Of a stretch of DNA of 64,000 nt, positions 1 through 64,000 are shown one piece after another. Every line of letters begins with the position of its first letter. Position 1 is the first letter of the stretch. Position numbers and translations under genes: made by a program. Source of the stretch: Burkholderiales bacterium (GTDB taxonomy: Bacteria > Pseudomonadota > Gammaproteobacteria > Burkholderiales > Burkholderiaceae_F); contig CP070661.1 in the NCBI GenBank assembly GCA_020355165.1, forward strand, positions 2,383,979 through 2,447,978, read 5' to 3'. The notes beneath the pieces were generated by a model. The model was not told the origin of the DNA. It did no database searches and saw only the letters and a program-made list of their open reading frames with translations.

Positions 1-64
1 CCGGATAGCGCGTGCCGGCGGCAGACGCGAGACCGCCGGGATGCGCAGGAGCCTGCGCAGGTAA

Positions 65-1129
<1,065 letters not shown>

Positions 1130-1150
1130 CGCGGTGTCCGTGCAGGGTAT

Positions 1151-1999
1151 CTACTTCTCGGTGTCGACCAGGCCCTTGACGAACCACCGCTGCATCAGCA
1201 CGACCACCAGCGCCGGCGGCAGCATGGCGAGAATCGCGGTGGCCATCACCAGGTTCCACTCGGTCGCGGCGTCGCCGCCGACCATCATGCGCTTGATGCC
1301 GATCACCGTCGTGTACATCGACTCGTCGGTGGTGATCAGCAGCGGCCAGAGGTACTGGTTCCAGCCGTAGATGAACTGGATCACGAACAGCGCCGCCATG
1401 GTGGTCTTCGACAGCGGCAGCAGCACATCGCGGAAGAAGCGCATCGGGCCAGCGCCGTCGACGCGGGCCGCCTCGGCGAGCTCGTCGGGCACCGTCATGA
1501 AGAACTGGCGGAACAGGAAGGTCGCCGTGGCCGAGGCGATCAGCGGCAGCGTGAGGCCGGTGTAGGTGTTGAGCAGGCCGAGGTCGGCGATCACCTTGAA
1601 GGTCGGGATGATGCGCACTTCCACCGGCAGCATCAGGGTGATGAAGATCATCCAGAAGAAGAACATGCGCAGCGGAAAGCGGAAGTAGACGATCGCGAAT
1701 GCCGAGATGATCGAGATCGCGATCTTGCCTAGCGGGATCACCAGCGCCATCACGCTGCTGTTGATCAGCATCTGGGTCACCGCCGCCTTCGATCCCTTGG
1801 TCGACCCGGCGGTCAGGACCTGCGCGTAGTTCTCGACGAAGTGCCCGCCGGGGACGAGCGACATCGGCGTCTGCATGATCGCCTCGAGCGAGTGCGTCGA
1901 GGCGACGAACGTCACGTACAGGGGAAACGCGATCAGCAGGACGCCGGCGATCAGCGTGGCGTGCGAGAGGAAGGTCAGCCAGGGGCGGTTCTCGACCAT
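1151..1999 (-). CDS. ugpE: sn-glycerol-3-phosphate ABC transporter permease UgpE
   Basis: This is one of the two inner-membrane permeases of the Ugp importer. The 282-residue protein has about six hydrophobic segments, the first near residues 10-30. It carries the cytoplasmic EAA loop ([20 protein letters not shown]) that docks on the UgpC ATPase. It begins directly at the base following the ugpA stop codon, which suggests translational coupling. The length matches MalG/UgpE-family permeases. The assignment as UgpE rather than another sugar permease comes from its place between ugpA and ugpC and from the accompanying binding protein. Confidence 0.92.
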
Positions 2000-2881
2000 C
2001 TAGTACTGCACCTTTCTCTCGATGTAGCGGAACTGCACCACGGTGAGCGTGATCACGATGAACATCAGGATCACCGACTGCGCCGAGGAGCCGCCGAGGT
2101 CCGCCGCCTTGACCCCGTCGTGGTACACCTTGTAGACGAGGATCTGGGTGGCCTGGGCCGGCCCGCCCTCGGTGGTGGCATCGATCACGCCGAAGGTGTC
2201 GAAGAACGCATACACGACGTTGACCACCAGCAGGAAGAAGGTCGTCGGCGAAAGCAGCGGAAAGACCACGGTCCAGAACCGCCGCGTCGGGCCGGCGCCG
2301 TCGATCGCCGCTGCCTCGATCAGCGAGCGCGGGATCGACTGCAGCCCGGCGAGGAAGAACAGGAAGTTGTAGCTGATCTGCTTCCACACCGAGGCGATGA
2401 CCACCAGCGCCATCGCCTGGTCGCCGTGAACGACCCAGTTCCAGTCGATGCCGAGCCCCTTGAGCGCATAGGTCACGATGCCGATCGACGGCGCGAACAG
2501 GAAGGCCCAGAGCACGCCGGCCACGGCCGAGGCGACGGCATAGGGCCAGACGAGCAGCGTCTTGTAGGCGAGCGCTCCGCGCAGCACGCGGTCGGCCATC
2601 GAGGCGAGCAGCAGCGACAGCGCGATGCCGCTGAAGGCCACCAGAGCGCTGAATATCGCCGTGACCTTGAACGATGCCAGGTAGTTGTCGTCCCTGAACA
2701 GGGCGGCGAAGTTCTGCAGGCCGACGAACTGCGACTTCAGGCCGAACGCGTCCTGCAGCTGGAACGAGTACCACACCGCCTGCGCCGCCGGCCAGAAGAA
2801 GAAGATGACCGTGATCGCGATCTGCGGGGCCACCAGCACGTACGGCAGCCACGCTGAGCGGAAGACAACGCGCTTTTCCAT
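2000..2881 (-). CDS. ugpA: sn-glycerol-3-phosphate ABC transporter permease UgpA
   Basis: This is the second inner-membrane permease, partner of UgpE. The 293-residue protein has a positively charged N-terminus, a first membrane segment at about residues 12-35, about five further segments, and the EAA motif [20 protein letters not shown]. It is separated from ugpB by a 115-bp gap that contains a GC-rich palindrome. Abutting ugpE without a gap shows that the permeases are translated together. The family is MalF/UgpA. The start at 2881 ([11 protein letters not shown]) gives the expected length. Confidence 0.92.
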
Positions 2882-2953
2882 CTTTCGACGGTGGCGAACG
2901 GCTCGCTCGACCGGGCGGCCGCGATGCTGCGGGCCGGCGGCGGGCGCCGCGGC

Positions 2954-2969
2954 GGGAACCCTGGTTCCC
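2954..2969. repeat. 16-bp palindrome between ugpB and ugpA
   Basis: GGGAACC at 2954-2960 and GGTTCCC at 2963-2969 are perfect inverted arms separated by only CT. The element lies in the 115-bp gap after the ugpB stop codon and before ugpA. Such 3' hairpins often stabilise the binding-protein part of ABC operon messages so that it is made in excess. Alternatively the palindrome is a protein-binding site. Both roles are inferences; only the symmetry is seen. Confidence 0.4.
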
Positions 2970-2996
2970 TGCTGGCCGCGACGCCCCTCGCAGGCG

Positions 2997-4313
2997 CTAC
3001 TTGTTGGCCGCCTCGAACTGCCGCAGGATCTCGTTGCCGCGCTTGACCGCGTCGTCGAGCGCCGTCTTGGGGTCCTTCTTGCCGGCGAACACTGCCTCCA
3101 TCTCCTCCTCGATCACCGTGCGCCCCTGCACGAAGTTGCCGAAGCGCAGGCCCTTGGAGTTTTCCGTCGGCGCGTGCAGGGTCAGCTGCTTGATCGGCAT
3201 GTCCATGCCCGGGTTCTTGTCGTAGAAGCCCGACTTGCGCGTCATCTCGTAGGCCGCCAGCGTGATCGGCACGTAGCCGGTGCCGGTGTGCCACTCCATC
3301 TGTATCTCGGGCTGCGACAGGAAGGAGAGGAACTGCGCCACGCCCTTGTACTCAACCGGCTTCTTGCCGCCCATCACCCACAGCGACGCGCCGCCGATGA
3401 TCGAGTTCTGCGGCGCGCCCTTCACGTCATCGTGGTAGGGCAGCATGTTCGCCGACCAGTCCACCTTCGCCGCCTTGACGATGCCGCCGATGGCGCTCGA
3501 GCTGCCGGTGAACATCGCGCATTCGCCGCCCGAGAACTTGGCGTCGCCCTGGCTGGTGCGGCCGGCATAGGTGAACATCCCCTTCTTGGCCATGTCGGCG
3601 AGCATCGACAGGTGCCTGACGTGCAGCGGCGAATTGACCGAGAACTGGGTGTCGAGGCCGCCCATGCCGTTCTGCTTGGTGCCGATCGGCACGTTGTGCC
3701 AGGCGCTGAAGTTCTCGATGTGCACCCACGACGGCCAGCTCGTCGTGTAGACGCACTCCTGCCCCGCCGCCTTCAGCTTCTCGCCCGCGGCAATGACTTC
3801 CTTCCACGTCTTCGGCGGCTTGTTCGGATCGAGCCCCGCCTTCTTGAACGCGTCCTTGTTGATGTAGAACAGCGACGTCGAGCTGTTGAACGGCAGCGAC
3901 AGCATGTTGCCCTGCAGATCGGTGTAGTAGCCGGTCACCGTCGGCAGGTAGGCCTTCGGGTCGAAGGTGGTCCCGGAGTCCTTCATCACGGTGGCGACCG
4001 GAACGATCGCCCCCTTGGCCGCCATCATGGTCGCCGTGCCGACTTCGAACACCTGCAGGATGTGCGGCGCATTGCCGGCCCGGAAGGCGGCGATCGCCGC
4101 CGTCATCGACTCCGGATACGAGCCCTTGTAGGTCGGAACGACCTTGTAGTCCTTCTGGCCGGCGTTGAACTTTTCGGCCAGCGCATTGAGCTTCTCGCCG
4201 AGCGCGCCGCCCATCGAGTGCCACCACTGGATTTCCGTCTGCGCCTGGGCGGCTGGAACGACGGCGACGGACAGCGCGGCGGCGATCGCCGCGAAAAGAC
4301 GTTTGCGTAGCAT
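2997..4313 (-). CDS. ugpB: sn-glycerol-3-phosphate periplasmic binding protein UgpB
   Basis: This periplasmic receptor captures sn-glycerol-3-phosphate and delivers it to UgpA/UgpE. The 438-residue protein begins with a Sec signal peptide (MLRKRLF, hydrophobic core, likely cleavage after AQA at residue 24). The mature part is typical of family 1 extracellular solute-binding proteins, starting [12 protein letters not shown], and has the long conserved body expected of UgpB. A strong ribosome-binding site AGGAGG lies five bases before the ATG (4318-4323). It is the first gene of the ugpBAEC operon and is divergent from ubiA. Confidence 0.94.
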
Positions 4314-4349
4314 CGGGTCCTCCTCTGTTGATCCGGATTTGTTCTGCTT

Positions 4350-4396
4350 GGTCGCGACCGGGTTGCTACGATACTTTGGTCGGCTGCCGGGCGCAA
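4350..4396 (-). promoter_or_regulatory. candidate ugpB promoter with overlapping palindrome
   Basis: Reading the minus strand, TTGCGC (4391-4396) is followed after exactly 17 bases by TATCGT (4368-4373), a plausible sigma-70 pair about 50 bp before the ugpB start. Just downstream of the -10 lies the perfect 10-bp palindrome GGTCGCGACC (4350-4359), where a repressor could sit. I see no clear Pho box, so phosphate control as in E. coli is not supported by sequence. The matches are only partial. Confidence 0.4.
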
Positions 4397-4435
4397 AGCC
4401 GCCTCCGGCGGTCGGGCCGTGACGCCGATCGAACG

Positions 4436-5299
4436 ATGCCGCCTGCCGAGCGCCTGCTGCTGTATGCCCGCCTGATCCGCTTCGACAAGCCGGTCGGCAC
4501 CCTGCTGCTGCTGTGGCCGACGCTGACCGCCCTTTGGATCGCCGCCGAGGGCGTGCCGCAGGCGCTGCACCTGGCGATCTTCTGCCTTGGCACGCTTTTC
4601 ATGCGCTCGGCCGGCTGCGCGGTGAACGACGTCTTCGACCGCGACTTCGACGGCCACGTCAAGCGCACCGCCGAGCGCGTGGTGGCCAGCGGCCGGGTGT
4701 CGCCGGCCGAGGCGTGGGCGGTCGGCCTGCTGCTGATCGGTGCCTCGGCGCTGCTGCTGATCCCGCTGAACGCGCCGACCTTCGGGCTGGCGGTGCTCGG
4801 CGCGCTGGTCGCGCTGAGCTATCCGCTGTTCAAGCGCTTCTTCCCGCTGCCGCAGGCCTGGCTGGCGATCGCCTTCTCGTTCGGCATCCCGATGGCCTTC
4901 GCCGCCGTGCGCGGCGAGGTCGGGGTGATCGGCTGGTGGCTGTTCGCGGCCAACCTGTTCTGGGTGGTGGCCTACGACACCGAGTACGCGATGGTCGACC
5001 GCGACGACGACCTGCGCATCGGCCTTCGCTCCTCGGCGATCCTGTTCGGCCGCGCCGACGTGGCGGCGGTGATCGGCTGTTACGCGGCCCATCTGCTGCT
5101 GCTCGCCGCGATCGGCGTGGTGATGCGCTTTGGCTGGCCGTTCTATCTCGGCTGGGCGGCGGCGGCGGCGATCGCCGCCTATCACTTCGTGCTGATCCGC
5201 CATCGCCGGCGCGACGAGTGCTTCCGCGCCTTCCGCCACAACCAGTGGCTGGGGCTGGCGGTGTTCGCCGGCGTGGCCGGCCACTACGCGCTCGGCTAG
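4436..5299 (+). CDS. ubiA: 4-hydroxybenzoate polyprenyltransferase UbiA
   Basis: This integral membrane enzyme attaches the polyprenyl tail to 4-hydroxybenzoate, the second step of ubiquinone synthesis. The 287-residue protein shows both Asp-rich prenyl-diphosphate/Mg sites, [15 protein letters not shown] and [13 protein letters not shown], set among about eight hydrophobic segments. I chose ATG 4436 ([19 protein letters not shown]) rather than the in-frame ATG at 4328. Homologues begin near this point, and the upstream 36 residues are Arg/Cys-rich and unlike the family. It is convergent with proC with a 4-bp gap. Confidence 0.94.
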
Positions 5300-5303
5300 G
5301 GCG

Positions 5304-6113
5304 CTACTGGCGGCCGAACTCCTCGCCCATTTCGCGGGCCCGCCGGTGGGCGGCGTGCACCGCCTCGACGATCCGCGCTTCGACCGCGTTCGACTCCAGC
5401 CACGACAGCGCGGCTGCGGTCGTCCCGCCCTTGGAGGTGACACGCTGGCGCAGCGTCTGCAGCGGCTCGGAGGAGTCGGCCGCCAGCTGCGCCGCGCCGG
5501 CGAAGGTCTGCACCGCGAGCTGGCGCGCCTGGCCTTCGGTCAGTCCCAGCTCGGTGCCGGCGCGGGCGAGCGCCTCGATGAAGTAGAACACGTAGGCGGG
5601 CCCGCTGCCGGAGACCGCGGTGACCGCATCGAGCTGGTCCTCGTCGTCGAACCAGACCACGTCGCCCACCGCGCGCAGGACCGACTCGGCCAGCTCGCGG
5701 CCCGCGCCTTCGACCTGTGCCGTGGCCGCCATGCCGGTGACGCCGCGGCCGATCAGGGCCGGGGTGTTGGGCATGGTGCGCACGATCGCGCCCGTGCCGA
5801 GCCAGCGGGCGATGTCCACCGAGCGGATGCCGGCGGCCACCGAGACCACCAGCGGCCGGCCGATGTGCGGCCGCGCCGCCGCGCAGGCCTCGCGCATCGA
5901 CTGCGGCTTCACCGCCAGCACCAGCGCGCCGGCTTCCTGCAGCCTCGCATCGGGCGCCGTCGCCGCGGCGATGCCGAACTGCCGCTGCAGCTGCGCGCAG
6001 CGCTCGCCGTCGATCTCCACCACGAAAAGGTCGGCGGCCGGGCGGCCCGCGCGCAGCAGCCCGGCGATCAGCGCCGCCGCCATGTTGCCGCCACCGACGA
6101 AGGCGATCTTCAT
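5304..6113 (-). CDS. proC: pyrroline-5-carboxylate reductase ProC
   Basis: ProC reduces 1-pyrroline-5-carboxylate to proline with NAD(P)H in the cytoplasm, the last step of proline synthesis. The 269-residue protein begins MKIAFVGGGNMAAALIAGLL with the Rossmann glycine pattern at residues 7-12. It has the internal family segments VKPQSM and RTMPNTPA, and the C-terminal dimer region with SGSGPAYVF and TSKGGTT. Its start overlaps the yggS stop by four bases. proA, an earlier step of the same pathway, is about 6 kb away in this window. Confidence 0.96.
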   Translation of the reverse strand: MKIAFVGGGNMAAALIAGLLRAGRPAADLFVVEIDGERCAQLQRQFGIAAATAPDARLQEAGALVLAVKPQSMREACAAARPHIGRPLVVSVAAGIRSVDIARWLGTGAIVRTMPNTPALIGRGVTGMAATAQVEGAGRELAESVLRAVGDVVWFDDEDQLDAVTAVSGSGPAYVFYFIEALARAGTELGLTEGQARQLAVQTFAGAAQLAADSSEPLQTLRQRVTSKGGTTAAALSWLESNAVEARIVEAVHAAHRRAREMGEEFGRQ

Positions 6114-6823
6114 CTGACCCGTTCTCCGAACAGCGCCGTGCCGACGCGGACCATGGTCGCTCCCTGCCCGATGGCCGCCTCCAGGTCGGCCGACATGCCC
6201 ATCGACAGCGTATCCCAGTCGGCAAAGCCGGCGGCCCGCTGCTCGTCGAACAACGCCTTCATCGCCGCCAGGGGGGCGCGCTGCCGCTGCGGGTCGTCGG
6301 TCGGCTCCGGGACCGCCATCAGCCCGCGCAGGCGCAGCCGCGGCAGTGCGGCGACGGCACGGGCCAGCGCCGGCAGTTCGCCGGGCGCCACCCCGCTCTT
6401 GCTGGCCTCACCGCTGATGTTGACCTGCAGCAGCACGTTCAGCGGCGGCAGGTGCGCCGGCCGCTGCTCCGACAGGCGCTGGGCGATCTTCAGCCGCTCG
6501 ACCGACTGCACCCAGTCGAAGTGCTCGGCGATCGGCCGGGTCTTGTTGCTCTGGATCGGGCCGACGAAGTGCCACACCAGCGGCAGGCCGGGCGCGGCGG
6601 CACGGACCGCCTCGATCTTGGCCAGGGCCTCCTGCAGGTAGTTCTCGCCGAAATGCCGCTGGCCGCAGCGCGCCAGCGCCAGCACGGCCTCGGCCGGGAA
6701 GGTCTTGCTGACGGCGACCAGGGTGACCGACTCGGTCGGCCGCCCCGCCCGACGGGCGGCGGCAGTAATCCGTTCAGACAACGATGTAAGGTTGGCTTGC
6801 AAGTGCTTGTCCGAACTGGACAT
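6110..6823 (-). CDS. yggS: YggS/PLPBP family pyridoxal-phosphate homeostasis protein
   Basis: This PLP-binding protein buffers vitamin B6 and influences amino-acid and keto-acid pools. It has no established catalytic activity. The 237-residue protein has a single alanine-racemase-type barrel. The PLP lysine is K40 in VTLVAVSKTFP. Other family landmarks are HFGENYLQE, WHFVGPIQSNK and LSMGMSADLEAAI. It is coupled to proC by a 4-bp ATGA overlap and is divergent from pilT, an arrangement that recurs in beta- and gammaproteobacteria. Confidence 0.94.
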   Translation of the reverse strand: MSSSDKHLQANLTSLSERITAAARRAGRPTESVTLVAVSKTFPAEAVLALARCGQRHFGENYLQEALAKIEAVRAAAPGLPLVWHFVGPIQSNKTRPIAEHFDWVQSVERLKIAQRLSEQRPAHLPPLNVLLQVNISGEASKSGVAPGELPALARAVAALPRLRLRGLMAVPEPTDDPQRQRAPLAAMKALFDEQRAAGFADWDTLSMGMSADLEAAIGQGATMVRVGTALFGERVR

Positions 6824-6940
6824 AATCGATTCGCTCTCGGCCGACCGCGGGAAAGTCCTTCAATGCAACGGGCTGAGCGGGAAGCGGGCGCTCGCTGCAA
6901 CCGCTTCGGGCCGAGTCATCGCATGCTGCCGGACGCCTAA

Positions 6941-7984
6941 ATGGACATCTCCGAACTGCTCGCATTCTCCGTCAAGAACAAGGCGTCGGACCTGCACCTG
7001 TCCTCCGGCCTGCCGCCGATGATCCGCGTGCACGGCGACGTGCGGCGCATCAACCTGCCGCCGCTGGAGCACAAGGACGTGCACGCGATGATCTACGACA
7101 TCATGAACGACCAGCAGCGCAAGCACTACGACGACACGTACGACGTCGACTTCTCGTTCGGGCTGCCGGGACTGGCGCGCTTCCGCGTCAACGCCTTCAT
7201 GCAGGACCGGGGCGCCGCCGCCGTGCTGCGGACGATCCCCTCGCGCGTGCTGTCGCTGGAGGAACTGGCGACGCCGAAGAGCTTCGCCGACTTCTCGATG
7301 AAGCCGCGCGGCCTGGTGCTGGTGACCGGGCCGACCGGCTCGGGCAAGTCGACCACGCTGGCGGCGATGCTCGACCACGTCAACAGCAACGTGCAGGGGC
7401 ACGTGCTGACGGTCGAGGACCCGATCGAGTTCGTGCACGAGCCGCGCAAGTGCGTCATCAACCAGCGCGAGGTCGGGCCGCACACGCTGTCGTTCGCCAA
7501 CGCGCTGCGGGCGGCGCTGCGCGAGGACCCGGACGTGATCCTGGTCGGCGAACTGCGCGACCTGGAGACGATCCGCCTGGCGCTGACCGCCGCCGAGACG
7601 GGGCACCTGGTGCTCGGCACGCTGCACACCTCGTCGGCGGCCAAGACGATCGACCGCATGGTCGACGTGTTCCCGGCGGCGGAGAAGGAGATGGTGCGGG
7701 CGATGCTGTCCGAGTCGCTGGTGGCGGTGATCTCGCAGACGCTGATGAAACGCAAGGACGGCACCGGCCGCATCGCGGCGCACGAGATCATGGTCGGCAC
7801 GCCGGCCATCCGCAACCTGATCCGCGAGAACAAGGTCGCGCAGATGTATTCGATGATCCAGACCGGCGCCCAGTTCGGCATGCAGACCCTGGACCAGTGC
7901 CTGCTCGACCTGGTCCGCCGCAACACGATCTCGCACGGCGAGGCGCGCGCCTACGCCAAGCAGCCGGAGGCGTTCGTCGGCTAA
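6941..7984 (+). CDS. pilT: type IV pilus retraction ATPase PilT
   Basis: PilT is the hexameric cytoplasmic ATPase that depolymerises type IV pili and drives twitching. The 347-residue protein has an N-terminal PAS-like domain (about 1-100) and a RecA-like domain with Walker A GPTGSGKST at 130-138. It also has the Asp and His boxes (DPDVILVGELRD, GHLVLGTLHT) and the C-terminal AIRNLIRE retraction motif. The length matches PilT (about 345). It lies 117 bp from the divergent yggS start, so its promoter must be in that gap, and 99 bp before pilU. Confidence 0.97.
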   Translation: MDISELLAFSVKNKASDLHLSSGLPPMIRVHGDVRRINLPPLEHKDVHAMIYDIMNDQQRKHYDDTYDVDFSFGLPGLARFRVNAFMQDRGAAAVLRTIPSRVLSLEELATPKSFADFSMKPRGLVLVTGPTGSGKSTTLAAMLDHVNSNVQGHVLTVEDPIEFVHEPRKCVINQREVGPHTLSFANALRAALREDPDVILVGELRDLETIRLALTAAETGHLVLGTLHTSSAAKTIDRMVDVFPAAEKEMVRAMLSESLVAVISQTLMKRKDGTGRIAAHEIMVGTPAIRNLIRENKVAQMYSMIQTGAQFGMQTLDQCLLDLVRRNTISHGEARAYAKQPEAFVG

Positions 7985-8083
7985 CCGAGTTTGCGAAACG
8001 CGCCGTCGCTCCGCCCCCTCGAGCCGGGGGCGAGGCAAGGCGATTGACACCGCCGCGCCGATGCGCGGAAGCACGAGGGACCT

Positions 8084-9226
8084 ATGGATCGCGACCAGGC
8101 AGTCCGCTTCATCCACGACCTGCTGAAGCTGCTGATCAGCAAGAAGGGCTCCGACCTGTTCCTGACCGCCGAGTTTCCGCCGGCGTTCAAGGTCGACGGC
8201 CGGGTCACGCCGGTGTCGAACCAGCCGCTGACGGCACAGCACACGGCCGAGCTGGTGCGGGCGATCATGAACGACCGCCAGGCGGCGGAGTTCGAGTCCA
8301 CCCGCGAGTGCAACTTCGCGATCAGCCCCACCGGCATCGGCCGCTTCCGCGTCTCCGCCTTCGTGCAGCAGGGCAACGTCGGCATCGTCTTCCGCGTGAT
8401 CGCCGACAAGATCCCCACCTCGGAGGAGCTGAACCTGCCGCCGATCGTCAACGACCTGGCGATGGCCAAGCGCGGCATCGTGATGATGGTCGGCGCCACC
8501 GGCTGCGGCAAGTCGACCACCCTGGCGGCGATGGTCGGTTACCGCAACGAGAACAGCCAGGGCCACATCATCACCATCGAGGACCCGGTCGAATACGTGC
8601 ACCATCACCGCAACTGCATCGTCACCCACCGCGACATCGGGGTCGACTGCGAGAGCTGGCAGGTGGCGCTGAAGAACACGCTGCGGCAGGCGCCGGACGT
8701 GATCCTGATCGGCGAGGTGCGCGAGCGCGAGACGATGGAGCACGCGATCGCCTTCGCCGAGACCGGCCACCTGGTGATGTGCACGCTGCACGCCAACTCG
8801 ACCAACCAGGCGCTCGACCGGGTGGTCAACTTCTTCCCCGAGGAGAAGCGCCAGCAGCTGCTGATGGACCTGTCGCTGAACCTGCGGGCGATGATTTCGC
8901 AGCGGCTGATCGCCTTCAAGGACCGCAAGGGCCGGATCCCGGCGGTCGAGGTCATGCTCAACTCGCCGCTGATCCAGGAGCTGATCTTCAAGGGCGAGGT
9001 GCCGGAGATCCGCGAGGTGATGAAGCGCAGCCGCGAGCAGGGCATGCAGACGTTCGACCAGGCGCTGTTCGACCTGCACGAGTCCGGTCTGATCTCCTAC
9101 GAGGATGCGCTGCGCAACGCCGACTCGGTCAACGACCTGCGCCTGCAGATCAAGCTGAACTCGAAGCTGTACGGCGGCGTGGCCGAACTGCAGCGCGGCA
9201 TCGAGCATCTCGGGCTGACCGAGTAG
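8084..9226 (+). CDS. pilU: type IV pilus retraction ATPase PilU
   Basis: PilU is the PilT paralogue that assists forceful pilus retraction and depends on PilT. The 380-residue protein has Walker A GATGCGKST at 137-145, Asp box DVILIGEVRERETMEHA and His box GHLVMCTLHANSTNQAL. The C-terminal extension of about 30 residues beyond the PilT end is typical of PilU. The start ATG is preceded by the purine stretch cacgaggg. It is tandem with pilT. The minor-pilin operon of this window lies about 25 kb away. Confidence 0.95.
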   Translation: MDRDQAVRFIHDLLKLLISKKGSDLFLTAEFPPAFKVDGRVTPVSNQPLTAQHTAELVRAIMNDRQAAEFESTRECNFAISPTGIGRFRVSAFVQQGNVGIVFRVIADKIPTSEELNLPPIVNDLAMAKRGIVMMVGATGCGKSTTLAAMVGYRNENSQGHIITIEDPVEYVHHHRNCIVTHRDIGVDCESWQVALKNTLRQAPDVILIGEVRERETMEHAIAFAETGHLVMCTLHANSTNQALDRVVNFFPEEKRQQLLMDLSLNLRAMISQRLIAFKDRKGRIPAVEVMLNSPLIQELIFKGEVPEIREVMKRSREQGMQTFDQALFDLHESGLISYEDALRNADSVNDLRLQIKLNSKLYGGVAELQRGIEHLGLTE

Positions 9227-9384
9227 CGTCCGGCCGCAGCGGCGGCCCCGGCGCCGCCGGCCCGCCTTTGCGGGGCCGGTGCGTCGCGAGGCGGCGTCGG
9301 CCGCTGCAGGCGGGCTATGATCTTCGCCTCGGCCGCATCGCCCTCGCGCGCCGGCCGCCTCGATCGCCCCGAACATCGTCCGCC

Positions 9385-9867
9385 ATGGCTTCCGTCTACG
9401 ACTTCTCCGCCACGACCATCGACGGCAAGAAGCGCAAGCTCGCCGATTACAAGGGCAAGGTGCTGCTGATCGTCAACACGGCGAGCAAGTGCGGCTTCAC
9501 GCCGCAGTACAAGGGGCTCGAGGCGCTGTACGAGGAATACGGCAAGCGCGGCTTCGCCGTGCTCGGCTTTCCGAGCAACCAGTTCGGCCAGCAGGAGCCG
9601 GGTCCGGAGTCGGAGATCGCCGAGTTCTGCGAAATGAACTTCGGCGTCACCTTCCCGCTGTTCGCCAAGGTCGACGTCAACGGCGAGACGGCGCACCCGC
9701 TGTACAAGTACCTGACCAAGGCCAGGCCGGGCCTGCTCGGCTCGCAGGTCATCAAGTGGAACTTCACCAAGTTCCTGGTCGACCGCCACGGCCACGTGGT
9801 CAAGCGCTACGCGCCGACCACCGAGCCGAAGGAAATCGCCGCCGACATCGAAGAGCTGCTCGGCTAG
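9385..9867 (+). CDS. glutathione peroxidase family thiol peroxidase
   Basis: This small cytoplasmic or periplasm-facing peroxidase reduces H2O2 or organic hydroperoxides. In most bacteria it uses thioredoxin rather than glutathione. The 160-residue protein has peroxidatic Cys36 (NTASKCGFTPQY) in place of selenocysteine. It also has the catalytic tetrad partners Gln70 (SNQFGQQEPG), Trp125 and Asn126 (KWNFTKFLVD). The GPx signature GFPSNQFG is intact. The start at 9385 (MASVYDF) gives the standard length with no signal peptide. It stands alone after pilU. Confidence 0.93.
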   Translation: MASVYDFSATTIDGKKRKLADYKGKVLLIVNTASKCGFTPQYKGLEALYEEYGKRGFAVLGFPSNQFGQQEPGPESEIAEFCEMNFGVTFPLFAKVDVNGETAHPLYKYLTKARPGLLGSQVIKWNFTKFLVDRHGHVVKRYAPTTEPKEIAADIEELLG

Positions 9868-9883
9868 GCAGCCGGGCGACGGG

Positions 9884-10033
9884 CCGACGATCCACCTGCT
9901 CGAGCTCGACACCGGGGCTCGGGTGCCTGGCGTGACGGCGGCGCAGATCGCCGGGCACGCCGAGGCGGCGAAGAAGGGCTGTCCGGTGTCGAAGGCGCGG
10001 GCCGGGCCGGAGATCCGGCGCAACGCCGGGCTG
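9884..10033 (+). pseudogene. decayed C-terminal fragment of an OsmC/Ohr-type peroxidase
   Basis: Plus-strand translation in the frame containing 9923 reads IHLLELDTGARVPGV, then about 20 residues, then KKGCPVSKARAGPEIRRNAGL. This resembles the end of OsmC family proteins: a beta strand, VPGI/V, an alpha helix, then the resolving-cysteine motif CPVS(K/Q)AL and a last strand. Only about 50 residues are present. There is no start, no N-terminal half with the peroxidatic Cys, and no family-like stop, since the frame runs on into the opposite-strand methyltransferase. I read it as a remnant left by deletion next to the gpx gene. A chance resemblance is unlikely given the CPVSK context, but I could not align it. 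Confidence 0.6.
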
Positions 10034-10064
10034 CCCGCCTGGGCTTGCCCGGCCGGCGTGGCGC

Positions 10065-11252
10065 TCAGGCGGCCGGCCGCGCGCGCGGCCGGTAGCTGCC
10101 GGCGACCATCTCGAAGCGGAACAGGCGGCATTCGAGCGGGCCGTTGAACAGCACCGTCTTGCGCGTCTCGTGCAGCCGCATCTGCCGCGGCAGGTCGCGG
10201 TCGGACGACAGCAGCCAGGCCGTCCAGCCGCTGAACGACTCCTTCATCCGGTCGCCGAAGCCGCGCATCAGCGCCGGAACGGTGGCCGATCTGGGCGCGC
10301 TCTGCTCGCCGTACGGCGGGTTGGTCACGATCATGCCGCTGGCGGCAATCGGCTGCGCCTGTCGTGCATCGAGGCTGGCGAACGACAGCCGGCCATCGTC
10401 GAGCCAGGACTGCAGGCCGGCCAGCCGCGCGTTGCCGCGCGCCGTCTCGATCACGCGGGTGGAAATGTCGGCTCCGGCGATGCGCGCCGGCACGGTGTCG
10501 TCGACGGCCGCCGCGGCGCCGTCGTTCAGTTCGCGCCAGGCGGCTGCATCGAAGCCGGCGAGCCGCTCCAAGGCGAAGCGGCGGTTCAGCCCGGGGGCGC
10601 GGCGGGCGGCGATCAGCGCCGCCTCGATGGCGATCGTGCCGCTGCCGCAAAATGGGTCCAGCAGCGGCACCTCGGGCGTCCAGCCGGCCAGCATCAGCAG
10701 GCCGGCGGCGAGGTTCTCCTTCAGCGGCGCCTCGCCCTTGTCGGCGCGCCAGCCGCGCTTGAACAGAGGCTCGCCCGACAGATCGAGGTAAAGCACCAGC
10801 TCGCGCTCGTCGAGGTAGGCAAAGACGCGCACGTCGGGCCGCGCGCGGTCGATCGACGGCCGCGCGCCGGTCTTCGCCCGCAGGCGGTCGACGATCGCGT
10901 CCTTGATCGTGAGCGTCGCGAAGTCAAGGCTGCGCAGCGGCGAGCGCGAGGCGCTCACGTCGACGCGCAGGGTCTGCCGCGCGTCGAAGTGCCGCTCCCA
11001 GGCGACGGCCCGTGCCTGCGCGTAGAGGTCGCCCTCGTCGCGGTACCCGCCGCTGCCGAGCTGCCACAGCACGCGGCTGGCGATGCGGCTCGACAGGTTG
11101 GCGGCATAGGCCGTCTTCATCGTGCCGCTGAAACCGACGCCGCCGCCCTCGACCGTCGGCCGCTGTGCGCCGAGCGCCCGCAGCTCGTCGGCCAGCAGCG
11201 GCTCGAGGCCGCGCGGGCAGATGGCGAAGAACTGTTCGAGGGACGGGTTCAA
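10065..11252 (-). CDS. THUMP-domain class I rRNA methyltransferase (RlmL N-terminal type)
   Basis: This is a likely 23S rRNA guanine-N2 methyltransferase (m2G2445-type), acting on nascent ribosomes with SAM. The 395-residue protein has an N-terminal ferredoxin-like/THUMP region (about 1-160). The methyltransferase domain follows, with DPFCGSG at 199-205 and the catalytic N-P-P-Y motif NPPYGE at 311-316. It corresponds to the N-terminal half of E. coli RlmL/RlmKL and lacks the RlmK half, the usual situation in betaproteobacteria. It is divergent from the HIT gene with 91 bp between starts. Confidence 0.9.
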   Translation of the reverse strand: MNPSLEQFFAICPRGLEPLLADELRALGAQRPTVEGGGVGFSGTMKTAYAANLSSRIASRVLWQLGSGGYRDEGDLYAQARAVAWERHFDARQTLRVDVSASRSPLRSLDFATLTIKDAIVDRLRAKTGARPSIDRARPDVRVFAYLDERELVLYLDLSGEPLFKRGWRADKGEAPLKENLAAGLLMLAGWTPEVPLLDPFCGSGTIAIEAALIAARRAPGLNRRFALERLAGFDAAAWRELNDGAAAAVDDTVPARIAGADISTRVIETARGNARLAGLQSWLDDGRLSFASLDARQAQPIAASGMIVTNPPYGEQSAPRSATVPALMRGFGDRMKESFSGWTAWLLSSDRDLPRQMRLHETRKTVLFNGPLECRLFRFEMVAGSYRPRARPAA

Positions 11253-11343
11253 GACCGGCGAGCGGCGACGGCGGAGCGGTCAACGATACGCGCTCCTAGA
11301 ATGCGTCGCCGCCGGCCTTGCCCGTGCAACGGAGGAGCAGACG

Positions 11344-11751
11344 ATGGAGCCCAGCGTTTTCACCCGCATCATCCGCGGCGAACTGCCGGCGGCGAAGGTG
11401 CACGAGGACGAGCACACCTTCGCCTTCATGGACGCCGGCCAGGTCAATCCGGGCCACGTGATCGTCGCCACCAGGCGGCAGGTCGAGACCATCCTCGACC
11501 TCGACGACGAACTGGCCGGGGCGCTGTTCCGCACCGCGGCGCGCGTCGCCCGCGCGGTCGACGCGGCGTTCCATCCGGACGGGATCACGGTGCTGCAGGC
11601 GAACCGTCCGGCCGGCTGGCAGACGGTGCCGCACGTTCACCTGCACGTGCTGCCGCGGCACCACGGCGACGGCGTCGGGCTCGTCTGGCCGCGCAAGGAA
11701 CCGCCGCTCGAGCAGCTGCGTGCGCTGGCGGCGCGGATCCACGTGACCTGA
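11344..11751 (+). CDS. HIT family nucleotide hydrolase
   Basis: This cytoplasmic histidine-triad protein probably hydrolyses nucleoside phosphoramidates or dinucleotide by-products. The 135-residue protein ends its catalytic strand with HVHLHVL (histidine triad at residues 97, 99 and 101). It has the family N-terminus FTRIIRGELPA, and NPGHVIV. I chose ATG 11344 because GGAGGAG at 11331-11337 sits six bases upstream and homologues begin here. The 74 upstream in-frame codons lie antisense to the methyltransferase and look non-coding. Exact substrate unknown. Confidence 0.92.
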   Translation: MEPSVFTRIIRGELPAAKVHEDEHTFAFMDAGQVNPGHVIVATRRQVETILDLDDELAGALFRTAARVARAVDAAFHPDGITVLQANRPAGWQTVPHVHLHVLPRHHGDGVGLVWPRKEPPLEQLRALAARIHVT

Positions 11752-11752
11752 G

Positions 11753-11777
11753 CGGCGCGGTCGGAACGGCCGCGCCG
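11753..11777. terminator. U-less hairpin between convergent HIT and proA genes
   Basis: The arms CGGCGCGG (11753-11760) and CCGCGCCG (11770-11777) form an 8-bp perfect stem with a 9-base loop, starting two bases after the HIT stop. No T-run follows on either strand. It could act as a bidirectional, factor-assisted terminator for these convergent genes, but this is inference from position and symmetry. Confidence 0.35.
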
Positions 11778-11803
11778 TCGCCGGCCGCATCGCGCCGGCA
11801 CGT

Positions 11804-13090
11804 TCAGCCGCGCAGCTGCCCCGAGCCGAAGACGACGTACTTCTGCGACGTCAGCCCTTCCAGGCCGACCGGGCCGCGGGCATGCAGCTTGTCGGTGGAG
11901 ATGCCGATCTCAGCGCCCAGGCCGTACTCGAAGCCGTCGGCGAAGCAGGTCGGCGCGTTGACCATCACCGAGCTGGAGTCGACCTCGCGCAGGAAGCGCT
12001 CGATCGCGAGGTGGTCGCGGCTGACGATCGAGTCGGTGTGATGCGAGCCGTAGTGCGAGATGTGCGCGATGGCAGTGTCGAGGGAGTCGACCACCCGCAC
12101 GGCCAGGATCGGCCCGAGGTACTCGGTGAACCAGTCCTCCTCGGTGGCCGGCTTTGCCTGCGGCAGAGCCGCGCAGGTGGCGGGGCAGCCGCGCAGCTCG
12201 ATGCCGCGGGCGATCAGCTCGGCGGCGACCTGCGGCAGGAACACCGAGGCGACGTCCGCATGCACCAGCAGCGTCTCCATCGCGCCGCAGACGAAAAGCC
12301 GGTAGGTCTTGGCGTTCACCGCGACGTCGACCGCCTGCGCCAGATCGGCGGCGGCGTCGACGTAGACGTGGCAGTTGCCGTCCAGGTGCTTGAGCATCGG
12401 CACCCGGCTCTCGGCTCCCAGCCGCTCGATCAGGCCGCGGCCGCCGCGCGGCACGATCAGGTCGACGTACTTCGGCATCGACACCAGCAGGCCGACCGCG
12501 GCGCGGTCGGTGCTCGCGACCAGCTGCACCGCTTCCGCCGGCAGGCCGGCCTGGCGCAGGCCGTGGCCCACCTGCTGCGCCAGCAGCCGGTTGCTGTCGA
12601 AGGCCTCCGAGCCGCCGCGCAGGATGGTGGCGTTGCCGCTCTTCAGGCACAGCGTGGCGGCGTCGACGGTCACGTTCGGCCGGCTCTCGTAGATGATGCC
12701 GATCACGCCGAGCGGCACGCGCATGCGGCCGATGCGCAGTCCGGATGGCTGCGGCCGCACCTCGCTCATCTCGCCCACCGGATCGGGCAGCGCCGCGACC
12801 TTCTCCACGCCGGCAGCCATCTTCTCGATCGCAGCGGCGCTCAGGCGCAACCGGTCGAGCAGCGGCCCGGCCAGCCCGGCGCCGGCGGCACGCTCGAGGT
12901 CGTGCCGGTTGGCCTCGAGCAGGCTGGCCGACGAGGCGCGTATCGCGGCGGCGATCTCGGCCAGCGCCGCGTTCTTCTGCGCGGTGGAGGCGCGGGCCAT
13001 CGCCATCGCGGCGGCGCGCGCGCGCTGGCCGACCGTCTCCATGTAGGCAGGCAGGTCGGCGGACGAGGTCAGTTCGGCGGGTGCGTTCAT
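11804..13090 (-). CDS. proA: gamma-glutamyl phosphate reductase ProA
   Basis: ProA reduces gamma-glutamyl phosphate to glutamate-5-semialdehyde with NADPH, the second step of proline synthesis. The 428-residue protein (starting [17 protein letters not shown]) has the ALDH-like fold. Family landmarks are the nucleotide-binding stretch [25 protein letters not shown], the catalytic-cysteine segment [17 protein letters not shown], and the C-terminal [18 protein letters not shown] 13090 overlaps the holA stop by four bases (ATGA), so it is probably translationally coupled. The length matches E. coli ProA (417). Confidence 0.96.
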
Positions 13091-14124
13091 TGGCTGCCGG
13101 CGGCGCAGGCCAGCGCGATGTCGCCCAATTCTAGCCACGGGTCGTTGTCGCGTTCGGGCGCGGCGAGCCCCTTGACCAGCCGGTCGACATCGGCGCAGCG
13201 CGCCAGCAGCGCGGCCAGCGTTGCCGCCGGCAGGCGCCGCAGCGCCTTCGGCATCAGCTTCTCGCGCGGACCCCAGATGCGCAGCTCGCGCGCCACCGTG
13301 CCGAACGGCCGCCCCGCGGCGACGGCCTCCTGCGCGCGAAGCAGCGTGCGCAGCTCCTCGGACACCACCCACAGCACCAGCGGCAGCGGCTCGCCCTCGA
13401 CGCGCAGCCCGTCGAGCAGGCGCAGCGCACGGGGGCCGTCGCCGGCGAGCAGGGCGGGGACCAGCGCGTAGATGTCGTAGCGGGCGACGTTCAGCACCGC
13501 GTCGGCGACCTGCTCGAGGCTCAGCTCGCCCGGTGGATGCAGCAGCGCCAGCTTGCCGATCTCCTGGTGCGCCGCCAGCAGGTTGCCCTCGACCCGGTCG
13601 GCGATGAACTCGAGCGCCTCGCGCGCCGCCTGCTGGCGGTTGCGCGCCAGCCGGGCGCCGATCCACTCCGGCAGCGCCTGGCGCTCGATCCTCACGATGT
13701 CGACCCAGACGCCGGCGTGCTCGAGCGCCGCCGCCCAGCGGCTGCCCCGTGTTTCGCGGTCGAGCCGCGGCAGCGCGATCAGCGCCAGCAGGTCCGGCGG
13801 CGGCGACTCGGCGAAGGCGCGCAGCGCCTCGCCGCCGGCCTTTCCCGGCTTGCCGCCCGGCAGACGCAGCTCGACGATCCGCTTCTCGGCAAACAGCGAC
13901 AGGCCGGTGGCCGCCTGGGTCAGCCGCGACCAGTCGAAGCGGGCATCGGCGTGCAGCAGCTCGCGCTCGGCAAAGCCCATCGCCCGTGCCGCCGCGCGGA
14001 TCGCGTCAGCGGCCTCGATCGCCAGCAGCGGTTCGTCGCCGGCGACGACGTAGACCGGCGCCAGCGCGCCGGCCTTCTGCCGCGTCTTCAGGTGCCCGGC
14101 CAGGCCGTCGGCCTTCAGCAGCAT
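13087..14124 (-). CDS. holA: DNA polymerase III delta subunit HolA
   Basis: HolA is the clamp-loader subunit that opens the beta sliding clamp. The 345-residue protein shows the delta-subunit pattern. It starts by sharing the [12 protein letters not shown] opening seen in betaproteobacterial HolA, then has [21 protein letters not shown] (nucleotide-fold-like domain without a full Walker A). After it come [17 protein letters not shown] and a C-terminal helical collar domain. The length agrees with E. coli HolA (343). It sits between lptE (7-bp gap) and proA in the conserved leuS-lptE-holA order. Confidence 0.94.
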
Positions 14125-14131
14125 CGGCGGC

Positions 14132-14662
14132 TCAGGGCTTCAGCGCCGACATGCGGCGCAGCATCTGCTGCGCGACGTCGAATCGCATGTCCTGGTACAG
14201 CTGCTCCGCCTCGTACTCGCGCGCCAGCAGCTGTTCCTCGAGCACCGCCAGGTCGCGGCTCGTCGTGACCGCCGTCTGGCCGAGGTACTCGCGCCCCTTG
14301 CCGTCGTGGACGCGGAAGACCACGCGCAGGCGAAGCCGGTACTCGCGGGCGCGCCCCTGCGCGTTGACCGACAGCACGTCACGCTCGCGCGTCTCGCTGA
14401 CGATGTCGATCACCGCGCCTGCCCTGGCGCGGTCGTCGACCACGGCGGTCGCCGTGCCCGAGCGGATCGCGCCGGTCAGCTCCGGCGTGATCGCCGAGGC
14501 GGGCGGCGCGGCGATGAAGACGCTGTCGAACGGCAGCTGCTGGGTGCCGCGCAAGCGAAAGCCGCAGGCGACCAGCCCGCCCGACAGCGCCAGTGCAGCG
14601 ACCAGCCGCCGGCGGCGCGATCGGCAGGCGGGCGCATCGTCGACGCGCAATCGGCGATCCAT
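14132..14662 (-). CDS. lptE: LPS-assembly lipoprotein LptE
   Basis: LptE plugs the outer-membrane LptD barrel and helps insert lipopolysaccharide into the outer leaflet. The 176-residue protein has an Arg-rich N-terminus, a hydrophobic stretch and a lipobox LVAC with Cys33 (GGLVACGFRLRG). The following GFRLRG is typical of LptE. An alternative in-frame ATG lies nine codons upstream (14689), and both starts leave the lipobox intact. It lies between leuS and holA, the standard order. The C-terminal half is helical, with LEEQLLAREYEAEQLYQDM. Confidence 0.93.
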   Translation of the reverse strand: MDRRLRVDDAPACRSRRRRLVAALALSGGLVACGFRLRGTQQLPFDSVFIAAPPASAITPELTGAIRSGTATAVVDDRARAGAVIDIVSETRERDVLSVNAQGRAREYRLRLRVVFRVHDGKGREYLGQTAVTTSRDLAVLEEQLLAREYEAEQLYQDMRFDVAQQMLRRMSALKP

Positions 14663-14709
14663 CGGCTCTTCAGCAGTCGGCCGCCGCATCGGTGCCTTGG
14701 TGAGCGGTG

Positions 14710-17340
14710 TCAGACGACCACATTGACCAGCTTGTTCGGCACGACGACCACGCGCTTGACCGGGCTGTCGGCGACGAACCGCCGCACCGCCGGGTCGGCC
14801 AGCGCCGCCGCCTCGATCGCCTGCCGGTCGGCCGCCGCCGGCACACGGATGGCGCCGCGCAGCTTGCCGTTGACCTGCACCACCAGCTCGATCTCGTCCT
14901 GCCGCAGCGCGGTCTCGTCGGCGGCCGGCCACGGCGCGTCGAGCAGGTCGCCGTACGCGGCGGCAAAGCCCAGTTCCTGCCACAGCACGTGGCTGATGTG
15001 CGGCGCGATCGGATACAGCACGCGCAGCAGGATGCCGAGCCCTTCGCGCGCGAGCGAATGCTCGGCCGCCGAGTCGCCGAGCCGGGCGTCCTCCAGCGCG
15101 TTGAGCATCTTCATCGCCGCCGAAACGACCGTGTTGTACTGCACCCGCTGGTAGTCAAAGTCGGCCTGCCTGAGGTTCAGATGGATCTCGCGCCGCGCCG
15201 CCTTCAGCGGCGCCGGCAGCGAGGCGGCGTCCACCGCAGCCGCCTTCGCCACCGCCTCGCCGCGCGCCTGGCAGAAGCTCCACAGCCGGCGCAGGAAGCG
15301 GTAGGTGCCTTCGGCGCCGGAATTCGACCAGGCGGCGCTCTGGTCGGGCGGCCCGGCGAACATGACGAAGGCGCGTGCGGTGTCGGCGCCGAAGCGGCCG
15401 ATGATGTCGCGCGGCTCGACGACGTTGTTCTTGCTCTTGCTCATCTTCTCGGTGCCGCCGTAGGCCACCGGCAGGCCGTCCTCGCGCGCGGTGACCCGCA
15501 GCGGCCGGCCCTTGTCGTCGTACTCGATGTCGATCTCGTTCGGGTAGAACCAGCGCTTGCGGCCCTCGTCGTCCTCGCGGTAGTAGCAGTCGTGGGTGAG
15601 CATGCCCTGCGTGAACAGGCGGGTGAACGGCTCGTCGAACTTCACCAGCCCGAGGTCGCGCATCACCTTGGTCCAGAAGCGCGCGTACAGCAGGTGCAGC
15701 ACCGCGTGCTCGATGCCGCCGATGTACTGGTCCATCGGCATCCAGTAGTCGTTGCGCTCGTCGACCATGCGGTCGTGCGCATCGGGCGAGCAGTAGCGCA
15801 TGTAGTACCAGCTCGAGTCGACGAAGGTGTCCATCGTGTCGGTCTCGCGCCGCGCCGGCTTGCCGCACTTCGGGCACGAGCAGCGCAGGAACGGCTCGTG
15901 CTTCGCCAGCGGGTTGCCGCTGCCGTCGGGCACCAGGTCCTCCGGCAGCACCACCGGCAGGTCGGCCTCCGGCACCGGCACCGCGCCGCAGGCGGCGCAG
16001 TGGATGATCGGGATCGGCGTTCCCCAGTAGCGCTGCCGCGAGATGCCCCAGTCGCGCAGCCGGTACTGCACCTGCTTGTCGCCGAGGCCCCTGGCCTTCA
16101 GGTCCGCGGCGATGGCGTCGGTGGCGGCCTGGTAGCCGAGGCCGTCGTACCTGCCAGAGTGCACGCACACGCCGCGCTGCTTGTCGGCGTACCACTCCTG
16201 CCAGGCCTGGTCGGAGAAGGCCTCGCCGGCCACCGCGATCACCTGCCTGATCGGCAGGCCGTACTTGCGGGCGAACTCGAAGTCGCGCTCGTCGTGCGCC
16301 GGCACGCCCATCACCGCGCCTTCGCCGTAGCCCATCAGCACGTAGTTGCCGACCCAGACCTCGACACGCTCGCCGGTCAGCGGGTGCTCGACGTGAAAGC
16401 CGGTGGCGATGCCCTTCTTGTCCATCGTCGCGATGTCGGCCTCGGTTGCCGCCGCCCTGCGGCACTCGTCGACGAATGCCGCCAGCCGCGGCTCGTCGCG
16501 CGCCAGCCGCTCGGCGAGCGGGTGCTCGGCCGCCACCGCGACGAAGGTCACGCCGCAGATCGTGTCGGCCCGCGTGGTGAACACGCGCAGCAGCCGGCGC
16601 TCGCCGTCGAGCTGGTAGGGAAAGCCGAAGTTCACCCCGACGCTGCGGCCGATCCAGTTCTCCTGCATCGCCCGCACCTGCGGCGGCCAGCCGTCGAGCC
16701 GGTCGAGGCTGTCGAGCAGCTCGTCGGCGTAGCGGGTGATGCCGAGGTAGTAGCCGGGGATCTCGCGCCGTTCGACCACCGCGTTCGAGCGCCAGCCGCG
16801 GCCGTCGATGACCTGCTCGTTGGCGAGCACGGTCTGGTCGACCGGGTCCCAGTTGACCACCTGGGTGGCGCGGTAGGCGATGCCCTCCTCGAGCATCTTC
16901 AGGAACAGCCACTGGTTCCACCTGTAATAGCTGGCGTCGCAGGTGGCGATCTCGCGGCTCCAGTCGAAGGCCAGCCCGAGCGGCTGCATCTGCGCCTTCA
17001 TGTCGGCGATGTTGGCGCGCGTCCAATCGGCCGGCGCCACGCCCTTGTCGATGGCGGCGTTCTCGGCCGGCAGGCCGAAGGCGTCCCAGCCCATCGGCGT
17101 CATCACGTTGTAGCCGCGCATGCGCAGGATGCGGTACAGCACGTCGTTCAGCGTGTAGTTGCGCACGTGGCCCATGTGCAGCTTGCCGCTGGGGTAGGGC
17201 AGCATCGAGCAGACGTAGAACTTCGGCCGCGGCCGGCCGGCAGCGTCCTGCGCGTGCTCGACGGCGCGATACGCGTCGCGTTCGCGCCAGTGCGCCTGGG
17301 CAGCGGCCTCGACCTGCTGCGGGTCGTATTTGTCTTGCAT
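14710..17340 (-). CDS. leuS: leucyl-tRNA synthetase LeuS
   Basis: LeuS charges tRNA-Leu. The 876-residue class I synthetase has the HIGH-type motif HMGH at residues 55-58 ([14 protein letters not shown]). It has a CP1 editing domain with the threonine-rich region ([14 protein letters not shown]), zinc-binding-like CxxC pairs ([13 protein letters not shown]), and the KMSKS loop at about 632-636. A C-terminal anticodon-binding part ends in LVNVVV. ATG 17340 ([15 protein letters not shown]) gives the normal length. It is divergent from uvrD with 145 bp between starts. Confidence 0.97.
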
Positions 17341-17485
17341 CGGGGCTGAAGCGGTGTGGTGCGGTACGGCGGGCAGTATATCGACGCGCCCGTCGCCGAT
17401 TCGCCGCCGACAGCGCGATCGGCCGCGCCGCCGACGCGCTCGCCTAGAATCGGCGCTGTTGCAGCCTTCCCGTCCCGCTTCTTCC

Positions 17486-19690
17486 GTGTCCGACCGCCTG
17501 TTGGCGGGGCTGAACGACCAGCAGCTCGCCGCCGTGACGCTGCCCGCGCAGCCGGCGCTGATCCTCGCCGGTGCCGGGTCGGGCAAGACGCGCGTGCTGA
17601 CCACGCGCATTGCCTGGCTGATCCAGACCCACCAGGCGAGCCCGCAGGGCATCCTCGCGGTCACCTTCACCAACAAGGCGGCCAAGGAGATGGTCGCCCG
17701 CATCAGCGCCATGCTGCCGATCAACACGCGCGGCATGTGGGTCGGCACCTTTCACGGCCTGTGCAACCGGCTGCTGCGGGCGCATCACCGCGACGCCGGG
17801 CTGCCGCAGACGTTCCAGATCCTCGACGCCGCCGACCAGCTGTCGGCGATCAAGCGCCTGCTCAAGGGCAGCGGGATCGACGACGAGAAGTACCCGCCGC
17901 GCAACGTGCAGCTGTTCATCAACGACGCCAAGGAGGCGGGCCTGCGGTCGGGCAGCGTCGAGGTCGATGACCCCTACGGCCGCAAGCTGGTCGAGCTCTA
18001 CGCGATGTACGACGCGCAGTGCCAGCGCGAGGGCGTGGTCGACTTTTCCGAGCTGCTGCTGCGCTGCTACGAGCTGCTGGTCCGCAACGAGCCGGTCCGC
18101 CAGCACTACCAGGAGCGCTTCGGCCACATCCTGGTCGACGAGTTCCAGGACACCAACGCGCTGCAGTACCGCTGGCTGAAGCTGCTCGCCGGAAGCCGCA
18201 GCGCGATCTTCGCGGTCGGCGACGACGACCAGTCGATCTACGCCTTCCGCGGCGCCAATGTCGGCAACATGGCCGACTTCGAGCGCGAGTTCAGGGTGCA
18301 GAACGTGATCCGGCTCGAGCAGAACTACCGCTCGCACGGCAACATCCTCGACGCGGCCAACGCGCTGATCCGCCACAACGCGCGGCGGCTGGGCAAGAAC
18401 CTGTGGACCGCCGAGGGCACCGGCGAGCCGGTGCGCGTGTTCGAGGCCGGCTCCGACGGGCTGGAGGCCGCCTGGCTGGTCGACGAAGTGAGGCATCTGG
18501 TCGCCGACGGCCTGGCCCGGCGCGAGATCGCCGTGCTGTACCGTTCGAACGCCCAGTCGCGGGTGATCGAGCACGCGCTGTTCAATGCCGGCATCGCCTA
18601 CCGCGTCTACGGCGGGCTGCGCTTCTTCGAGCGCTCCGAGATCAAGCACGCGCTCGCCTATCTCAGGCTGATCGAGAACCCGGCCGACGACACGGCCTTC
18701 CTGCGCGTGGTCAATTTCCCGCCGCGCGGCATCGGCGCGCGCACGCTCGAGCAGCTGCAGGACGCCGCCAGGGCGCACGCGCAGAGCCTGTACGCGGCGG
18801 TCGGCGCGGTGGCCGGCAAGGCGGGCGCGAATCTGGCGGCGTTCGTCAGGCTGATCGACAGCCTGCGGTTCGACACGGCGAGCCTGCCGCTGGCGGAGAT
18901 CGTCGAGGCGGTGATCGATCGCAGCGGCCTCGTGGCGCACTACCGGGCCGACAAGGACGGCCTGGACCGGGTCGAGAACCTGGAGGAGCTGGTCAACGCG
19001 GCCGCCGCGTTCGTCGCCGAGGAGGGCTACGCGCAGGACGCGGCGGCAGCGCAGGCCGATGCCGCGGCGGCGCTGCCTTCGCCGCTGGCGGCGTTCCTGT
19101 CGCACGCGTCGCTGGAGGCCGGCGAGAACCAGGCGGCCGAGGGGCAGGACGCGCTGCAGCTGATGACGGTGCACGCCGCCAAGGGGCTCGAGTTCCACTC
19201 GGTGTTCATCACCGGGCTGGAGGAGGGGCTGTTCCCGCACGAGAACAGCCTGCAGGAGCTCGACGGGCTGGAGGAGGAGCGGCGGCTGATGTACGTGGCG
19301 ATCACGCGCGCCCGCCGGCGGCTGTACCTGAGCTTCGCGCAGAGCCGGATGCTGCACGGGCAGACCCGCTACGGCATCCGCTCGCGCTTCATCGGCGAGC
19401 TGCCGGAGGGCTGCCTGAAGTGGCTGACGCCGCGGCTGCGCGAGGCGACCGGCGTGCGCGTCGGCGAGTGGCGCGGCGAGCGCGTGCAGCCGGCTGCCGC
19501 GGCCTCGCTGCGCGCCGGCCAGGAGAAGAACGGCTACCGGATCGGCCAGACGGTCCGCCACGCCCGCTTCGGCGAGGGCGTGATCATCACGCTGGAGGGT
19601 TCCGGCAACGACGCCCGGGCCAGGATCAACTTCGGCGCCCAGGGCATCAAGGAACTGCTGCTGGCGATCGCCAAGCTGGAAGCGGCCTGA
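17486..19690 (+). CDS. uvrD: ATP-dependent DNA helicase II UvrD
   Basis: This SF1A 3'-5' helicase works in nucleotide-excision and mismatch repair. From GTG 17486 the protein is 734 residues. It has the Q-motif LNDQQLAAV, Walker A GAGSGKT at 29-35, motif Ia [11 protein letters not shown], Walker [10 protein letters not shown] at about 219, motif [17 protein letters not shown], motif IV LEQNYRS, and motifs V/VI ([21 protein letters not shown]). The C-terminus carries the Tudor-like segment [19 protein letters not shown] of UvrD. The GTG is chosen because homologues begin SDRLLAGLN; the in-frame 5' extension overlaps the leuS leader. Confidence 0.95.
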
Positions 19691-19764
19691 GACGCGGCGA
19701 AGAAGGCGGCGCGGGCGCCCCGGCCCGGCGCCGGCGCTGCGGTCCGTTCAACGCTGCCGGCGCG

Positions 19765-20520
19765 TCAGGGTGCCTCGCGGGCCGTGTCGACGAACACCGC
19801 GCGGTACATCGGGTAGAGGCTGGCCTGGACGATGGTCATCAGCACCAGCGCCAACGGCGCCATCACGATCGACAGCACGTCGCGCGAGCTGATCAGCGAG
19901 GTCAGCAGCATCACGGCCGCCACGCTGACGCCGAGCGTCAGCACGCCGGCGGCGACGCCGAACACCAGCATCGCGCCGAGGTTGCGCCAGCAGGCGACGA
20001 CGCTGCCGAACATCGCCTTGGCCGGCGCGATGCCGTGCCAGCCGGTGAGCACCGGAGCGAACCACATCAGCGCCATCACCGGCAGGTACAGCAGCACCTG
20101 CAGCAGCAGCGCCGGCAGCGGCACCTCGTGCAGCGACTGCGGCGCCTCGCCGCCCGCAGGCTCGGGGCCGAGCAGCGCCGCCAGCGTGGCCACGACCAGC
20201 AGCAGGATCGCGTTGATGATGCCCAGCTGCAGCATCTGCGCGCGCGCCGGCGTCGGCCGGAACGGTTGCGAGAACGCCAGCGGCGTCGGCATCCGCCCTT
20301 CGGCGACGTCGCGGCAGGCGCCGAGCAGGCCGACCGAGGCAAACGGCGCCAGCACGCCGGAGATCGCGATGCCGATGACCGGCAGCAGCGCCGGCACGAT
20401 CAGCATCATCAGGTACAGCACCACCATCGCCGGCAGGCCGATCGGCTGGCGGCCGAACAGCCGCATGCCCTCGCGCAGCCACGATAAGCCGGCGCCGGCC
20501 GGCAGGATGTTGATCTGCAT
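19765..20520 (-). CDS. BPSS1780-family integral membrane protein
   Basis: This is a predicted inner-membrane protein of unknown function. The 251-residue sequence has about six hydrophobic segments and begins MQINILPAGAGLSWLREGMRLFGRQP, a start I recognise from the betaproteobacterial BPSS1780 family. The pattern of a cytoplasmic N-terminus followed by paired membrane helices with small residues resembles YciC/DUF975-like membrane proteins. It is the last gene of the LOG-DUF2782-thrB cluster, nine bases after thrB. I know of no reaction for it. Confidence 0.8.
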   Translation of the reverse strand: MQINILPAGAGLSWLREGMRLFGRQPIGLPAMVVLYLMMLIVPALLPVIGIAISGVLAPFASVGLLGACRDVAEGRMPTPLAFSQPFRPTPARAQMLQLGIINAILLLVVATLAALLGPEPAGGEAPQSLHEVPLPALLLQVLLYLPVMALMWFAPVLTGWHGIAPAKAMFGSVVACWRNLGAMLVFGVAAGVLTLGVSVAAVMLLTSLISSRDVLSIVMAPLALVLMTIVQASLYPMYRAVFVDTAREAP

Positions 20521-20529
20521 GCGGCGATT

Positions 20530-21510
20530 CTATGGGGCCGCGTGCGGCGAGTGCCGCGGCCACGGCAGCATGGCGTCGGTCCTGCGCTGGCGCAGGGTGA
20601 GCTGGAAGCGGCTCGGGTCGTGCGGCGTCAGGGTGTGCGCGTCGCGCGGCAGGTGCAGGTCGTACAGGCGCGAGATCCAGAAGCGCAGCGCCGCCGCCCG
20701 CAGCACGGTGCGCCAGCACTCGTGCTCCAGCTCGGTCAGCGGCCGCACCCGGTGGTAGGCCTGCAGCAGGGCCTGCGCCCGGTCGGGATCGAACCGCGCC
20801 GTCGCCAGCTCGACGCACCAGTCGTTGACGGCGACGGCGAGGTCGTACAGCCACAGGCTGCAGCCGGCGAAGTAGAAGTCGATCACGCCGCCGATGCGCC
20901 CGCCGTCCCACAGCACGTTGTCGCGGAACAGATCGGCATGGATCGGCCCGCTCGGCAGCTGCTCGAACCGCGGGCTGCGGAAGAAGCTGTCCTGGAAGAT
21001 CACTTCCTCGGCCAGCTCGTGGAAGACCTCGTCGGTGACCTCCGGCTCGAGGCGCACCAGCGCGTCCTTCCACCAGCCGATGCCGCGCAGGTTCGGCTGG
21101 AAGCGCGGGAAGTCGCTGGCCGCCAGGTGCATGCGCGCCAGCAGGTCGCCCATCGTCGCGCACTGCGCAGCGGTGGGCGCCTCGACCCAGCGGCCGGGCA
21201 TCCGGTCGACGATCGCCACCGGCTTGCCGCGCGCCTCGGCCATCAGTCGGCCGACCCCCGTTTCGCGCGGCGACGGCACCGGCAGGCCGCGCCGCGCCAG
21301 GTGCTGCATCAGCTCCAGGTAGAACGGCAGCTGGGCGAAGGTCAGCCGCTCGAACACCGTCAGCACGAACTCGCCGGCGTCGGTGGTGAGGAAGAAATTG
21401 CTGTTCTCGATGCCAGCGGCGATGCCCCGCAGGGCGCGCAGGCGGCCGAGCGAGTACTGCTGCAGGAGCCGCTCGACTTCGGCGTCGGTCAGCGGGGTGA
21501 AGACGGCCAT
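20530..21510 (-). CDS. thrB: homoserine kinase ThrB (aminoglycoside-phosphotransferase type)
   Basis: This enzyme phosphorylates homoserine for threonine synthesis. It is the APH-fold, type II form found in many betaproteobacteria and pseudomonads, not the GHMP-type ThrB of E. coli. The 326-residue protein has the N-lobe AGIENSNFFLTT, the Brenner-type catalytic loop GPIHADLFRDNVLWDG and the Mg-binding GVIDFYFAG. I chose ATG 21510 (MAVFTPLTDAEVERLL) because the family begins MAVFT; the 18 residues upstream are not conserved-looking. It follows the DUF2782 gene. Confidence 0.93.
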   Translation of the reverse strand: MAVFTPLTDAEVERLLQQYSLGRLRALRGIAAGIENSNFFLTTDAGEFVLTVFERLTFAQLPFYLELMQHLARRGLPVPSPRETGVGRLMAEARGKPVAIVDRMPGRWVEAPTAAQCATMGDLLARMHLAASDFPRFQPNLRGIGWWKDALVRLEPEVTDEVFHELAEEVIFQDSFFRSPRFEQLPSGPIHADLFRDNVLWDGGRIGGVIDFYFAGCSLWLYDLAVAVNDWCVELATARFDPDRAQALLQAYHRVRPLTELEHECWRTVLRAAALRFWISRLYDLHLPRDAHTLTPHDPSRFQLTLRQRRTDAMLPWPRHSPHAAP

Positions 21511-21607
21511 GTCAGCGATCGGCCTGCTGCCGCCCCGGGCGGGCATCGCCGATTGCGCGGGCACGAAACTGCCTCGCGGGTCCGCGCCCGACGATCATCG
21601 GCCGTGA

Positions 21608-21973
21608 TCAGAACTCGATCTTCAGGAAGTTGGGCGTCGACAGCCCGGTGCCGGGTCCCTGCGTCGGCGGCGGCACCCGGCCGTCGCCGACGTCCATCGT
21701 GTAGCGCACCTGCCCGCCGACGCCGGTGACGCGAACCTCGCTGACCCGGTTGCCCCGCTTGACCTGCTCGATGCGCGTCCTCAGCAGGTCCGACAGGTCG
21801 GTTGGCGGCGGCTTGGCCGGCGCCTCCTGAGCCGGCGCGGCCGGCGCGGTCGCCGGTGCCGGCGCCGCGGCCGGTGCCGGCGGCGCCTCCTGCAGGGCGG
21901 GCGGCGCGGGCTGCGCCCACGCCAGCGGCGCCACCGCCAGCGCGGCGAACACGATCGATCGGCGGCCGGTCAT
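21608..21973 (-). CDS. DUF2782 domain periplasmic protein
   Basis: This is a small exported protein of unknown function. The 121-residue product starts with a signal peptide ending near WAQ (residue 21). A low-complexity Pro/Ala linker follows (about 22-58), then the short conserved module IEQVKRGNRVSEVRVTG...RYTMDVGDG and a C-terminal NFLKIEF. This architecture and its place between thrB and polA/LOG match the DUF2782 family of betaproteobacteria. It starts 32 bp after the LOG gene stop. The conserved location suggests co-transcription but not a role. Confidence 0.85.
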   Translation of the reverse strand: MTGRRSIVFAALAVAPLAWAQPAPPALQEAPPAPAAAPAPATAPAAPAQEAPAKPPPTDLSDLLRTRIEQVKRGNRVSEVRVTGVGGQVRYTMDVGDGRVPPPTQGPGTGLSTPNFLKIEF

Positions 21974-22005
21974 AGGTGGACGAATTGTAAGCCGGCGACC
22001 GGCGA

Positions 22006-22743
22006 TCAGAGGTACAGCAGCAGCTCGCGCTCGGTGGCGCTCTGCTCGAAGCCGCGCGCCTCGTAGAAGTCGAAGATCGCCTCGGCCACCGCGTCGTCGT
22101 CGTCGACCAGCTTCATCAGGTCGATGTCGCCGGCGGCGATCATGCCGCGCGCCACCAGCGTGTCCTTCATCCAGCCGAGCAGGCCGTCCCAGAAGTCGGT
22201 GCCGACCAGCACGATCGGGATGCGGCGTCCCTTGCGGGTCTGGATCAAGGTCAGCGCCTCGAACAGCTCGTCGAGCGTGCCGAAGCCGCCGGGCATGACG
22301 ACATAGGCGGCCGCGTACTTGACGAAGGCGACCTTGCGGGCGAAGAAGTGGCGGAAGCGCAGGGCGATGTCCTGGTACTCGTTGCCGTGCTGCTCGAACG
22401 GCAGCTCGATGTTCAGGCCGACCGACGGCGAGCGGCCGTCGAAGGCGCCCCGGTTGGCCGCTTCCATCACGCCCGGGCCGCCGCCGCTGATCACCGCGAA
22501 ACCGGCGTCGGAAAGCTTGCGGGCGATGCGCATCGCCTGCTGGTAAACGGCCGAATCGTCCCTCAGCCGCGCGCTGCCGAAGATCGACACCGCCGGCCGG
22601 ATCTCGGACAGGCGCTCGGCGGACTCGACGAACTCCGAGATAATCCCCCACAGATGCCATGACTCGCGCGCCTTCTGGCTGGTCGCGCGCTCGGGCATCG
22701 ATACCGCACGCAGCGGGGGAATGTTCTTCTGACGATCAAGCAC
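22006..22743 (-). CDS. LOG-family (TIGR00730) nucleotide 5'-monophosphate phosphoribohydrolase
   Basis: This Rossmann-fold protein probably releases the base from nucleoside or cytokinin 5'-monophosphates. The 245-residue protein has the two signature motifs ISGGGPGVMEAANRGA and VVMPGGFGTLDELFEALT, with the catalytic Arg/Glu region between them. ATG 22743 would leave only 14 bp to the polA start on the other strand. The in-frame ATG at 22698 (MPERATSQKARESWHLWG) leaves more room and may be the true start. It is the first gene of a minus-strand cluster with DUF2782 and thrB. Confidence 0.88.
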   Translation of the reverse strand: MLDRQKNIPPLRAVSMPERATSQKARESWHLWGIISEFVESAERLSEIRPAVSIFGSARLRDDSAVYQQAMRIARKLSDAGFAVISGGGPGVMEAANRGAFDGRSPSVGLNIELPFEQHGNEYQDIALRFRHFFARKVAFVKYAAAYVVMPGGFGTLDELFEALTLIQTRKGRRIPIVLVGTDFWDGLLGWMKDTLVARGMIAAGDIDLMKLVDDDDAVAEAIFDFYEARGFEQSATERELLLYL

Positions 22744-22757
22744 TGCCGGGTACCTCC

Positions 22758-25487
22758 TTGAAGACGCTGCTGCTCGTCGACGGTTCGAGCTACTTATACC
22801 GCGCTTTCCACGCGCTGCCCGACCTCCGAACGGCCGAAGGCGAACCGACGGGGGCGCTGCGCGGCTTCATCGGCATGCTGCGCACGCTGCGCGCGCAGGT
22901 GCCGCACGATTACTGCGCCTGCGTGTTCGATGCCAAGGGCAAGACCTTCCGCGACGAGCTGTACCCGCAGTACAAGGCGAACCGGCCGCCGATGCCGGCC
23001 GACCTGGCGGCGCAGATCGCGCCGATCCACGAGGTGACCGAGGCGCTCGGCTGGCCGGTGCTGGAGATCGGGGGCATCGAGGCGGACGACGTGATCGGCG
23101 CCCTGGCGCGCGAGGCGCAGGCGCACGGCGTGCGCACCGTGGTCTCGACCGGCGACAAGGACCTGGCGCAACTGGTCAACGAGCAGGTGACGCTGGTCAA
23201 CACGATGACCGGCGAGCAACTCGACGCCGACGGCGTGCTGGCCAAGTTCGGCGTGCGTCCCGACCAGATCGTCGACTTCCTGACGCTGGTCGGCGACAGC
23301 GTCGACAACGTGCCCGGCGTCGACAAGGTCGGGCCGAAGACGGCCGCCAAGTGGCTGGCCGAGTACGGCACGCTGGAGGCGATCGTCGAGAACGCCGGCA
23401 GGATCGGCGGCAAGGTCGGCGAGAACCTGCGCGCCGCGCTCGACTGGCTGCCCACCGCGCGCCGGCTGGTGACCGTGCGCACGGCCGACCTCGGCGCGCC
23501 GCTGCCGCACTTCGATGCGCTCGCCGTGCAGCCGCCCGACCCGACGCGTCTGCGCCAGCTGTTCGAGCGCTGGGAGTTCAGGACCTTCCTGAAGGATCTC
23601 GGCGACGGCCCGCCGAAGGAGGCTGCGGCGCAGCCCCCGGCTGCGGCAGCGGTGCCCGAGGCGCAGCCGCCGCGGCCGCCGTACGAGATGGTGGTCACGC
23701 CGGCGCAGCTGGAACAGTGGATCGCCCGCGTCAACGCCGCGCCGCTGGTGGCGCTCGACACCGAGACGACCTCGCTCGACCCGATGCAGGCGAGGCTGGT
23801 CGGCATCTCGCTGGCGGTGGCCGGCGAGCACGGCAACCTGGCCTGCTACGTGCCGCTCGGGCATCGCTATCCCGGCGCGCCGGAGCAGCTGCCGCTGGAG
23901 GCCACCCTGCAGCGGCTGCAGCCCTGGCTGCAGAGCGAGCAGCACAAGAAGGTCGGCCAGCACCTGAAGTACGACGCGCACGTGTTCGCCAACCATGGCC
24001 TCCGGCTGGCCGGCATCGCGCACGACACCATGCTCGAGAGCTACGTGCTCGAGGCGCATCGCAGCCACAACATGGACGACCTGGCGGAGCGCCACCTCGG
24101 CCGCGACACCATCAGGTACGAGCAGGTGTGCGGCAAGGGCGCGAACGCGATCGGCTTCGACGAGGTGGCGCTGGACCGCGCCACCGAGTACGCGGCCGAG
24201 GACGCCGAGGTCACGCTGGCCCTGCACCAGGCGATGTGGCCGCGGCTGGAGAAGCTGCCGCAGCTGCGCAACATCTACGAAGCGATCGAGATGCCGGTAT
24301 CGAAGATCCTGTTCGAGATGGAGCGCATCGGCGTGCTCATCGATCGCGAGCGGCTGGCGTCGCAGAGCGTCGAGATCGGCCGGCGGCTGGCCGAGCTGGA
24401 AGCGCGGGCCCAGGAGCTGGCCGGCCAGCCGTTCAACCTCGGCAGCCCGAAGCAGATCGGCGAGATCCTGTTCGGCGTGCTGAAGCTGCCGGTGACCAAG
24501 AAGACCGCCAGCGGCGCGCCGTCGACCGACGAGGAGGTGCTGGAGAGGCTGGCCGAGGATTACCCGCTGCCCAAGCTGCTGCTCGAGCACCGCGGGCTGG
24601 CGAAGCTGAAGTCGACCTACTGCGACAAGCTCGCCGCCAGCGTCGACCCGGCGACCGGCCGCGTGCACACCAGCTACGGCCAGGCGATCGCGGTGACCGG
24701 CCGGCTCGCCTCGAGCGAGCCGAACCTGCAGAACATCCCGATCCGCACTGCCGAGGGACGGCGGATCCGCGAGGCGTTCATCGCGCCGCCCGGTGCGCGC
24801 ATCGTCTCGGCCGACTACTCGCAGGTCGAGCTGCGCATCATGGCGCACATCAGCGGCGACGAAGGGCTGCTCACAGCCTTCGCCGCCGGCGAGGACATCC
24901 ACCGCGCCACGGCCAGCGAGGTCTTCGGCGTGCCGCTCGGCGAGGTCAGCAGCGAGCAGCGCCGCTATGCCAAGGTGATCAACTTCGGACTGATCTACGG
25001 CATGAGCGCCTACGGCCTGGCGTCGAATCTCGGCATCGACAAGGACGTCGCGCGCAGCTTCATCGACCGCTATTTCACCCGCTACCCGGGCGTGGCCCGC
25101 TACATGGAGCGCACGCGCGAGCAGGCCAGGCGGCAGGGCTTCGTGGAGACGGTGTTCGGCCGCCGCCTGTGGCTGGCCGAGATCAATTCGCCGAACGGCC
25201 CGCGCCGCGCGGCGGCCGAGCGGGCGGCGATCAACGCGCCGATGCAGGGCACGGCGGCCGACCTGATCAAGCTGGCGATGATCGCCGTGCACGGCTGGCT
25301 GCTGCGCGAGCGGCTGGCGACGCGGCTGGTCATGCAGGTGCACGACGAGCTGGTGTTCGAGGTGCCGCAGGCCGAGCTCGAAGCGGTGCGGACGCAGGTG
25401 CCGGCACTGATGAGCGGCGTCACGCAGCTGAAGGTGCCGCTGCTGGCCGAGGTCGGCGTCGGCGATAACTGGGAGCAGGCGCACTAG
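22758..25487 (+). CDS. polA: DNA polymerase I PolA
   Basis: PolA does Okazaki-fragment processing and repair synthesis. From TTG 22758 it has 909 residues. The 5'-3' nuclease domain (1-290) includes VFDAKGKTFRDELYPQYKANR and IGGIEADDVIGALA. The 3'-5' exonuclease at about 310-500 has an intact DTET motif (about 332), and the polymerase domain has DYSQVELRIMAHIS (about 685), YAKVINFGLIYGMS and VMQVHDELVFE (about 861). The TTG start (KTLLLVDGSSYLYRAFHALP) is where the family begins. No clear Shine-Dalgarno precedes it, and the in-frame ACG/ATG region upstream lies antisense to the LOG gene. Family certain, start fairly sure. Confidence 0.95.
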   Translation: MKTLLLVDGSSYLYRAFHALPDLRTAEGEPTGALRGFIGMLRTLRAQVPHDYCACVFDAKGKTFRDELYPQYKANRPPMPADLAAQIAPIHEVTEALGWPVLEIGGIEADDVIGALAREAQAHGVRTVVSTGDKDLAQLVNEQVTLVNTMTGEQLDADGVLAKFGVRPDQIVDFLTLVGDSVDNVPGVDKVGPKTAAKWLAEYGTLEAIVENAGRIGGKVGENLRAALDWLPTARRLVTVRTADLGAPLPHFDALAVQPPDPTRLRQLFERWEFRTFLKDLGDGPPKEAAAQPPAAAAVPEAQPPRPPYEMVVTPAQLEQWIARVNAAPLVALDTETTSLDPMQARLVGISLAVAGEHGNLACYVPLGHRYPGAPEQLPLEATLQRLQPWLQSEQHKKVGQHLKYDAHVFANHGLRLAGIAHDTMLESYVLEAHRSHNMDDLAERHLGRDTIRYEQVCGKGANAIGFDEVALDRATEYAAEDAEVTLALHQAMWPRLEKLPQLRNIYEAIEMPVSKILFEMERIGVLIDRERLASQSVEIGRRLAELEARAQELAGQPFNLGSPKQIGEILFGVLKLPVTKKTASGAPSTDEEVLERLAEDYPLPKLLLEHRGLAKLKSTYCDKLAASVDPATGRVHTSYGQAIAVTGRLASSEPNLQNIPIRTAEGRRIREAFIAPPGARIVSADYSQVELRIMAHISGDEGLLTAFAAGEDIHRATASEVFGVPLGEVSSEQRRYAKVINFGLIYGMSAYGLASNLGIDKDVARSFIDRYFTRYPGVARYMERTREQARRQGFVETVFGRRLWLAEINSPNGPRRAAAERAAINAPMQGTAADLIKLAMIAVHGWLLRERLATRLVMQVHDELVFEVPQAELEAVRTQVPALMSGVTQLKVPLLAEVGVGDNWEQAH

Positions 25488-25505
25488 GGCGCCGGCAAAG
25501 CACGG

Positions 25506-27068
25506 ATGGAACAAGAACAACGAGCCGAATGCGACCTGCTGGTCGTTGGCGGCGGCATCAACGGGGCGGGTATCGCCCGCGACGCCGCCGGGCGAGGACT
25601 GAGGGTGGTCCTCGCCGAGAAGGACGACCTCGCTGCCTGGACCTCGTCGTCTTCGACCAAGCTGGTGCACGGCGGCTTGCGCTACCTCGAGCACTACGAG
25701 TTCGGCCTGGTGCGCAAGTCGCTCGCCGAGCGCGAGGTGCTGCTGCGTAACGCGCCGCACATCGTCTGGCCGCTGCGCTTCCTGATCCCGCACGATCCTT
25801 CGATGCGGCCGGTGTGGATGATCCGCGCCGGCCTGTTCCTCTACGACCACCTGGCGCGCCGCGAGATCCTGCCCGGCTCGCGCACCGTCGACCTGCGCCG
25901 GCATCCCGCGGGCGAGCCGCTGAAGGCGCACTGGCGGGCGGGGATCATGTATTCCGACGGCTGGGTCGACGATGCGCGCCTGGTCGTGCTCAATGCGCTC
26001 GATGCCCACGAACGCGGCGCGCGCGTGATCACGCGAACCACCTGCGTGCAGGCGCGGCGCGAAGGCGGCATCTGGCGGGCGCGGTTGCAGCCCGAAGGCG
26101 GCGCCGCGTTCGAAGTGCAGGCGCGCGTGCTGGTGAACGCCGCCGGGCCGTGGGCAGCGCAGTTCCTGCGCGACAACGTCGGCAGGGCCGAGGTGCGGCT
26201 GCTGCGGCTGGTCAAGGGCAGTCACATCGTGGTGCGCCGGCTGTTCGACCACCCGTACGCCTACATCTTCCAGAACCCGGACAAGCGCATCGTCTTTGCG
26301 ATTCCGTTCGAGCAGGACTTCACGCTGATCGGCACCACCGATGTCGAGGTCCACGGCGACCCCGGCGCGGCGAAGATCGACGCCACCGAGATCGACTACC
26401 TGTGCGCGATGGCCAATCGCTACTTCAGCCGGCAGGTCGCGCCGTCTGATGTGGTCTGGTCGTATGCGGGCGTGCGGCCGCTGCTGGACGACGGTGCCGA
26501 TGCCTCGGCGATCACCCGCGACTACAAGCTCGAGCTGGACAGCGCTGGCGCGCCGCTACTGTCGGTCTGGGGCGGCAAGATCACTACCTATCGCGCGCTG
26601 GCCGAGGAAGCTGTCGACATGCTGGCGCGGCCGCTGAACGTGACAGCGCGCGGCTGGACCGCCGCGGCACCGCTGCCCGGCGGCGATCTGGGAACGGAGA
26701 TCGCCGCCAGCGGCAGTCCGATGCAGGACTTCGAACAGTTCTGCATGCGGCAGCAGCAGCGCTGGCCGCGGCTGCCGCCGGCGCTGCTGAATCGGTACGC
26801 GCGCGCCTACGGTACGCGCATGGCGCGGCTGATCGGCGACGCCAGCGAGCCGTCGGATCTCGGCACGGAAATCGCGCCGGGGCTGTTCGAGGCAGAGGTG
26901 AACTATCTGGTCGAGCACGAATGGGCGCGCACGGCCGAGGACGTTCTCTGGCGGCGCAGCAAGCTCGGCCTGCACCTGCCGGCGGACAGCGCAAGCCGGC
27001 TTGCCTGCTGGCTGTCGCGTCAGGCCACGACTCGACGCGAAGCGACGGGCGCCGGCGTACCTGCTTGA
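25506..27068 (+). CDS. glpD: aerobic glycerol-3-phosphate dehydrogenase GlpD
   Basis: This FAD enzyme oxidises glycerol-3-phosphate to dihydroxyacetone phosphate at the inner membrane and passes electrons to ubiquinone. The 520-residue protein begins with the dinucleotide motif LLVVGGGINGAGIARDAAGR (GGGING at 15-20). It carries the GlpD signatures SSSSTKLVHGGLRYLE, GVRPLLDD and GGKITTYR. A C-terminal helical cap ends in VLWRRSKLGL. It starts 18 bp after polA, so it may be read from the polA transcript. Its substrate is what the ugp importer of this window brings in, and UbiA makes its acceptor's precursor. Confidence 0.95.
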   Translation: MEQEQRAECDLLVVGGGINGAGIARDAAGRGLRVVLAEKDDLAAWTSSSSTKLVHGGLRYLEHYEFGLVRKSLAEREVLLRNAPHIVWPLRFLIPHDPSMRPVWMIRAGLFLYDHLARREILPGSRTVDLRRHPAGEPLKAHWRAGIMYSDGWVDDARLVVLNALDAHERGARVITRTTCVQARREGGIWRARLQPEGGAAFEVQARVLVNAAGPWAAQFLRDNVGRAEVRLLRLVKGSHIVVRRLFDHPYAYIFQNPDKRIVFAIPFEQDFTLIGTTDVEVHGDPGAAKIDATEIDYLCAMANRYFSRQVAPSDVVWSYAGVRPLLDDGADASAITRDYKLELDSAGAPLLSVWGGKITTYRALAEEAVDMLARPLNVTARGWTAAAPLPGGDLGTEIAASGSPMQDFEQFCMRQQQRWPRLPPALLNRYARAYGTRMARLIGDASEPSDLGTEIAPGLFEAEVNYLVEHEWARTAEDVLWRRSKLGLHLPADSASRLACWLSRQATTRREATGAGVPA

Positions 27069-27180
27069 CGTAGTGCCCTCGGCCGGCGCCGCGCGATAGG
27101 CTAGCCGCTGGCCGCGTCACCGAGGCCGGGAACAGGCGGCGGGCAGGAGCGATGTCCGCCATGACACGAGGGAGGAGCAA

Positions 27181-27864
27181 GTGCAGCGATCGATGCGATG
27201 GATGCTCGCGGCGGCCGCGTCTTCGGCACTGGCCGGCTGCGCCAGCGGGCCATTGGGCGGGGACGGAGCGATGACCTTCTTCGTCACCAGCGTCGGACCG
27301 GGCAAGGGCGGCGACCTCGGCGGACTCGAGGGGGCGGATCGTCATTGCCAGGCACTGGCCAGCGCCGTCGGCGCCGGCAACCGCACCTGGCGTGCCTACC
27401 TGAGCACGCAGGGGACCTCGTTGACCGATCCGAGCGCGGTCAATGCCCGCGACCGTATCGGCACCGGACCCTGGCACAACGCCAAGGGCGTGCTGATCGC
27501 CAGGAACGTCGAGCAACTGCACTCGGCGGACAGCAATCTGAACAAGGAGACGGCGCTCAGCGAGAAGGGCGAGATCGTCAACGGCCGCACCGAGAAGCCG
27601 AACAAGCACGACATGCTGACCGGGTCGCGTCCCGACGGAACCGCCTTTCCGGGCCCGCCGTTTCCCGACATGACCTGCGGCAACTGGACCAGCAGCAGCA
27701 AGGAGGGCTCGGCGATGACCGGACACCATGACCGGGCCGGGCCGGCGCCGCAGTACCCGTGGGCGGTCTCCTGGAACTCCGCCCATCCCACGCTCGGCTG
27801 CAGCCAGGAAGCGGTGCGACCCACCGGCGGCGACGGGCTGTTCTACTGCTTCGCCGCCAAGTAG
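27181..27864 (+). CDS. lectin-like (C-type-lectin/endostatin-like) lipoprotein
   Basis: This is a predicted lipoprotein of unknown ligand. The 227-residue product starts at GTG 27181 behind GGAGGAG (27171-27177). It has a short signal with lipobox LAGC, Cys20. The mature part FFVTSVGPGKGGDLGGLEGADRHCQALA...RTWRAYLST, with later NARDRIGTGPWHNAKG, TCGNWTS, GHHDRAG, SWNSAHPTLGCSQ and GGDGLFYCF, is the repeated pattern of bacterial proteins labelled lectin or collagen-XV/endostatin-like. Paired cysteines suggest disulfides in an exported domain. It is monocistronic and convergent with the TldE-like gene. Carbohydrate binding is family-based inference only. Confidence 0.75.
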   Translation: MQRSMRWMLAAAASSALAGCASGPLGGDGAMTFFVTSVGPGKGGDLGGLEGADRHCQALASAVGAGNRTWRAYLSTQGTSLTDPSAVNARDRIGTGPWHNAKGVLIARNVEQLHSADSNLNKETALSEKGEIVNGRTEKPNKHDMLTGSRPDGTAFPGPPFPDMTCGNWTSSSKEGSAMTGHHDRAGPAPQYPWAVSWNSAHPTLGCSQEAVRPTGGDGLFYCFAAK

Positions 27865-27927
27865 CCGGCGGCGGACAGGCTCGATTCTGGCCAGTGCGCC
27901 GGCGGGCCACCGGCTCCGCCTGCTCGA

Positions 27928-29250
27928 TCACAGGGTCAGCCGCAGTGCCTTGAGCAGCGCCCCGGGCACGCGGCTGGTCTCGACCGAGCGGCCGCCATAA
28001 GTGCCGGTGTTGAGGATCCAGTCGGTCTCGTCGTCGAGCGCCTCCAGTTCGCTGCCGAGCATCCGGTACAGGCTGTCGTCGAAGCGCATCACCGCCAGCG
28101 GCGCGACGATCTCGCCGCGCTCGACCCAGTAGGTGGCGAAGCGGGTCATGCCGGTGACGCGGGCGGCGCTGCGGTCCGACCAGTTCAGGTAGTGGAAGTT
28201 GCCGATGTACACGCCGGTGTCCAGCGCACCGAGCGCCTCGGCGCGCGGCAGCCGGCCGGGTGCGAGTTCCATCGCCTGCATCGACTCGGACTCGTCGGCG
28301 CCGTTCGACTCGATGCCGTATTCCTGCGCCGTGCGCGGACTGACCAGGCTGCCGGCGTGGCGACCGGCGCGGATCAGCTCCACCGAGGCCGGGCGGGTGA
28401 AGCCGGCCTCGTCGAACGCCGGCGCCAGCCCGGCGGCGGTGTGCTCTCGCAGCGAGACCAGCGGCGACAGCGACACCTCGCCGTCGACCAGCTGCTGGAT
28501 CGTGCTCTGCTGGGTGCGCTGCTCCTTCGCCGACACGCCGCCCCAGTTGAGCATCCACAGCAGCTCGTCCATCGCCGCTGGCGAGACGTAGGCACGGTAG
28601 GTGCCGGGTTCGATCGTGCGCGGCGCGCGGGCGAGATAGGGCAGCTGCGCGCGGGTCGCCTCGATGCGGCGGGCGACTTCGGCCCGGTCCCACTGCTGGG
28701 TCGCGAAGCTCGCCTTCACCGCCTTGTCGCCGGTCTCAAAGACCGACCAGTCGAGCAGGAAGCTCGCCACCTCGTGCCAGTGGCGGGCGCCGAGCGAGCT
28801 CGCGAAGCCGCGGAAGATCGGCCCGCCGGCGAGGATGCCGACCAGGTCCAGCCCGGCGCCGGCCGCGACCAGCGAGTCGATCGCCTCCTCCGGCGAAGGC
28901 ATGCGGCCGATGCGCGTGCTGTCCGAGGTGCCGGCTTCCGTGCAGTAGAGCAGGTAGGGGTCCTCCGGCAGCGCCGGCAGGTCGGCGCGCATCGCCTCGA
29001 TGGCGGACTCGATCGCCGGCCGGTCCTCCTCGGCATTGCCGGTGATCGCCAGCGTCGCGCGGTCGTGGCGGCGCCCGTCGATCAGCTCGAGCGTCAGGTA
29101 GGCCTGCCGCACCGTCATCGGCTGGCGCACGCGAGCGCGGTTGAAGCGCACGAAGTCGGAGACCTCGCCCTCGAAATTGGCGAGCAGCACCTCCTTGCCG
29201 CGCAGCGCGCCGTTCGCATGGTCGGCGAGATCGAAGAACAGCTCCTTCAT
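27928..29250 (-). CDS. TldE/PmbA-type subunit of a TldD/PmbA-family peptidase pair
   Basis: This is the probable non-catalytic partner of the TldD-like protein encoded three bases upstream. The 440-residue protein has the family's N-terminal region with VRQAYLTLEL and a C-terminal beta-rich core (GVYIGNFHYLNWSDRSAARVTGMTRFATYWVERGEIVAPL). It lacks an HExxxH motif. In E. coli, TldD and TldE form a heterodimer that degrades unfolded peptides and trims microcin B17. The sequence is clearly a variant branch (440 residues, poorly matched N-terminal half to PmbA). It is the last gene of the pair. Confidence 0.82.
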   Translation of the reverse strand: MKELFFDLADHANGALRGKEVLLANFEGEVSDFVRFNRARVRQPMTVRQAYLTLELIDGRRHDRATLAITGNAEEDRPAIESAIEAMRADLPALPEDPYLLYCTEAGTSDSTRIGRMPSPEEAIDSLVAAGAGLDLVGILAGGPIFRGFASSLGARHWHEVASFLLDWSVFETGDKAVKASFATQQWDRAEVARRIEATRAQLPYLARAPRTIEPGTYRAYVSPAAMDELLWMLNWGGVSAKEQRTQQSTIQQLVDGEVSLSPLVSLREHTAAGLAPAFDEAGFTRPASVELIRAGRHAGSLVSPRTAQEYGIESNGADESESMQAMELAPGRLPRAEALGALDTGVYIGNFHYLNWSDRSAARVTGMTRFATYWVERGEIVAPLAVMRFDDSLYRMLGSELEALDDETDWILNTGTYGGRSVETSRVPGALLKALRLTL

Positions 29251-29253
29251 CGT

Positions 29254-30717
29254 CTATTTCTCCGCGCCGAAGACGTCGACGCCATCGAAGCGGCAGGCCG
29301 GACTGGCATGACCGACGCGGATCGCCTGGTTCGGCTCGCCCTTGCCGCAGTACGGCGTGCCCATCACCTCCATGGTCGAGGCATCGCCGACCATCGCGAG
29401 CGAGCGCCAGAAGGTCGCCGAGACGCCGCGGTAGTTGGGATTGCGCACCACCTCGGCCAGCCGGCCGCCGCGGATGCGCTGCCCCCACTCGCAGCCGAAC
29501 TGGAACTTGTTGCGCGAGTCGTCGATCGACCACGAGGCATTGGTCTTCATCAGGATGCCGTCGTCGATCGAGGCGATCATCTCGTCGAGGGTCGAGTTCC
29601 CCGGTTCGACGTTCAGGTTGCTCATGCGGTCGATCGGCGGCCGGTTCCAGCTGCAGCTGCGCGCGGTGGCCACTGCGGGCAGGTCCCGGCGCTGGCCCGC
29701 GGCGCGCTGCTGCGAGGTCGTGCCGCCGAGCGGCCGCAGCAGCAGGCCGTCGCGGATCAGGTACTCGCGGCAGGCCCGGCTTCCCTCGTCGTCGAAGGCG
29801 AAGCTGGCGAACTCCTCGACCCGGGTCGGGTCGAAGGTGACGTTCAGCAGCGTCGAGCCGTACCGGTAGGTGCCGAACATGTCGAGGGTGACGAAGCTGG
29901 TGCCGGCGTAGTTGCGCTCGTCGCCGAGAATGCGGTCGAGCTCGAGCGGGTGGCCGACCGACTCGTGGATCTGCAGCATCATCTGGTCGGGCATCAGCAG
30001 CAGGTCGAACCTGCCGCTCGGGCAGTTCGGTGCGGCCAGCAGCTGCAGGGCCTCCTCGGCGGTGGTGCGGCCGCTGCCGACGAAGCCGGAGCGCTCGATC
30101 ACTTCCAGCCCGCCCTGCTGGCAGTAGCCGTTGTAGCGGCCGCCCCACGAGCGCGTCTGCGTCAGCCCCGCGGTGTGCGCCACCACGTGCAGCGCCGGGA
30201 TCGTGAAGTCGTACTCCTGCAGCGTCTCGCCGCCGTCGATGCCCGTCGTCATCTGTCGGCTGCGCACCGTCCACAGGCTCGCCTCCCAGTCGACGATGCG
30301 CTCGTCGATGCGGCAGGCCTGCGACTCGCGCATCAGCAGGTCGATCCGGTCGGCCGCGCTCAGTGCCAGCGGCTTGCTCGTGGCCGACGCGTAGCCGCCG
30401 CTCGCTCTCGGCAGCTGCGGAGTTCGGTCGAACACGCTGCGGCCGTTCGACAGCCGCGCCCACTGGGCAGCGCGCTCGACCGCCGCGCGCAGGCCGCCGT
30501 CGGACAGATCGCTGGTGGCGGCGTAGCCGATGCCGTCTCCCGCCACCACGGTGACCATCGCGCCGCGGTCGGTCGAGCGGTCGGCCGGCTCGACCACGTC
30601 CTGCCGCACGCGGGTAGTGTGCGAGTGTTCCTCGACCACCCGCAGCGAGGCGTGGTCGAGGTCGGCCGGCACCAGTCGGCGGAATCGCTGGGCAATCGTT
30701 TCGGGGTCGAGGGGCAT
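29254..30717 (-). CDS. TldD/PmbA-family zinc metallopeptidase (catalytic TldD-type subunit)
   Basis: This is the catalytic half of a TldD/TldE-type protease. The 487-residue protein has the zinc motif HESVGH (HExxxH, residues 251-256) and the expected third ligand Cys457 in VMGTPYCGKGEPNQ. The N-terminal domain includes GDGIGYAATSDLSDGGLRAAV, typical of TldD family proteins. Known members cleave small or unfolded peptides, in some cases leader peptides of ribosomally made natural products. I see no precursor gene nearby, so the substrate is unknown. The start codon is followed 3' by the TldE-like gene with a 3-bp gap. Confidence 0.87.
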   Translation of the reverse strand: MPLDPETIAQRFRRLVPADLDHASLRVVEEHSHTTRVRQDVVEPADRSTDRGAMVTVVAGDGIGYAATSDLSDGGLRAAVERAAQWARLSNGRSVFDRTPQLPRASGGYASATSKPLALSAADRIDLLMRESQACRIDERIVDWEASLWTVRSRQMTTGIDGGETLQEYDFTIPALHVVAHTAGLTQTRSWGGRYNGYCQQGGLEVIERSGFVGSGRTTAEEALQLLAAPNCPSGRFDLLLMPDQMMLQIHESVGHPLELDRILGDERNYAGTSFVTLDMFGTYRYGSTLLNVTFDPTRVEEFASFAFDDEGSRACREYLIRDGLLLRPLGGTTSQQRAAGQRRDLPAVATARSCSWNRPPIDRMSNLNVEPGNSTLDEMIASIDDGILMKTNASWSIDDSRNKFQFGCEWGQRIRGGRLAEVVRNPNYRGVSATFWRSLAMVGDASTMEVMGTPYCGKGEPNQAIRVGHASPACRFDGVDVFGAEK

Positions 30718-30790
30718 GGTGATCGGTGCCGGTCAGGATGCGGCTGCAGCACGGCTGCCGCGGCCATCGGGTTAGTCCGCATAACGAAAC

Positions 30791-30823
30791 GCCGCGCCCC
30801 CGTGTACGAATCCAGGGCGCGGC
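30791..30823. repeat. GC-rich inverted repeat upstream of the tldD-like gene
   Basis: GCCGCGCCC (30791-30799) and GGGCGCGGC (30815-30823) are perfect 9-bp arms around a 15-base loop. They lie in the 207-bp divergent gap between the tldD-like and dienelactone hydrolase starts. On the minus strand it is followed by a weakly T-rich stretch (GTTTCGTT), so it could be a leader hairpin of the tldD-like message. A protein-binding site is equally possible. Confidence 0.35.
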
Positions 30824-30924
30824 GACGATAAGGGAACGGATTCTAGCGGCGGCGGGTCTCTTTACTCGGCGGTGCCCATAGCCTGCCGCCGCGCAACGGC
30901 TAACGATCAAGGAGACAGTGCAGG

Positions 30925-31821
30925 ATGAATGGTGTCGACCCACGGCTGCTCGACGACGTCCGCGACGAACTGGACAGCCTGAATCCGAGACTGTCGCTGA
31001 ACCGGCGCGGTTTCGTGCAGACCTCGCTGGCCGCCGGCTTCGCCGCCAGCGTCCTCCCGGTGAAGGCGCAGGCGATGATCGTGACCGACGGGCAGGGACT
31101 GACCGCGGGCGAGGTGAAGATCCCGACCAGAGGCGGCGCGATGCCGGCCTACCGCGCCATGCCGGCCGGCAGCAAGGCACTGGACGTGGTGCTGGTGGTG
31201 CAGGAGATCTTCGGCGTGCACGAGCACATCAGGGACGTGTGCCGGCGGCTGGCCAAGGCCGGCTATCTGGCGGTTGCGCCCGAGCTCTATGCGCGCCAGG
31301 GCGAGCCGAGCAAGTACACCGACATCCCGAAGCTGGTCCGCGAGATCGTCGCCAAGGTGCCCGACGCGCAGGTCATGGCGGACCTCGATGCCGCTGCCGA
31401 CTGGGCGATGAACAACGGGGGAGATGGCGGAGACCTGGCGATCACCGGCTTCTGCTGGGGTGGACGCATCGTCTGGATGTACGCGGCCCACAACCCGAAG
31501 CTGGCAACCGGCGTCGCCTGGTACGGCCCGGTGGCGCGCGCCTATCACCCGGGCGACAAGGCGGCGCTCGACGTCGCGGCGTCGATCAGGCAGCCGATGC
31601 TGGGCCTGTACGGCGCCGCCGACGGCGGCATTCCCAATGACACGGTCGAGAAGATGCGGGCGGCGCTGAAGGCGGCAGGCAACACGGCCTCCGAGATCAT
31701 CCTCTATCCGGATACCCCGCACGCCTTCCACGCCGACTACCGTCCGAGCTACCGCAAGCAGGCGGCCGAGGACGGCTGGAAGCGCATGCTGGCCTGGTTC
31801 AGGGCGCACGGCGTCGGCTGA
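30925..31821 (+). CDS. Tat-exported dienelactone hydrolase family protein
   Basis: This is an alpha/beta hydrolase of the carboxymethylenebutenolidase family. The 298-residue protein has a twin-arginine signal (NRRGF at 26-30, hydrophobic run, cleavage near KAQA at 50), so it should work in the periplasm after folding in the cytoplasm. The catalytic triad is visible as Cys177 (GFCWGG), Asp233 (AADGG) and His266 (TPHAFH), the Cys nucleophile being the DLH hallmark. GGAG lies 11 bases before ATG. The true substrate may be any lactone or ester. It is followed by a strong terminator. Confidence 0.9.
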
Positions 31822-31844
31822 CGGCCTCACCGGCCCGGTCCGTA

Positions 31845-31876
31845 ACGGCCGCGCGGTGCGCGGCCGTTTTGCGTTT
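31845..31876 (+). terminator. rho-independent terminator after the dienelactone hydrolase gene
   Basis: ACGGCCGCGC (31845-31854) pairs perfectly with GCGCGGCCGT (31858-31867) around a GGT loop and is followed by TTTGCGTTT. The 10-bp stem plus T-rich tail starts 24 bp after the stop codon. It is one of the few classical intrinsic terminators in this GC-rich window. Confidence 0.8.
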
Positions 31877-31929
31877 GGCCGGCTCGCCTCGGTGGCTCTG
31901 CTAGCCTGACGAGCGCCCGCACACCGGTC

Positions 31930-32709
31930 ATGGAAACGCTCAGCTGGATCGTCATCGCCAACGTCCTGTCGACGGTGGTGTCGATCGCGCTCGCCGCCTG
32001 GCTGAGCTTCCGTTTTCTGAGCACGCTGGTCGACCGGCTGGTCTGCGTCTCGGCGGGGCTGTTGCTGACGGTTGCCTTCACGCGCCTGCTGCCGGAGGCG
32101 CTGGAAAGCGGCCTGCCGGCGCAGCGGCTGGGCTGGGTGCTGCTGGCCGGCATCCTCGGTTTCTTCCTGCTCGAGAAGCTGGCGCTGATCCACCACACGC
32201 ACCATCACGAGGGCGACGAGCATCAGCATCACCACGGTCACGACGCGCACGAGGCGCGCCGCGGCGGCATCCCGATCCTGGTCGGCGATGCGTTCCACAA
32301 CTTCGCCGACGGCGTGGTGATCGCGGCCGCCTTCATGGTCGACTGGCGTGCCGGCGTGCTGGCCACCGCGGCGGTCATGGCGCACGAGATCCCGCACGAG
32401 GTCGGCGACTTCATGATCCTGCTGAACGCCGGCATGAGCAGGCGGCGCGCCTTCGTCTTCAACCTGATTTCCGGCAGCTCGGCGGTTGCCGGCGGCGTGG
32501 TCGGCTACTTCGTGCTCGACACGATGGAACAACTGCTGCCGTACGCGCTGCTGCTGGCGGCGGCGAGCTTCATCTACATCGCGCTGTCCGACCTGCTGCC
32601 GGAAATGATGAGGCGCTCGCGGCTGGCGCAGTCACTGCCGCAGGTGGCGCTGGTGCTGGTCGGCGTGGCGATCGCGGCGGCCATCGGCGCCGCCCTGCAC
32701 TCGCACTGA
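31930..32709 (+). CDS. ZIP-family divalent metal transporter
   Basis: This inner-membrane carrier probably moves Zn2+, Fe2+ or related ions into the cytoplasm. The 259-residue protein has about eight hydrophobic segments. A cytoplasmic His-rich loop at about residues 90-110 (HHTHHHEGDEHQHHHGHDAH) can bind metal. It has the ZIP helix motifs GDAFHNFADGVVIAAAF and AHEIPHEVGDF, where the His, Asn, Asp and Glu residues form the transport site. It is convergent with the sulfurtransferase gene, two bases apart. Metal specificity cannot be read from sequence. Confidence 0.93.
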   Translation: METLSWIVIANVLSTVVSIALAAWLSFRFLSTLVDRLVCVSAGLLLTVAFTRLLPEALESGLPAQRLGWVLLAGILGFFLLEKLALIHHTHHHEGDEHQHHHGHDAHEARRGGIPILVGDAFHNFADGVVIAAAFMVDWRAGVLATAAVMAHEIPHEVGDFMILLNAGMSRRRAFVFNLISGSSAVAGGVVGYFVLDTMEQLLPYALLLAAASFIYIALSDLLPEMMRRSRLAQSLPQVALVLVGVAIAAAIGAALHSH

Positions 32710-32711
32710 AC

Positions 32712-33560
32712 CTAGGGCGCGGCGCCGGTGGCCACCGGCCGCGACGGGTCGGCGATCCATTCGCTCCACGAGCCGGCATACAGGCGCGCGCCCGGCAGCC
32801 CTGCGATGTGCATGGCGAGCAGATGGTGGCAGGCGGCGATGCCGGAACCGCATTGCGCCACCAGCTGCTCCGGCGCGCGGCCGGCAAGGAGCTGCTCGTA
32901 CTCGGCGCGCAGCTGGCCGGCGGGCTTGAAGCGGCCATCGGCGAGATTGGCCGGCCAGAAGCGGTTGACGGCACCGGGAATGTGGCCGGCCACCGGGTCG
33001 ATCGGCTCCTCCCGCCCCTGGTAGCGCTCGGGTGCGCGCGCATCGACCAGCAGGCAGCTGCGGCTCGCCAGCAGCTGCTGCAGTTCGTTCGCCGAAACGA
33101 CGTCCTCGAGGCTGCTGCCGGCGGTGAAACGGCCGGGCGGGCGCGCCGGCGGCTCGATGCTGGACCGTCCGGTCTCCGCCTGCCAGGCCAGCCAGCCGCC
33201 GTCGAGCAGCGCGACCCGTTCGTGGCCGAGCCAGCGCGCCAGCCACCACAGCCGCCCCGCGAACTGGCCGCCGGAGGCGTCGTAGGCGACGATCTGGCTG
33301 TCGTTGCTGATGCCCCAGGCGGCAAACTTCGCCGCCAGCTGCGCGCGGTCGGGCAGCGGATGGCGGCCGCTGGTGCCGGTCTTGGGCCCCGCCAGGTCCT
33401 CGTCGATGCTGGCGAACTGGGCGCCGGGGATGTGCCCCTCGGCGTACTGTCGGCGGCCGAGGCCGACGTCGGTCAGGTCGTGCCGGCAGTCGAAGACGCA
33501 CCAGTCGGCGTCGAACAGATGCGCCTGCAGTTCTTCCACGCTGACCAGCGATGTGCTCAT
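32712..33560 (-). CDS. sseA: two-domain sulfurtransferase (3-mercaptopyruvate sulfurtransferase type)
   Basis: This enzyme transfers sulfane sulfur to thiols or cyanide. The 282-residue protein has two rhodanese domains. The first is inactive (DASG at the loop position, VAYDASGGQFAGR). The second has the catalytic Cys237 in CGSGIAAC. The CGSG(V/I) loop is typical of 3-mercaptopyruvate sulfurtransferase, whereas thiosulfate sulfurtransferases have CRxGV. The usual VT after CGSG is IA here. Its ATG overlaps the stop of the EamA transporter gene by four bases, so the two are coupled. Confidence 0.88.
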   Translation of the reverse strand: MSTSLVSVEELQAHLFDADWCVFDCRHDLTDVGLGRRQYAEGHIPGAQFASIDEDLAGPKTGTSGRHPLPDRAQLAAKFAAWGISNDSQIVAYDASGGQFAGRLWWLARWLGHERVALLDGGWLAWQAETGRSSIEPPARPPGRFTAGSSLEDVVSANELQQLLASRSCLLVDARAPERYQGREEPIDPVAGHIPGAVNRFWPANLADGRFKPAGQLRAEYEQLLAGRAPEQLVAQCGSGIAACHHLLAMHIAGLPGARLYAGSWSEWIADPSRPVATGAAP

Positions 33561-34447
33561 CGGATGTCCACCGAAACAGGGTTGTCGATATGGGGGCGCG
33601 GCCGTCGCTGCGCGAGCCAGGTGGCCAGCGCGCCGCTGCCGATGATGATCGCCATGCCGACCCAGCCGGCCAGCGTGATCTGGTCGGCGAAGACGATCAC
33701 GCCGAGCGTGGCCGAGAAGACGATCGCCGAGTATTGCAGGCTGGCGGTGAGCAGCGCATGGCCGAGCGAGTAGGCGCGGGTCATCGCCAGCTGCGCCAGC
33801 AGGGCGACGATCCCCACCGCGGCCAGCAGCAGCGCGCCGGCGGGTGTGTGCTCGGTGAAGCCGGTCAGCAGGCTGCCGGCGCAGCCGATTACCAGCACCG
33901 ACAGCGAGAAGTAGAACACGATCCGCCATTCCGGCTCGCCCTGCCGGGCGAGGTCGCGCACGTACCAGTAGGCGGTCGCCGACAGCAACCCGGACAGCAG
34001 GCCGCCGGCGGCGCCGAGCCACTGCCCGGCACTGAAGCGCGGCTGCAGCACCAGCGCCACGCCGACGAACCCGAGCGCCACCGCCAGCATCAGCGGCAGG
34101 TTGAGCGGCCGTCGCGCGCGCAGGGCCGCACCGACGACGAATGTGGCAAGGAACAGCGAGGAGGTGTAGTTCAGCGCCGTGGCCGCGCCGAGCGGCAGCG
34201 TCGAGGCGGCGAAGAACCACAGGCTCAGCGCCGCCGTGCCGACGGCGCCGCGGCGGAAGTGCGTCCACGGGATCGGCGTGCCGATCGGCCGTCGCGTGAA
34301 GTAGGCGTACCCGGCCAGTGCGATCACCCCAGTCAGCCCCCGGTACAGCACGATCTCGGCGATGTGGTAGCGGGCAGCCGCCAGCTTGACACACGCGCCC
34401 AGCAGGGCGAACAGGGCCGAGGCGACCAGCATCCACAGCGATTGCAT
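33557..34447 (-). CDS. EamA/DMT-family transporter
   Basis: This is a ten-helix inner-membrane metabolite exporter of unknown substrate. The 296-residue protein is almost entirely hydrophobic, with two EamA repeats (about residues 5-140 and 150-280). It has typical features such as MLVASALFALLGACVKLAA, LYRGLTGVIALAGY and ALNYTSSLFLATFVVGAALRARR. It is the first gene of a two-gene unit with the sulfurtransferase. An inverted repeat lies seven bases upstream of its start codon. Confidence 0.9.
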   Translation of the reverse strand: MQSLWMLVASALFALLGACVKLAAARYHIAEIVLYRGLTGVIALAGYAYFTRRPIGTPIPWTHFRRGAVGTAALSLWFFAASTLPLGAATALNYTSSLFLATFVVGAALRARRPLNLPLMLAVALGFVGVALVLQPRFSAGQWLGAAGGLLSGLLSATAYWYVRDLARQGEPEWRIVFYFSLSVLVIGCAGSLLTGFTEHTPAGALLLAAVGIVALLAQLAMTRAYSLGHALLTASLQYSAIVFSATLGVIVFADQITLAGWVGMAIIIGSGALATWLAQRRPRPHIDNPVSVDIR

Positions 34448-34453
34448 AGACGG

Positions 34454-34497
34454 TGCAGTGTATCGGGCCGCCTTCGGGCGTGGGCCCGGTCACTGCA
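34454..34497. repeat. imperfect 44-bp inverted repeat before the EamA gene
   Basis: TGCAGTG (34454-34460) and CACTGCA (34491-34497) are perfect outer arms, and GGGCC (34465-34469) and GGCCC (34483-34487) perfect inner arms. The structure begins seven bases upstream of the EamA start codon. No T-run follows on the minus strand, so it is unlikely to end the pilin operon. It could be an operator or an mRNA hairpin hiding the ribosome-binding region. Confidence 0.4.
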
Positions 34498-34614
34498 TCC
34501 TCGGCCATCGAATCGCGACGGCGCCGCGATGGTCGCCTGGCGGCGGTCGGTCGCGCCGCGTTCGCCTGCATCCGGTTTCGGCGCGGGATGCGCGCCCGGC
34601 AGCCCGGCGCCCGA

Positions 34615-36258
34615 TCAGAACATCGGCATTGCCGAGGTGGTGCTGTACTCCGGCTCGGCACTGGTGAATCCGCCGTTGCCGCCAGCACCGCCTCCATTGG
34701 TACCCGACAGCGCGCCGCCGCCGCCGCCGGCATCGGTCTGGTGCACCGTCGTGTTCACGTTGGTGTACTTGCCAATGGCGGGGTTGGCGGCACTGTCGGT
34801 CGGGCAGCTGCGGTTGCCGCTGATCACGACGTAGTTCTGGTTGTCGAGCGCACCGGTCACGCCGCGGTAGTACAGCGGGTGTTCGCTGTTCGACACCTGG
34901 CCGTCGGCGACGTAGTCACCGGTGTAGCGGCACAGCTTGAAGGCGCCGTTGGCCTCGCCGAGGAACCAGCCGCCGACCGGTGCGATCCTGAACTTGCCCC
35001 ACCAGCGGTTCGGCGTCGCCGGATTGTTGTCGTCGTACGGGGTCACGATGCAGGTGTAGGCGACGAAAGTGGACAGTTCGTCGTCATACCCGGGCGGCGC
35101 GGTCTCCTGCTGGGGGATGATGATCTGCTGAACCTGGGTCACGGTCGAAGGCAGCGTGCCGCCCGAAACGGAGCCGTCGGCGGCATCCTGCGCGTAGCTC
35201 AGCGAGTTGCCCGACGCCGAGAGCAGCCGGAACACGCCGTTGAAGCTGACGTTGGCCGGGCTGTTGACCGAAACGAACTGGCCGGCGCTGAAGCCATGGT
35301 TGCCGGACGTGGTGACGGTGACGACCTTGCCGGCGCGCGTGGCGCTGCTGATGTTGCGCGGTGCCGCGATGTTGCCGGCGCTGACCGTCTTCTGGCGCTG
35401 GGTGAAGCAGGCGCCGCCCGCGCCCACGTAGGTGTCGACCAGCGCGTCGAGTTCCTTGGCCGGGCCGACCGGATTGACGAAGTCGCTCAGGCTGAAGCTG
35501 CCGAGGACGAAGCGGATGTAGCCCGACAGCAGGTAGCGCTTGACCTCGTACTCGGTGCAGGACGTGCCGTCGTCGTAGACCGCGTCGAAGCTGACCGCCG
35601 TGCCTTCGCGCAGCGCCCCGGTGCACTCGCCCAGCACCACGCCGGTCGTGTTGTCGAAGACGAAGAACCGGCCGCCGGCGCCCGGTGGCGAGAAACCGCT
35701 CTTTTCTCCGCCCAGGCTGACTGCCGGGTACGGAATGTCGAGGCTGCGGTTCTTCGGCGAGCGCGGCTTGATCGGGCCGGGACCGACCGCCAGGGTGCCG
35801 ATGCTGCCGGCGTCCGAGCGGGCGATGACCGACCGCAGCGACACGTTCTGGACCTGGTCCGTTCGGTCTGTCCAGCGGACCTCGACCCGTATCCACTTCT
35901 GCGGGTCGGTCCCGTTGCCGGCGACCGTCCACGTGCGCGTATACGAAGTGCTGGTGACGTAGTCGCCGTTGGCCCTGTCGATGGTGTCGCTGCCGCTGAC
36001 CACGTCGTCGGTGTAGTCGAACCGGTTGCCGACGCCGTCCGCGGCAACCTGCTCGAACGCCCGCAGTTCCTCCATCTTCAGCTGCGCCAGCCGCACGGCC
36101 TCGGTCCGCTGCTTCGCCAGATCCGAGCTGTTCGAAAGCGAGACGTAGAAGGTGGCGACGGCCATCATGCCGAAGGCGGTCACCAGCAGCGACGTCAGCC
36201 CCTCGATCAGCGAGAAGCCGAGCTGCCGGCGCAGTGCTGGCGGTGTCGTTGCGTACAT
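34615..36258 (-). CDS. oversized PilV-like minor pilin
   Basis: This is a predicted type IV pilus tip/minor subunit. The 547-residue protein begins with a class III signal, GFSLIEGLTSLLVTAFGMM (cleavage after Gly14), and the PilV-like helix FYVSLSNSSDLAKQRTEAVRLAQLKMEELRAF. A PilV-type stretch follows (RVEVRWTDRTDQVQNVSL). It is about three times the usual PilV length. Residues 300-378 form a separate beta-rich module (TSGNHGFSAGQFVSVNS...NGVFRLLS...SVSGGTL). Cysteines are scattered through the C-terminal half, and a Gly-rich segment (511-530) precedes the end. GAGG lies upstream of ATG. It is the last gene of the operon. Confidence 0.82.
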   Translation of the reverse strand: MYATTPPALRRQLGFSLIEGLTSLLVTAFGMMAVATFYVSLSNSSDLAKQRTEAVRLAQLKMEELRAFEQVAADGVGNRFDYTDDVVSGSDTIDRANGDYVTSTSYTRTWTVAGNGTDPQKWIRVEVRWTDRTDQVQNVSLRSVIARSDAGSIGTLAVGPGPIKPRSPKNRSLDIPYPAVSLGGEKSGFSPPGAGGRFFVFDNTTGVVLGECTGALREGTAVSFDAVYDDGTSCTEYEVKRYLLSGYIRFVLGSFSLSDFVNPVGPAKELDALVDTYVGAGGACFTQRQKTVSAGNIAAPRNISSATRAGKVVTVTTSGNHGFSAGQFVSVNSPANVSFNGVFRLLSASGNSLSYAQDAADGSVSGGTLPSTVTQVQQIIIPQQETAPPGYDDELSTFVAYTCIVTPYDDNNPATPNRWWGKFRIAPVGGWFLGEANGAFKLCRYTGDYVADGQVSNSEHPLYYRGVTGALDNQNYVVISGNRSCPTDSAANPAIGKYTNVNTTVHQTDAGGGGGALSGTNGGGAGGNGGFTSAEPEYSTTSAMPMF

Positions 36259-36289
36259 TGCAGGTCCTCGGCTCCGGTGGTGCGCCCGC

Positions 36290-37645
36290 TTAGAACGGGG
36301 TCTCCTTGTCGCGCCAGCTGCCCGGCACCCGCACGACGAGGCCGGTTCCCTGGCCGGCGAAGAAGATGTGCGGCGAATAGATGAGGTCGAGCGTGCCGGA
36401 ACCCTTGTTGAAGTCGCCGCGCGTGACGAAGCTGCCGAACACCTTGGCCGTGCCGCTGCCGGCGTAGTCCCAGTTCTCGAGCGCCGTCGCCGTGGCCACG
36501 TAGAACATCCCGTAGGCGGTGATGTTTCCCCTCAGCTCGAGCGACGACGAGCCGGCCAGCGTGATCGGCCGGCTTGCCGTGCCGAGCGTTCCGGCCGAGG
36601 GAATCGTGCTGTTGCTGAAGGACACCGCGGTGTCGGCCCAGAACTGCGTGACTCCGCGGTCGTAGGCCGAGGCCACCGCGCCGCCGCAGTTGTTGCCGGC
36701 GACGCATGAGGTGCAGCGCTCGCGCGTGCCGCACGAGCCGCTGGTGATCAGCCAGGTCAGCGGGCTCGCCTGGTATTCGGCCGGCGTCTGGCCGAAGAAG
36801 CTCTGGAAGTAGAGCTCGCCGCTCGAATCCGCATTGGCCAGCGTGTTCAGCGACGGGTCGTTGTCGAGGATCGACGCGCGCGGCGGCGTCCCGGGCAGGG
36901 TGGTGACGTTGGTCCCCATGCCGAGCTCGACCGAAGTGCCCGAGTTGATGGTGACGCCGTTGCTCTCGGTGTCGAGGTTGATCACGTTCAGGTTGCCGCC
37001 GGTGACCGCCGAGGAGCCGGCGATGAGGCCGGCGCCGGGTCCGTGCGGGAACTTCGGCCGCACCTTGATCAGCGAGCGAACGACCGCCACCCCGTCCGGG
37101 GTCGCCGACGAGCCCGGATCACAGGGCGCGCCCTGGTTGGTGCATCCGTACGACATGACCTCGACCGTGGTCGGGTCGCCGCCCACCGGATTGAACTGGA
37201 CCGTGAAGCGCGGATCGGCGGCATTGCCGAGCACCGGCGCGGTGCCGCTGACCGGGCAGCTGCAGGTGGTCGTGCCGTCGGCCGCGACGCTGCAGCCGGG
37301 CCGCGGCGGGTTGGTGGTGACGATCGTGAAGCTGACCGGCTCGGTGGCGCTCGGCGCCAGGTAGCGGTCGCGGAAGCTCTGCGTTCCGCTGCCGGTCGCA
37401 CACGACGGCGAGGCGCCGATGAAGATCTCCTCGTTCAGACGGGCGACTGCCCACTCGAGCCCCGCTTCCGCCATCTCGAAGGCGCGTGTCGAGCGGTACT
37501 GGTTGGCCGAGGTCTTCTGCTCGAAGATCAGCCCGCGGTTGGCGTAGAAGGCCACCACCGACATGCCGAAGACCAGCACCAGCGAAATCACCAGGGTCGC
37601 GGCGCCTCGCTGGCAGCCTGCTGGTTTGATGTCCTTCGCTGTCAT
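36290..37645 (-). CDS. pilX: oversized PilX-family minor pilin assembly protein
   Basis: This minor pilin-like protein is needed in related systems for pilus assembly and adhesion. The 451-residue protein has the PilX N-terminus (CQRGAATLVISLVLVFGMSVVAFYANRG, no GFTLIE glutamate pattern). The amphipathic helix RSTRAFEMAEAGLEWAVARLNEEI follows. Typical PilX proteins are about 160-200 residues. Here about 250 extra residues follow, rich in Ser, Thr, Gly and Asn with beta-helix-like stretches (SSLELRGNITAYGMFYV) and cysteine pairs (CGTRERCTSCVAGNNCGG). It starts seven bases after pilW. Strong N-terminal family call; the C-terminal region is not recognised. Confidence 0.83.
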   Translation of the reverse strand: MTAKDIKPAGCQRGAATLVISLVLVFGMSVVAFYANRGLIFEQKTSANQYRSTRAFEMAEAGLEWAVARLNEEIFIGASPSCATGSGTQSFRDRYLAPSATEPVSFTIVTTNPPRPGCSVAADGTTTCSCPVSGTAPVLGNAADPRFTVQFNPVGGDPTTVEVMSYGCTNQGAPCDPGSSATPDGVAVVRSLIKVRPKFPHGPGAGLIAGSSAVTGGNLNVINLDTESNGVTINSGTSVELGMGTNVTTLPGTPPRASILDNDPSLNTLANADSSGELYFQSFFGQTPAEYQASPLTWLITSGSCGTRERCTSCVAGNNCGGAVASAYDRGVTQFWADTAVSFSNSTIPSAGTLGTASRPITLAGSSSLELRGNITAYGMFYVATATALENWDYAGSGTAKVFGSFVTRGDFNKGSGTLDLIYSPHIFFAGQGTGLVVRVPGSWRDKETPF

Positions 37646-37652
37646 GGCTGGC

Positions 37653-38390
37653 TCACACCGTCGGGCAGTTGCCGTCGAGCCGGTCGTTGCGCACGCGCAC
37701 CGATTGCCGGATCTCCCGGCGCACGGCCGGGTCGTGGACCGCCTCGCCGGCCACCACGATGTCGAACTGCCGGATGGTCATCCGCGGGCGCGTGCTCTCG
37801 TAGGGCCCGGAGGCCTGGAAGTCGGCGGCGCTGCAGGTCAGCCGTGTCAGGCAGGCGCAGTACGTGTACAGCTCGACCACGCGCGGCGTCGCCAGGGGGT
37901 TGATCGTCAGCGTCGTGACCCTCAGGACCTTCGGGTCGGTGAGGGGCTGCCACTGCTCGCTGTCGCCGGTGGCGTCGCGCGCGGTGAGGAACTCCAGCAC
38001 GCCGTCGTTCAGCCTGTAGCCTGCCCACTCGGTCGTATCGACGGTGTCGTTGCTGTCGTGCGCGAACGAGTACTTGATCACGTCCGCCCCCAGCTCGATC
38101 TGCCGGTAGGGATTGGGCGCCGGGGCCGTCGAGCCCGTGGTCGAGAACATGCCGCTGATCGCGTTGTTCCAGTAGCCGGCGCGGCGAAGGTCGCGGACGA
38201 TCAGGTCGGCCGCCGCCCGCAGATCCTGGTTCACGCGCGTCTCGAGCAGCAGGCGGCGGTTGCTGGCCAGGGTGTCGCTCATCAGCTTGATGGCGCCGGT
38301 CAGCACGATCAGGCCGACGGCGATGCCGACCAGCAGCTCGATGACCGACATGCCCCGCTGGCTGTCCATCCCGGTCGACCGTGCTCTCAT
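37653..38390 (-). CDS. pilW: PilW-family minor pilin
   Basis: This is a predicted minor pilin for type IV pilus biogenesis. From ATG 38390 the protein has 245 residues. It has the prepilin signal QRGMSVIELLVGIAVGLIVL (cleavage after Gly) and the characteristic PilW segment RRLLLETRVNQDLRAAADLIVRDLRRAGYWNNA. Cysteines near the C-terminus (YTYCACLTRLTCSAADF) may be disulfide-bonded in the periplasm. AGGAAG lies eight bases upstream of ATG 38390; a GTG at 38399 is the alternative. It lies 13 bp after fimT. Confidence 0.88.
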   Translation of the reverse strand: MRARSTGMDSQRGMSVIELLVGIAVGLIVLTGAIKLMSDTLASNRRLLLETRVNQDLRAAADLIVRDLRRAGYWNNAISGMFSTTGSTAPAPNPYRQIELGADVIKYSFAHDSNDTVDTTEWAGYRLNDGVLEFLTARDATGDSEQWQPLTDPKVLRVTTLTINPLATPRVVELYTYCACLTRLTCSAADFQASGPYESTRPRMTIRQFDIVVAGEAVHDPAVRREIRQSVRVRNDRLDGNCPTV

Positions 38391-38403
38391 CGGTGGCACT
38401 TCC

Positions 38404-38976
38404 TCACGAACAGTCCGTCGAGTAGCCGGTCACGTGTCCGGCGCCGTTCGGGCTGCACGTGTCGACGCGGCCCATCGCCGTCAGCACCGCGCGCAGCAGC
38501 CATGCGGTGCCGGTGGTGCTGCGCACGTCGACCGACGCCGGGCCGGTGCCGGCGCTGTTCGCGACGGTGCCGCGGACCGGGTCGAACTCGACGAAGAACG
38601 GCAACGTTGCGGTGTCGATCACCAGCGGCCGTCCGGCCTGCAGCTGCACCGTCTTGATCTCGGCGGCCGTCGGCGCGATGGTCTTGGTCGGCGCGGCCGT
38701 GCTGGCGTCGCATTCGGCGCTGCTCGCGCTGGCCAGGTGGATCACGTAGCAGCGCGGCCCGAAGGTGATGCGCACCGGGGCGTTGCGGCTCACCGCCTCC
38801 GAGCGGGCGTAGTGCAGGTCCGTCACCAGCTCTGCCATGACCCCGTCGACGCGCCGCTTCGACAGGAAATCGGCGAACGAAGGCGCGGCGAATGCGATCA
38901 GCACCGCGGCGATCGTCAGCACGATCATCAGCTCGATCGTCGTGAAGCCTGCGCGGCGGCTTCGGCGGGGACTCAT
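38404..38976 (-). CDS. fimT: GspH/FimT-family pseudopilin
   Basis: This minor pilin is likely to prime or cap type IV pili. Some FimT relatives bind DNA in natural transformation. The 190-residue protein starts [22 protein letters not shown]: a basic leader, cleavage after Gly, Glu5 of the mature protein present. It contains the GspH/FimT segment LVTDLHYARSEAVSRNAPVRI and ends in a Cys-containing tail (CSPNGAGHVTGYSTDCS). Its ATG overlaps the stop of the upstream pilin by four bases. Confidence 0.9.
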   Translation of the reverse strand: MSPRRSRRAGFTTIELMIVLTIAAVLIAFAAPSFADFLSKRRVDGVMAELVTDLHYARSEAVSRNAPVRITFGPRCYVIHLASASSAECDASTAAPTKTIAPTAAEIKTVQLQAGRPLVIDTATLPFFVEFDPVRGTVANSAGTGPASVDVRSTTGTAWLLRAVLTAMGRVDTCSPNGAGHVTGYSTDCS

Positions 38977-39551
38977 CGGTTCCAGCACCGGTTGTTGGCC
39001 GCCATCGCGTTGGCGACTGCGATGGTTGCGCCCGAGGCCAGCGACACGTTGCCGCCGGACATCGTCAGCTGAAGGTATCGGCAGTTGGCGTCGCCGGCCT
39101 GCGCGCCGGTCGCCGTGGCCAGGATCTGGTAGCCGCTCGCCGACTGGCTCGGCACCGACAGCGTGTAGTGGCCATCGGCGTTGGTCGCTGCCACGCCGAC
39201 GTCGGTCAGGGAACCGTAGGCCGCGGCGTTGGCGCGCCAGCGCTCCTGCGCCTGCTGGACCTGCGAGATCCGTGTGATCGCGTCGCCGCGACGGGCCTTG
39301 CGCACGCTGTCCAGGTAGGAGGGAAGGGCAAGCGCGGCGAGGATGGCGACGATCGCCACGACCACCGTGATCTCGATCAGGGTGAAGCCGGCGATGTTCG
39401 ATGCGGCGGCAGGCCGACCGCTGATCGGCGTGCGCGGGCCGTTCGCGCCTGCGCCTGCGCCGGCCAGGTCCGCGCAGCCGGCCGGTATCGACGAATGAAC
39501 CGAGACCGAAGGTGCCGCGAGCGACTGCAAGGGATGCATTGCCTTTTTCAT
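38973..39551 (-). CDS. type IV pilin (PilE-like) with an unusually long leader
   Basis: This is the first gene of the minor-pilin operon. From ATG 39551 the protein has 192 residues. The core IAGFTLIEITVVVAIVAILA and SYLDSVRKARRGDAITRISQVQQAQERW is a standard PilE/ComP-like pilin, ending with a disulfide-type Cys pair (CRYLQLT...NNRCWNR). The predicted cleavage Gly is residue 55, so the leader is about 55 residues, Ala/Gly/Pro-rich, rather than 6-20. No in-frame ATG, GTG or TTG closer to the Gly is visible. GTG 39575 is an alternative start. A sigma-54 promoter lies about 95 bp upstream. Confidence 0.85.
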   Translation of the reverse strand: MKKAMHPLQSLAAPSVSVHSSIPAGCADLAGAGAGANGPRTPISGRPAAASNIAGFTLIEITVVVAIVAILAALALPSYLDSVRKARRGDAITRISQVQQAQERWRANAAAYGSLTDVGVAATNADGHYTLSVPSQSASGYQILATATGAQAGDANCRYLQLTMSGGNVSLASGATIAVANAMAANNRCWNR

Positions 39552-39645
39552 CTTTGCCTTGAATCTCGACCTCACTGGGCTGATCGGGTGCCCGCCCGGG
39601 CGGGGGCAATTCGCCGCGCCAGCCCATCACCTTGACTTGGTATCC

Positions 39646-39662
39646 AGCAAGGGACGTGCCAG
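39646..39662 (-). promoter_or_regulatory. sigma-54 (-24/-12) promoter of the pilin operon
   Basis: On the minus strand the sequence CTGGCACGTCCCTTGCT matches the sigma-54 consensus YTGGCACGrNNNTTGCW at all but one degenerate position. The invariant GG and GC are separated by exactly ten bases. Transcription would start near 39636, about 85 bases before the pilin ATG at 39551. Pilin genes are often RpoN-dependent and activated by PilR-type regulators. The AT-rich stretch at 39721-39782, 60-130 bp upstream, would be in the right place for an activator or IHF site. Confidence 0.82.
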
Positions 39663-40220
39663 CGACCTGCAACGTCTCTTTCCTTCAATGAGTTATGAGC
39701 GCTCTGATCTCGCCGATACCGTAAATTGGGGTTGTGCTGTAAAAGTTTTCGACGCTTTCTTGGGATGCGTGTAATTGCCCCCTTCGCCAGGCGGCATTGC
39801 GGCGCCGACGAGCGTGTGCTGCGGGCTCGCGCCGCGCGTCACCGCCGGCGACCGGAATGGGACAGGCCTGGACAGCGCGACGCGCGCGGTCGGTTCGGCT
39901 GCGTGGGGTGACGGCGCGCTGCGACACCGTGCGATGGCATCGGAAAGCGGATTGCGAAGTCCCGTCGCGCTCTGCCGGTGGCGAGGCTGCCCGCTGCCGC
40001 AGCGGACGGCGGCTGTTGACGGGATCGTCGTGCGCCCGCTGGAGGCTCGACTCTGCCGCGGCGAGCGCATGGACCGTCGCGGCCGATCGACTGCGCGATG
40101 CACGACGTGTGGATGGCCAGCTGCACCGGTTGCACCCGGCCCAGCTGGCGATCAGTCGCCGGGCGCGGGGTCGGCCGGCCTGTGCGACGGTAAGATCCGC
40201 CTACTGTTCTTTGCTCGCCT
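39663..40220. other. 558-bp gap upstream of the pilin operon and xseB
   Basis: I find no supportable gene here. Short ORFs on both strands lack family motifs and ribosome-binding sites. The first part (39663-39790), especially 39721-39782, is clearly more AT-rich than its surroundings and lies directly upstream of the sigma-54 promoter, where activator sites are expected. The rest is GC-rich without obvious repeats. A TAAGAT at 40191-40196 could be a -10 for xseB but has no matching -35. Confidence 0.5.
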
Positions 40221-40472
40221 ATGGGATCCCGATCGACTCAGAAAGCAGTCGCCGAACTGACCTTCGAGCAGGCGCTCGACGAACTCGACGCGCTGGTGCG
40301 GCGAATGGAGGCCGGTGAACTCGCCCTCGATGACGCGCTGGCGGCCTACCGGCGCGGCGCCGAGCTGGCCAGGCACTGCCAGGGCAAGCTGGCGGTGGCC
40401 GAGCAGGAGATCCGCAAACTCGACGGCGACGTGCTGACGCCTCTCGACCCGAGCGAGCTGCGCGGCGCATGA
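40221..40472 (+). CDS. xseB: exodeoxyribonuclease VII small subunit XseB
   Basis: XseB is the small subunit that decorates XseA to form the single-strand exonuclease VII. The 83-residue protein matches the family along its length: LTFEQALDELDALVRRMEAGELALDDALAAYRRGAELARHCQ, a coiled helical hairpin. There is no good Shine-Dalgarno before ATG 40221. The next gene, ispA, overlaps its stop by four bases, the standard xseB-ispA-dxs order of proteobacteria. Confidence 0.95.
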   Translation: MGSRSTQKAVAELTFEQALDELDALVRRMEAGELALDDALAAYRRGAELARHCQGKLAVAEQEIRKLDGDVLTPLDPSELRGA

Positions 40473-41404
40473 GTGCTGTGGCGGGCGTGCCGCCGGTTGA
40501 CGTCGTCGACGCCTCTTTTGACGCCTGGGTCCGCTCCCGGCTCGCCCTGTTCGAGCAGGCTGCCGCCGCTTCGCTGCCGCCGGGCGATCGTGTCCCGGAG
40601 CGGCTGCACCGCGCGATGCGATATGCGGCGCTCGGTGGCGGCAAGCGCGTGCGCCCCCTGCTGGCCTATGCGGCGGCCGAGCTCGCGCCGGGTGCGCGGC
40701 CGGGGGAGCCCGGCCCGGCGGTGCACTGCGTGGCGCTGGCGGTCGAATTCGTCCACGTCTACTCGCTGATCCACGACGATCTGCCGTGCATGGACGACGA
40801 CGTGCTCAGGCGCGGCAAGCCGACCGTGCACGTCGCCTTCGACGAAGCCACGGCGATGCTCGCCGGCGACGCCCTGCAGGCCGAGGCGTTCCGGGTGCTG
40901 GCGGACGCACCGCTGGCGGCCGAGCTGCGTGCGCTGCTGGTGTCGATGCTGGCGCGCGCCGCCTCGACCTCCGGCATGTGCGGCGGCCAGGCCATCGATC
41001 TGGCCGCGGTCGGCTGCCAGCTGACGATCGACGAGCTGGAGCGGATGCACCGGATGAAGACCGGTGCGCTGCTCGCTGCCTCTGTGCGCATGGGCGCCGC
41101 GGCGGCCGGCGCCGACGCTGCGGCTGCCGCCGCGGCGGAGGCCTACGGCCGGGCGCTGGGGCTGGCGTTCCAGATCGTCGACGACGTGCTCGACGTCGAG
41201 GGCACTGCCGAGTCGCTCGGCAAGACCGCCGGCAAGGACGCGCGAGAGAACAAGCCGACCTACGTCTCGGTGCTGGGGCTGGCCGCGGCCAAGGCGCGGG
41301 CGGCGCAGCTGCATCGGGAGGCCATTGCCGCACTGGGCCCCTTGGATGGCCGCGCCCGACGTTTGCGAGAATTGGCGGACTACATCGTCGGCCGCACGAG
41401 CTGA
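40469..41404 (+). CDS. ispA: farnesyl diphosphate synthase IspA
   Basis: IspA condenses IPP with DMAPP/GPP to farnesyl diphosphate, the precursor of ubiquinone tails and undecaprenyl phosphate. The 311-residue protein has both Asp-rich motifs: DDLPCMD at 103-109 (first, DDxxxxD) and DDVLD at 238-242 (second). It also has GGKRVRP, and the product-length region [10 protein letters not shown] before motif 1. It is coupled to xseB and followed 28 bp later by dxs, so the two isoprenoid steps are co-expressed. Confidence 0.96.
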
Positions 41405-41432
41405 TCGGGCGGGCCGCAGGTTGCGCGAGGCC

Positions 41433-43334
41433 ATGACCGAACTGCTGAAGACCATCGATTCACCGGCCGATCTGCGCGCGCTCGCGCCGCAGCAGCTGCC
41501 GGCGCTTGCCGAGGAACTGCGCGCCTTCCTGCTCGAGTCGGTGTCGCGCACCGGCGGACACCTGTCGTCGAACCTCGGCACGGTCGAGCTGGCGGTCGCG
41601 CTGCACTACGTGTTCGACACGCCGGGCGACCGCATCGTCTGGGACGTCGGCCACCAGACCTACGCCCACAAGATACTGACCGGACGCCGCGAGGCGATGG
41701 CGGCGCTGCGGCAGATCGGCGGCATCTCGGGCTTCCCTCGGCGCGACGAGTCGGAGTACGACGCCTTCGGCACGGCGCACTCGTCGACCTCGATCTCGGC
41801 CGCGCTCGGCATGGCCATCGCGGCGAAGCAGCGCGGCGAGCCGAGGCACGCCATCGCCGTGATCGGCGACTCGGCGATGAGCGGTGGCATGGCCTTCGAG
41901 GCGCTGAACCACGCCGGCGTGATCGAGGACATCCGCCTGCTGGTGGTGCTGAACGACAACGACATGTCGATCTCGCCGGCCGTCGGCGCGCTGAACCGCT
42001 ACCTGGCGCGGCTGATGAGCGGCGGCTTCTACGCGGCGGCGAAGAACGTCGGCAAGCAGATGCTGCGGCCGCTGCCGCCGCTGTTCGAGCTGGCGCGCAA
42101 GTTCGAGTCGCACGCCAAGGGCATGGTGGTGCCGGCCACCCTGTTCGAGGAGTTCGGCTTCAACTACATCGGGCCGATCGACGGCCACGACCTCGCCGCG
42201 CTGGTGCCGACCCTGCAGAACCTGCGGCACCTCTCCGGCCCGCAGTTCCTGCACGTGGTCACGCGCAAGGGGCAGGGCTACAAGCTGGCCGAGGCCGACC
42301 CGGTCCTGTATCACGGGCCGGGCCGCTTCGACCCGTCGGTCGGCATCACCAAATCGGCGTCGGGCGGCGCACCGACCTACACGCAGGTCTTCGGCGACTG
42401 GCTGTGCGACATCGCGGCGGCGGACTCGCGGGTGGTCGGCATCACGCCGGCGATGCGCGAGGGCTCAGGCATGGTGCGCTTCGAGCGCGAGTTCCCCGGC
42501 CGCTACTTCGACGTCGGCATCGCCGAGCAGCACGCGGTGACGCTCGCCGCCGGCATGGCCTGCGAGGGGCTGCGGCCGGTAGTGGCGATCTACTCGACCT
42601 TCCTGCAGCGCGGCTACGACCAGCTGATCCACGACGTGGCGATCCAGAACCTGCCGGTCGTCTTCGCGCTCGACCGCGGCGGGCTGGTCGGCGCCGACGG
42701 CGCCACGCACCATGGCGTCTTCGACCTCTCGTATCTGCGCTGCGTGCCGAACATGGTGGTGATGGCGCCGGCCGACGAGAACGAGTGCCGGTCGATGCTG
42801 ACCACCGCCGTGCGCCACGACGGCCCGGCGGCGGTGCGCTATCCGCGCGGTGCAGGCATCGGCTCGACCATCGAGCGCGACCTGCACTCGCTGCCGATCG
42901 GCAAGGGCGAGCTGCGGCGGGAAACCGGCTGCCCGCCGGGCGCGCGCATCGCCATCCTGGCGTTCGGCACGATGGTGCAGCCGGCGCTCGCCGCGGCCGG
43001 GCCGCTCGATGCGACGGTGGCCAACATGCGCTTCGTCAAGCCGCTCGACCGGGAGCTGATCGAACGGCTGGCCCGCTCGCACGACGCGCTGGTCACCGTC
43101 GAGGAGAACATGGTGATGGGCGGCGCCGGCTCGGCCTGCGCCGAGCTGCTCGCCGAGCTCGGCATCGAGATGCCGCTGCTGCTGCTCGGTCTGCCGGATC
43201 GCTTCGTCGACCACGGCGACACGCAGCAGCTGCTGGCGAGTGTCGGACTGGACGCGGCCGGCATCGAGCGGGCGATCCGCGGCCGCTTCGCCGGGCTGCT
43301 GGCGCCGGCGCGGCGGGTCAAGTCGGTGGCATGA
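41433..43334 (+). CDS. dxs: 1-deoxy-D-xylulose-5-phosphate synthase Dxs
   Basis: Dxs joins pyruvate and glyceraldehyde-3-phosphate with thiamine diphosphate, the entry step of the MEP pathway. The 633-residue protein (ATG 41433, GAGG at 41427-41430) has the DXS segments [36 protein letters not shown] and [15 protein letters not shown]. It also has [15 protein letters not shown]-like ([16 protein letters not shown]), and [15 protein letters not shown]. The diphosphate-binding GDG reads GDS here (Gly145-Asp146-Ser147 in [19 protein letters not shown]), while the downstream NDN is kept. Otherwise it is complete and of normal length. Confidence 0.96.
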
Positions 43335-43386
43335 GAGCGCCCAGCTGCCGGGCCACATCCTTCAGGCGCCGCGATAAGCAGGGCTG

Positions 43387-44172
43387 ATGAGCGCAGAGAA
43401 GCGACAGGTCGTGATCCTTCAGCACGACGACGACGTCGGGCCGGGCTACTTCGAAGACTGGCTGCGCGAGCACCGCATCGACTACCGGCTGCTGCGCCTG
43501 GACCAGGGCGACGCGGTCCCCGCGGAACCCGGCGAGTTCACGGGCATCTGCTCGCTCGGCGGACCGATGAGCGTCAACGACGGCATGGCCTGGATCGCGC
43601 CGGAGATCGAACTGCTCAGAGGAGCGGTGGCCGGCGGGGTGCCGGTCATCGGCCACTGCCTCGGCGGACAGCTGCTGGCGCGGGCACTGGGCGCTCCGGT
43701 CACGCGCAATCCGGTCAAGGAGATCGGCTGGGGCAAGGTCGCCGTCACCGAGCCGGCGCTGGCGCGCGAGTGGCTGGGCCCGACACCGGCGGAGATCGAG
43801 ATGTTCCAGTGGCACAGCGACACGTTCGCCCTGCCGGCGCGGGCGAGCGGTTTCCTCGCCAGCCGCTGGTGCGCCAACCAGGCGTTCGTGCTCGAGCACG
43901 CCGGGGTGGCGCACATCGGCGTGCAGTTCCACTGCGAGGCCACCGCCGCCATGGTCCGCGACTGGAGCGGCGACGACACGTCGTACGACGAGCTGCGGGC
44001 CGAGCGCGGCGCCACCGGCGGGCCGGCAGTGCAGGACGCCGAGGCGATGCGCGATGACCTCGAGGCGCGCTGTTCGGCCATGCACCGGCTGGCGGCGCGT
44101 CTTTATGCGCGCTGGTGGCGGGGGGCGGCGCCGCGGGCGGGCACCGACCACGCCACGCAGGCGGTCCGCTGA
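43387..44172 (+). CDS. type 1 glutamine amidotransferase domain protein
   Basis: This is a stand-alone class I glutamine amidotransferase of the GuaA-N-terminal/YfeJ kind, probably acting on a small-molecule substrate. The 261-residue protein has catalytic Cys91 in GHCLGGQ, with His182 and Glu184 in VQFHCEAT completing the triad. It has the oxyanion-loop SLGGPMSVND. No synthetase domain or partner gene is adjacent, so its ammonia acceptor is unknown. The C-terminal extension of about 70 residues is Arg/Ala-rich. It lies between dxs and murB. Confidence 0.86.
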   Translation: MSAEKRQVVILQHDDDVGPGYFEDWLREHRIDYRLLRLDQGDAVPAEPGEFTGICSLGGPMSVNDGMAWIAPEIELLRGAVAGGVPVIGHCLGGQLLARALGAPVTRNPVKEIGWGKVAVTEPALAREWLGPTPAEIEMFQWHSDTFALPARASGFLASRWCANQAFVLEHAGVAHIGVQFHCEATAAMVRDWSGDDTSYDELRAERGATGGPAVQDAEAMRDDLEARCSAMHRLAARLYARWWRGAAPRAGTDHATQAVR

Positions 44173-44197
44173 GCGGCGTCCGCGGTCGCCGGCGCCA

Positions 44198-45220
44198 ATG
44201 TTGCCGACGCTGCAGGAGCAGTTCTCGCTGCGCCGGTTCAACAGCTTCGGCGTCGAGGCGCGGGCGCGCTACTTCTGCCGCGTGCGCGGCGCCGACGAGT
44301 TGGCCGCGCTGGCGGCCGAGCCGTCGCTTGCCGGACTGCCGCGACTGGTGCTCGGCGGCGGGAGCAACCTGCTGCTGACGGGCGACTTCGACGGCCTGGT
44401 GATCAAGGTCGAAGTCGGCGGCCTGCGCGAGCTCGGCGAGGCCGGCGAGGCCTGGCACGTCGAGGTCGGCGCCGGCGAGAACTGGCACGCCACCGTCGAG
44501 CGGCTGCTGGCGCTGGGCCGGCCGGGGCTGGAGAACCTGGCGCTGATTCCCGGCAACTGCGGCGCGGCGCCGATCCAGAACATCGGTGCGTACGGCATGG
44601 AGCTGGCGGAGCGCTTCGACTCGCTGCTCGCCTGGGACTTCGAGACCGGGCAGCCGGTGCGCATGTCGGCTGCCGACTGCGACTTCGGCTACCGCGACAG
44701 CGTCTTCAAGCATGCGCTGGCCGGCCGCCGCGTCATCCTGTCGATCACGCTGGCGTTGCCGCGGCAATGGAAGGCGGTCGCAGGCTATGCCGACGTCTCG
44801 CAGGAGCTGAAGGCGCGCGCGATCCAGCAGCCGGGCCCGCGCGACATCTTCGATGCCGTGGTGGCGATCCGCCGGCGCAAACTGCCGGACCCGGCGACGA
44901 TCGGCAACGCCGGCAGCTTCTTCAAGAATCCCATCGTCAGCCGTGACGAGTACCGCGGCCTGATCGCGCACCATCCATCGCTGGTCGGCTACCCGCTGTC
45001 CGGTGGCCGCGTCAAGCTGGCGGCCGCCTGGCTGATCGACGCAGCCGGGCTGAAGGGGGCCACCCGCGGGCGCGCCGGCGTCTACGAGAAGCAGGCGCTG
45101 GTGCTGGTCAACCGCGGTGGCGCCAGCGGCGGCGAGATCCTGGCGCTGGCGCGCGAGGTGCAGGACAAGGTGGCCGAGAAGTTCGGCATCCGGCTGGAGC
45201 CGGAGCCGGTGATCGTCTAG
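44198..45220 (+). CDS. murB: UDP-N-acetylenolpyruvoylglucosamine reductase MurB
   Basis: MurB is the FAD enzyme that reduces enolpyruvyl-UDP-GlcNAc to UDP-MurNAc in peptidoglycan synthesis. The 340-residue protein is of the type I (E. coli-like) form. It has FNSFGVEARARYFCRV, VLGGGSNLLLTGDFDGLVI, IPGNCGAAPIQNIGAYGMEL, the proton-donor Ser in GNAGSFFKNP and the C-terminal Glu in EPEPVIV. ATG 44198 (MLPTLQEQFSLRRFNSF) agrees with E. coli (342). It follows the amidotransferase gene by 25 bp. Confidence 0.96.
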   Translation: MLPTLQEQFSLRRFNSFGVEARARYFCRVRGADELAALAAEPSLAGLPRLVLGGGSNLLLTGDFDGLVIKVEVGGLRELGEAGEAWHVEVGAGENWHATVERLLALGRPGLENLALIPGNCGAAPIQNIGAYGMELAERFDSLLAWDFETGQPVRMSAADCDFGYRDSVFKHALAGRRVILSITLALPRQWKAVAGYADVSQELKARAIQQPGPRDIFDAVVAIRRRKLPDPATIGNAGSFFKNPIVSRDEYRGLIAHHPSLVGYPLSGGRVKLAAAWLIDAAGLKGATRGRAGVYEKQALVLVNRGGASGGEILALAREVQDKVAEKFGIRLEPEPVIV

Positions 45221-45839
45221 TCGACGATCGCCCCGCATCGAGCTGCTGATCGGTGTGCGAGGCACCAGCCGCGGCCGAGCGGCGACCGAGCGAGAGGAGC
45301 GGTCAACCCCGGCGGCAAACGGTCCGTCGTCCGTTCGACTGTGCGCGCCTGCTCCGCAGCCGGAGCGGTCAGCCAGCGCTCCTGCCGTCAGGACCGCCGC
45401 CGGCCAAGAGCTGTCGTCGCCACTCGGCTGCTCGAGTGCCCCAATGCGGTCGGTCGTGTGCGGATGGACTGCCCTTGATACGCTCGACGAGCGAGCTCGC
45501 ATCTGCATCAGGACCGTAGGGTATTGCTGCGGCGAACCTTGAGCCGCCTTTGAACCAAGACCACTCTCTCGCCGTGCTGTCGCCACGACCCAGCCGCGCA
45601 ATTGCAATGAACGAGCTGCAAGCCTTCATCGTTGGTGTGCCGACCGTCATGCCGCGTGTCCGGACCTGAGGTTGGAAGAACGCGGCCGACCTCGTCTAGG
45701 CCTTGGGTCCAGCGCGGTGAGAGGGGCGGAAATGTGAGAACGTGGGGGCTTTCGGCCACCGGCGTCTTCCGCGTGCGCTTCCTATCCGGCACCGCCTGTC
45801 TGATACTTTGGCAATGCAGATCCAGGGAGGATCGTGTCT
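45221..45839. other. 619-bp non-coding patch with altered composition
   Basis: I see no recognisable gene. Short ORFs on the minus strand (for example 45369-45650 and 45508-45792) have no family motif. Composition shifts from the surrounding GC-rich coding pattern to a more mixed one with frequent A/T at codon-third-like positions. It may be decayed DNA left with the methyltransferase gene that follows. No terminal repeats or transposase motifs were seen. Confidence 0.5.
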
Positions 45840-46670
45840 ATGCGAAGTCGTGTCAATGAAGCAGTCCAGACGCACTACACCCGTTCGGACTTGGGAGACG
45901 TCATCCTGGCGGCACTGGAAAGCGCGGGCAAGGACGTGAACCGCCTCACGCCCGAAGATCTCGCACCCATCGACGAATTTCATATCCGGGGGCGGGCAGC
46001 GACACTCGAGCTTGCCCGGGCTGCGGGGCTTGATGCGACGAAGCGAGTACTCGATGTCGGTTGTGGCGTTGGCGGAACCTCGCGTTGTCTTGCCAAGGAA
46101 TTCGGTTGCCGCGTCACCGGCATCGACCTCACGGACGAATACTGCCGCGCTGCTGCAATGCTATCCGCCAGGATCGGTCTCGCGCACCTAGCTGACTATC
46201 GGCAGGGCGACGCCACCGAGCTTCCATTCGATGATCAGGAATTCGACGTCGTCTGGACGGAGCACGTGGCAATGAACATCCCAGACAAGGCTCGGCTGTA
46301 TAAAGAGATGCACCGGGTTCTGAAGCCGGGTGGCACGCTTGCCATCTACGACGTACTTGCCGGTCCGTCCGGCCCGGTCCTCTTTCCCGTGCCGTGGGCG
46401 CGCACGCCGGATACCAGCTTCCTCGTGCATCCCGACGAGCTGCGAAGGCTTCTCGTGGAAGCCGGATTCACGGTGACCGATTGGTCGGACACTACGGAAG
46501 CCGCGCGCGCGTGGTTTGTGTCGCTGGCCGAAAGAATCCGAAAAGAAGGGTTCCCTCCGCTTGGATTCCACGTGTTACTGGGGGCCGACTTTCAGGCGAT
46601 GGCGCACAATCAAGGGCGGAATCTTCAGGAGGGGCGGATTGCTCTTGGACAAGTCGTCGCGAGGAAGTAG
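45840..46670 (+). CDS. class I SAM-dependent methyltransferase
   Basis: This is a small-molecule methyltransferase of unknown substrate. From ATG 45840 (GGGAGG at 45825-45830) it has 276 residues; GTG 45834 is an alternative. An N-terminal helical part (VNEAVQTHYTRSDLGDVILA) is followed by motif I LDVGCGVGG at 71-79, acidic-loop TGIDLTDEY, LPFDDQEFDVVWTEHVAMNI and VLKPGGTLAIYDV. This resembles the glycine/sarcosine or ubiquinone-type methyltransferases but has no decisive substrate residues. Codon use is visibly different from its neighbours (many A/T-ending codons), suggesting transfer. A hairpin lies 60 bp past the stop. Confidence 0.85.
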   Translation: MRSRVNEAVQTHYTRSDLGDVILAALESAGKDVNRLTPEDLAPIDEFHIRGRAATLELARAAGLDATKRVLDVGCGVGGTSRCLAKEFGCRVTGIDLTDEYCRAAAMLSARIGLAHLADYRQGDATELPFDDQEFDVVWTEHVAMNIPDKARLYKEMHRVLKPGGTLAIYDVLAGPSGPVLFPVPWARTPDTSFLVHPDELRRLLVEAGFTVTDWSDTTEAARAWFVSLAERIRKEGFPPLGFHVLLGADFQAMAHNQGRNLQEGRIALGQVVARK

Positions 46671-47017
46671 GCGTTGTTCAATGATGTCGTGCAGCCGGCA
46701 CCAGCAAGCGAGGGCGGCTGACGCCGAGCGTTGAGCGGCCGCTTTCCGGTGGCTCAACTTGCTGCTAGCCACTTCCGCTGCAGGTCGACTTAGGCTGCTG
46801 CCCCGCCAACACCTGTGGACGGCAAAGCAGTCGGAAGCAGCACATCGACCGCGACAGCTCGAAGCGCCGCTTCGGGGTTGGCAAGCGCCGCTCTGCAAGC
46901 GAGGTCCGGCCCTGCCGCCGCAGTGGCCGGCCGGCACGGATCTGTTCCTCGCCTCGGCTCGCTGCGAAACCGGGGCTGGCTCGATATGCCGCCCGCGCTC
47001 AGGGGGCGACGGCCCGC
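46671..47017. other. 347-bp gap after the methyltransferase gene
   Basis: I see no gene here. The segment includes a hairpin at 46730-46758 and is convergent ground between the methyltransferase (plus) and argG (minus). Like the segment before the methyltransferase, its composition is less uniform than the rest of the window. No tRNA, direct repeat flank or transposase fragment was found. Confidence 0.5.
46730..46758. repeat. inverted repeat downstream of the methyltransferase gene
   Basis: GTTGAGC (46730-46736) and GCTCAAC (46752-46758) are perfect outer arms, with CCG (46739-46741) and CGG (46747-46749) pairing inside a CTTTC loop. The two arms have the bases of integron core sites (GTTRRRY and its complement) but in the reverse order to an attC site, so a cassette is not supported. 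It may act as a weak terminator. Confidence 0.4.
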
Positions 47018-48781
<1,764 letters not shown>

Positions 48782-49162
48782 TCACTCGGGAGAATGACAG
48801 ACGGCTTCGACATTGTTGCCGTCCGGGTCGAAGGCGAAGGCGCCGTAATAGTTCGCGTGATAGTGCGGGCGCAGCCCGGGCGGGCCGTTGTCGCGGCCGC
48901 CGTGGTCCAGGGCGGCCTGGTAGAAGGCGTCGACCGCGGCGCGCGTGGCCGCCTGCCAGGCGAGGTGCGTCGGTCCGGAGGGATCGGCCGGTGCCTCGAC
49001 GAACCAGGTGTCGAACCGGCCGTCGTGCTCGAGGCCGAGCATGCGCGCGCCGTCGTGCTCGCCTTCGTAGCCGACCCTGTAGCCGAGCGGTGCCAGCGCA
49101 CTTTCGTAGAACGATCTCGTTGCGGCCAGGTCGCGCACGCGGAAGGTCATGTGGTCGAGCAT
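48782..49162 (-). CDS. VOC (glyoxalase/bleomycin-resistance) family protein
   Basis: This is a small metal-binding-fold protein of unknown reaction. The 126-residue protein has two beta-alpha-beta-beta-beta modules: MLDHMTFRVRDLAATRSFYESALAPLGYRV and THLAWQAATRAAVDAFYQAAL. Likely metal positions are His4, His67 and Glu119. The final strand YGAFAFDPDGNNVEAVCH is typical. It is 12 bp after argF and runs in the same direction, so it is probably part of the arg transcript although no VOC step in arginine synthesis is known. Confidence 0.9.
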   Translation of the reverse strand: MLDHMTFRVRDLAATRSFYESALAPLGYRVGYEGEHDGARMLGLEHDGRFDTWFVEAPADPSGPTHLAWQAATRAAVDAFYQAALDHGGRDNGPPGLRPHYHANYYGAFAFDPDGNNVEAVCHSPE

Positions 49163-49174
49163 GGCGGGTGCCTC

Positions 49175-50098
49175 CTACGTCACGTCGCGGCCGAGCAGCA
49201 GGTATTCCATCAGCGCCTTCTGCGCGTGCAATCGATTCTCGGCCTCGTCCCACACCACCGACTGCGGGCCCTCGATGACCTCGTTGGTGACTTCCTCGCC
49301 GCGGTGCGCCGGCAGGCAGTGCATGAACAGCGCATCGGCCTTCGCCGCGGCCATCACCCGGTCATCGACCCGCCAGTCGGCGAACGCCCGCCGGCGCTGC
49401 TCGTTCTCCGCCTCGAAGCCCATGCTGGTCCAGACGTCGGTGGTCACCAGATCGGCGCCGCGCGCGGCCTGCAGCGGCGACTCGAACACCGCCAGGTGCG
49501 GGCCGGCCGGGGCGAACTTCGCATCGAGGCCGTAGCCGGGCGGCGTCGAGACGTTGACGCGGAAGCCGAGCAGCTGCGCCGCCTGCAGCCAGGTGTAGGC
49601 CATGTTGTTGGCGTCGCCGATCCAGGCCACCGTGCGGCCGGCGATCGGGCCGCGATGCTCGATGAAGGTGAAGATGTCGGCGAGGATCTGGCACGGGTGG
49701 TACTCGTTGGTCAGCCCGTTGATCACCGGCACCCGCGAATGCGCGGCGAACTGCTCGAGCCTGGCCTGCTCGAAGGTGCGGATCATCACGAGGTCGACCA
49801 TCCGCGAGATCACCCGCGCGGTGTCCTCGATCGGCTCGGCGCGGCCGAGCTGCGAGTCGCCGGTGGTGATGTGAATCACCGAGCCGCCCATCTGGTACAT
49901 GCCGGCTTCGAAGCTCACGCGCGTGCGCGTGCTGGCCTTCTCGAACAGCATCGCCAGCGTGCGGTCGCGCAGCGGCTGGTAGAACTCGTAGCGCTTGAAG
50001 CGGTCCTTGATGAGCCGGGCGCGCGCAAACACGTGTTGCAGCTCGTCGCGCGAGAAGTCGTCGAAGCGCAGGAAGTGGCGGATCGGCCCGCTGCCCAT
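49175..50098 (-). CDS. argF: ornithine carbamoyltransferase ArgF
   Basis: ArgF makes citrulline from ornithine and carbamoyl phosphate. The 307-residue protein has the carbamoyl-phosphate motif STRTR at 56-60, HPCQ (in NEYHPCQILAD), the ornithine site with FMHCLPAHRG and the conserved DVWTSMG. I chose ATG 50098 (MGSGPIRHFLRFDDFS); ATG 50113 five codons upstream is possible. It lies 20 bp after the argD stop on the same strand, giving the order argD-argF-VOC-argG. Confidence 0.97.
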   Translation of the reverse strand: MGSGPIRHFLRFDDFSRDELQHVFARARLIKDRFKRYEFYQPLRDRTLAMLFEKASTRTRVSFEAGMYQMGGSVIHITTGDSQLGRAEPIEDTARVISRMVDLVMIRTFEQARLEQFAAHSRVPVINGLTNEYHPCQILADIFTFIEHRGPIAGRTVAWIGDANNMAYTWLQAAQLLGFRVNVSTPPGYGLDAKFAPAGPHLAVFESPLQAARGADLVTTDVWTSMGFEAENEQRRRAFADWRVDDRVMAAAKADALFMHCLPAHRGEEVTNEVIEGPQSVVWDEAENRLHAQKALMEYLLLGRDVT

Positions 50099-50118
50099 GG
50101 TGGCCCTGTGCATCGGGT

Positions 50119-51309
50119 TCAGGCGGCGCGCTGCGCCGGCGTACCGACGAAGGCGCGCACCAGCGGCGCCAGCCGGGAGACGATCTCGTCGGCCTCGCGC
50201 GCGTCGATGACCAGCGGCGGCAGCAGGCGGATCACGCGGTCCTGCGTCACGTTGATCAGCAGCCGCTTCTCGAGAGCCTGCCCGACCAGGTCGCCGCAGG
50301 GCCGGTCCAGCTCGATGCCGATCATCAGCCCCTGGCCGCGGATCGCCACCACGCCAACCAGGCCCCGCAGCGCGGCGGCGAAACCGTCGCGGATCCGCTG
50401 GCCCATCTGCGCTGCATTGGCCAGCAGCTTCTCCTCCTCGATGATGCGCAGCGTTTCCAGTGCGGCCCGGCAGGCCAGCGGGCCGCCGCCGAAGGTGGTG
50501 CCGTGGCTGCCCGGGCCAAGGGTGCCGGTGGCGAGGCCGCCGGCGACGACGGCGCCGATCGGCACGCCGGATCCCAGGCCCTTGGCAAGGGTGATCACGT
50601 CGGGCCTGATGCCGGCCCACTCGTAGCCGAACCACTTGCCGGTGCGGCCGATGCCGCACTGGACCTCGTCGACCATCAGCAGCCAGCCGCGCGCATCGCA
50701 CAGCCTGCGCAACGCGCGCAGATACTCGGCGTCGGCGACGCGGATGCCGCCTTCGCCCTGCAGCACCTCGAGCCACACCGCCTGCACCCGCGGATCGGCC
50801 GCCGCCGCCGCCTCGACCGCGGCGACGTCGTTGTACGGCACGCGGACGAACCCCGACGGCAGCGGATCGAACCCCTTGCGCGCCTTCTCGCTGCCGGTGG
50901 CGGCGAGCGTGGCCAGCGTGCGGCCGTGCCAGGCGTGCTCCATCACGATCGTCTGCGCCTGCGGGTTGCCGCGCTTGTGGCCGTACATGCGCACCAGCTT
51001 CAGCGCCCCTTCGTTGGCCTCGGAGCCGGAGTTGGCGAAGAACACCTCGTCCATCCCGGTCAGCGCGCAGATGCGGTCGGCCAGCGCCTCCTGCTCGGGG
51101 ATGCGGTAGATGTTCGAGACGTGGATCAGGCGGCCGACCTGCTCGGCCAGCGCCGCGACCAGCTTCGGATGCGCGTGGCCGAGCCCGTTCACGGCGATGC
51201 CTGCCAGCGCGTCCAGGTACTCCCGGCCGTCCTCGTCCGTCAGCCACGCCCCCTTGCCGCGCGCGAAGGCGACCGGCAGGCGGGCGTAGGTGTTCATCAG
51301 GTGTGACAT
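50119..51309 (-). CDS. argD: acetylornithine/succinyldiaminopimelate aminotransferase ArgD
   Basis: This PLP aminotransferase makes N-acetylornithine in arginine synthesis and can serve in lysine synthesis. The 396-residue protein has GTG-free start ATG 51309 with GGGAG five bases upstream. The PLP lysine is Lys243 (TLAKGLGSGVP), the Asp partner Asp214 (MVDEVQCGIGRTG), and FANSGSEANEGALKL is intact. It is the first gene of the arg unit. A strong stem-loop with a T-run ends 18 bases upstream of the start codon. Confidence 0.96.
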   Translation of the reverse strand: MSHLMNTYARLPVAFARGKGAWLTDEDGREYLDALAGIAVNGLGHAHPKLVAALAEQVGRLIHVSNIYRIPEQEALADRICALTGMDEVFFANSGSEANEGALKLVRMYGHKRGNPQAQTIVMEHAWHGRTLATLAATGSEKARKGFDPLPSGFVRVPYNDVAAVEAAAAADPRVQAVWLEVLQGEGGIRVADAEYLRALRRLCDARGWLLMVDEVQCGIGRTGKWFGYEWAGIRPDVITLAKGLGSGVPIGAVVAGGLATGTLGPGSHGTTFGGGPLACRAALETLRIIEEEKLLANAAQMGQRIRDGFAAALRGLVGVVAIRGQGLMIGIELDRPCGDLVGQALEKRLLINVTQDRVIRLLPPLVIDAREADEIVSRLAPLVRAFVGTPAQRAA

Positions 51310-51327
51310 CGGAGCTCCCGTTGGCAC

Positions 51328-51370
51328 CGAAAAGAAAAAACGCGGCTGCGAGCTGAGTCGTTCCGCGTTT
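51328..51370 (-). terminator. terminator/attenuator-like hairpin before argD
   Basis: Read on the minus strand, AAACGCGG (51363-51370) pairs with CCGCGTTT (51338-51345) around a 17-base loop. The next bases are TTTTTTCTTTTC. This is a classical intrinsic terminator. Only 18 bases separate it from the argD ATG, so argD cannot have its own promoter downstream of it. TATAAT on the minus strand at 51376-51381 lies just upstream. It may end the decarboxylase transcript, or attenuate argD, or both. Confidence 0.75.
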
Positions 51371-51390
51371 GGCGAATTATAGGTGCGCCT

Positions 51391-51434
51391 GCGCCCGGGC
51401 GGGCGCCACGACAGCGGCCGACGGCCTCGGCCGC
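51391..51434 (-). repeat. two GC hairpins between the decarboxylase stop and the argD leader
   Basis: GCGGCCGA (51414-51421) pairs with TCGGCCGC (51427-51434), and GCGCCC (51391-51396) pairs with GGGCGC (51401-51406). The two hairpins lie in a row before the T-tract hairpin. They could end the decarboxylase message or fold as part of a readthrough argD leader. Only the complementarity is seen. Confidence 0.45.
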
Positions 51435-51444
51435 AGCGGCGGCG

Positions 51445-53481
51445 TCAGGCCGCCCGGCGCTCCGGCGCAGTCTCGTGCAGCGGCGCGATCTTCTTCTCTT
51501 CCGCTGCCGACAGCACGCGGATGCTCGGAAAATAGCCCTGGTAGACGACGCCGTGCAGTTCGACCTTGTTCTGCACGCGCAGGTAGCGGATCAGGTACTC
51601 GACGATGTTGTCGGTGATCAGCTGCCCGGGCACCAGCACCGGGATACCGGGCGGGTAGGGCACGACCTGGTCGGCGCAGATGCGGCCGATCAGCTGCCTG
51701 TTCGGCTGGTCGTTCTCGTCGAGCAGCGGCACCAGCTCGCCGCCGCAGTAGTAGGCGTCGCGCGGCAGGTGGAGCAGTTCGGTGAACGGCGGCAGGTCGG
51801 GCGTGCGGTACAGCCGCCGCGGCGCCCGCTGCGCGCGGGCGATGCGCATCAGCGCGTCATACAGGCGCGAGCACTTCGAGCGGGTGGTGCCGATCGTCAG
51901 CAGCAGGGTGATCGTGTTGAAGGTCGACTTCTCGACCGTGATGTTGAAGCGCGAGTACAGCTCCTGCTGCAGCTCGTCGACCGTCATGCCGCACGAGGAG
52001 ATGTCGACGGTGATCTTGGTCGGGTCCAGCCGGATGCCGTCGCCCTTGACCTCGTCGGGCAGCAGGTCGTCGAGTTCGAGCACGCGGAAGGCGCCGGTCG
52101 AGTTGATCTGCTCGCGCAGCTCGGTCGCCAGCATCAGCGTGCGCTCGAGCAGCTTGTAGCCTTCCATCACCGCCTGTTTGCGCGACACGTCGAGGCTGGC
52201 GATCATGCTGTACATCGGGCTGGTCGACGTATGCATGTTGAAGTTCTCGCGGAACAGGTGTTCCTTGAAGCCGGCGTCGTTGACGTGGATGAACGCCGCC
52301 TGCGAGAACGCCGACAGCGTCTTGTGCGCCGACTGGGTGGCGTAGTCGGCGCCGGCCTCCATCGCGGTCGGCCGCAGGTCGGGGTGGAAGCGGGCGTGCG
52401 AGTACCACGCCTCGTCGATCAGCACCTTGATGTTCCTGGCGTGCGCCGCGTCGACGATCGGCTTCAGGTCGTACCTGAGCCCGTCGTAGGTGCAGGAGGT
52501 CAGCACCAGCAGCTGCGCGCCCGCATGGTCTTCGATCGCCTTCAGGATGGTCGCCTTCGGCACCGGCCCGAAGACCCCGAACTTCTTGTTGACGCTCGAG
52601 TCCAGGTACACCGGCCGCGCGCCCGACAGCACCACGCCGTGATGCACGCTCTTGTGGCAGTTGCGGTCGAGCAGCAGCTTCTCGCCCGGCGCGATCAGCG
52701 TCTGCAGGATCACCTTGTTGGCGGTCGAGGTGCCGTTGGTGGCGAAGAAGGTCTTGCGCGCGCCGAAGGCCTTGGCCGCCATCTGCTGTGACTCGGCGAT
52801 CACGCCGGTCGGTTCCATCAGCGAGTCGAGCGCCTTGACCGAGACCGACAGGTCGGCATCGAACACGTGCTCGCCCATGAACTCGTGAAACTCGTTGACC
52901 CAGGGGCTGCCGCGCAGCGAGTCGCCGCTCGAGTGGCCCGGCGTGTGCCAGGCGTCCTTGGCCGCCAGCACGTAGCTGCGCAGGGCGTCGTAGAACGGCG
53001 TGCGCGCGCGCTCGGCGATCTGCGCGTTCAGGATCCGATACATGCCGCGCAGGTCGCGTTCCTCGCGGTAGAAGTAACCGTCGACCGCCTCGGCGAACAG
53101 CGCGTCGACGATCTGGTCCTCCTTCTCCTTCTCGATCAGGATGTACAGGTCCAGCTCGGGCCGCAGCGCGGTGATCTTCTGCACCAGCTTCAGCGCGCTC
53201 ACCTGCAGGCTGCGCGGCGCCTCCCTGGCGCCACCGGTGCGGGCGGCCTGCCGCCGTCCGCCGTCCTGCACCGCGTACAGCTTGTCGTCGACGATGACGA
53301 CCTGGATGTCGCCGTCGCGCTCGATCAGTTGCAGGCCTTCCTTGGCGGTCAGCGCACCGATGAAACTGATGCCGAACGGGTTGTCGAGCGCGCGTGCGGC
53401 GGCATTCAGACCCTTGAGGAACTCCTTGAGGATCAACGGCTCGTCGTTGATCAGCAGGATCTTGGAAGTCGGCTGGGTCAT
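51445..53481 (-). CDS. Orn/Lys/Arg decarboxylase with N-terminal receiver-like domain
   Basis: This is a PLP-dependent basic amino-acid decarboxylase; the substrate (arginine, lysine or ornithine) is not resolvable by eye. The 678-residue protein has an N-terminal receiver/wing-like domain (about 5-135, KILLINDEPLILKEFLKG, VVIVDD). A low-complexity Arg/Gly/Ala stretch interrupts it at 71-92. The catalytic domain follows, with WHTPGHSSGDSLRGSPWV and PLP lysine Lys387 (SAHKTLSAFSQ). The C-terminal domain ends near KKIAPLHE. It lies between rpsT and argD, all in one direction. Confidence 0.88.
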   Translation of the reverse strand: MTQPTSKILLINDEPLILKEFLKGLNAAARALDNPFGISFIGALTAKEGLQLIERDGDIQVVIVDDKLYAVQDGGRRQAARTGGAREAPRSLQVSALKLVQKITALRPELDLYILIEKEKEDQIVDALFAEAVDGYFYREERDLRGMYRILNAQIAERARTPFYDALRSYVLAAKDAWHTPGHSSGDSLRGSPWVNEFHEFMGEHVFDADLSVSVKALDSLMEPTGVIAESQQMAAKAFGARKTFFATNGTSTANKVILQTLIAPGEKLLLDRNCHKSVHHGVVLSGARPVYLDSSVNKKFGVFGPVPKATILKAIEDHAGAQLLVLTSCTYDGLRYDLKPIVDAAHARNIKVLIDEAWYSHARFHPDLRPTAMEAGADYATQSAHKTLSAFSQAAFIHVNDAGFKEHLFRENFNMHTSTSPMYSMIASLDVSRKQAVMEGYKLLERTLMLATELREQINSTGAFRVLELDDLLPDEVKGDGIRLDPTKITVDISSCGMTVDELQQELYSRFNITVEKSTFNTITLLLTIGTTRSKCSRLYDALMRIARAQRAPRRLYRTPDLPPFTELLHLPRDAYYCGGELVPLLDENDQPNRQLIGRICADQVVPYPPGIPVLVPGQLITDNIVEYLIRYLRVQNKVELHGVVYQGYFPSIRVLSAAEEKKIAPLHETAPERRAA

Positions 53482-53585
53482 CGACGTCTGGGCGGCAGGG
53501 GAAGGGGGCGGCGCGGCGGCCGCGGACTCTCCTTTATCGGGCAAACGCCGGGCCGAGGCAAGCGGCGCCGCGTGGCGTGGGCCCA

Positions 53586-53623
53586 GAAACGACGAAGCGC
53601 GGCCCGCTGTTGCGGGACCGCGC
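53586..53623 (-). terminator. rpsT terminator
   Basis: On the minus strand GCGCGG-T-CCCGC (53612-53623) pairs with GCGGGCCGCGC (53597-53607) around an AACA loop. This makes an 11-bp stem with one bulged T, followed by TTCGTCGTTTC. It lies 57 bp after the rpsT stop codon, so it should end the S20 message before the decarboxylase gene. Confidence 0.65.
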
Positions 53624-53679
53624 CTGCAGTGGAACTGGCACCGAGCCCTCGGTCGGGCCAAGCGCCCGCGCCGGGCGGA

Positions 53680-53943
53680 TCAGCCCATCGCCTTGATCGC
53701 CGCCGCCAGGCGGCTCTTGTTGCGCGCCGCGTTGTTCTTGTGCACGACCCTCTTGTCGGCCAGCGAGTCGATCACGCGGGTGGCCGTGCGAAAGACCGCC
53801 TGCGCCGCCTGTGCATCGCCGCCGGCGATCGCCTTGCGTACCGACTTGATCGCCGATCGCGCGCGCGAGCGCTGCGCCGACTTGAGCGAGTTGCGTGCGT
53901 TCGACTGGCGGGCCCGCTTGCGGGCCTGTTTGCTGTTTGCCAT
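53680..53943 (-). CDS. rpsT: 30S ribosomal protein S20 RpsT
   Basis: This small-subunit protein binds 16S rRNA. The 87-residue product [20 protein letters not shown] is a canonical S20: a very basic N-terminus, long helices, and the C-terminal [24 protein letters not shown]. It is divergent from murJ with a 180-bp shared promoter region, an arrangement conserved in many beta- and gammaproteobacteria. A terminator-like hairpin follows it. Confidence 0.97.
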
Positions 53944-54123
53944 CGTCCTGACCTGTTGCGGTTTGCGTTGCCGCGAGCCCTGGCGCCGGCGGCGCGGGCC
54001 GCCGCTGCCCTCATTCATCGACGCTAGGGCCGGCGCGAAGCCATAAACTATAGCAAACCAACGCTTTCCGGCCAAATCCGGCGCTTGCCGGAACCCCGGC
54101 AGCCGCTTGCCGATCGGACCGTC

Positions 54124-55671
54124 GTGAACCTGCTGCGCGCTGCCGCCACCGTCTCCGGCCTGACGCTCGCCTCGCGCATCACCGGGCTGGCCCGCGACCT
54201 GATCATCTCGCGGGTCTTCGGTGCCAGTGCCGAGACGGACGCCTTCAACGTCGCCTTCCGCCTGCCCAACCTGCTGCGCCGGCTGTTTGCCGAGGGCGCC
54301 TTCCAGCAGGCCTTCGTGCCGATCCTGGCCGAGGTCCGTTCGCGCGAAGGCGACGACCGCACCCGCCAGCTGGTCGATCGCGTGGCCAGCGCGCTGTTCT
54401 GGGCCGTGCTGGGCGCCTCGGTGATCGGCGTGCTCGCGGCACCGGTGCTGGTGTGGCTGATCGCCTCCGGGCTGGCGCGCGACCCGGCCGCCTTCGACCT
54501 CGCCGCGCTGATGACGCGCTGGATGTTCCCTTACATCCTGTTCATGTCGCTGGTGGCGCTGTCGGCCGGCGTGCTCAACACCTTCCGCCGCTTCGCGGTG
54601 CCGGCGGCCACCCCGGTGCTGCTGAACCTGTCGTTCATCGCCTGTGCGCTGTGGCTGGCACCGCAGCTGTCGCGGCCGATCCTGGCGCTGGCCGTGGCCG
54701 TGGTGATCGGCGGCGTGCTGCAGCTGGCGATCCAGCTGCCGGCACTGGCGGCGATCGGAATGCTGCCGCGGCCGGGCGGTCTGCGCGCGGCGATGCGCGA
54801 TGCGGCCGTGCGGCGGATCCTCAAGCTGATGCTGCCGGCGCTCTTCGCGGTGTCGGTGGCGCAGCTGTCGATCATCATCAACACCAACATCGCCTCGCAC
54901 CTCGTCGTCGGCAGCGTGACCTGGCTGGCCTTCGCCGACCGGCTGATGGAGTTTCCGACGGCGCTGCTCGGCGTTGCGCTGGGCACGGTGCTGCTGCCCA
55001 GCCTGGCCAAGGCCAACGCGGAAGGGCGGCAGGAGGACTACAGCCGGCTGCTCGACTGGGGCCTGCGGCTGACGCTGCTCGTCGCCGCGCCGGCGGCCGT
55101 GGGGCTCGGCCTGCTCGCTGAAGGGGCGATCGCGGTGCTGTTCCAGGGCGGACGCTTCACCGCGCACGACGTGGCGCAGACCGCGCTGGCGCTGATCGGC
55201 TACGCGGTCGGCCTGCTCGGCCTGATCGCGGTGAAGATCCTCGCCCCCGGCTTCTACGCCCGGCAGGACATCCGCACGCCGGTGAAGATCGCCGTCGTCG
55301 CGCTGCTCGCCACCCAGGCGTCGAACCTGTTCCTGGTGCCGGTCCTCGCCCACGCCGGGCTGGCGGTTTCGGTCAGCGTCGGGGCGCTCGCCAACGCGGC
55401 GATGCTGTTCAGCGGATTGCGCCGGCGCGGCCTGTACGTGCCGTCGCCCGGCTGGGCCAAGTTCATCGGCAAGCTGGTCGTCGCGCTCGCCGCGCTGGCG
55501 GCGGTCCTCTGGCTGGCCAACCGGCAGGTCGACTGGACCGCGATGCAGGCGCAGTGGCCGTTGCGGGCTGCCCTGCTGGCCGCCTTGATCGGTGGCGGCG
55601 CCGCGGTCTACGGGGCCGTGCTGCTGCTGCTCGGCTTCCGGCCGCGCGACTTCGTGGCCGGCGCGCAATGA
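54124..55671 (+). CDS. murJ: lipid II flippase MurJ
   Basis: MurJ flips lipid II across the inner membrane for peptidoglycan synthesis. The 515-residue protein has about 14 hydrophobic segments and the MviN/MATE-like core. It includes [47 protein letters not shown] and [18 protein letters not shown], with basic residues in the central cavity. I chose GTG 54124 ([20 protein letters not shown]), giving a length close to E. coli MurJ (511). An upstream in-frame ATG (54085) would add 13 residues. It overlaps the next gene by four bases. Confidence 0.95.
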
Positions 55672-56495
55672 CGGTCACCGAAACCCGGGCCGCCTCGCCC
55701 GACGGCGATCGCCCGTCGTCGCTGCTTGCGGCGGCGGCGCAGGTGCCGCTGTACGCCGAACCCGACTGCCGCCCGCAGCAGGTGCTCGAGCAGGTGCGAG
55801 GCTGGGCGGCGCGGCTGCGCGTGCGTCTGGCGCAGGACGCGTCGCCCTTCGCCCGCCTGCGGCTGCTCAACCACTTCTTCTTCGGCGAACTCGGCTTCAC
55901 CGGTGCCGGCGACGACTACCAGTCGGTGTGCAACAGCTACCTGCACCGCGTGATCGAGCGCCGGCGCGGCATCCCGGTCACGCTGTCGATCCTTTACATG
56001 GAACTCGGCAAGGCGGCCGGGCTGAAACTGCAGGGCGTGTCGTTCCCCGGGCACTTCCTCGTCCGGCTGCGGCTCAACGACGGCACGGTCTTCATCGATG
56101 TGTTCGGCGGCGGCGCGACCCTGTCCACCGAAGACCTGCGCCAGCGGCTGCGGGCGACACTGCCGGGCGAGGCCGACCCGCCGCTGGCGCCTTATCTGCG
56201 CGCCGCGACGGACCAGGAGATCCTGGCCCGCCTGCTGCGCAACCTGAAGGCGATCCACTGGCAGGCGCGGCAGTGGCCGGCCGCGCTCGCGGTGGTCGAC
56301 CGGCTGGTGGCGCTGCTGCCCGACGCCGCGCAGGAGAGGCTCGACCGCGCGCAGCTGTACGAGCGGCTCGAATGTCCGCGTGCGGCGGTTGCCGATCTTC
56401 TCGCCTATCTGTCGCTGAGCGCAGCCCCGGCCGATGCGGCCGAGGTCAACCAGCGGCTGGCGAGGCTGAGGCAGGCCGCGTCGCGGCTGCACTGA
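55668..56495 (+). CDS. SirB1-family (transglutaminase-like/TPR) protein
   Basis: This is a cytoplasmic protein of unknown precise role. The 275-residue protein has the transglutaminase-like SirB1 module with [51 protein letters not shown] (Cys, His and Asp-like residues). A helical repeat C-terminus follows ([28 protein letters not shown]). The ATG overlaps the murJ stop. It resembles the YchA/SirB1 proteins of Enterobacteriaceae. No reaction is established. Confidence 0.88.
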
Positions 56496-56544
56496 AGCGC
56501 GCGACGCCGCCCGCAGGCGGCGTTCGGCGCCGGCAGGCGGTGCC

Positions 56545-57051
56545 TCAGCCGTGCTGGCGGAGCATGGTCTCGGCGTCGCTGACCTCGAACTTGCCCGGCG
56601 CCTCGACGTTGAGCTTCTTCACCACGCCGTCGTCGACCAGCATCGAGAACCGCTGGCAGCGCACGCCCATGCCGCGGGCGGTCAGGTCGAGCTCGAGGCC
56701 GAGCTTTTTCGTGTACTCGGCCGAGCCGTCGGCCATCATCCGCACCTTGCCGACCGCCTGCTGGTCGCGACCCCACGCGCCCATCACGAAGGCGTCGTTG
56801 ACCGACAGGCACCAGACCTCGTCGATGCCGGTGGCCTTCAGCGCGTCGTAGTGCCTCACGTAGCCCGGCACGTGCTTGGCCGAGCAGGTCGGCGTATACG
56901 CGCCCGGCAGGCCGAATATCACGATCTTCTTGCCCTTGACCAGGTCCGCCACCTGGAAGGTGTTCGGGCCGAGCGAGCAGCCCTCGGTCTCGACGTCGAT
57001 GAATTCCTGCAGCTGGCCATCGGGCAGCCGGTCGCCGATCTTGATCGTCAT
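56545..57051 (-). CDS. peroxiredoxin (Prx5-type)
   Basis: This is a thiol peroxidase for alkyl hydroperoxides and H2O2. The 168-residue protein has the peroxidatic Cys56 in FGLPGAYTPTCSAKHVPGY, the hallmark of the Prx5 (atypical 2-Cys/1-Cys) group. It has no glutaredoxin domain. Other cysteines are Cys25, Cys81 and Cys131, the last two candidates for resolving roles. A good AGGAGA precedes ATG 57051. It is co-directional with and just downstream of ggt, which generates free Cys-Gly from glutathione, so a glutathione link is suggested. Confidence 0.92.
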   Translation of the reverse strand: MTIKIGDRLPDGQLQEFIDVETEGCSLGPNTFQVADLVKGKKIVIFGLPGAYTPTCSAKHVPGYVRHYDALKATGIDEVWCLSVNDAFVMGAWGRDQQAVGKVRMMADGSAEYTKKLGLELDLTARGMGVRCQRFSMLVDDGVVKKLNVEAPGKFEVSDAETMLRQHG

Positions 57052-57106
57052 GGTTCGTCTCCTCGTTTGCGGGAAGTCGGCGCGCAGTTTAGACGGCTGC
57101 GGCGGC

Positions 57107-58882
57107 TCAGTCGCCGAGCGCAACGCCTTCGCGGCGCGGATCGGCACCGCCTGCCCAGGCGCGGCGCCCGTCGGGCAGCCGGACGCGGACGATGCCCTGC
57201 AGGCCACTGGTCATGGGGATCTGCCTGACGTCGTGGCCGCGCGCCTGCAACTGCTCGACCAGCCCGCGGCCGGCGCGGCCCTGCTCGACCTCGGTCGGAC
57301 CGTTGCGGCTGCCGAAGTTGGGCAGCGAGATCGCTTCCTGGATGTCGAGGTCCCAGTCGAGCAGCGCGACCAGCGTCTTCGTCACGAAGCCGATGATCTG
57401 CGAGCCGCCGGGAGAGCCGAGCGTGGCCACCAGGTCTGCGCTGGCACGGTCGAAGACCAGCGTCGGCGCCATCGACGAGCGCGGGCGCTTGCCCGGCTGC
57501 ACGCGGTTGCCGATCGGCCGGCCGGCCTCGGTCGGCGCAAACGAGAAGTCGGTCAGCTGGTTGTTGAGCAGGAAGCCGCGCACCATCAGCCGGGCGCCGA
57601 ACGGCTGCTCGATCGAGGTGGTCATCGACACCGCGTTGCCGAAGGCGTCGACCGCCGAGATGTGCGAGGTGGAGACACGCTGCGATTCGTCCGCCGCCCA
57701 GGCCACCGTGTAGCCGGCGGGCACGCCGGGTTGGGCGCGGCCCATGCTGCGCTCGCCGATCAGCCTGGCGCGATCGGCGAGATAGCGCCGATTGGTCAGC
57801 GCGATCCAGTCGACCGGGATGAAGTCCGGGTCGGCGATGTACAGGTTGCGGTCGGCGAAGGCCAGCCGGCCTGCCTCGCTGAACAGGTGCACCGCGTCGG
57901 CCTGCGGCTGCATCCTGCCGTCGATCTGGACCGGCGGCACGACCGCGATGTTGCGCACGGCGAAGATGCCGAGCATCTGCGCCACGGCGACGCCGCCGGA
58001 AGAAGGCGGCGGCATGCCGCAGATGCGCCAGCGCTTGTAGTCGGTGCACACCGGCACTCGTTCCTTCGCCTGGTAGGAGGCGAGGTCGGACGCCTGCAGC
58101 CTGCCGGCATTGGCGTGCGAGCGCGCCGCACCGACGATGTCGTCGGCGATCTCGCCTCGGTAGAAGGCGTCGGCGCCGCCCGAGGCGACTGCGCGCAGCG
58201 TCGCTGCCAGCTGCGGGTTGCGCAGCAGCGTGCCGACCGGCCGCGCGGTGCCGTCGGCGCCGTAGAAGTAGGCGCGTGCCGCCGGATCGCTGGCGAGATG
58301 CTTCTCCTCCTTGAGCAACGCGTGCAGCCGCGGCGAGACGGGGAAGCCGCCGTCGGCAAGCCGGATCGCCGGTTCGAACAGCTGCGCCCAGGCGAGCCTG
58401 CCGTGCTGCCTGTGCGCCATTTCCAGCATGCGCAGCACGCCCGGCGTCCCGACCGAGCGGCCGCCGACCACGGCATCGTCGAATGCCATCGGCTTGCCGC
58501 CGGCCATGAACAGGTTCTCGTCGACGGCCACTGGTGCGGTCTCGCGGCCGTCGAAGGCCTGCACGCGCCCGCCATCGAAGTGCAGCAGGAAGCCGCCGCC
58601 GCCGATGCCGGAGCTCTGCGGCTCGACCAGCGTCAGCACCATCTGCATGGCGATCGCGGCGTCGACGGCCGATCCCCCGGCGCGCAGGATGTCGAGTCCC
58701 GCCTCCGTGGCCAGCGGATGCGCCGCCGCCGCCATCTGGCGGGTCGCGGTCGCCGACTGCGGGCCGAGGCGGAAGCCCGACGCACTTTCGGGCGCGGCAG
58801 GGCGATCCGGCGCGGTGGCGCAGGCGGCCAGCAGCAGGGTTGCGCCGAGCACGGCCAGGCGCCGCGGCAGGGTGTCAACCAT
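57107..58882 (-). CDS. ggt: gamma-glutamyltransferase, lipoprotein form
   Basis: GGT cleaves glutathione in the periplasm. The 591-residue precursor has a lipobox LAAC with Cys21 (GATLLLAACATAP), so it may be membrane-tethered rather than soluble. The self-cleavage/catalytic Thr is Thr405 in the VSTSHISAVD motif (E. coli TTHYS), with the following GNAVSMTTSIE. The gamma-glutamyl-binding Gly segment PSSGGVAVAQML and GSPGGSQIIGFV are present. The peroxiredoxin gene follows. Upstream lies a tandem palindromic repeat. Confidence 0.93.
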   Translation of the reverse strand: MVDTLPRRLAVLGATLLLAACATAPDRPAAPESASGFRLGPQSATATRQMAAAAHPLATEAGLDILRAGGSAVDAAIAMQMVLTLVEPQSSGIGGGGFLLHFDGGRVQAFDGRETAPVAVDENLFMAGGKPMAFDDAVVGGRSVGTPGVLRMLEMAHRQHGRLAWAQLFEPAIRLADGGFPVSPRLHALLKEEKHLASDPAARAYFYGADGTARPVGTLLRNPQLAATLRAVASGGADAFYRGEIADDIVGAARSHANAGRLQASDLASYQAKERVPVCTDYKRWRICGMPPPSSGGVAVAQMLGIFAVRNIAVVPPVQIDGRMQPQADAVHLFSEAGRLAFADRNLYIADPDFIPVDWIALTNRRYLADRARLIGERSMGRAQPGVPAGYTVAWAADESQRVSTSHISAVDAFGNAVSMTTSIEQPFGARLMVRGFLLNNQLTDFSFAPTEAGRPIGNRVQPGKRPRSSMAPTLVFDRASADLVATLGSPGGSQIIGFVTKTLVALLDWDLDIQEAISLPNFGSRNGPTEVEQGRAGRGLVEQLQARGHDVRQIPMTSGLQGIVRVRLPDGRRAWAGGADPRREGVALGD

Positions 58883-58920
58883 CGGGCAAGGCTCGCTGTT
58901 TGCGGCGCGCGGAAGGAAAC

Positions 58921-59185
58921 TGGATCCCGGTCTGCGCTGCGCGCAACCGGGATGACGGCCGCAGTGTCGTCGACTGGATCCCCGCTTTCGCGGGGATGGC
59001 GCATCCGTCGCCGGTCACCGCAAGGCTTCGCCTCCTGCGCCCGGACGTCCCTCGACAGTGGATCCCGGTCTGCGCTGTGCGCAACCGGGATGACGGCGGC
59101 AGTGCCGTCGGCTGGATCCCCGCTTTCGCGGGAACGACAAATTGGTTTCCGATCGCCACGAGGCTTCGCCTCCTGCGCTCGGACG
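58921..59185. repeat. tandem duplicated palindromic repeat unit
   Basis: Two units of about 126 bp start at 58921 and 59059 (138-bp period) and agree at most positions. Each contains CCCGGT...ACCGGG (arms around a TCTGCGCTGYGCGCA-type loop) and CCCCGC-TTTC-GCGGGR hairpins, and ends in AAGGCTTCGCCTCCTGCG-like sequence. The short GGGATGACG and GGATCCCCGC-type elements recur as extragenic palindromes in many proteobacteria. They fill the 309-bp gap between ggt and the SDR gene. I see no other feature there. Confidence 0.8.
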
Positions 59186-59191
59186 GAGGCG

Positions 59192-59956
59192 TCACTTCGG
59201 CTGCAGGCGGATGGCGCCGTCCAGCCGGATCGTCTCGCCGTTGAGCATGACGTTGCCGAGGATCGCCGCGACCAGGTCGGCGTATTCGGCCGGCTTGCCC
59301 AGGCGCGACGGGAACGGCACCTGCTTGCCGAGCGAGTCCTGTACCTCCGGCGGCATGCCGAGCAGCATCGGCGTCTCGAAGATGCCGGGGGCGATGGTCA
59401 CGCAGCGGATGCCGCTGCGCGACAGGTCGCGCGCGATCGGCAGCGTCATGCCGACGATGCCCCCCTTCGAGGCCGAGTAGGCGGCCTGGCCGACCTGGCC
59501 GTCGAAGGCGGCCACCGAGGCGGTGTTGATCAGTACCCCGCGTTCGCCTTCGTCGGTGGCCGGCAGCTTGCTCATCGCGGTGGCCGCCAGGCGGATCATG
59601 TTGAAAGAGCCGACCAGGTTGATGCCGACCACCCGCTGGAAGGATGCCAGCGCGTGCGGGCCGTCCTTGCCGACCGTCTTCTCGCCGATGGCCACGCCGG
59701 CGCAGTTGACCAGCCCGCGCAGCGGGCCGATCGCCGTCGCCGCCGCCACCACCGCCTGGCCGTCCGCCTCCGAGGTGACGTCGCACTTCATGAAGCGGCA
59801 GCCGCCACCGAGTTCCCTGGCCAGCGCCTCGCCCTTGTCGGCCTGCACGTCGGCGATGACCACCTTGCCGCCCCGGCGCGCCAGCATCGTCGAGGTAGCA
59901 CCACCCAGTCCCGAGGCACCGCCGGTGACGATGAAGACGTTGTCCTTGATTTCCAT
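59192..59956 (-). CDS. SDR oxidoreductase (3-hydroxyacyl-CoA dehydrogenase type II-like)
   Basis: This is a short-chain dehydrogenase. The 254-residue protein has the NAD-binding TGGASGLG at 11-18, catalytic Ser147 and the YSASK motif with Tyr160 and Lys164. The tail [33 protein letters not shown] is close to 3-hydroxyacyl-CoA dehydrogenase type II (HSD10-like) proteins. It would oxidise a 3-hydroxyacyl-CoA or similar secondary alcohol. The divergent CoA-transferase gene starts 71 bp away, which supports a beta-oxidation or ketone-body role. Confidence 0.88.
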
Positions 59957-60027
59957 GGCGATCCTCTTCTCGTTAGAGTGGCGGGCATTCTAGAAGAGGG
60001 GGCCGGCAGGCCCGGGAGGAGACAGCG

Positions 60028-62031
60028 ATGAGCACCCACGGCCGCGAACTGCTGGCCGCGCTTCGCACCTTCGAAAAGGGCAAGATCGTCAGCGCGCGCG
60101 AGGCCGTGCAGCTGGTGCAGGACGGCGACACGATCGCCACCGGAGGCTTCGTCGGCATCGGCTTCCCGGAGAACATCGCCGTCGCGCTCGAGCAGAGGTT
60201 CGTCGAATCCAGCGGCGCCGATCCGGACGGCGTCGGTCGGCCCGAGGGCCTGACGCTGGTCTACGCGGCCGGCCAGGGCGACGGCAAGGAGCGCGGGCTC
60301 AACCATCTCGGCCACGAGGGACTGATCCGGCGCGTCATCGGCGGTCACTGGGGCCTGGTGCCGCGCGTGCAGGCGCTGGCGGTCGCCAACCGCATCGAGG
60401 CCTACAACCTGCCGCAGGGCGTGATCACGCACCTGTTCCGCGACACGGCGGCCGGCAAGCCCGGTCACCTCACCAGGATCGGCCTCGGCACCTTCGTCGA
60501 CCCGCGGCAGGGCGGGGGCAAACTGAACGCGCGCACCACCGAGGACCTGGTGCGGCTGATGCAGGTCGACGGCGAGGAGTACCTGTTCTACAAGTCGTTC
60601 CACATCGACGTCGGCATCGTCCGCGGCACGACCGCCGACGTCGACGGCAACATCACGATGGAAAAGGAGGCGCTGACGCTCGAGGCGCTGGCCATCGCGA
60701 TGGCGGCGCACAACAGCGGCGGCATCGTCATCGTGCAGGTCGAACGGATCGCCGAGCGCGGCTCGCTGAACCCGCGCCAGGTGAAGATCCCCGGCGTGCT
60801 GGTCGACTGCGTGGTGGTCGCAGAGAAGCCCGAGTACCACCACCAGACCTTCGCCGAGCCCTACAGCCCGGCGTTCGCCGGCGAGATCCGCATTCCGGCG
60901 AGCCAGGTGCCGGCGATGCCGATGAGCGAGCGCAAGATCATCGCCCGCCGGGCGGCGCTCGAATTGCGCGCCAACAGCGTGGTCAACCTCGGCATCGGCA
61001 TGCCGGAGGGCGTGTCGCTGGTGGCGGCCGAGGAGAAGGTGATCGACCTGCTGACCCTGACCGCCGAGCCCGGCGTGGTCGGCGGCATACCGGCGTCGGG
61101 ACTGAACTTCGGCGCCGCGGTGAACACGCAGGCGATCATCGACCAGCCCTACCAGTTCGATTTCTACGACGGCGGCGGGCTGGATCTCGCCTTTCTCGGG
61201 CTGGCCCAGGCCGACCGCCAGGGCAATCTGAACGTCAGCAAGTTCGGGCCGCGGCTGGCCGGCGCCGGCGGCTTCATCAACATCTCGCAGTCGGCCAAGA
61301 GCGTGGTCTTCGTCGGCACCTTCACGGCCGGCGACCTGCGCGTGGCGGTGGCCGACGGCAGGCTGGTCCTGCACAACGACGTCGGCCCGCGCAAGTTCGT
61401 GCGCGAGGTCGAGCACCGCACGTTCTCCGGCCCGTACGCGATGGCGCGCGGCCAGAACGTGCTCTACGTGACCGAGCGCTGCGTGTTCCGGCTGACGCCC
61501 GACGGGCTGGAACTGACCGAAATCGCGCCCGGCATCGACGTCGAGCGCGACATCCTGGCCCGGATGGACTTCGAGCCGGTGATCCGCGGCACGCCGGCGC
61601 TGATGGAGGAGGCGATCTTCGGCGAGCCGCCGATGGGCCTGCGCGAGCGGATGCTGGAGATCCCGCTGTCGTCGCGCTTCGCCTACGACGACCAGCAGAA
61701 CATCATGTTCATCAACTTCGAGCGGCTGCGGGTCCGCACGCAGGCGGACGTCGACGCCATCGAGGGCGAGGTCGACGCGCACCTGCAGTCGATCGGCCAC
61801 CGCGTCTACGCGATCGTCAACTACGACCACTTCGAGCTGGCGCCGGAGGTCGAGGACGCCTATGCGGCGATGGTCAAGGGGCTGGTCGAGCGCTATTACG
61901 ACGGGGTGTCGCGCTACACGACCTCCGGCTTCCTGCGCGCCAAGCTCGGTGGCGCGCTGCGCCGGCGCGGCATTGCGCCGCATGTGTACGAGTCGCCGCA
62001 GCAGGCGCTGGCGCACGTGCGCGACGCCTGA
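60028..62031 (+). CDS. fused acyl-CoA:acetate/3-ketoacid CoA-transferase
   Basis: This cytoplasmic enzyme moves CoA between carboxylic acids. Both subunits of the usual heterodimer are fused in one 667-residue chain: an alpha-like part (about 1-300) and a beta-like part (300-530). An extra C-terminal part follows ([29 protein letters not shown]). The thioester-forming Glu347 sits in TAEPGVVGG. The overall layout is that of E. coli YdiF-type transferases. The substrate is unproven (acetoacetate, propionate or others). It is divergent from the SDR and convergent with a small hypothetical gene. Confidence 0.92.
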
Positions 62032-62035
62032 AGGG

Positions 62036-62476
62036 TCAGTTCAGCGAGCAGCGCAGGTAGATCCAGAGCGTGCCGGACAGGTTCAGCGAGGCCGACAGCT
62101 TGGTGTTCATCCGCACCATCGGCGCCAGGCATCGGTGCGCATCCAGGCCGACCGAGTCGAGCGCCGATTCGAGGGCCTGCGATCGCACGCCGAGGGCGTA
62201 CCGCGGGCGCCTGTACTGTCCCGGCGGGTCATTGGACTCGAGCTCGACCAGCGTTGCGCCGACGCCGGTCGCGCTGCCGAAGACAAGGTGCCGCGGCTGC
62301 GGCGAGTGACTGCATCCGGCCCCGCGGCAGGTCGATTCGGCGGCGGCGCTGAAGGACTGTGCGCCCAGCGGCGCGGCGGCAGCCTGCCAGGCTGCCGCAG
62401 GAGCGGCTGCCCACTGCAGCGCCAGGAGCACTGCCGTGGCCGTCGCTTTGAGCACCGTGCCGTCACGTTGACACAT
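62036..62476 (-). CDS. hypothetical exported protein
   Basis: I do not recognise this protein. The 146-residue product has an N-terminal signal-peptide-like segment (MCQRDGTVLKATATAVLLAL, cleavage near AAAWQA at about 31). Four further cysteines lie at about residues 50, 55, 115 and 143 (TCRGAGCSHS, AHRCLAP, YLRCSLN), compatible with two disulfides. Its ATG has no strong ribosome-binding site and the reading frame competes with others. It is convergent with the CoA-transferase gene, five bases apart. It may be real but the evidence is modest. Confidence 0.5.
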   Translation of the reverse strand: MCQRDGTVLKATATAVLLALQWAAAPAAAWQAAAAPLGAQSFSAAAESTCRGAGCSHSPQPRHLVFGSATGVGATLVELESNDPPGQYRRPRYALGVRSQALESALDSVGLDAHRCLAPMVRMNTKLSASLNLSGTLWIYLRCSLN

Positions 62477-62714
62477 GCCGCACCTGACTCGATCCGGCGC
62501 GCCTGGGCTTGCGGCGCCGTTCATGCGTGCCAACGTACGTCGCCACCGCCGACGGCGGCAATGCGGCGTTCGGCCTAAGCGAAAGCCGCGTTGCGTGTCG
62601 AGGTGTCGGGGTCGCTGCCGCCGCGGCGACGCATCGAGCGAGGTGGTTATGCCCGGCGCGCTAGTGTGCGCGCACACCGGCGGTCGCCGGACTAGGACGA
62701 AAGGAGGACGGTGA

Positions 62715-63137
62715 ATGAATCGAACGCTGCCGCCGCCGATCGCGGCTTCGCTGCGCCGGTGGCACCAGATGGTCGAGGCCAGCGATCTCGGCGCACTGCC
62801 GGCGTTGCTGCACGCCGAGGCCGTGTTCCGCTCGCCGGCGGCGTTCAGGCCGTACGAGGGCGCGACGATGGTGACGCGGATCCTGCGCACCGTCGCCGGC
62901 GTGTTCAGCGACTTCGCCTACCAGCGCCAGTTCACCTCGGCCGACGGGATGGACGTCGCGCTGGAGTTCAGCGCGCGGGTCGGCGACCGGCAGCTGAAGG
63001 GCGTCGACCTGATCCGCTTCGACGCCGACGGTCGCATCGTCGAGATCGAGGTGATGATCCGCCCGGCCAGCGGCCTGCGGGCGCTGGCCGAGCAGATGGA
63101 GCGCCGGCTGGCGCTCGCCCCGCCGCGCAGCGACTGA
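62715..63137 (+). CDS. NTF2/SnoaL-like domain protein
   Basis: This is a small cone-fold protein, possibly a binding protein or an enzyme such as an isomerase; no active residues are diagnostic. The 140-residue product has the typical helix-first pattern ASLRRWHQMVEASDLGALPALLHAEAVFRSPAAFRPYEGA. It also has strands with FSDFAYQRQF, ALEFSARVG and GVDLIRFDADGRIVEIEVMIRP. A perfect AAGGAGG at 62701-62707 lies seven bases before ATG 62715. It is monocistronic. Confidence 0.88.
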   Translation: MNRTLPPPIAASLRRWHQMVEASDLGALPALLHAEAVFRSPAAFRPYEGATMVTRILRTVAGVFSDFAYQRQFTSADGMDVALEFSARVGDRQLKGVDLIRFDADGRIVEIEVMIRPASGLRALAEQMERRLALAPPRSD

Positions 63138-63139
63138 TG

Positions 63140-63158
63140 CCGCCGCCTGCCGCGGCGG
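63140..63158. terminator. U-less hairpin between convergent NTF2-like and thioesterase genes
   Basis: CCGCCGC (63140-63146) pairs with GCGGCGG (63152-63158) around a 5-base loop, starting two bases after the NTF2-like stop. No T-run follows. It is placed where convergent genes need termination, but function is inferred. Confidence 0.35.
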
Positions 63159-63164
63159 ACAGGG

Positions 63165-63596
63165 TCAGGCCGCATCGCCGTCGTGGTGGCGGGCCGTGAC
63201 GTAGACCGTGCCGGTGAAGCTGGAGATCACCGTGCCGTCGGCGCGCGTCACGTCGATCCGATACACGGCCAGCTTGCGCGAGCGCGAGACCTCGACCGCG
63301 GTCGCGGTCAGTTCGTCGCCGAGAGCGGCCGCGCACTGGTAGGTGATGTGTGCGTCGATGCCGGCGGCAATGGCGCCGTGCGAGTTCGACGCCAGGCCGA
63401 AGGCGGCGTCGGCGAAGGCGAAGATCGCGCCGCCGTGGCAGCTGCCGCTGAAGTTCAGGTGCTGCTCGCCGACGGTCATCGCGACCCTGGCATGGCCGGC
63501 GCCGCCGTCGACGAACCTGACTCCGATCGCCTGCGCGAAGCGGTCCTTCGCCGCCAGTGCGGCCACCCGCTGCTGCGCCCTGGCCTTGCTTTCCAT
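63165..63596 (-). CDS. PaaI-type hotdog-fold thioesterase
   Basis: This cytoplasmic enzyme hydrolyses acyl- or aryl-CoA thioesters. PaaI proteins work in phenylacetate degradation. The 143-residue product has the PaaI motif HLNFSGSCHGGAIFAFADAAFGLASNSHG, with the catalytic Asp in FADAAFG (residue about 63), and the following strand GDELTATAVEVSRSRKLAVYRIDVT. It is co-directional with the nitroreductase gene, five bases after its stop. The actual acyl group is unknown, since no other paa genes are in the window. Confidence 0.9.
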   Translation of the reverse strand: MESKARAQQRVAALAAKDRFAQAIGVRFVDGGAGHARVAMTVGEQHLNFSGSCHGGAIFAFADAAFGLASNSHGAIAAGIDAHITYQCAAALGDELTATAVEVSRSRKLAVYRIDVTRADGTVISSFTGTVYVTARHHDGDAA

Positions 63597-63601
63597 CGCG
63601 G

Positions 63602-64000
63602 TCAGTCGAAGCCGGCGAGCGTGACGAAGCGGTCGACCGGCTCGCGCGCCGGCACCAGCCTTCCTTCCGCCGCCCCGGCGTCGGCATAGCCCAGCGCCAT
63701 GCCGCAGACGACCGCCTCGCTGTCCGGCAGCGCCAGCGCGCGGGCGATCACCTGCGGAAACTCGGTCCACGACGCCTGCGGGCAGGTGTCGAGGCCGCGC
63801 GCCCGCGCGGCGATCATGATGTTCTGCAGGAACATGCCGTAGTCGAGCAGGCTGCCGCGCTCCAGCCGCCGGTCGATGGTGAAGATCAGCCCGACCGGCG
63901 CGTCGAAGAACAGGAAGTTGCGCCGGTGCTGCGCGTGCATTGCCGCCTTGTCGCCGCGGCCGATGCCGAGCAGCGCGTACAGGTCCCAGCCGAGCCGTCG
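63602..64000 (-). CDS. nitroreductase family protein (5' end cut by window)
   Basis: This is an FMN-dependent NAD(P)H oxidoreductase of the nitroreductase/NfnB fold. The frame is open to the last base of the window. The 20 codons between the in-frame ATG at 63940 and the edge read RRLGWDLYALLGIGRGDKAA, which fits the family before MHAQHRRNFLFFDAPVG. The window therefore contains the C-terminal 132 residues. Family segments include GLIFTIDRRLERGSLLDYGMFLQNIMIAARARGLDTCPQ, then VVCGMALGYAD. It is likely in one unit with the thioesterase gene. Confidence 0.9.
   Translation of the reverse strand, partial: RRLGWDLYALLGIGRGDKAAMHAQHRRNFLFFDAPVGLIFTIDRRLERGSLLDYGMFLQNIMIAARARGLDTCPQASWTEFPQVIARALALPDSEAVVCGMALGYADAGAAEGRLVPAREPVDRFVTLAGFD

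Follow-up and report, generated by a model that had tools for sequence, protein, structure and literature searches.

In Pseudomonas, Legionella and Myxococcus, the minor pilins of type IV pili (T4P) are encoded in a canonical fimU-pilV-pilW-pilX-pilY1-pilE operon, and in the well-studied type IVa pili (T4aP) the priming complex includes PilY1. In E. coli, the ppdA-ppdB-ygdB-ppdC genes follow the order fimT-pilW-pilX-pilV without pilY1, and a review lists neither a PilY1 nor a PilE counterpart for this species (PMC7248040). The same order is found in the competence minor pilins of V. cholerae, namely VC0858 (FimT)-VC0859 (PilW)-VC0860 (PilX)-VC0861 (PilV), and models for V. cholerae and for S. 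pneumoniae place the pilin that lacks Glu5 (PilX/ComGG) as the cap (PMC12040237). Another described system is ComZ of Thermus thermophilus (PDB 6QVI), in which an ice-binding-type beta-solenoid of about 380 residues is inserted into the sheet of a pilin fold; its closest relative is the ice-binding protein FfIBP, it binds DNA, and it has been argued to fit only at the pilus tip (PMC6561018). The comZ gene adjoins pilA2, which is called PilV-type, and the minor-pilin paralogues of Xylella have functionally diverged (PMC9956873). Myxococcus has three minor-pilin/PilY1 clusters that work with a single shared machine, and different tips have been proposed to result from them (PMC7541494).

A minor-pilin operon of the pilY1-less gene order

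We analyzed a 64,000-nucleotide stretch, hereafter the window, from a Burkholderiales bacterium (GCA_020355165.1, contig CP070661.1, positions 2,383,979 to 2,447,978). Its ORFs include a five-gene minor-pilin operon, entirely on the minus strand, in the order pilin-fimT-pilW-pilX-pilV (Table 1). An earlier note on this DNA had reported this gene order, with which ORFs, strand and family matches all agree, and the window ORFs also confirmed that the cluster ends in a PilV-like gene of 547 residues, that an EamA transporter gene comes next and that pilY1 is absent. The pilE ORF opens at 39575, with the ATG at 39551 as the likely start, and its stop is overlapped by the fimT start codon; spacing within the operon consists of overlaps or of at most about 30 bases. 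Prepilin motifs are intact in all five products, and at mature position 5, PilX has Val whereas the other four have Glu. The products comprise one class III leader prepilin each of the FimT(H), PilV(I), PilW(J) and PilX(K) types, the set that marks T4aP minor-pilin (tip/priming) genes, with the PilV and PilW assignments resting on matches below the curated NCBIfam cut-offs. The source genome also encodes T4P machinery, as seen from a PilM match (PF11104, E 2.3e-140). A foreign origin was ruled out on the basis of GC content, which is 0.67-0.71 in the cluster and 0.70 in the window.

Table 1. Features of the minor-pilin operon and its neighbour, in window coordinates
Feature	Coordinates	Strand	Evidence
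Type IV pilin (PilE / ComP_DUS-like)	38973..39575	-	ComP_DUS E 1.1e-19, N_methyl (Pfam); GFTLIE motif
FimT/GspH-type minor pilin	38404..38976	-	GspH E 4.2e-8, N_methyl (Pfam)
Degenerate FimT DNA-binding motif GRVD	38461..38472	-	Sequence; cf. GRxR
PilW minor pilin (PpdB-like)	37653..38399	-	N_methyl; PRK10557 E 3.5e-15, under curated cut-off
Enlarged PilX, 451 aa	36290..37645	-	PilX_N E 5.6e-11
Predicted beta-solenoid insert of PilX, residues 195-431	36353..37063	-	Foldseek and VIA-align on model
Enlarged PilV-like minor pilin, 547 aa	34615..36258	-	TIGR02523 (PilV) over residues 12-76; E 6.5e-7; 29.9 bits, below the curated cut-off of 52.2
PilV stretch, residues 310-371 (VVTVTTSGNHGFSAGQ...)	35146..35331	-	No counterpart in eight aligned PilV relatives (alignment A4)
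Gly-rich C-terminal tail of PilV	34618..34737	-	Alignment A4
EamA transporter, next gene after pilV	34447-33557		

No pilY1 was detected beside the operon, either among the window ORFs or by PilY1 BLAST and HMM searches, and the locus is therefore not a canonical PilY1 operon. Because the window is free of N runs, this local absence is not an assembly artefact. The canonical operon shares with the window the minor-pilin types H, I, J and K as well as pilE, whereas its order is I-J-K-pilY1 rather than J-K-I, and only the canonical operon contains PilY1. The fimT-pilW-pilX-pilV order without pilY1 instead places the locus with the PpdA/PpdB/YgdB/PpdC and VC0858-0861 type. The statement in the earlier note that such clusters are usually joined by pilY1 thus applies to the canonical type but not to this order. 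The two C-terminal genes of the set differ from their E. coli counterparts in size, with YgdB having 135 aa and PpdC 107 aa against the 451 aa of PilX and 547 aa of PilV in the window, and PilX has in addition a predicted solenoid.

Operon conservation and the distribution of PilY1

To collect relatives, we used PilX by itself to search 399 Burkholderiales genomes and a PilX alignment to search GTDB contigs, which yielded 24 other genomes of the order and 79 named loci. We built HMMs and applied them to the window and to 99 further stretches, among which each of two pairs comes from a single genome and some sets are cut by contig ends; one stretch (L062) holds a stand-alone pilX only, leaving 98 other loci. 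Most of these loci, which are mostly from Burkholderiales, encode pilE, fimT, pilW, large pilX and pilV in that order; in several, fimT or pilE is out of place or present in an additional copy. A PilY1 HMM, built from two sequences only, gave zero matches in the flanks of the 98 loci (about 9 kb, shorter on short contigs). These results indicate that the pilY1-less state is the rule for this operon type; pilY1 is missing at every other locus compared, so its absence, to which the earlier note had drawn attention, is ordinary and not peculiar to the window. A full-length large PilX is likewise the norm for the operon type (91 sequences including that of the window, 334-498 aa).

Several variants of the locus were also seen. 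Tandem duplicate fimT-pilW-pilX-pilV sets, one of them with pilE, occur in L046 (7493-14555), and two genomes (G345 and G077) have three full-length PilX genes apiece. In L045 (7787-8857), a gene for a PilU-like retraction ATPase, as judged from its sequence, lies directly 3' of pilV and would tie the operon to the T4aP machine.

Outside the window, a PF05567 search of the source genome found four PilY1 places. Two complete operons of the canonical type have the orders fimT-pilV-pilW-pilX-pilY1-pilE (L005; PilX 186 aa, PilY1 694 aa) and pilE-fimT-pilV-pilW-pilX-pilY1 (L006; PilX 222 aa, PilY1 1159 aa), and their PilX proteins are small compared with that of the window. C-terminal PilY1 fragments were also found in L006 (14615-15589) and in L007 (4270-5091, scoring below the Pfam cut-off), both ending at or near a 100-N gap. 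A fifth pilY1 piece follows another fimT-pilV-pilW-pilX set and runs into a gap (L063, 5652-7595); on our reading of the sequence, it would be an N-terminal PilY1 fragment with a von Willebrand-like start. Some of the gap-bounded pieces may be halves of one gene. The source assembly (3.74 Mb) is a single record, all N runs in the three stretches listed are exactly 100 bases long, and contig order across these gaps may be artificial. The earlier note had suggested that the enlarged PilX and PilV-like subunits stand in for PilY1, and had named, as one part of what would speak against this, the occurrence of pilY1 elsewhere in an operon of its own; two such operons are present. Given these complete pilY1 operons elsewhere in the genome, the source organism needs no stand-in for PilY1.

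Of the 50 named operon genomes, 38 matched PF05567 elsewhere and 12 gave no match. In the order sample, the N-terminal as well as the C-terminal part of the PilX family was matched in 21 genomes. Each of these was PilM-positive, and eight had no PilY1 match. Among the PilM-positive genomes of this sample, the operon was present in 8 of 43 without PilY1 and in 13 of 246 with PilY1 (OR 4.1, p 0.006). Four of the eight PilY1-less operon genomes belong to one genus, however, and a genus-level test, with genera hand-counted and one cell approximate, gave p 0.16. Direct complementarity with PilY1 was therefore dropped despite the raw p value, and we do not claim that the operon replaces PilY1.

We further counted prepilins in eight PilY1-less genomes, with cluster types read from contig positions and annotation used for the operon itself only. 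Apart from the operon, four of them (G290, G178, G252 and G421) show only T2SS-like or two- to three-gene sets. None of these four genomes has a PF05567 match, and no five-gene T4P minor-pilin set other than the operon was seen in them; three of the four, G290, G178 and G252, have a strong PilM match. Further prepilin sets are present in G345, G105 and G446. Because PF05567 is absent from the four relatives, their PilX/PilV set must manage without PilY1, if that absence is real, and their T4P are most likely primed by the operon in the absence of PilY1. These relatives support a capability of the operon, not replacement of PilY1 in the source strain. Isolates with the operon and without a PilY1 match are Quisquiliibacterium transsilvanicum, Rhodoferax sp. 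U2-2l, Roseateles oligotrophus and Marinobacterium sediminicola.

Predicted structure of PilX and variation in FimT and PilV

An AlphaFold2 model of PilX computed from the 91 sequences reached pLDDT 89.4 and pTM 0.84, whereas the single-sequence model reached a pLDDT of only 34. In the model, a long N-terminal helix (residues 14-70) is followed by a pilin sheet, into which a beta-solenoid (residues 195-431, approximately) is inserted. In a Foldseek search against the PDB, ranks 1-3 were the three chains of Thermus ComZ (6qvi, E 6.4e-5 to 4.9e-4). With VIA-align, residues 195-431 resembled ice-binding proteins (Z 12-14), the pilin part resembled Streptococcus PilA (Z 8.1), and both domains together resembled ComZ (Z 8.9, 267 residues, rmsd 11.7); an rmsd of this size over both domains suggests that the angle between them in the model differs from that in ComZ. 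Since identity to ComZ is 12% and global superposition is poor (TM 0.21), the likeness rests on domain architecture. PDB sequence searches gave no match for PilX or PilV. From the model, PilX is predicted with confidence to be a pilin with an ice-binding-type beta-solenoid inserted in the pilin sheet, as in DNA-binding ComZ, with a shorter solenoid (about 237 residues). We found no prior report of a ComZ-like PilX in Burkholderiales in the literature searched, whose coverage was incomplete.

Across the 91 PilX sequences, the residue counts shown for position 5 include no E. Seven cysteines are kept in 66-78 of the 91 sequences and a C-terminal GxWxD in 80, and the window PilX retains both. As Glu5 is missing, as it is in capping pilins, PilX is probably a capping pilin. 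The solenoid contains 11 K/R and 16 D/E and is slightly acidic.

FimTs that have been shown to bind DNA carry a C-terminal GRxR motif (PMC8897410). In the window FimT, the second basic residue of this motif is lost, and the protein does not have the C-terminal signature of a FimT DNA receptor. The motif, in the form G[RK]x[RK]xC, is present in 70 of 93 loci with a FimT match, and other FimTs of the source genome keep it (GRPR in L063 and GRVR in L065). The window operon may thus have drifted away from FimT-mediated DNA binding, with PilX or PilV taking over this role or another surface being bound.

PilV was aligned with relatives of about 365-685 aa (alignment A4), and nothing matched its C-terminal half in Pfam. 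PilV length varies by lineage, with about 365-430 aa in most and about 125-235 aa in some, and the longest are those of the window, L074 (10334-12391, 685 aa) and L058 (5563-8547, 994 aa). From these sequences, PilV enlargement is a subfamily-specific trait. Residues 310-371 of the window PilV form an HG-type beta stretch, a kind of stretch found in phage tail and adhesin proteins. A Pfam scan of the alignment found Flg_new (Listeria-Bacteroides) repeats in one of nine PilVs, which fits the long insert of L074.

A probable PilY1-independent tip and its alternatives

We regard it as likely that the operon encodes a complete, PilY1-independent minor-pilin tip (priming) complex with the PilX solenoid exposed. 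By analogy with the V. cholerae and Streptococcus models, PilX would cap the complex, with PilV, PilW, FimT and then the pilin beneath it, and the filament would be extended by the shared PilM/N/O/Q machine. The exposed tip, which PilY1 forms in other pili, would consist of the solenoid and, next to it, the enlarged PilV. The operon would thereby probably build an alternative pilus tip, and the T4P of the strain would have tips of at least two kinds, one formed by PilY1 and one by the PilX solenoid, similar to the proposal for the Myxococcus clusters. What endures of the suggestion that PilX and PilV stand in for PilY1 is the predicted ComZ-like form of PilX and the four PF05567-negative relatives with only such a set; for the source strain, which has its own pilY1 operons, and for an operon type in which the lack of pilY1 is normal, it does not hold as worded, and an enlarged-PilX tip as an alternative to the PilY1 tip is plausible instead. 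DNA would be the leading guess for the ligand, because ComZ binds DNA, all nine genomes tested, the source genome among them, encode ComEC, and most sister operons have GRxR FimT motifs. Points against DNA or an alternative tip are the GRVD of the window FimT, the slightly acidic solenoid and the pilY1 operons, which may prime all pili.

The source genome has several pilY1 fragments besides its two complete pilY1 operons, and most of the named operon genomes (38/50) have PilY1 elsewhere. In view of this, the operon could also be an ordinary, redundant one that primes the same pili, its enlarged PilX and PilV recruiting genomic PilY1 in trans with no substitution of the tip. A dependence of this kind is described in Myxococcus, where PilY1.3 accumulation requires PilX3 (PMC7541494). 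We consider this rather unlikely, since 12 of the 50 named and 8 of the 21 order-sample operon genomes have no PilY1 match, pilY1 adjoins the operon at no locus, and the window PilX already has a bulky tip domain, in contrast to the PilX proteins of the PilY1 operons.

It is far less probable that the five proteins form a T2SS-like pseudopilus or secretion cluster instead of a T4P tip. GspH/GspG models also pick up FimT and the pilin, with scores under the NCBIfam cut-offs, and the H-I-J-K homology is compatible with such a role, but the PilX_N, PRK10557 (PpdB) and TIGR02523 (PilV) matches, the separate T2SS-like GspGHIJK genes of the source genome (L064, with a likely set at L066) and the PilU-like ATPase gene right after pilV in L045 argue against it. 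We give equally little credence to a relict operon, with proteins that might have lost the ability to assemble. Erosion of the FimT motif points this way, as does the absence of the operon from the relatives sampled, with no full-length match in two members of the genus (77% complete) or in others of the family, yet the five frames are open and overlapping or tightly spaced, their prepilin motifs are intact, their GC content resembles that of the flanks, and PilX retains its conserved cysteines and C-terminal motif.

Beyond the source strain, we see an even chance that a PilY1-independent tip of this kind belongs to a widespread family of minor pilins, ComZ-like and capped by a solenoid, that occurs in Burkholderiales and in some Gammaproteobacteria. 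Such a family would replace PilY1 altogether in some genera and serve as an alternative DNA or surface receptor beside PilY1 tips in others. The PilY1-less isolates carrying the operon make the idea of a PilX tip directly testable. If it is true, a broad operon class would cap pili with a ComZ-like PilX and the tip would be a swappable module, and ComZ-type tips would be a common proteobacterial design, no longer a peculiarity of Thermus.
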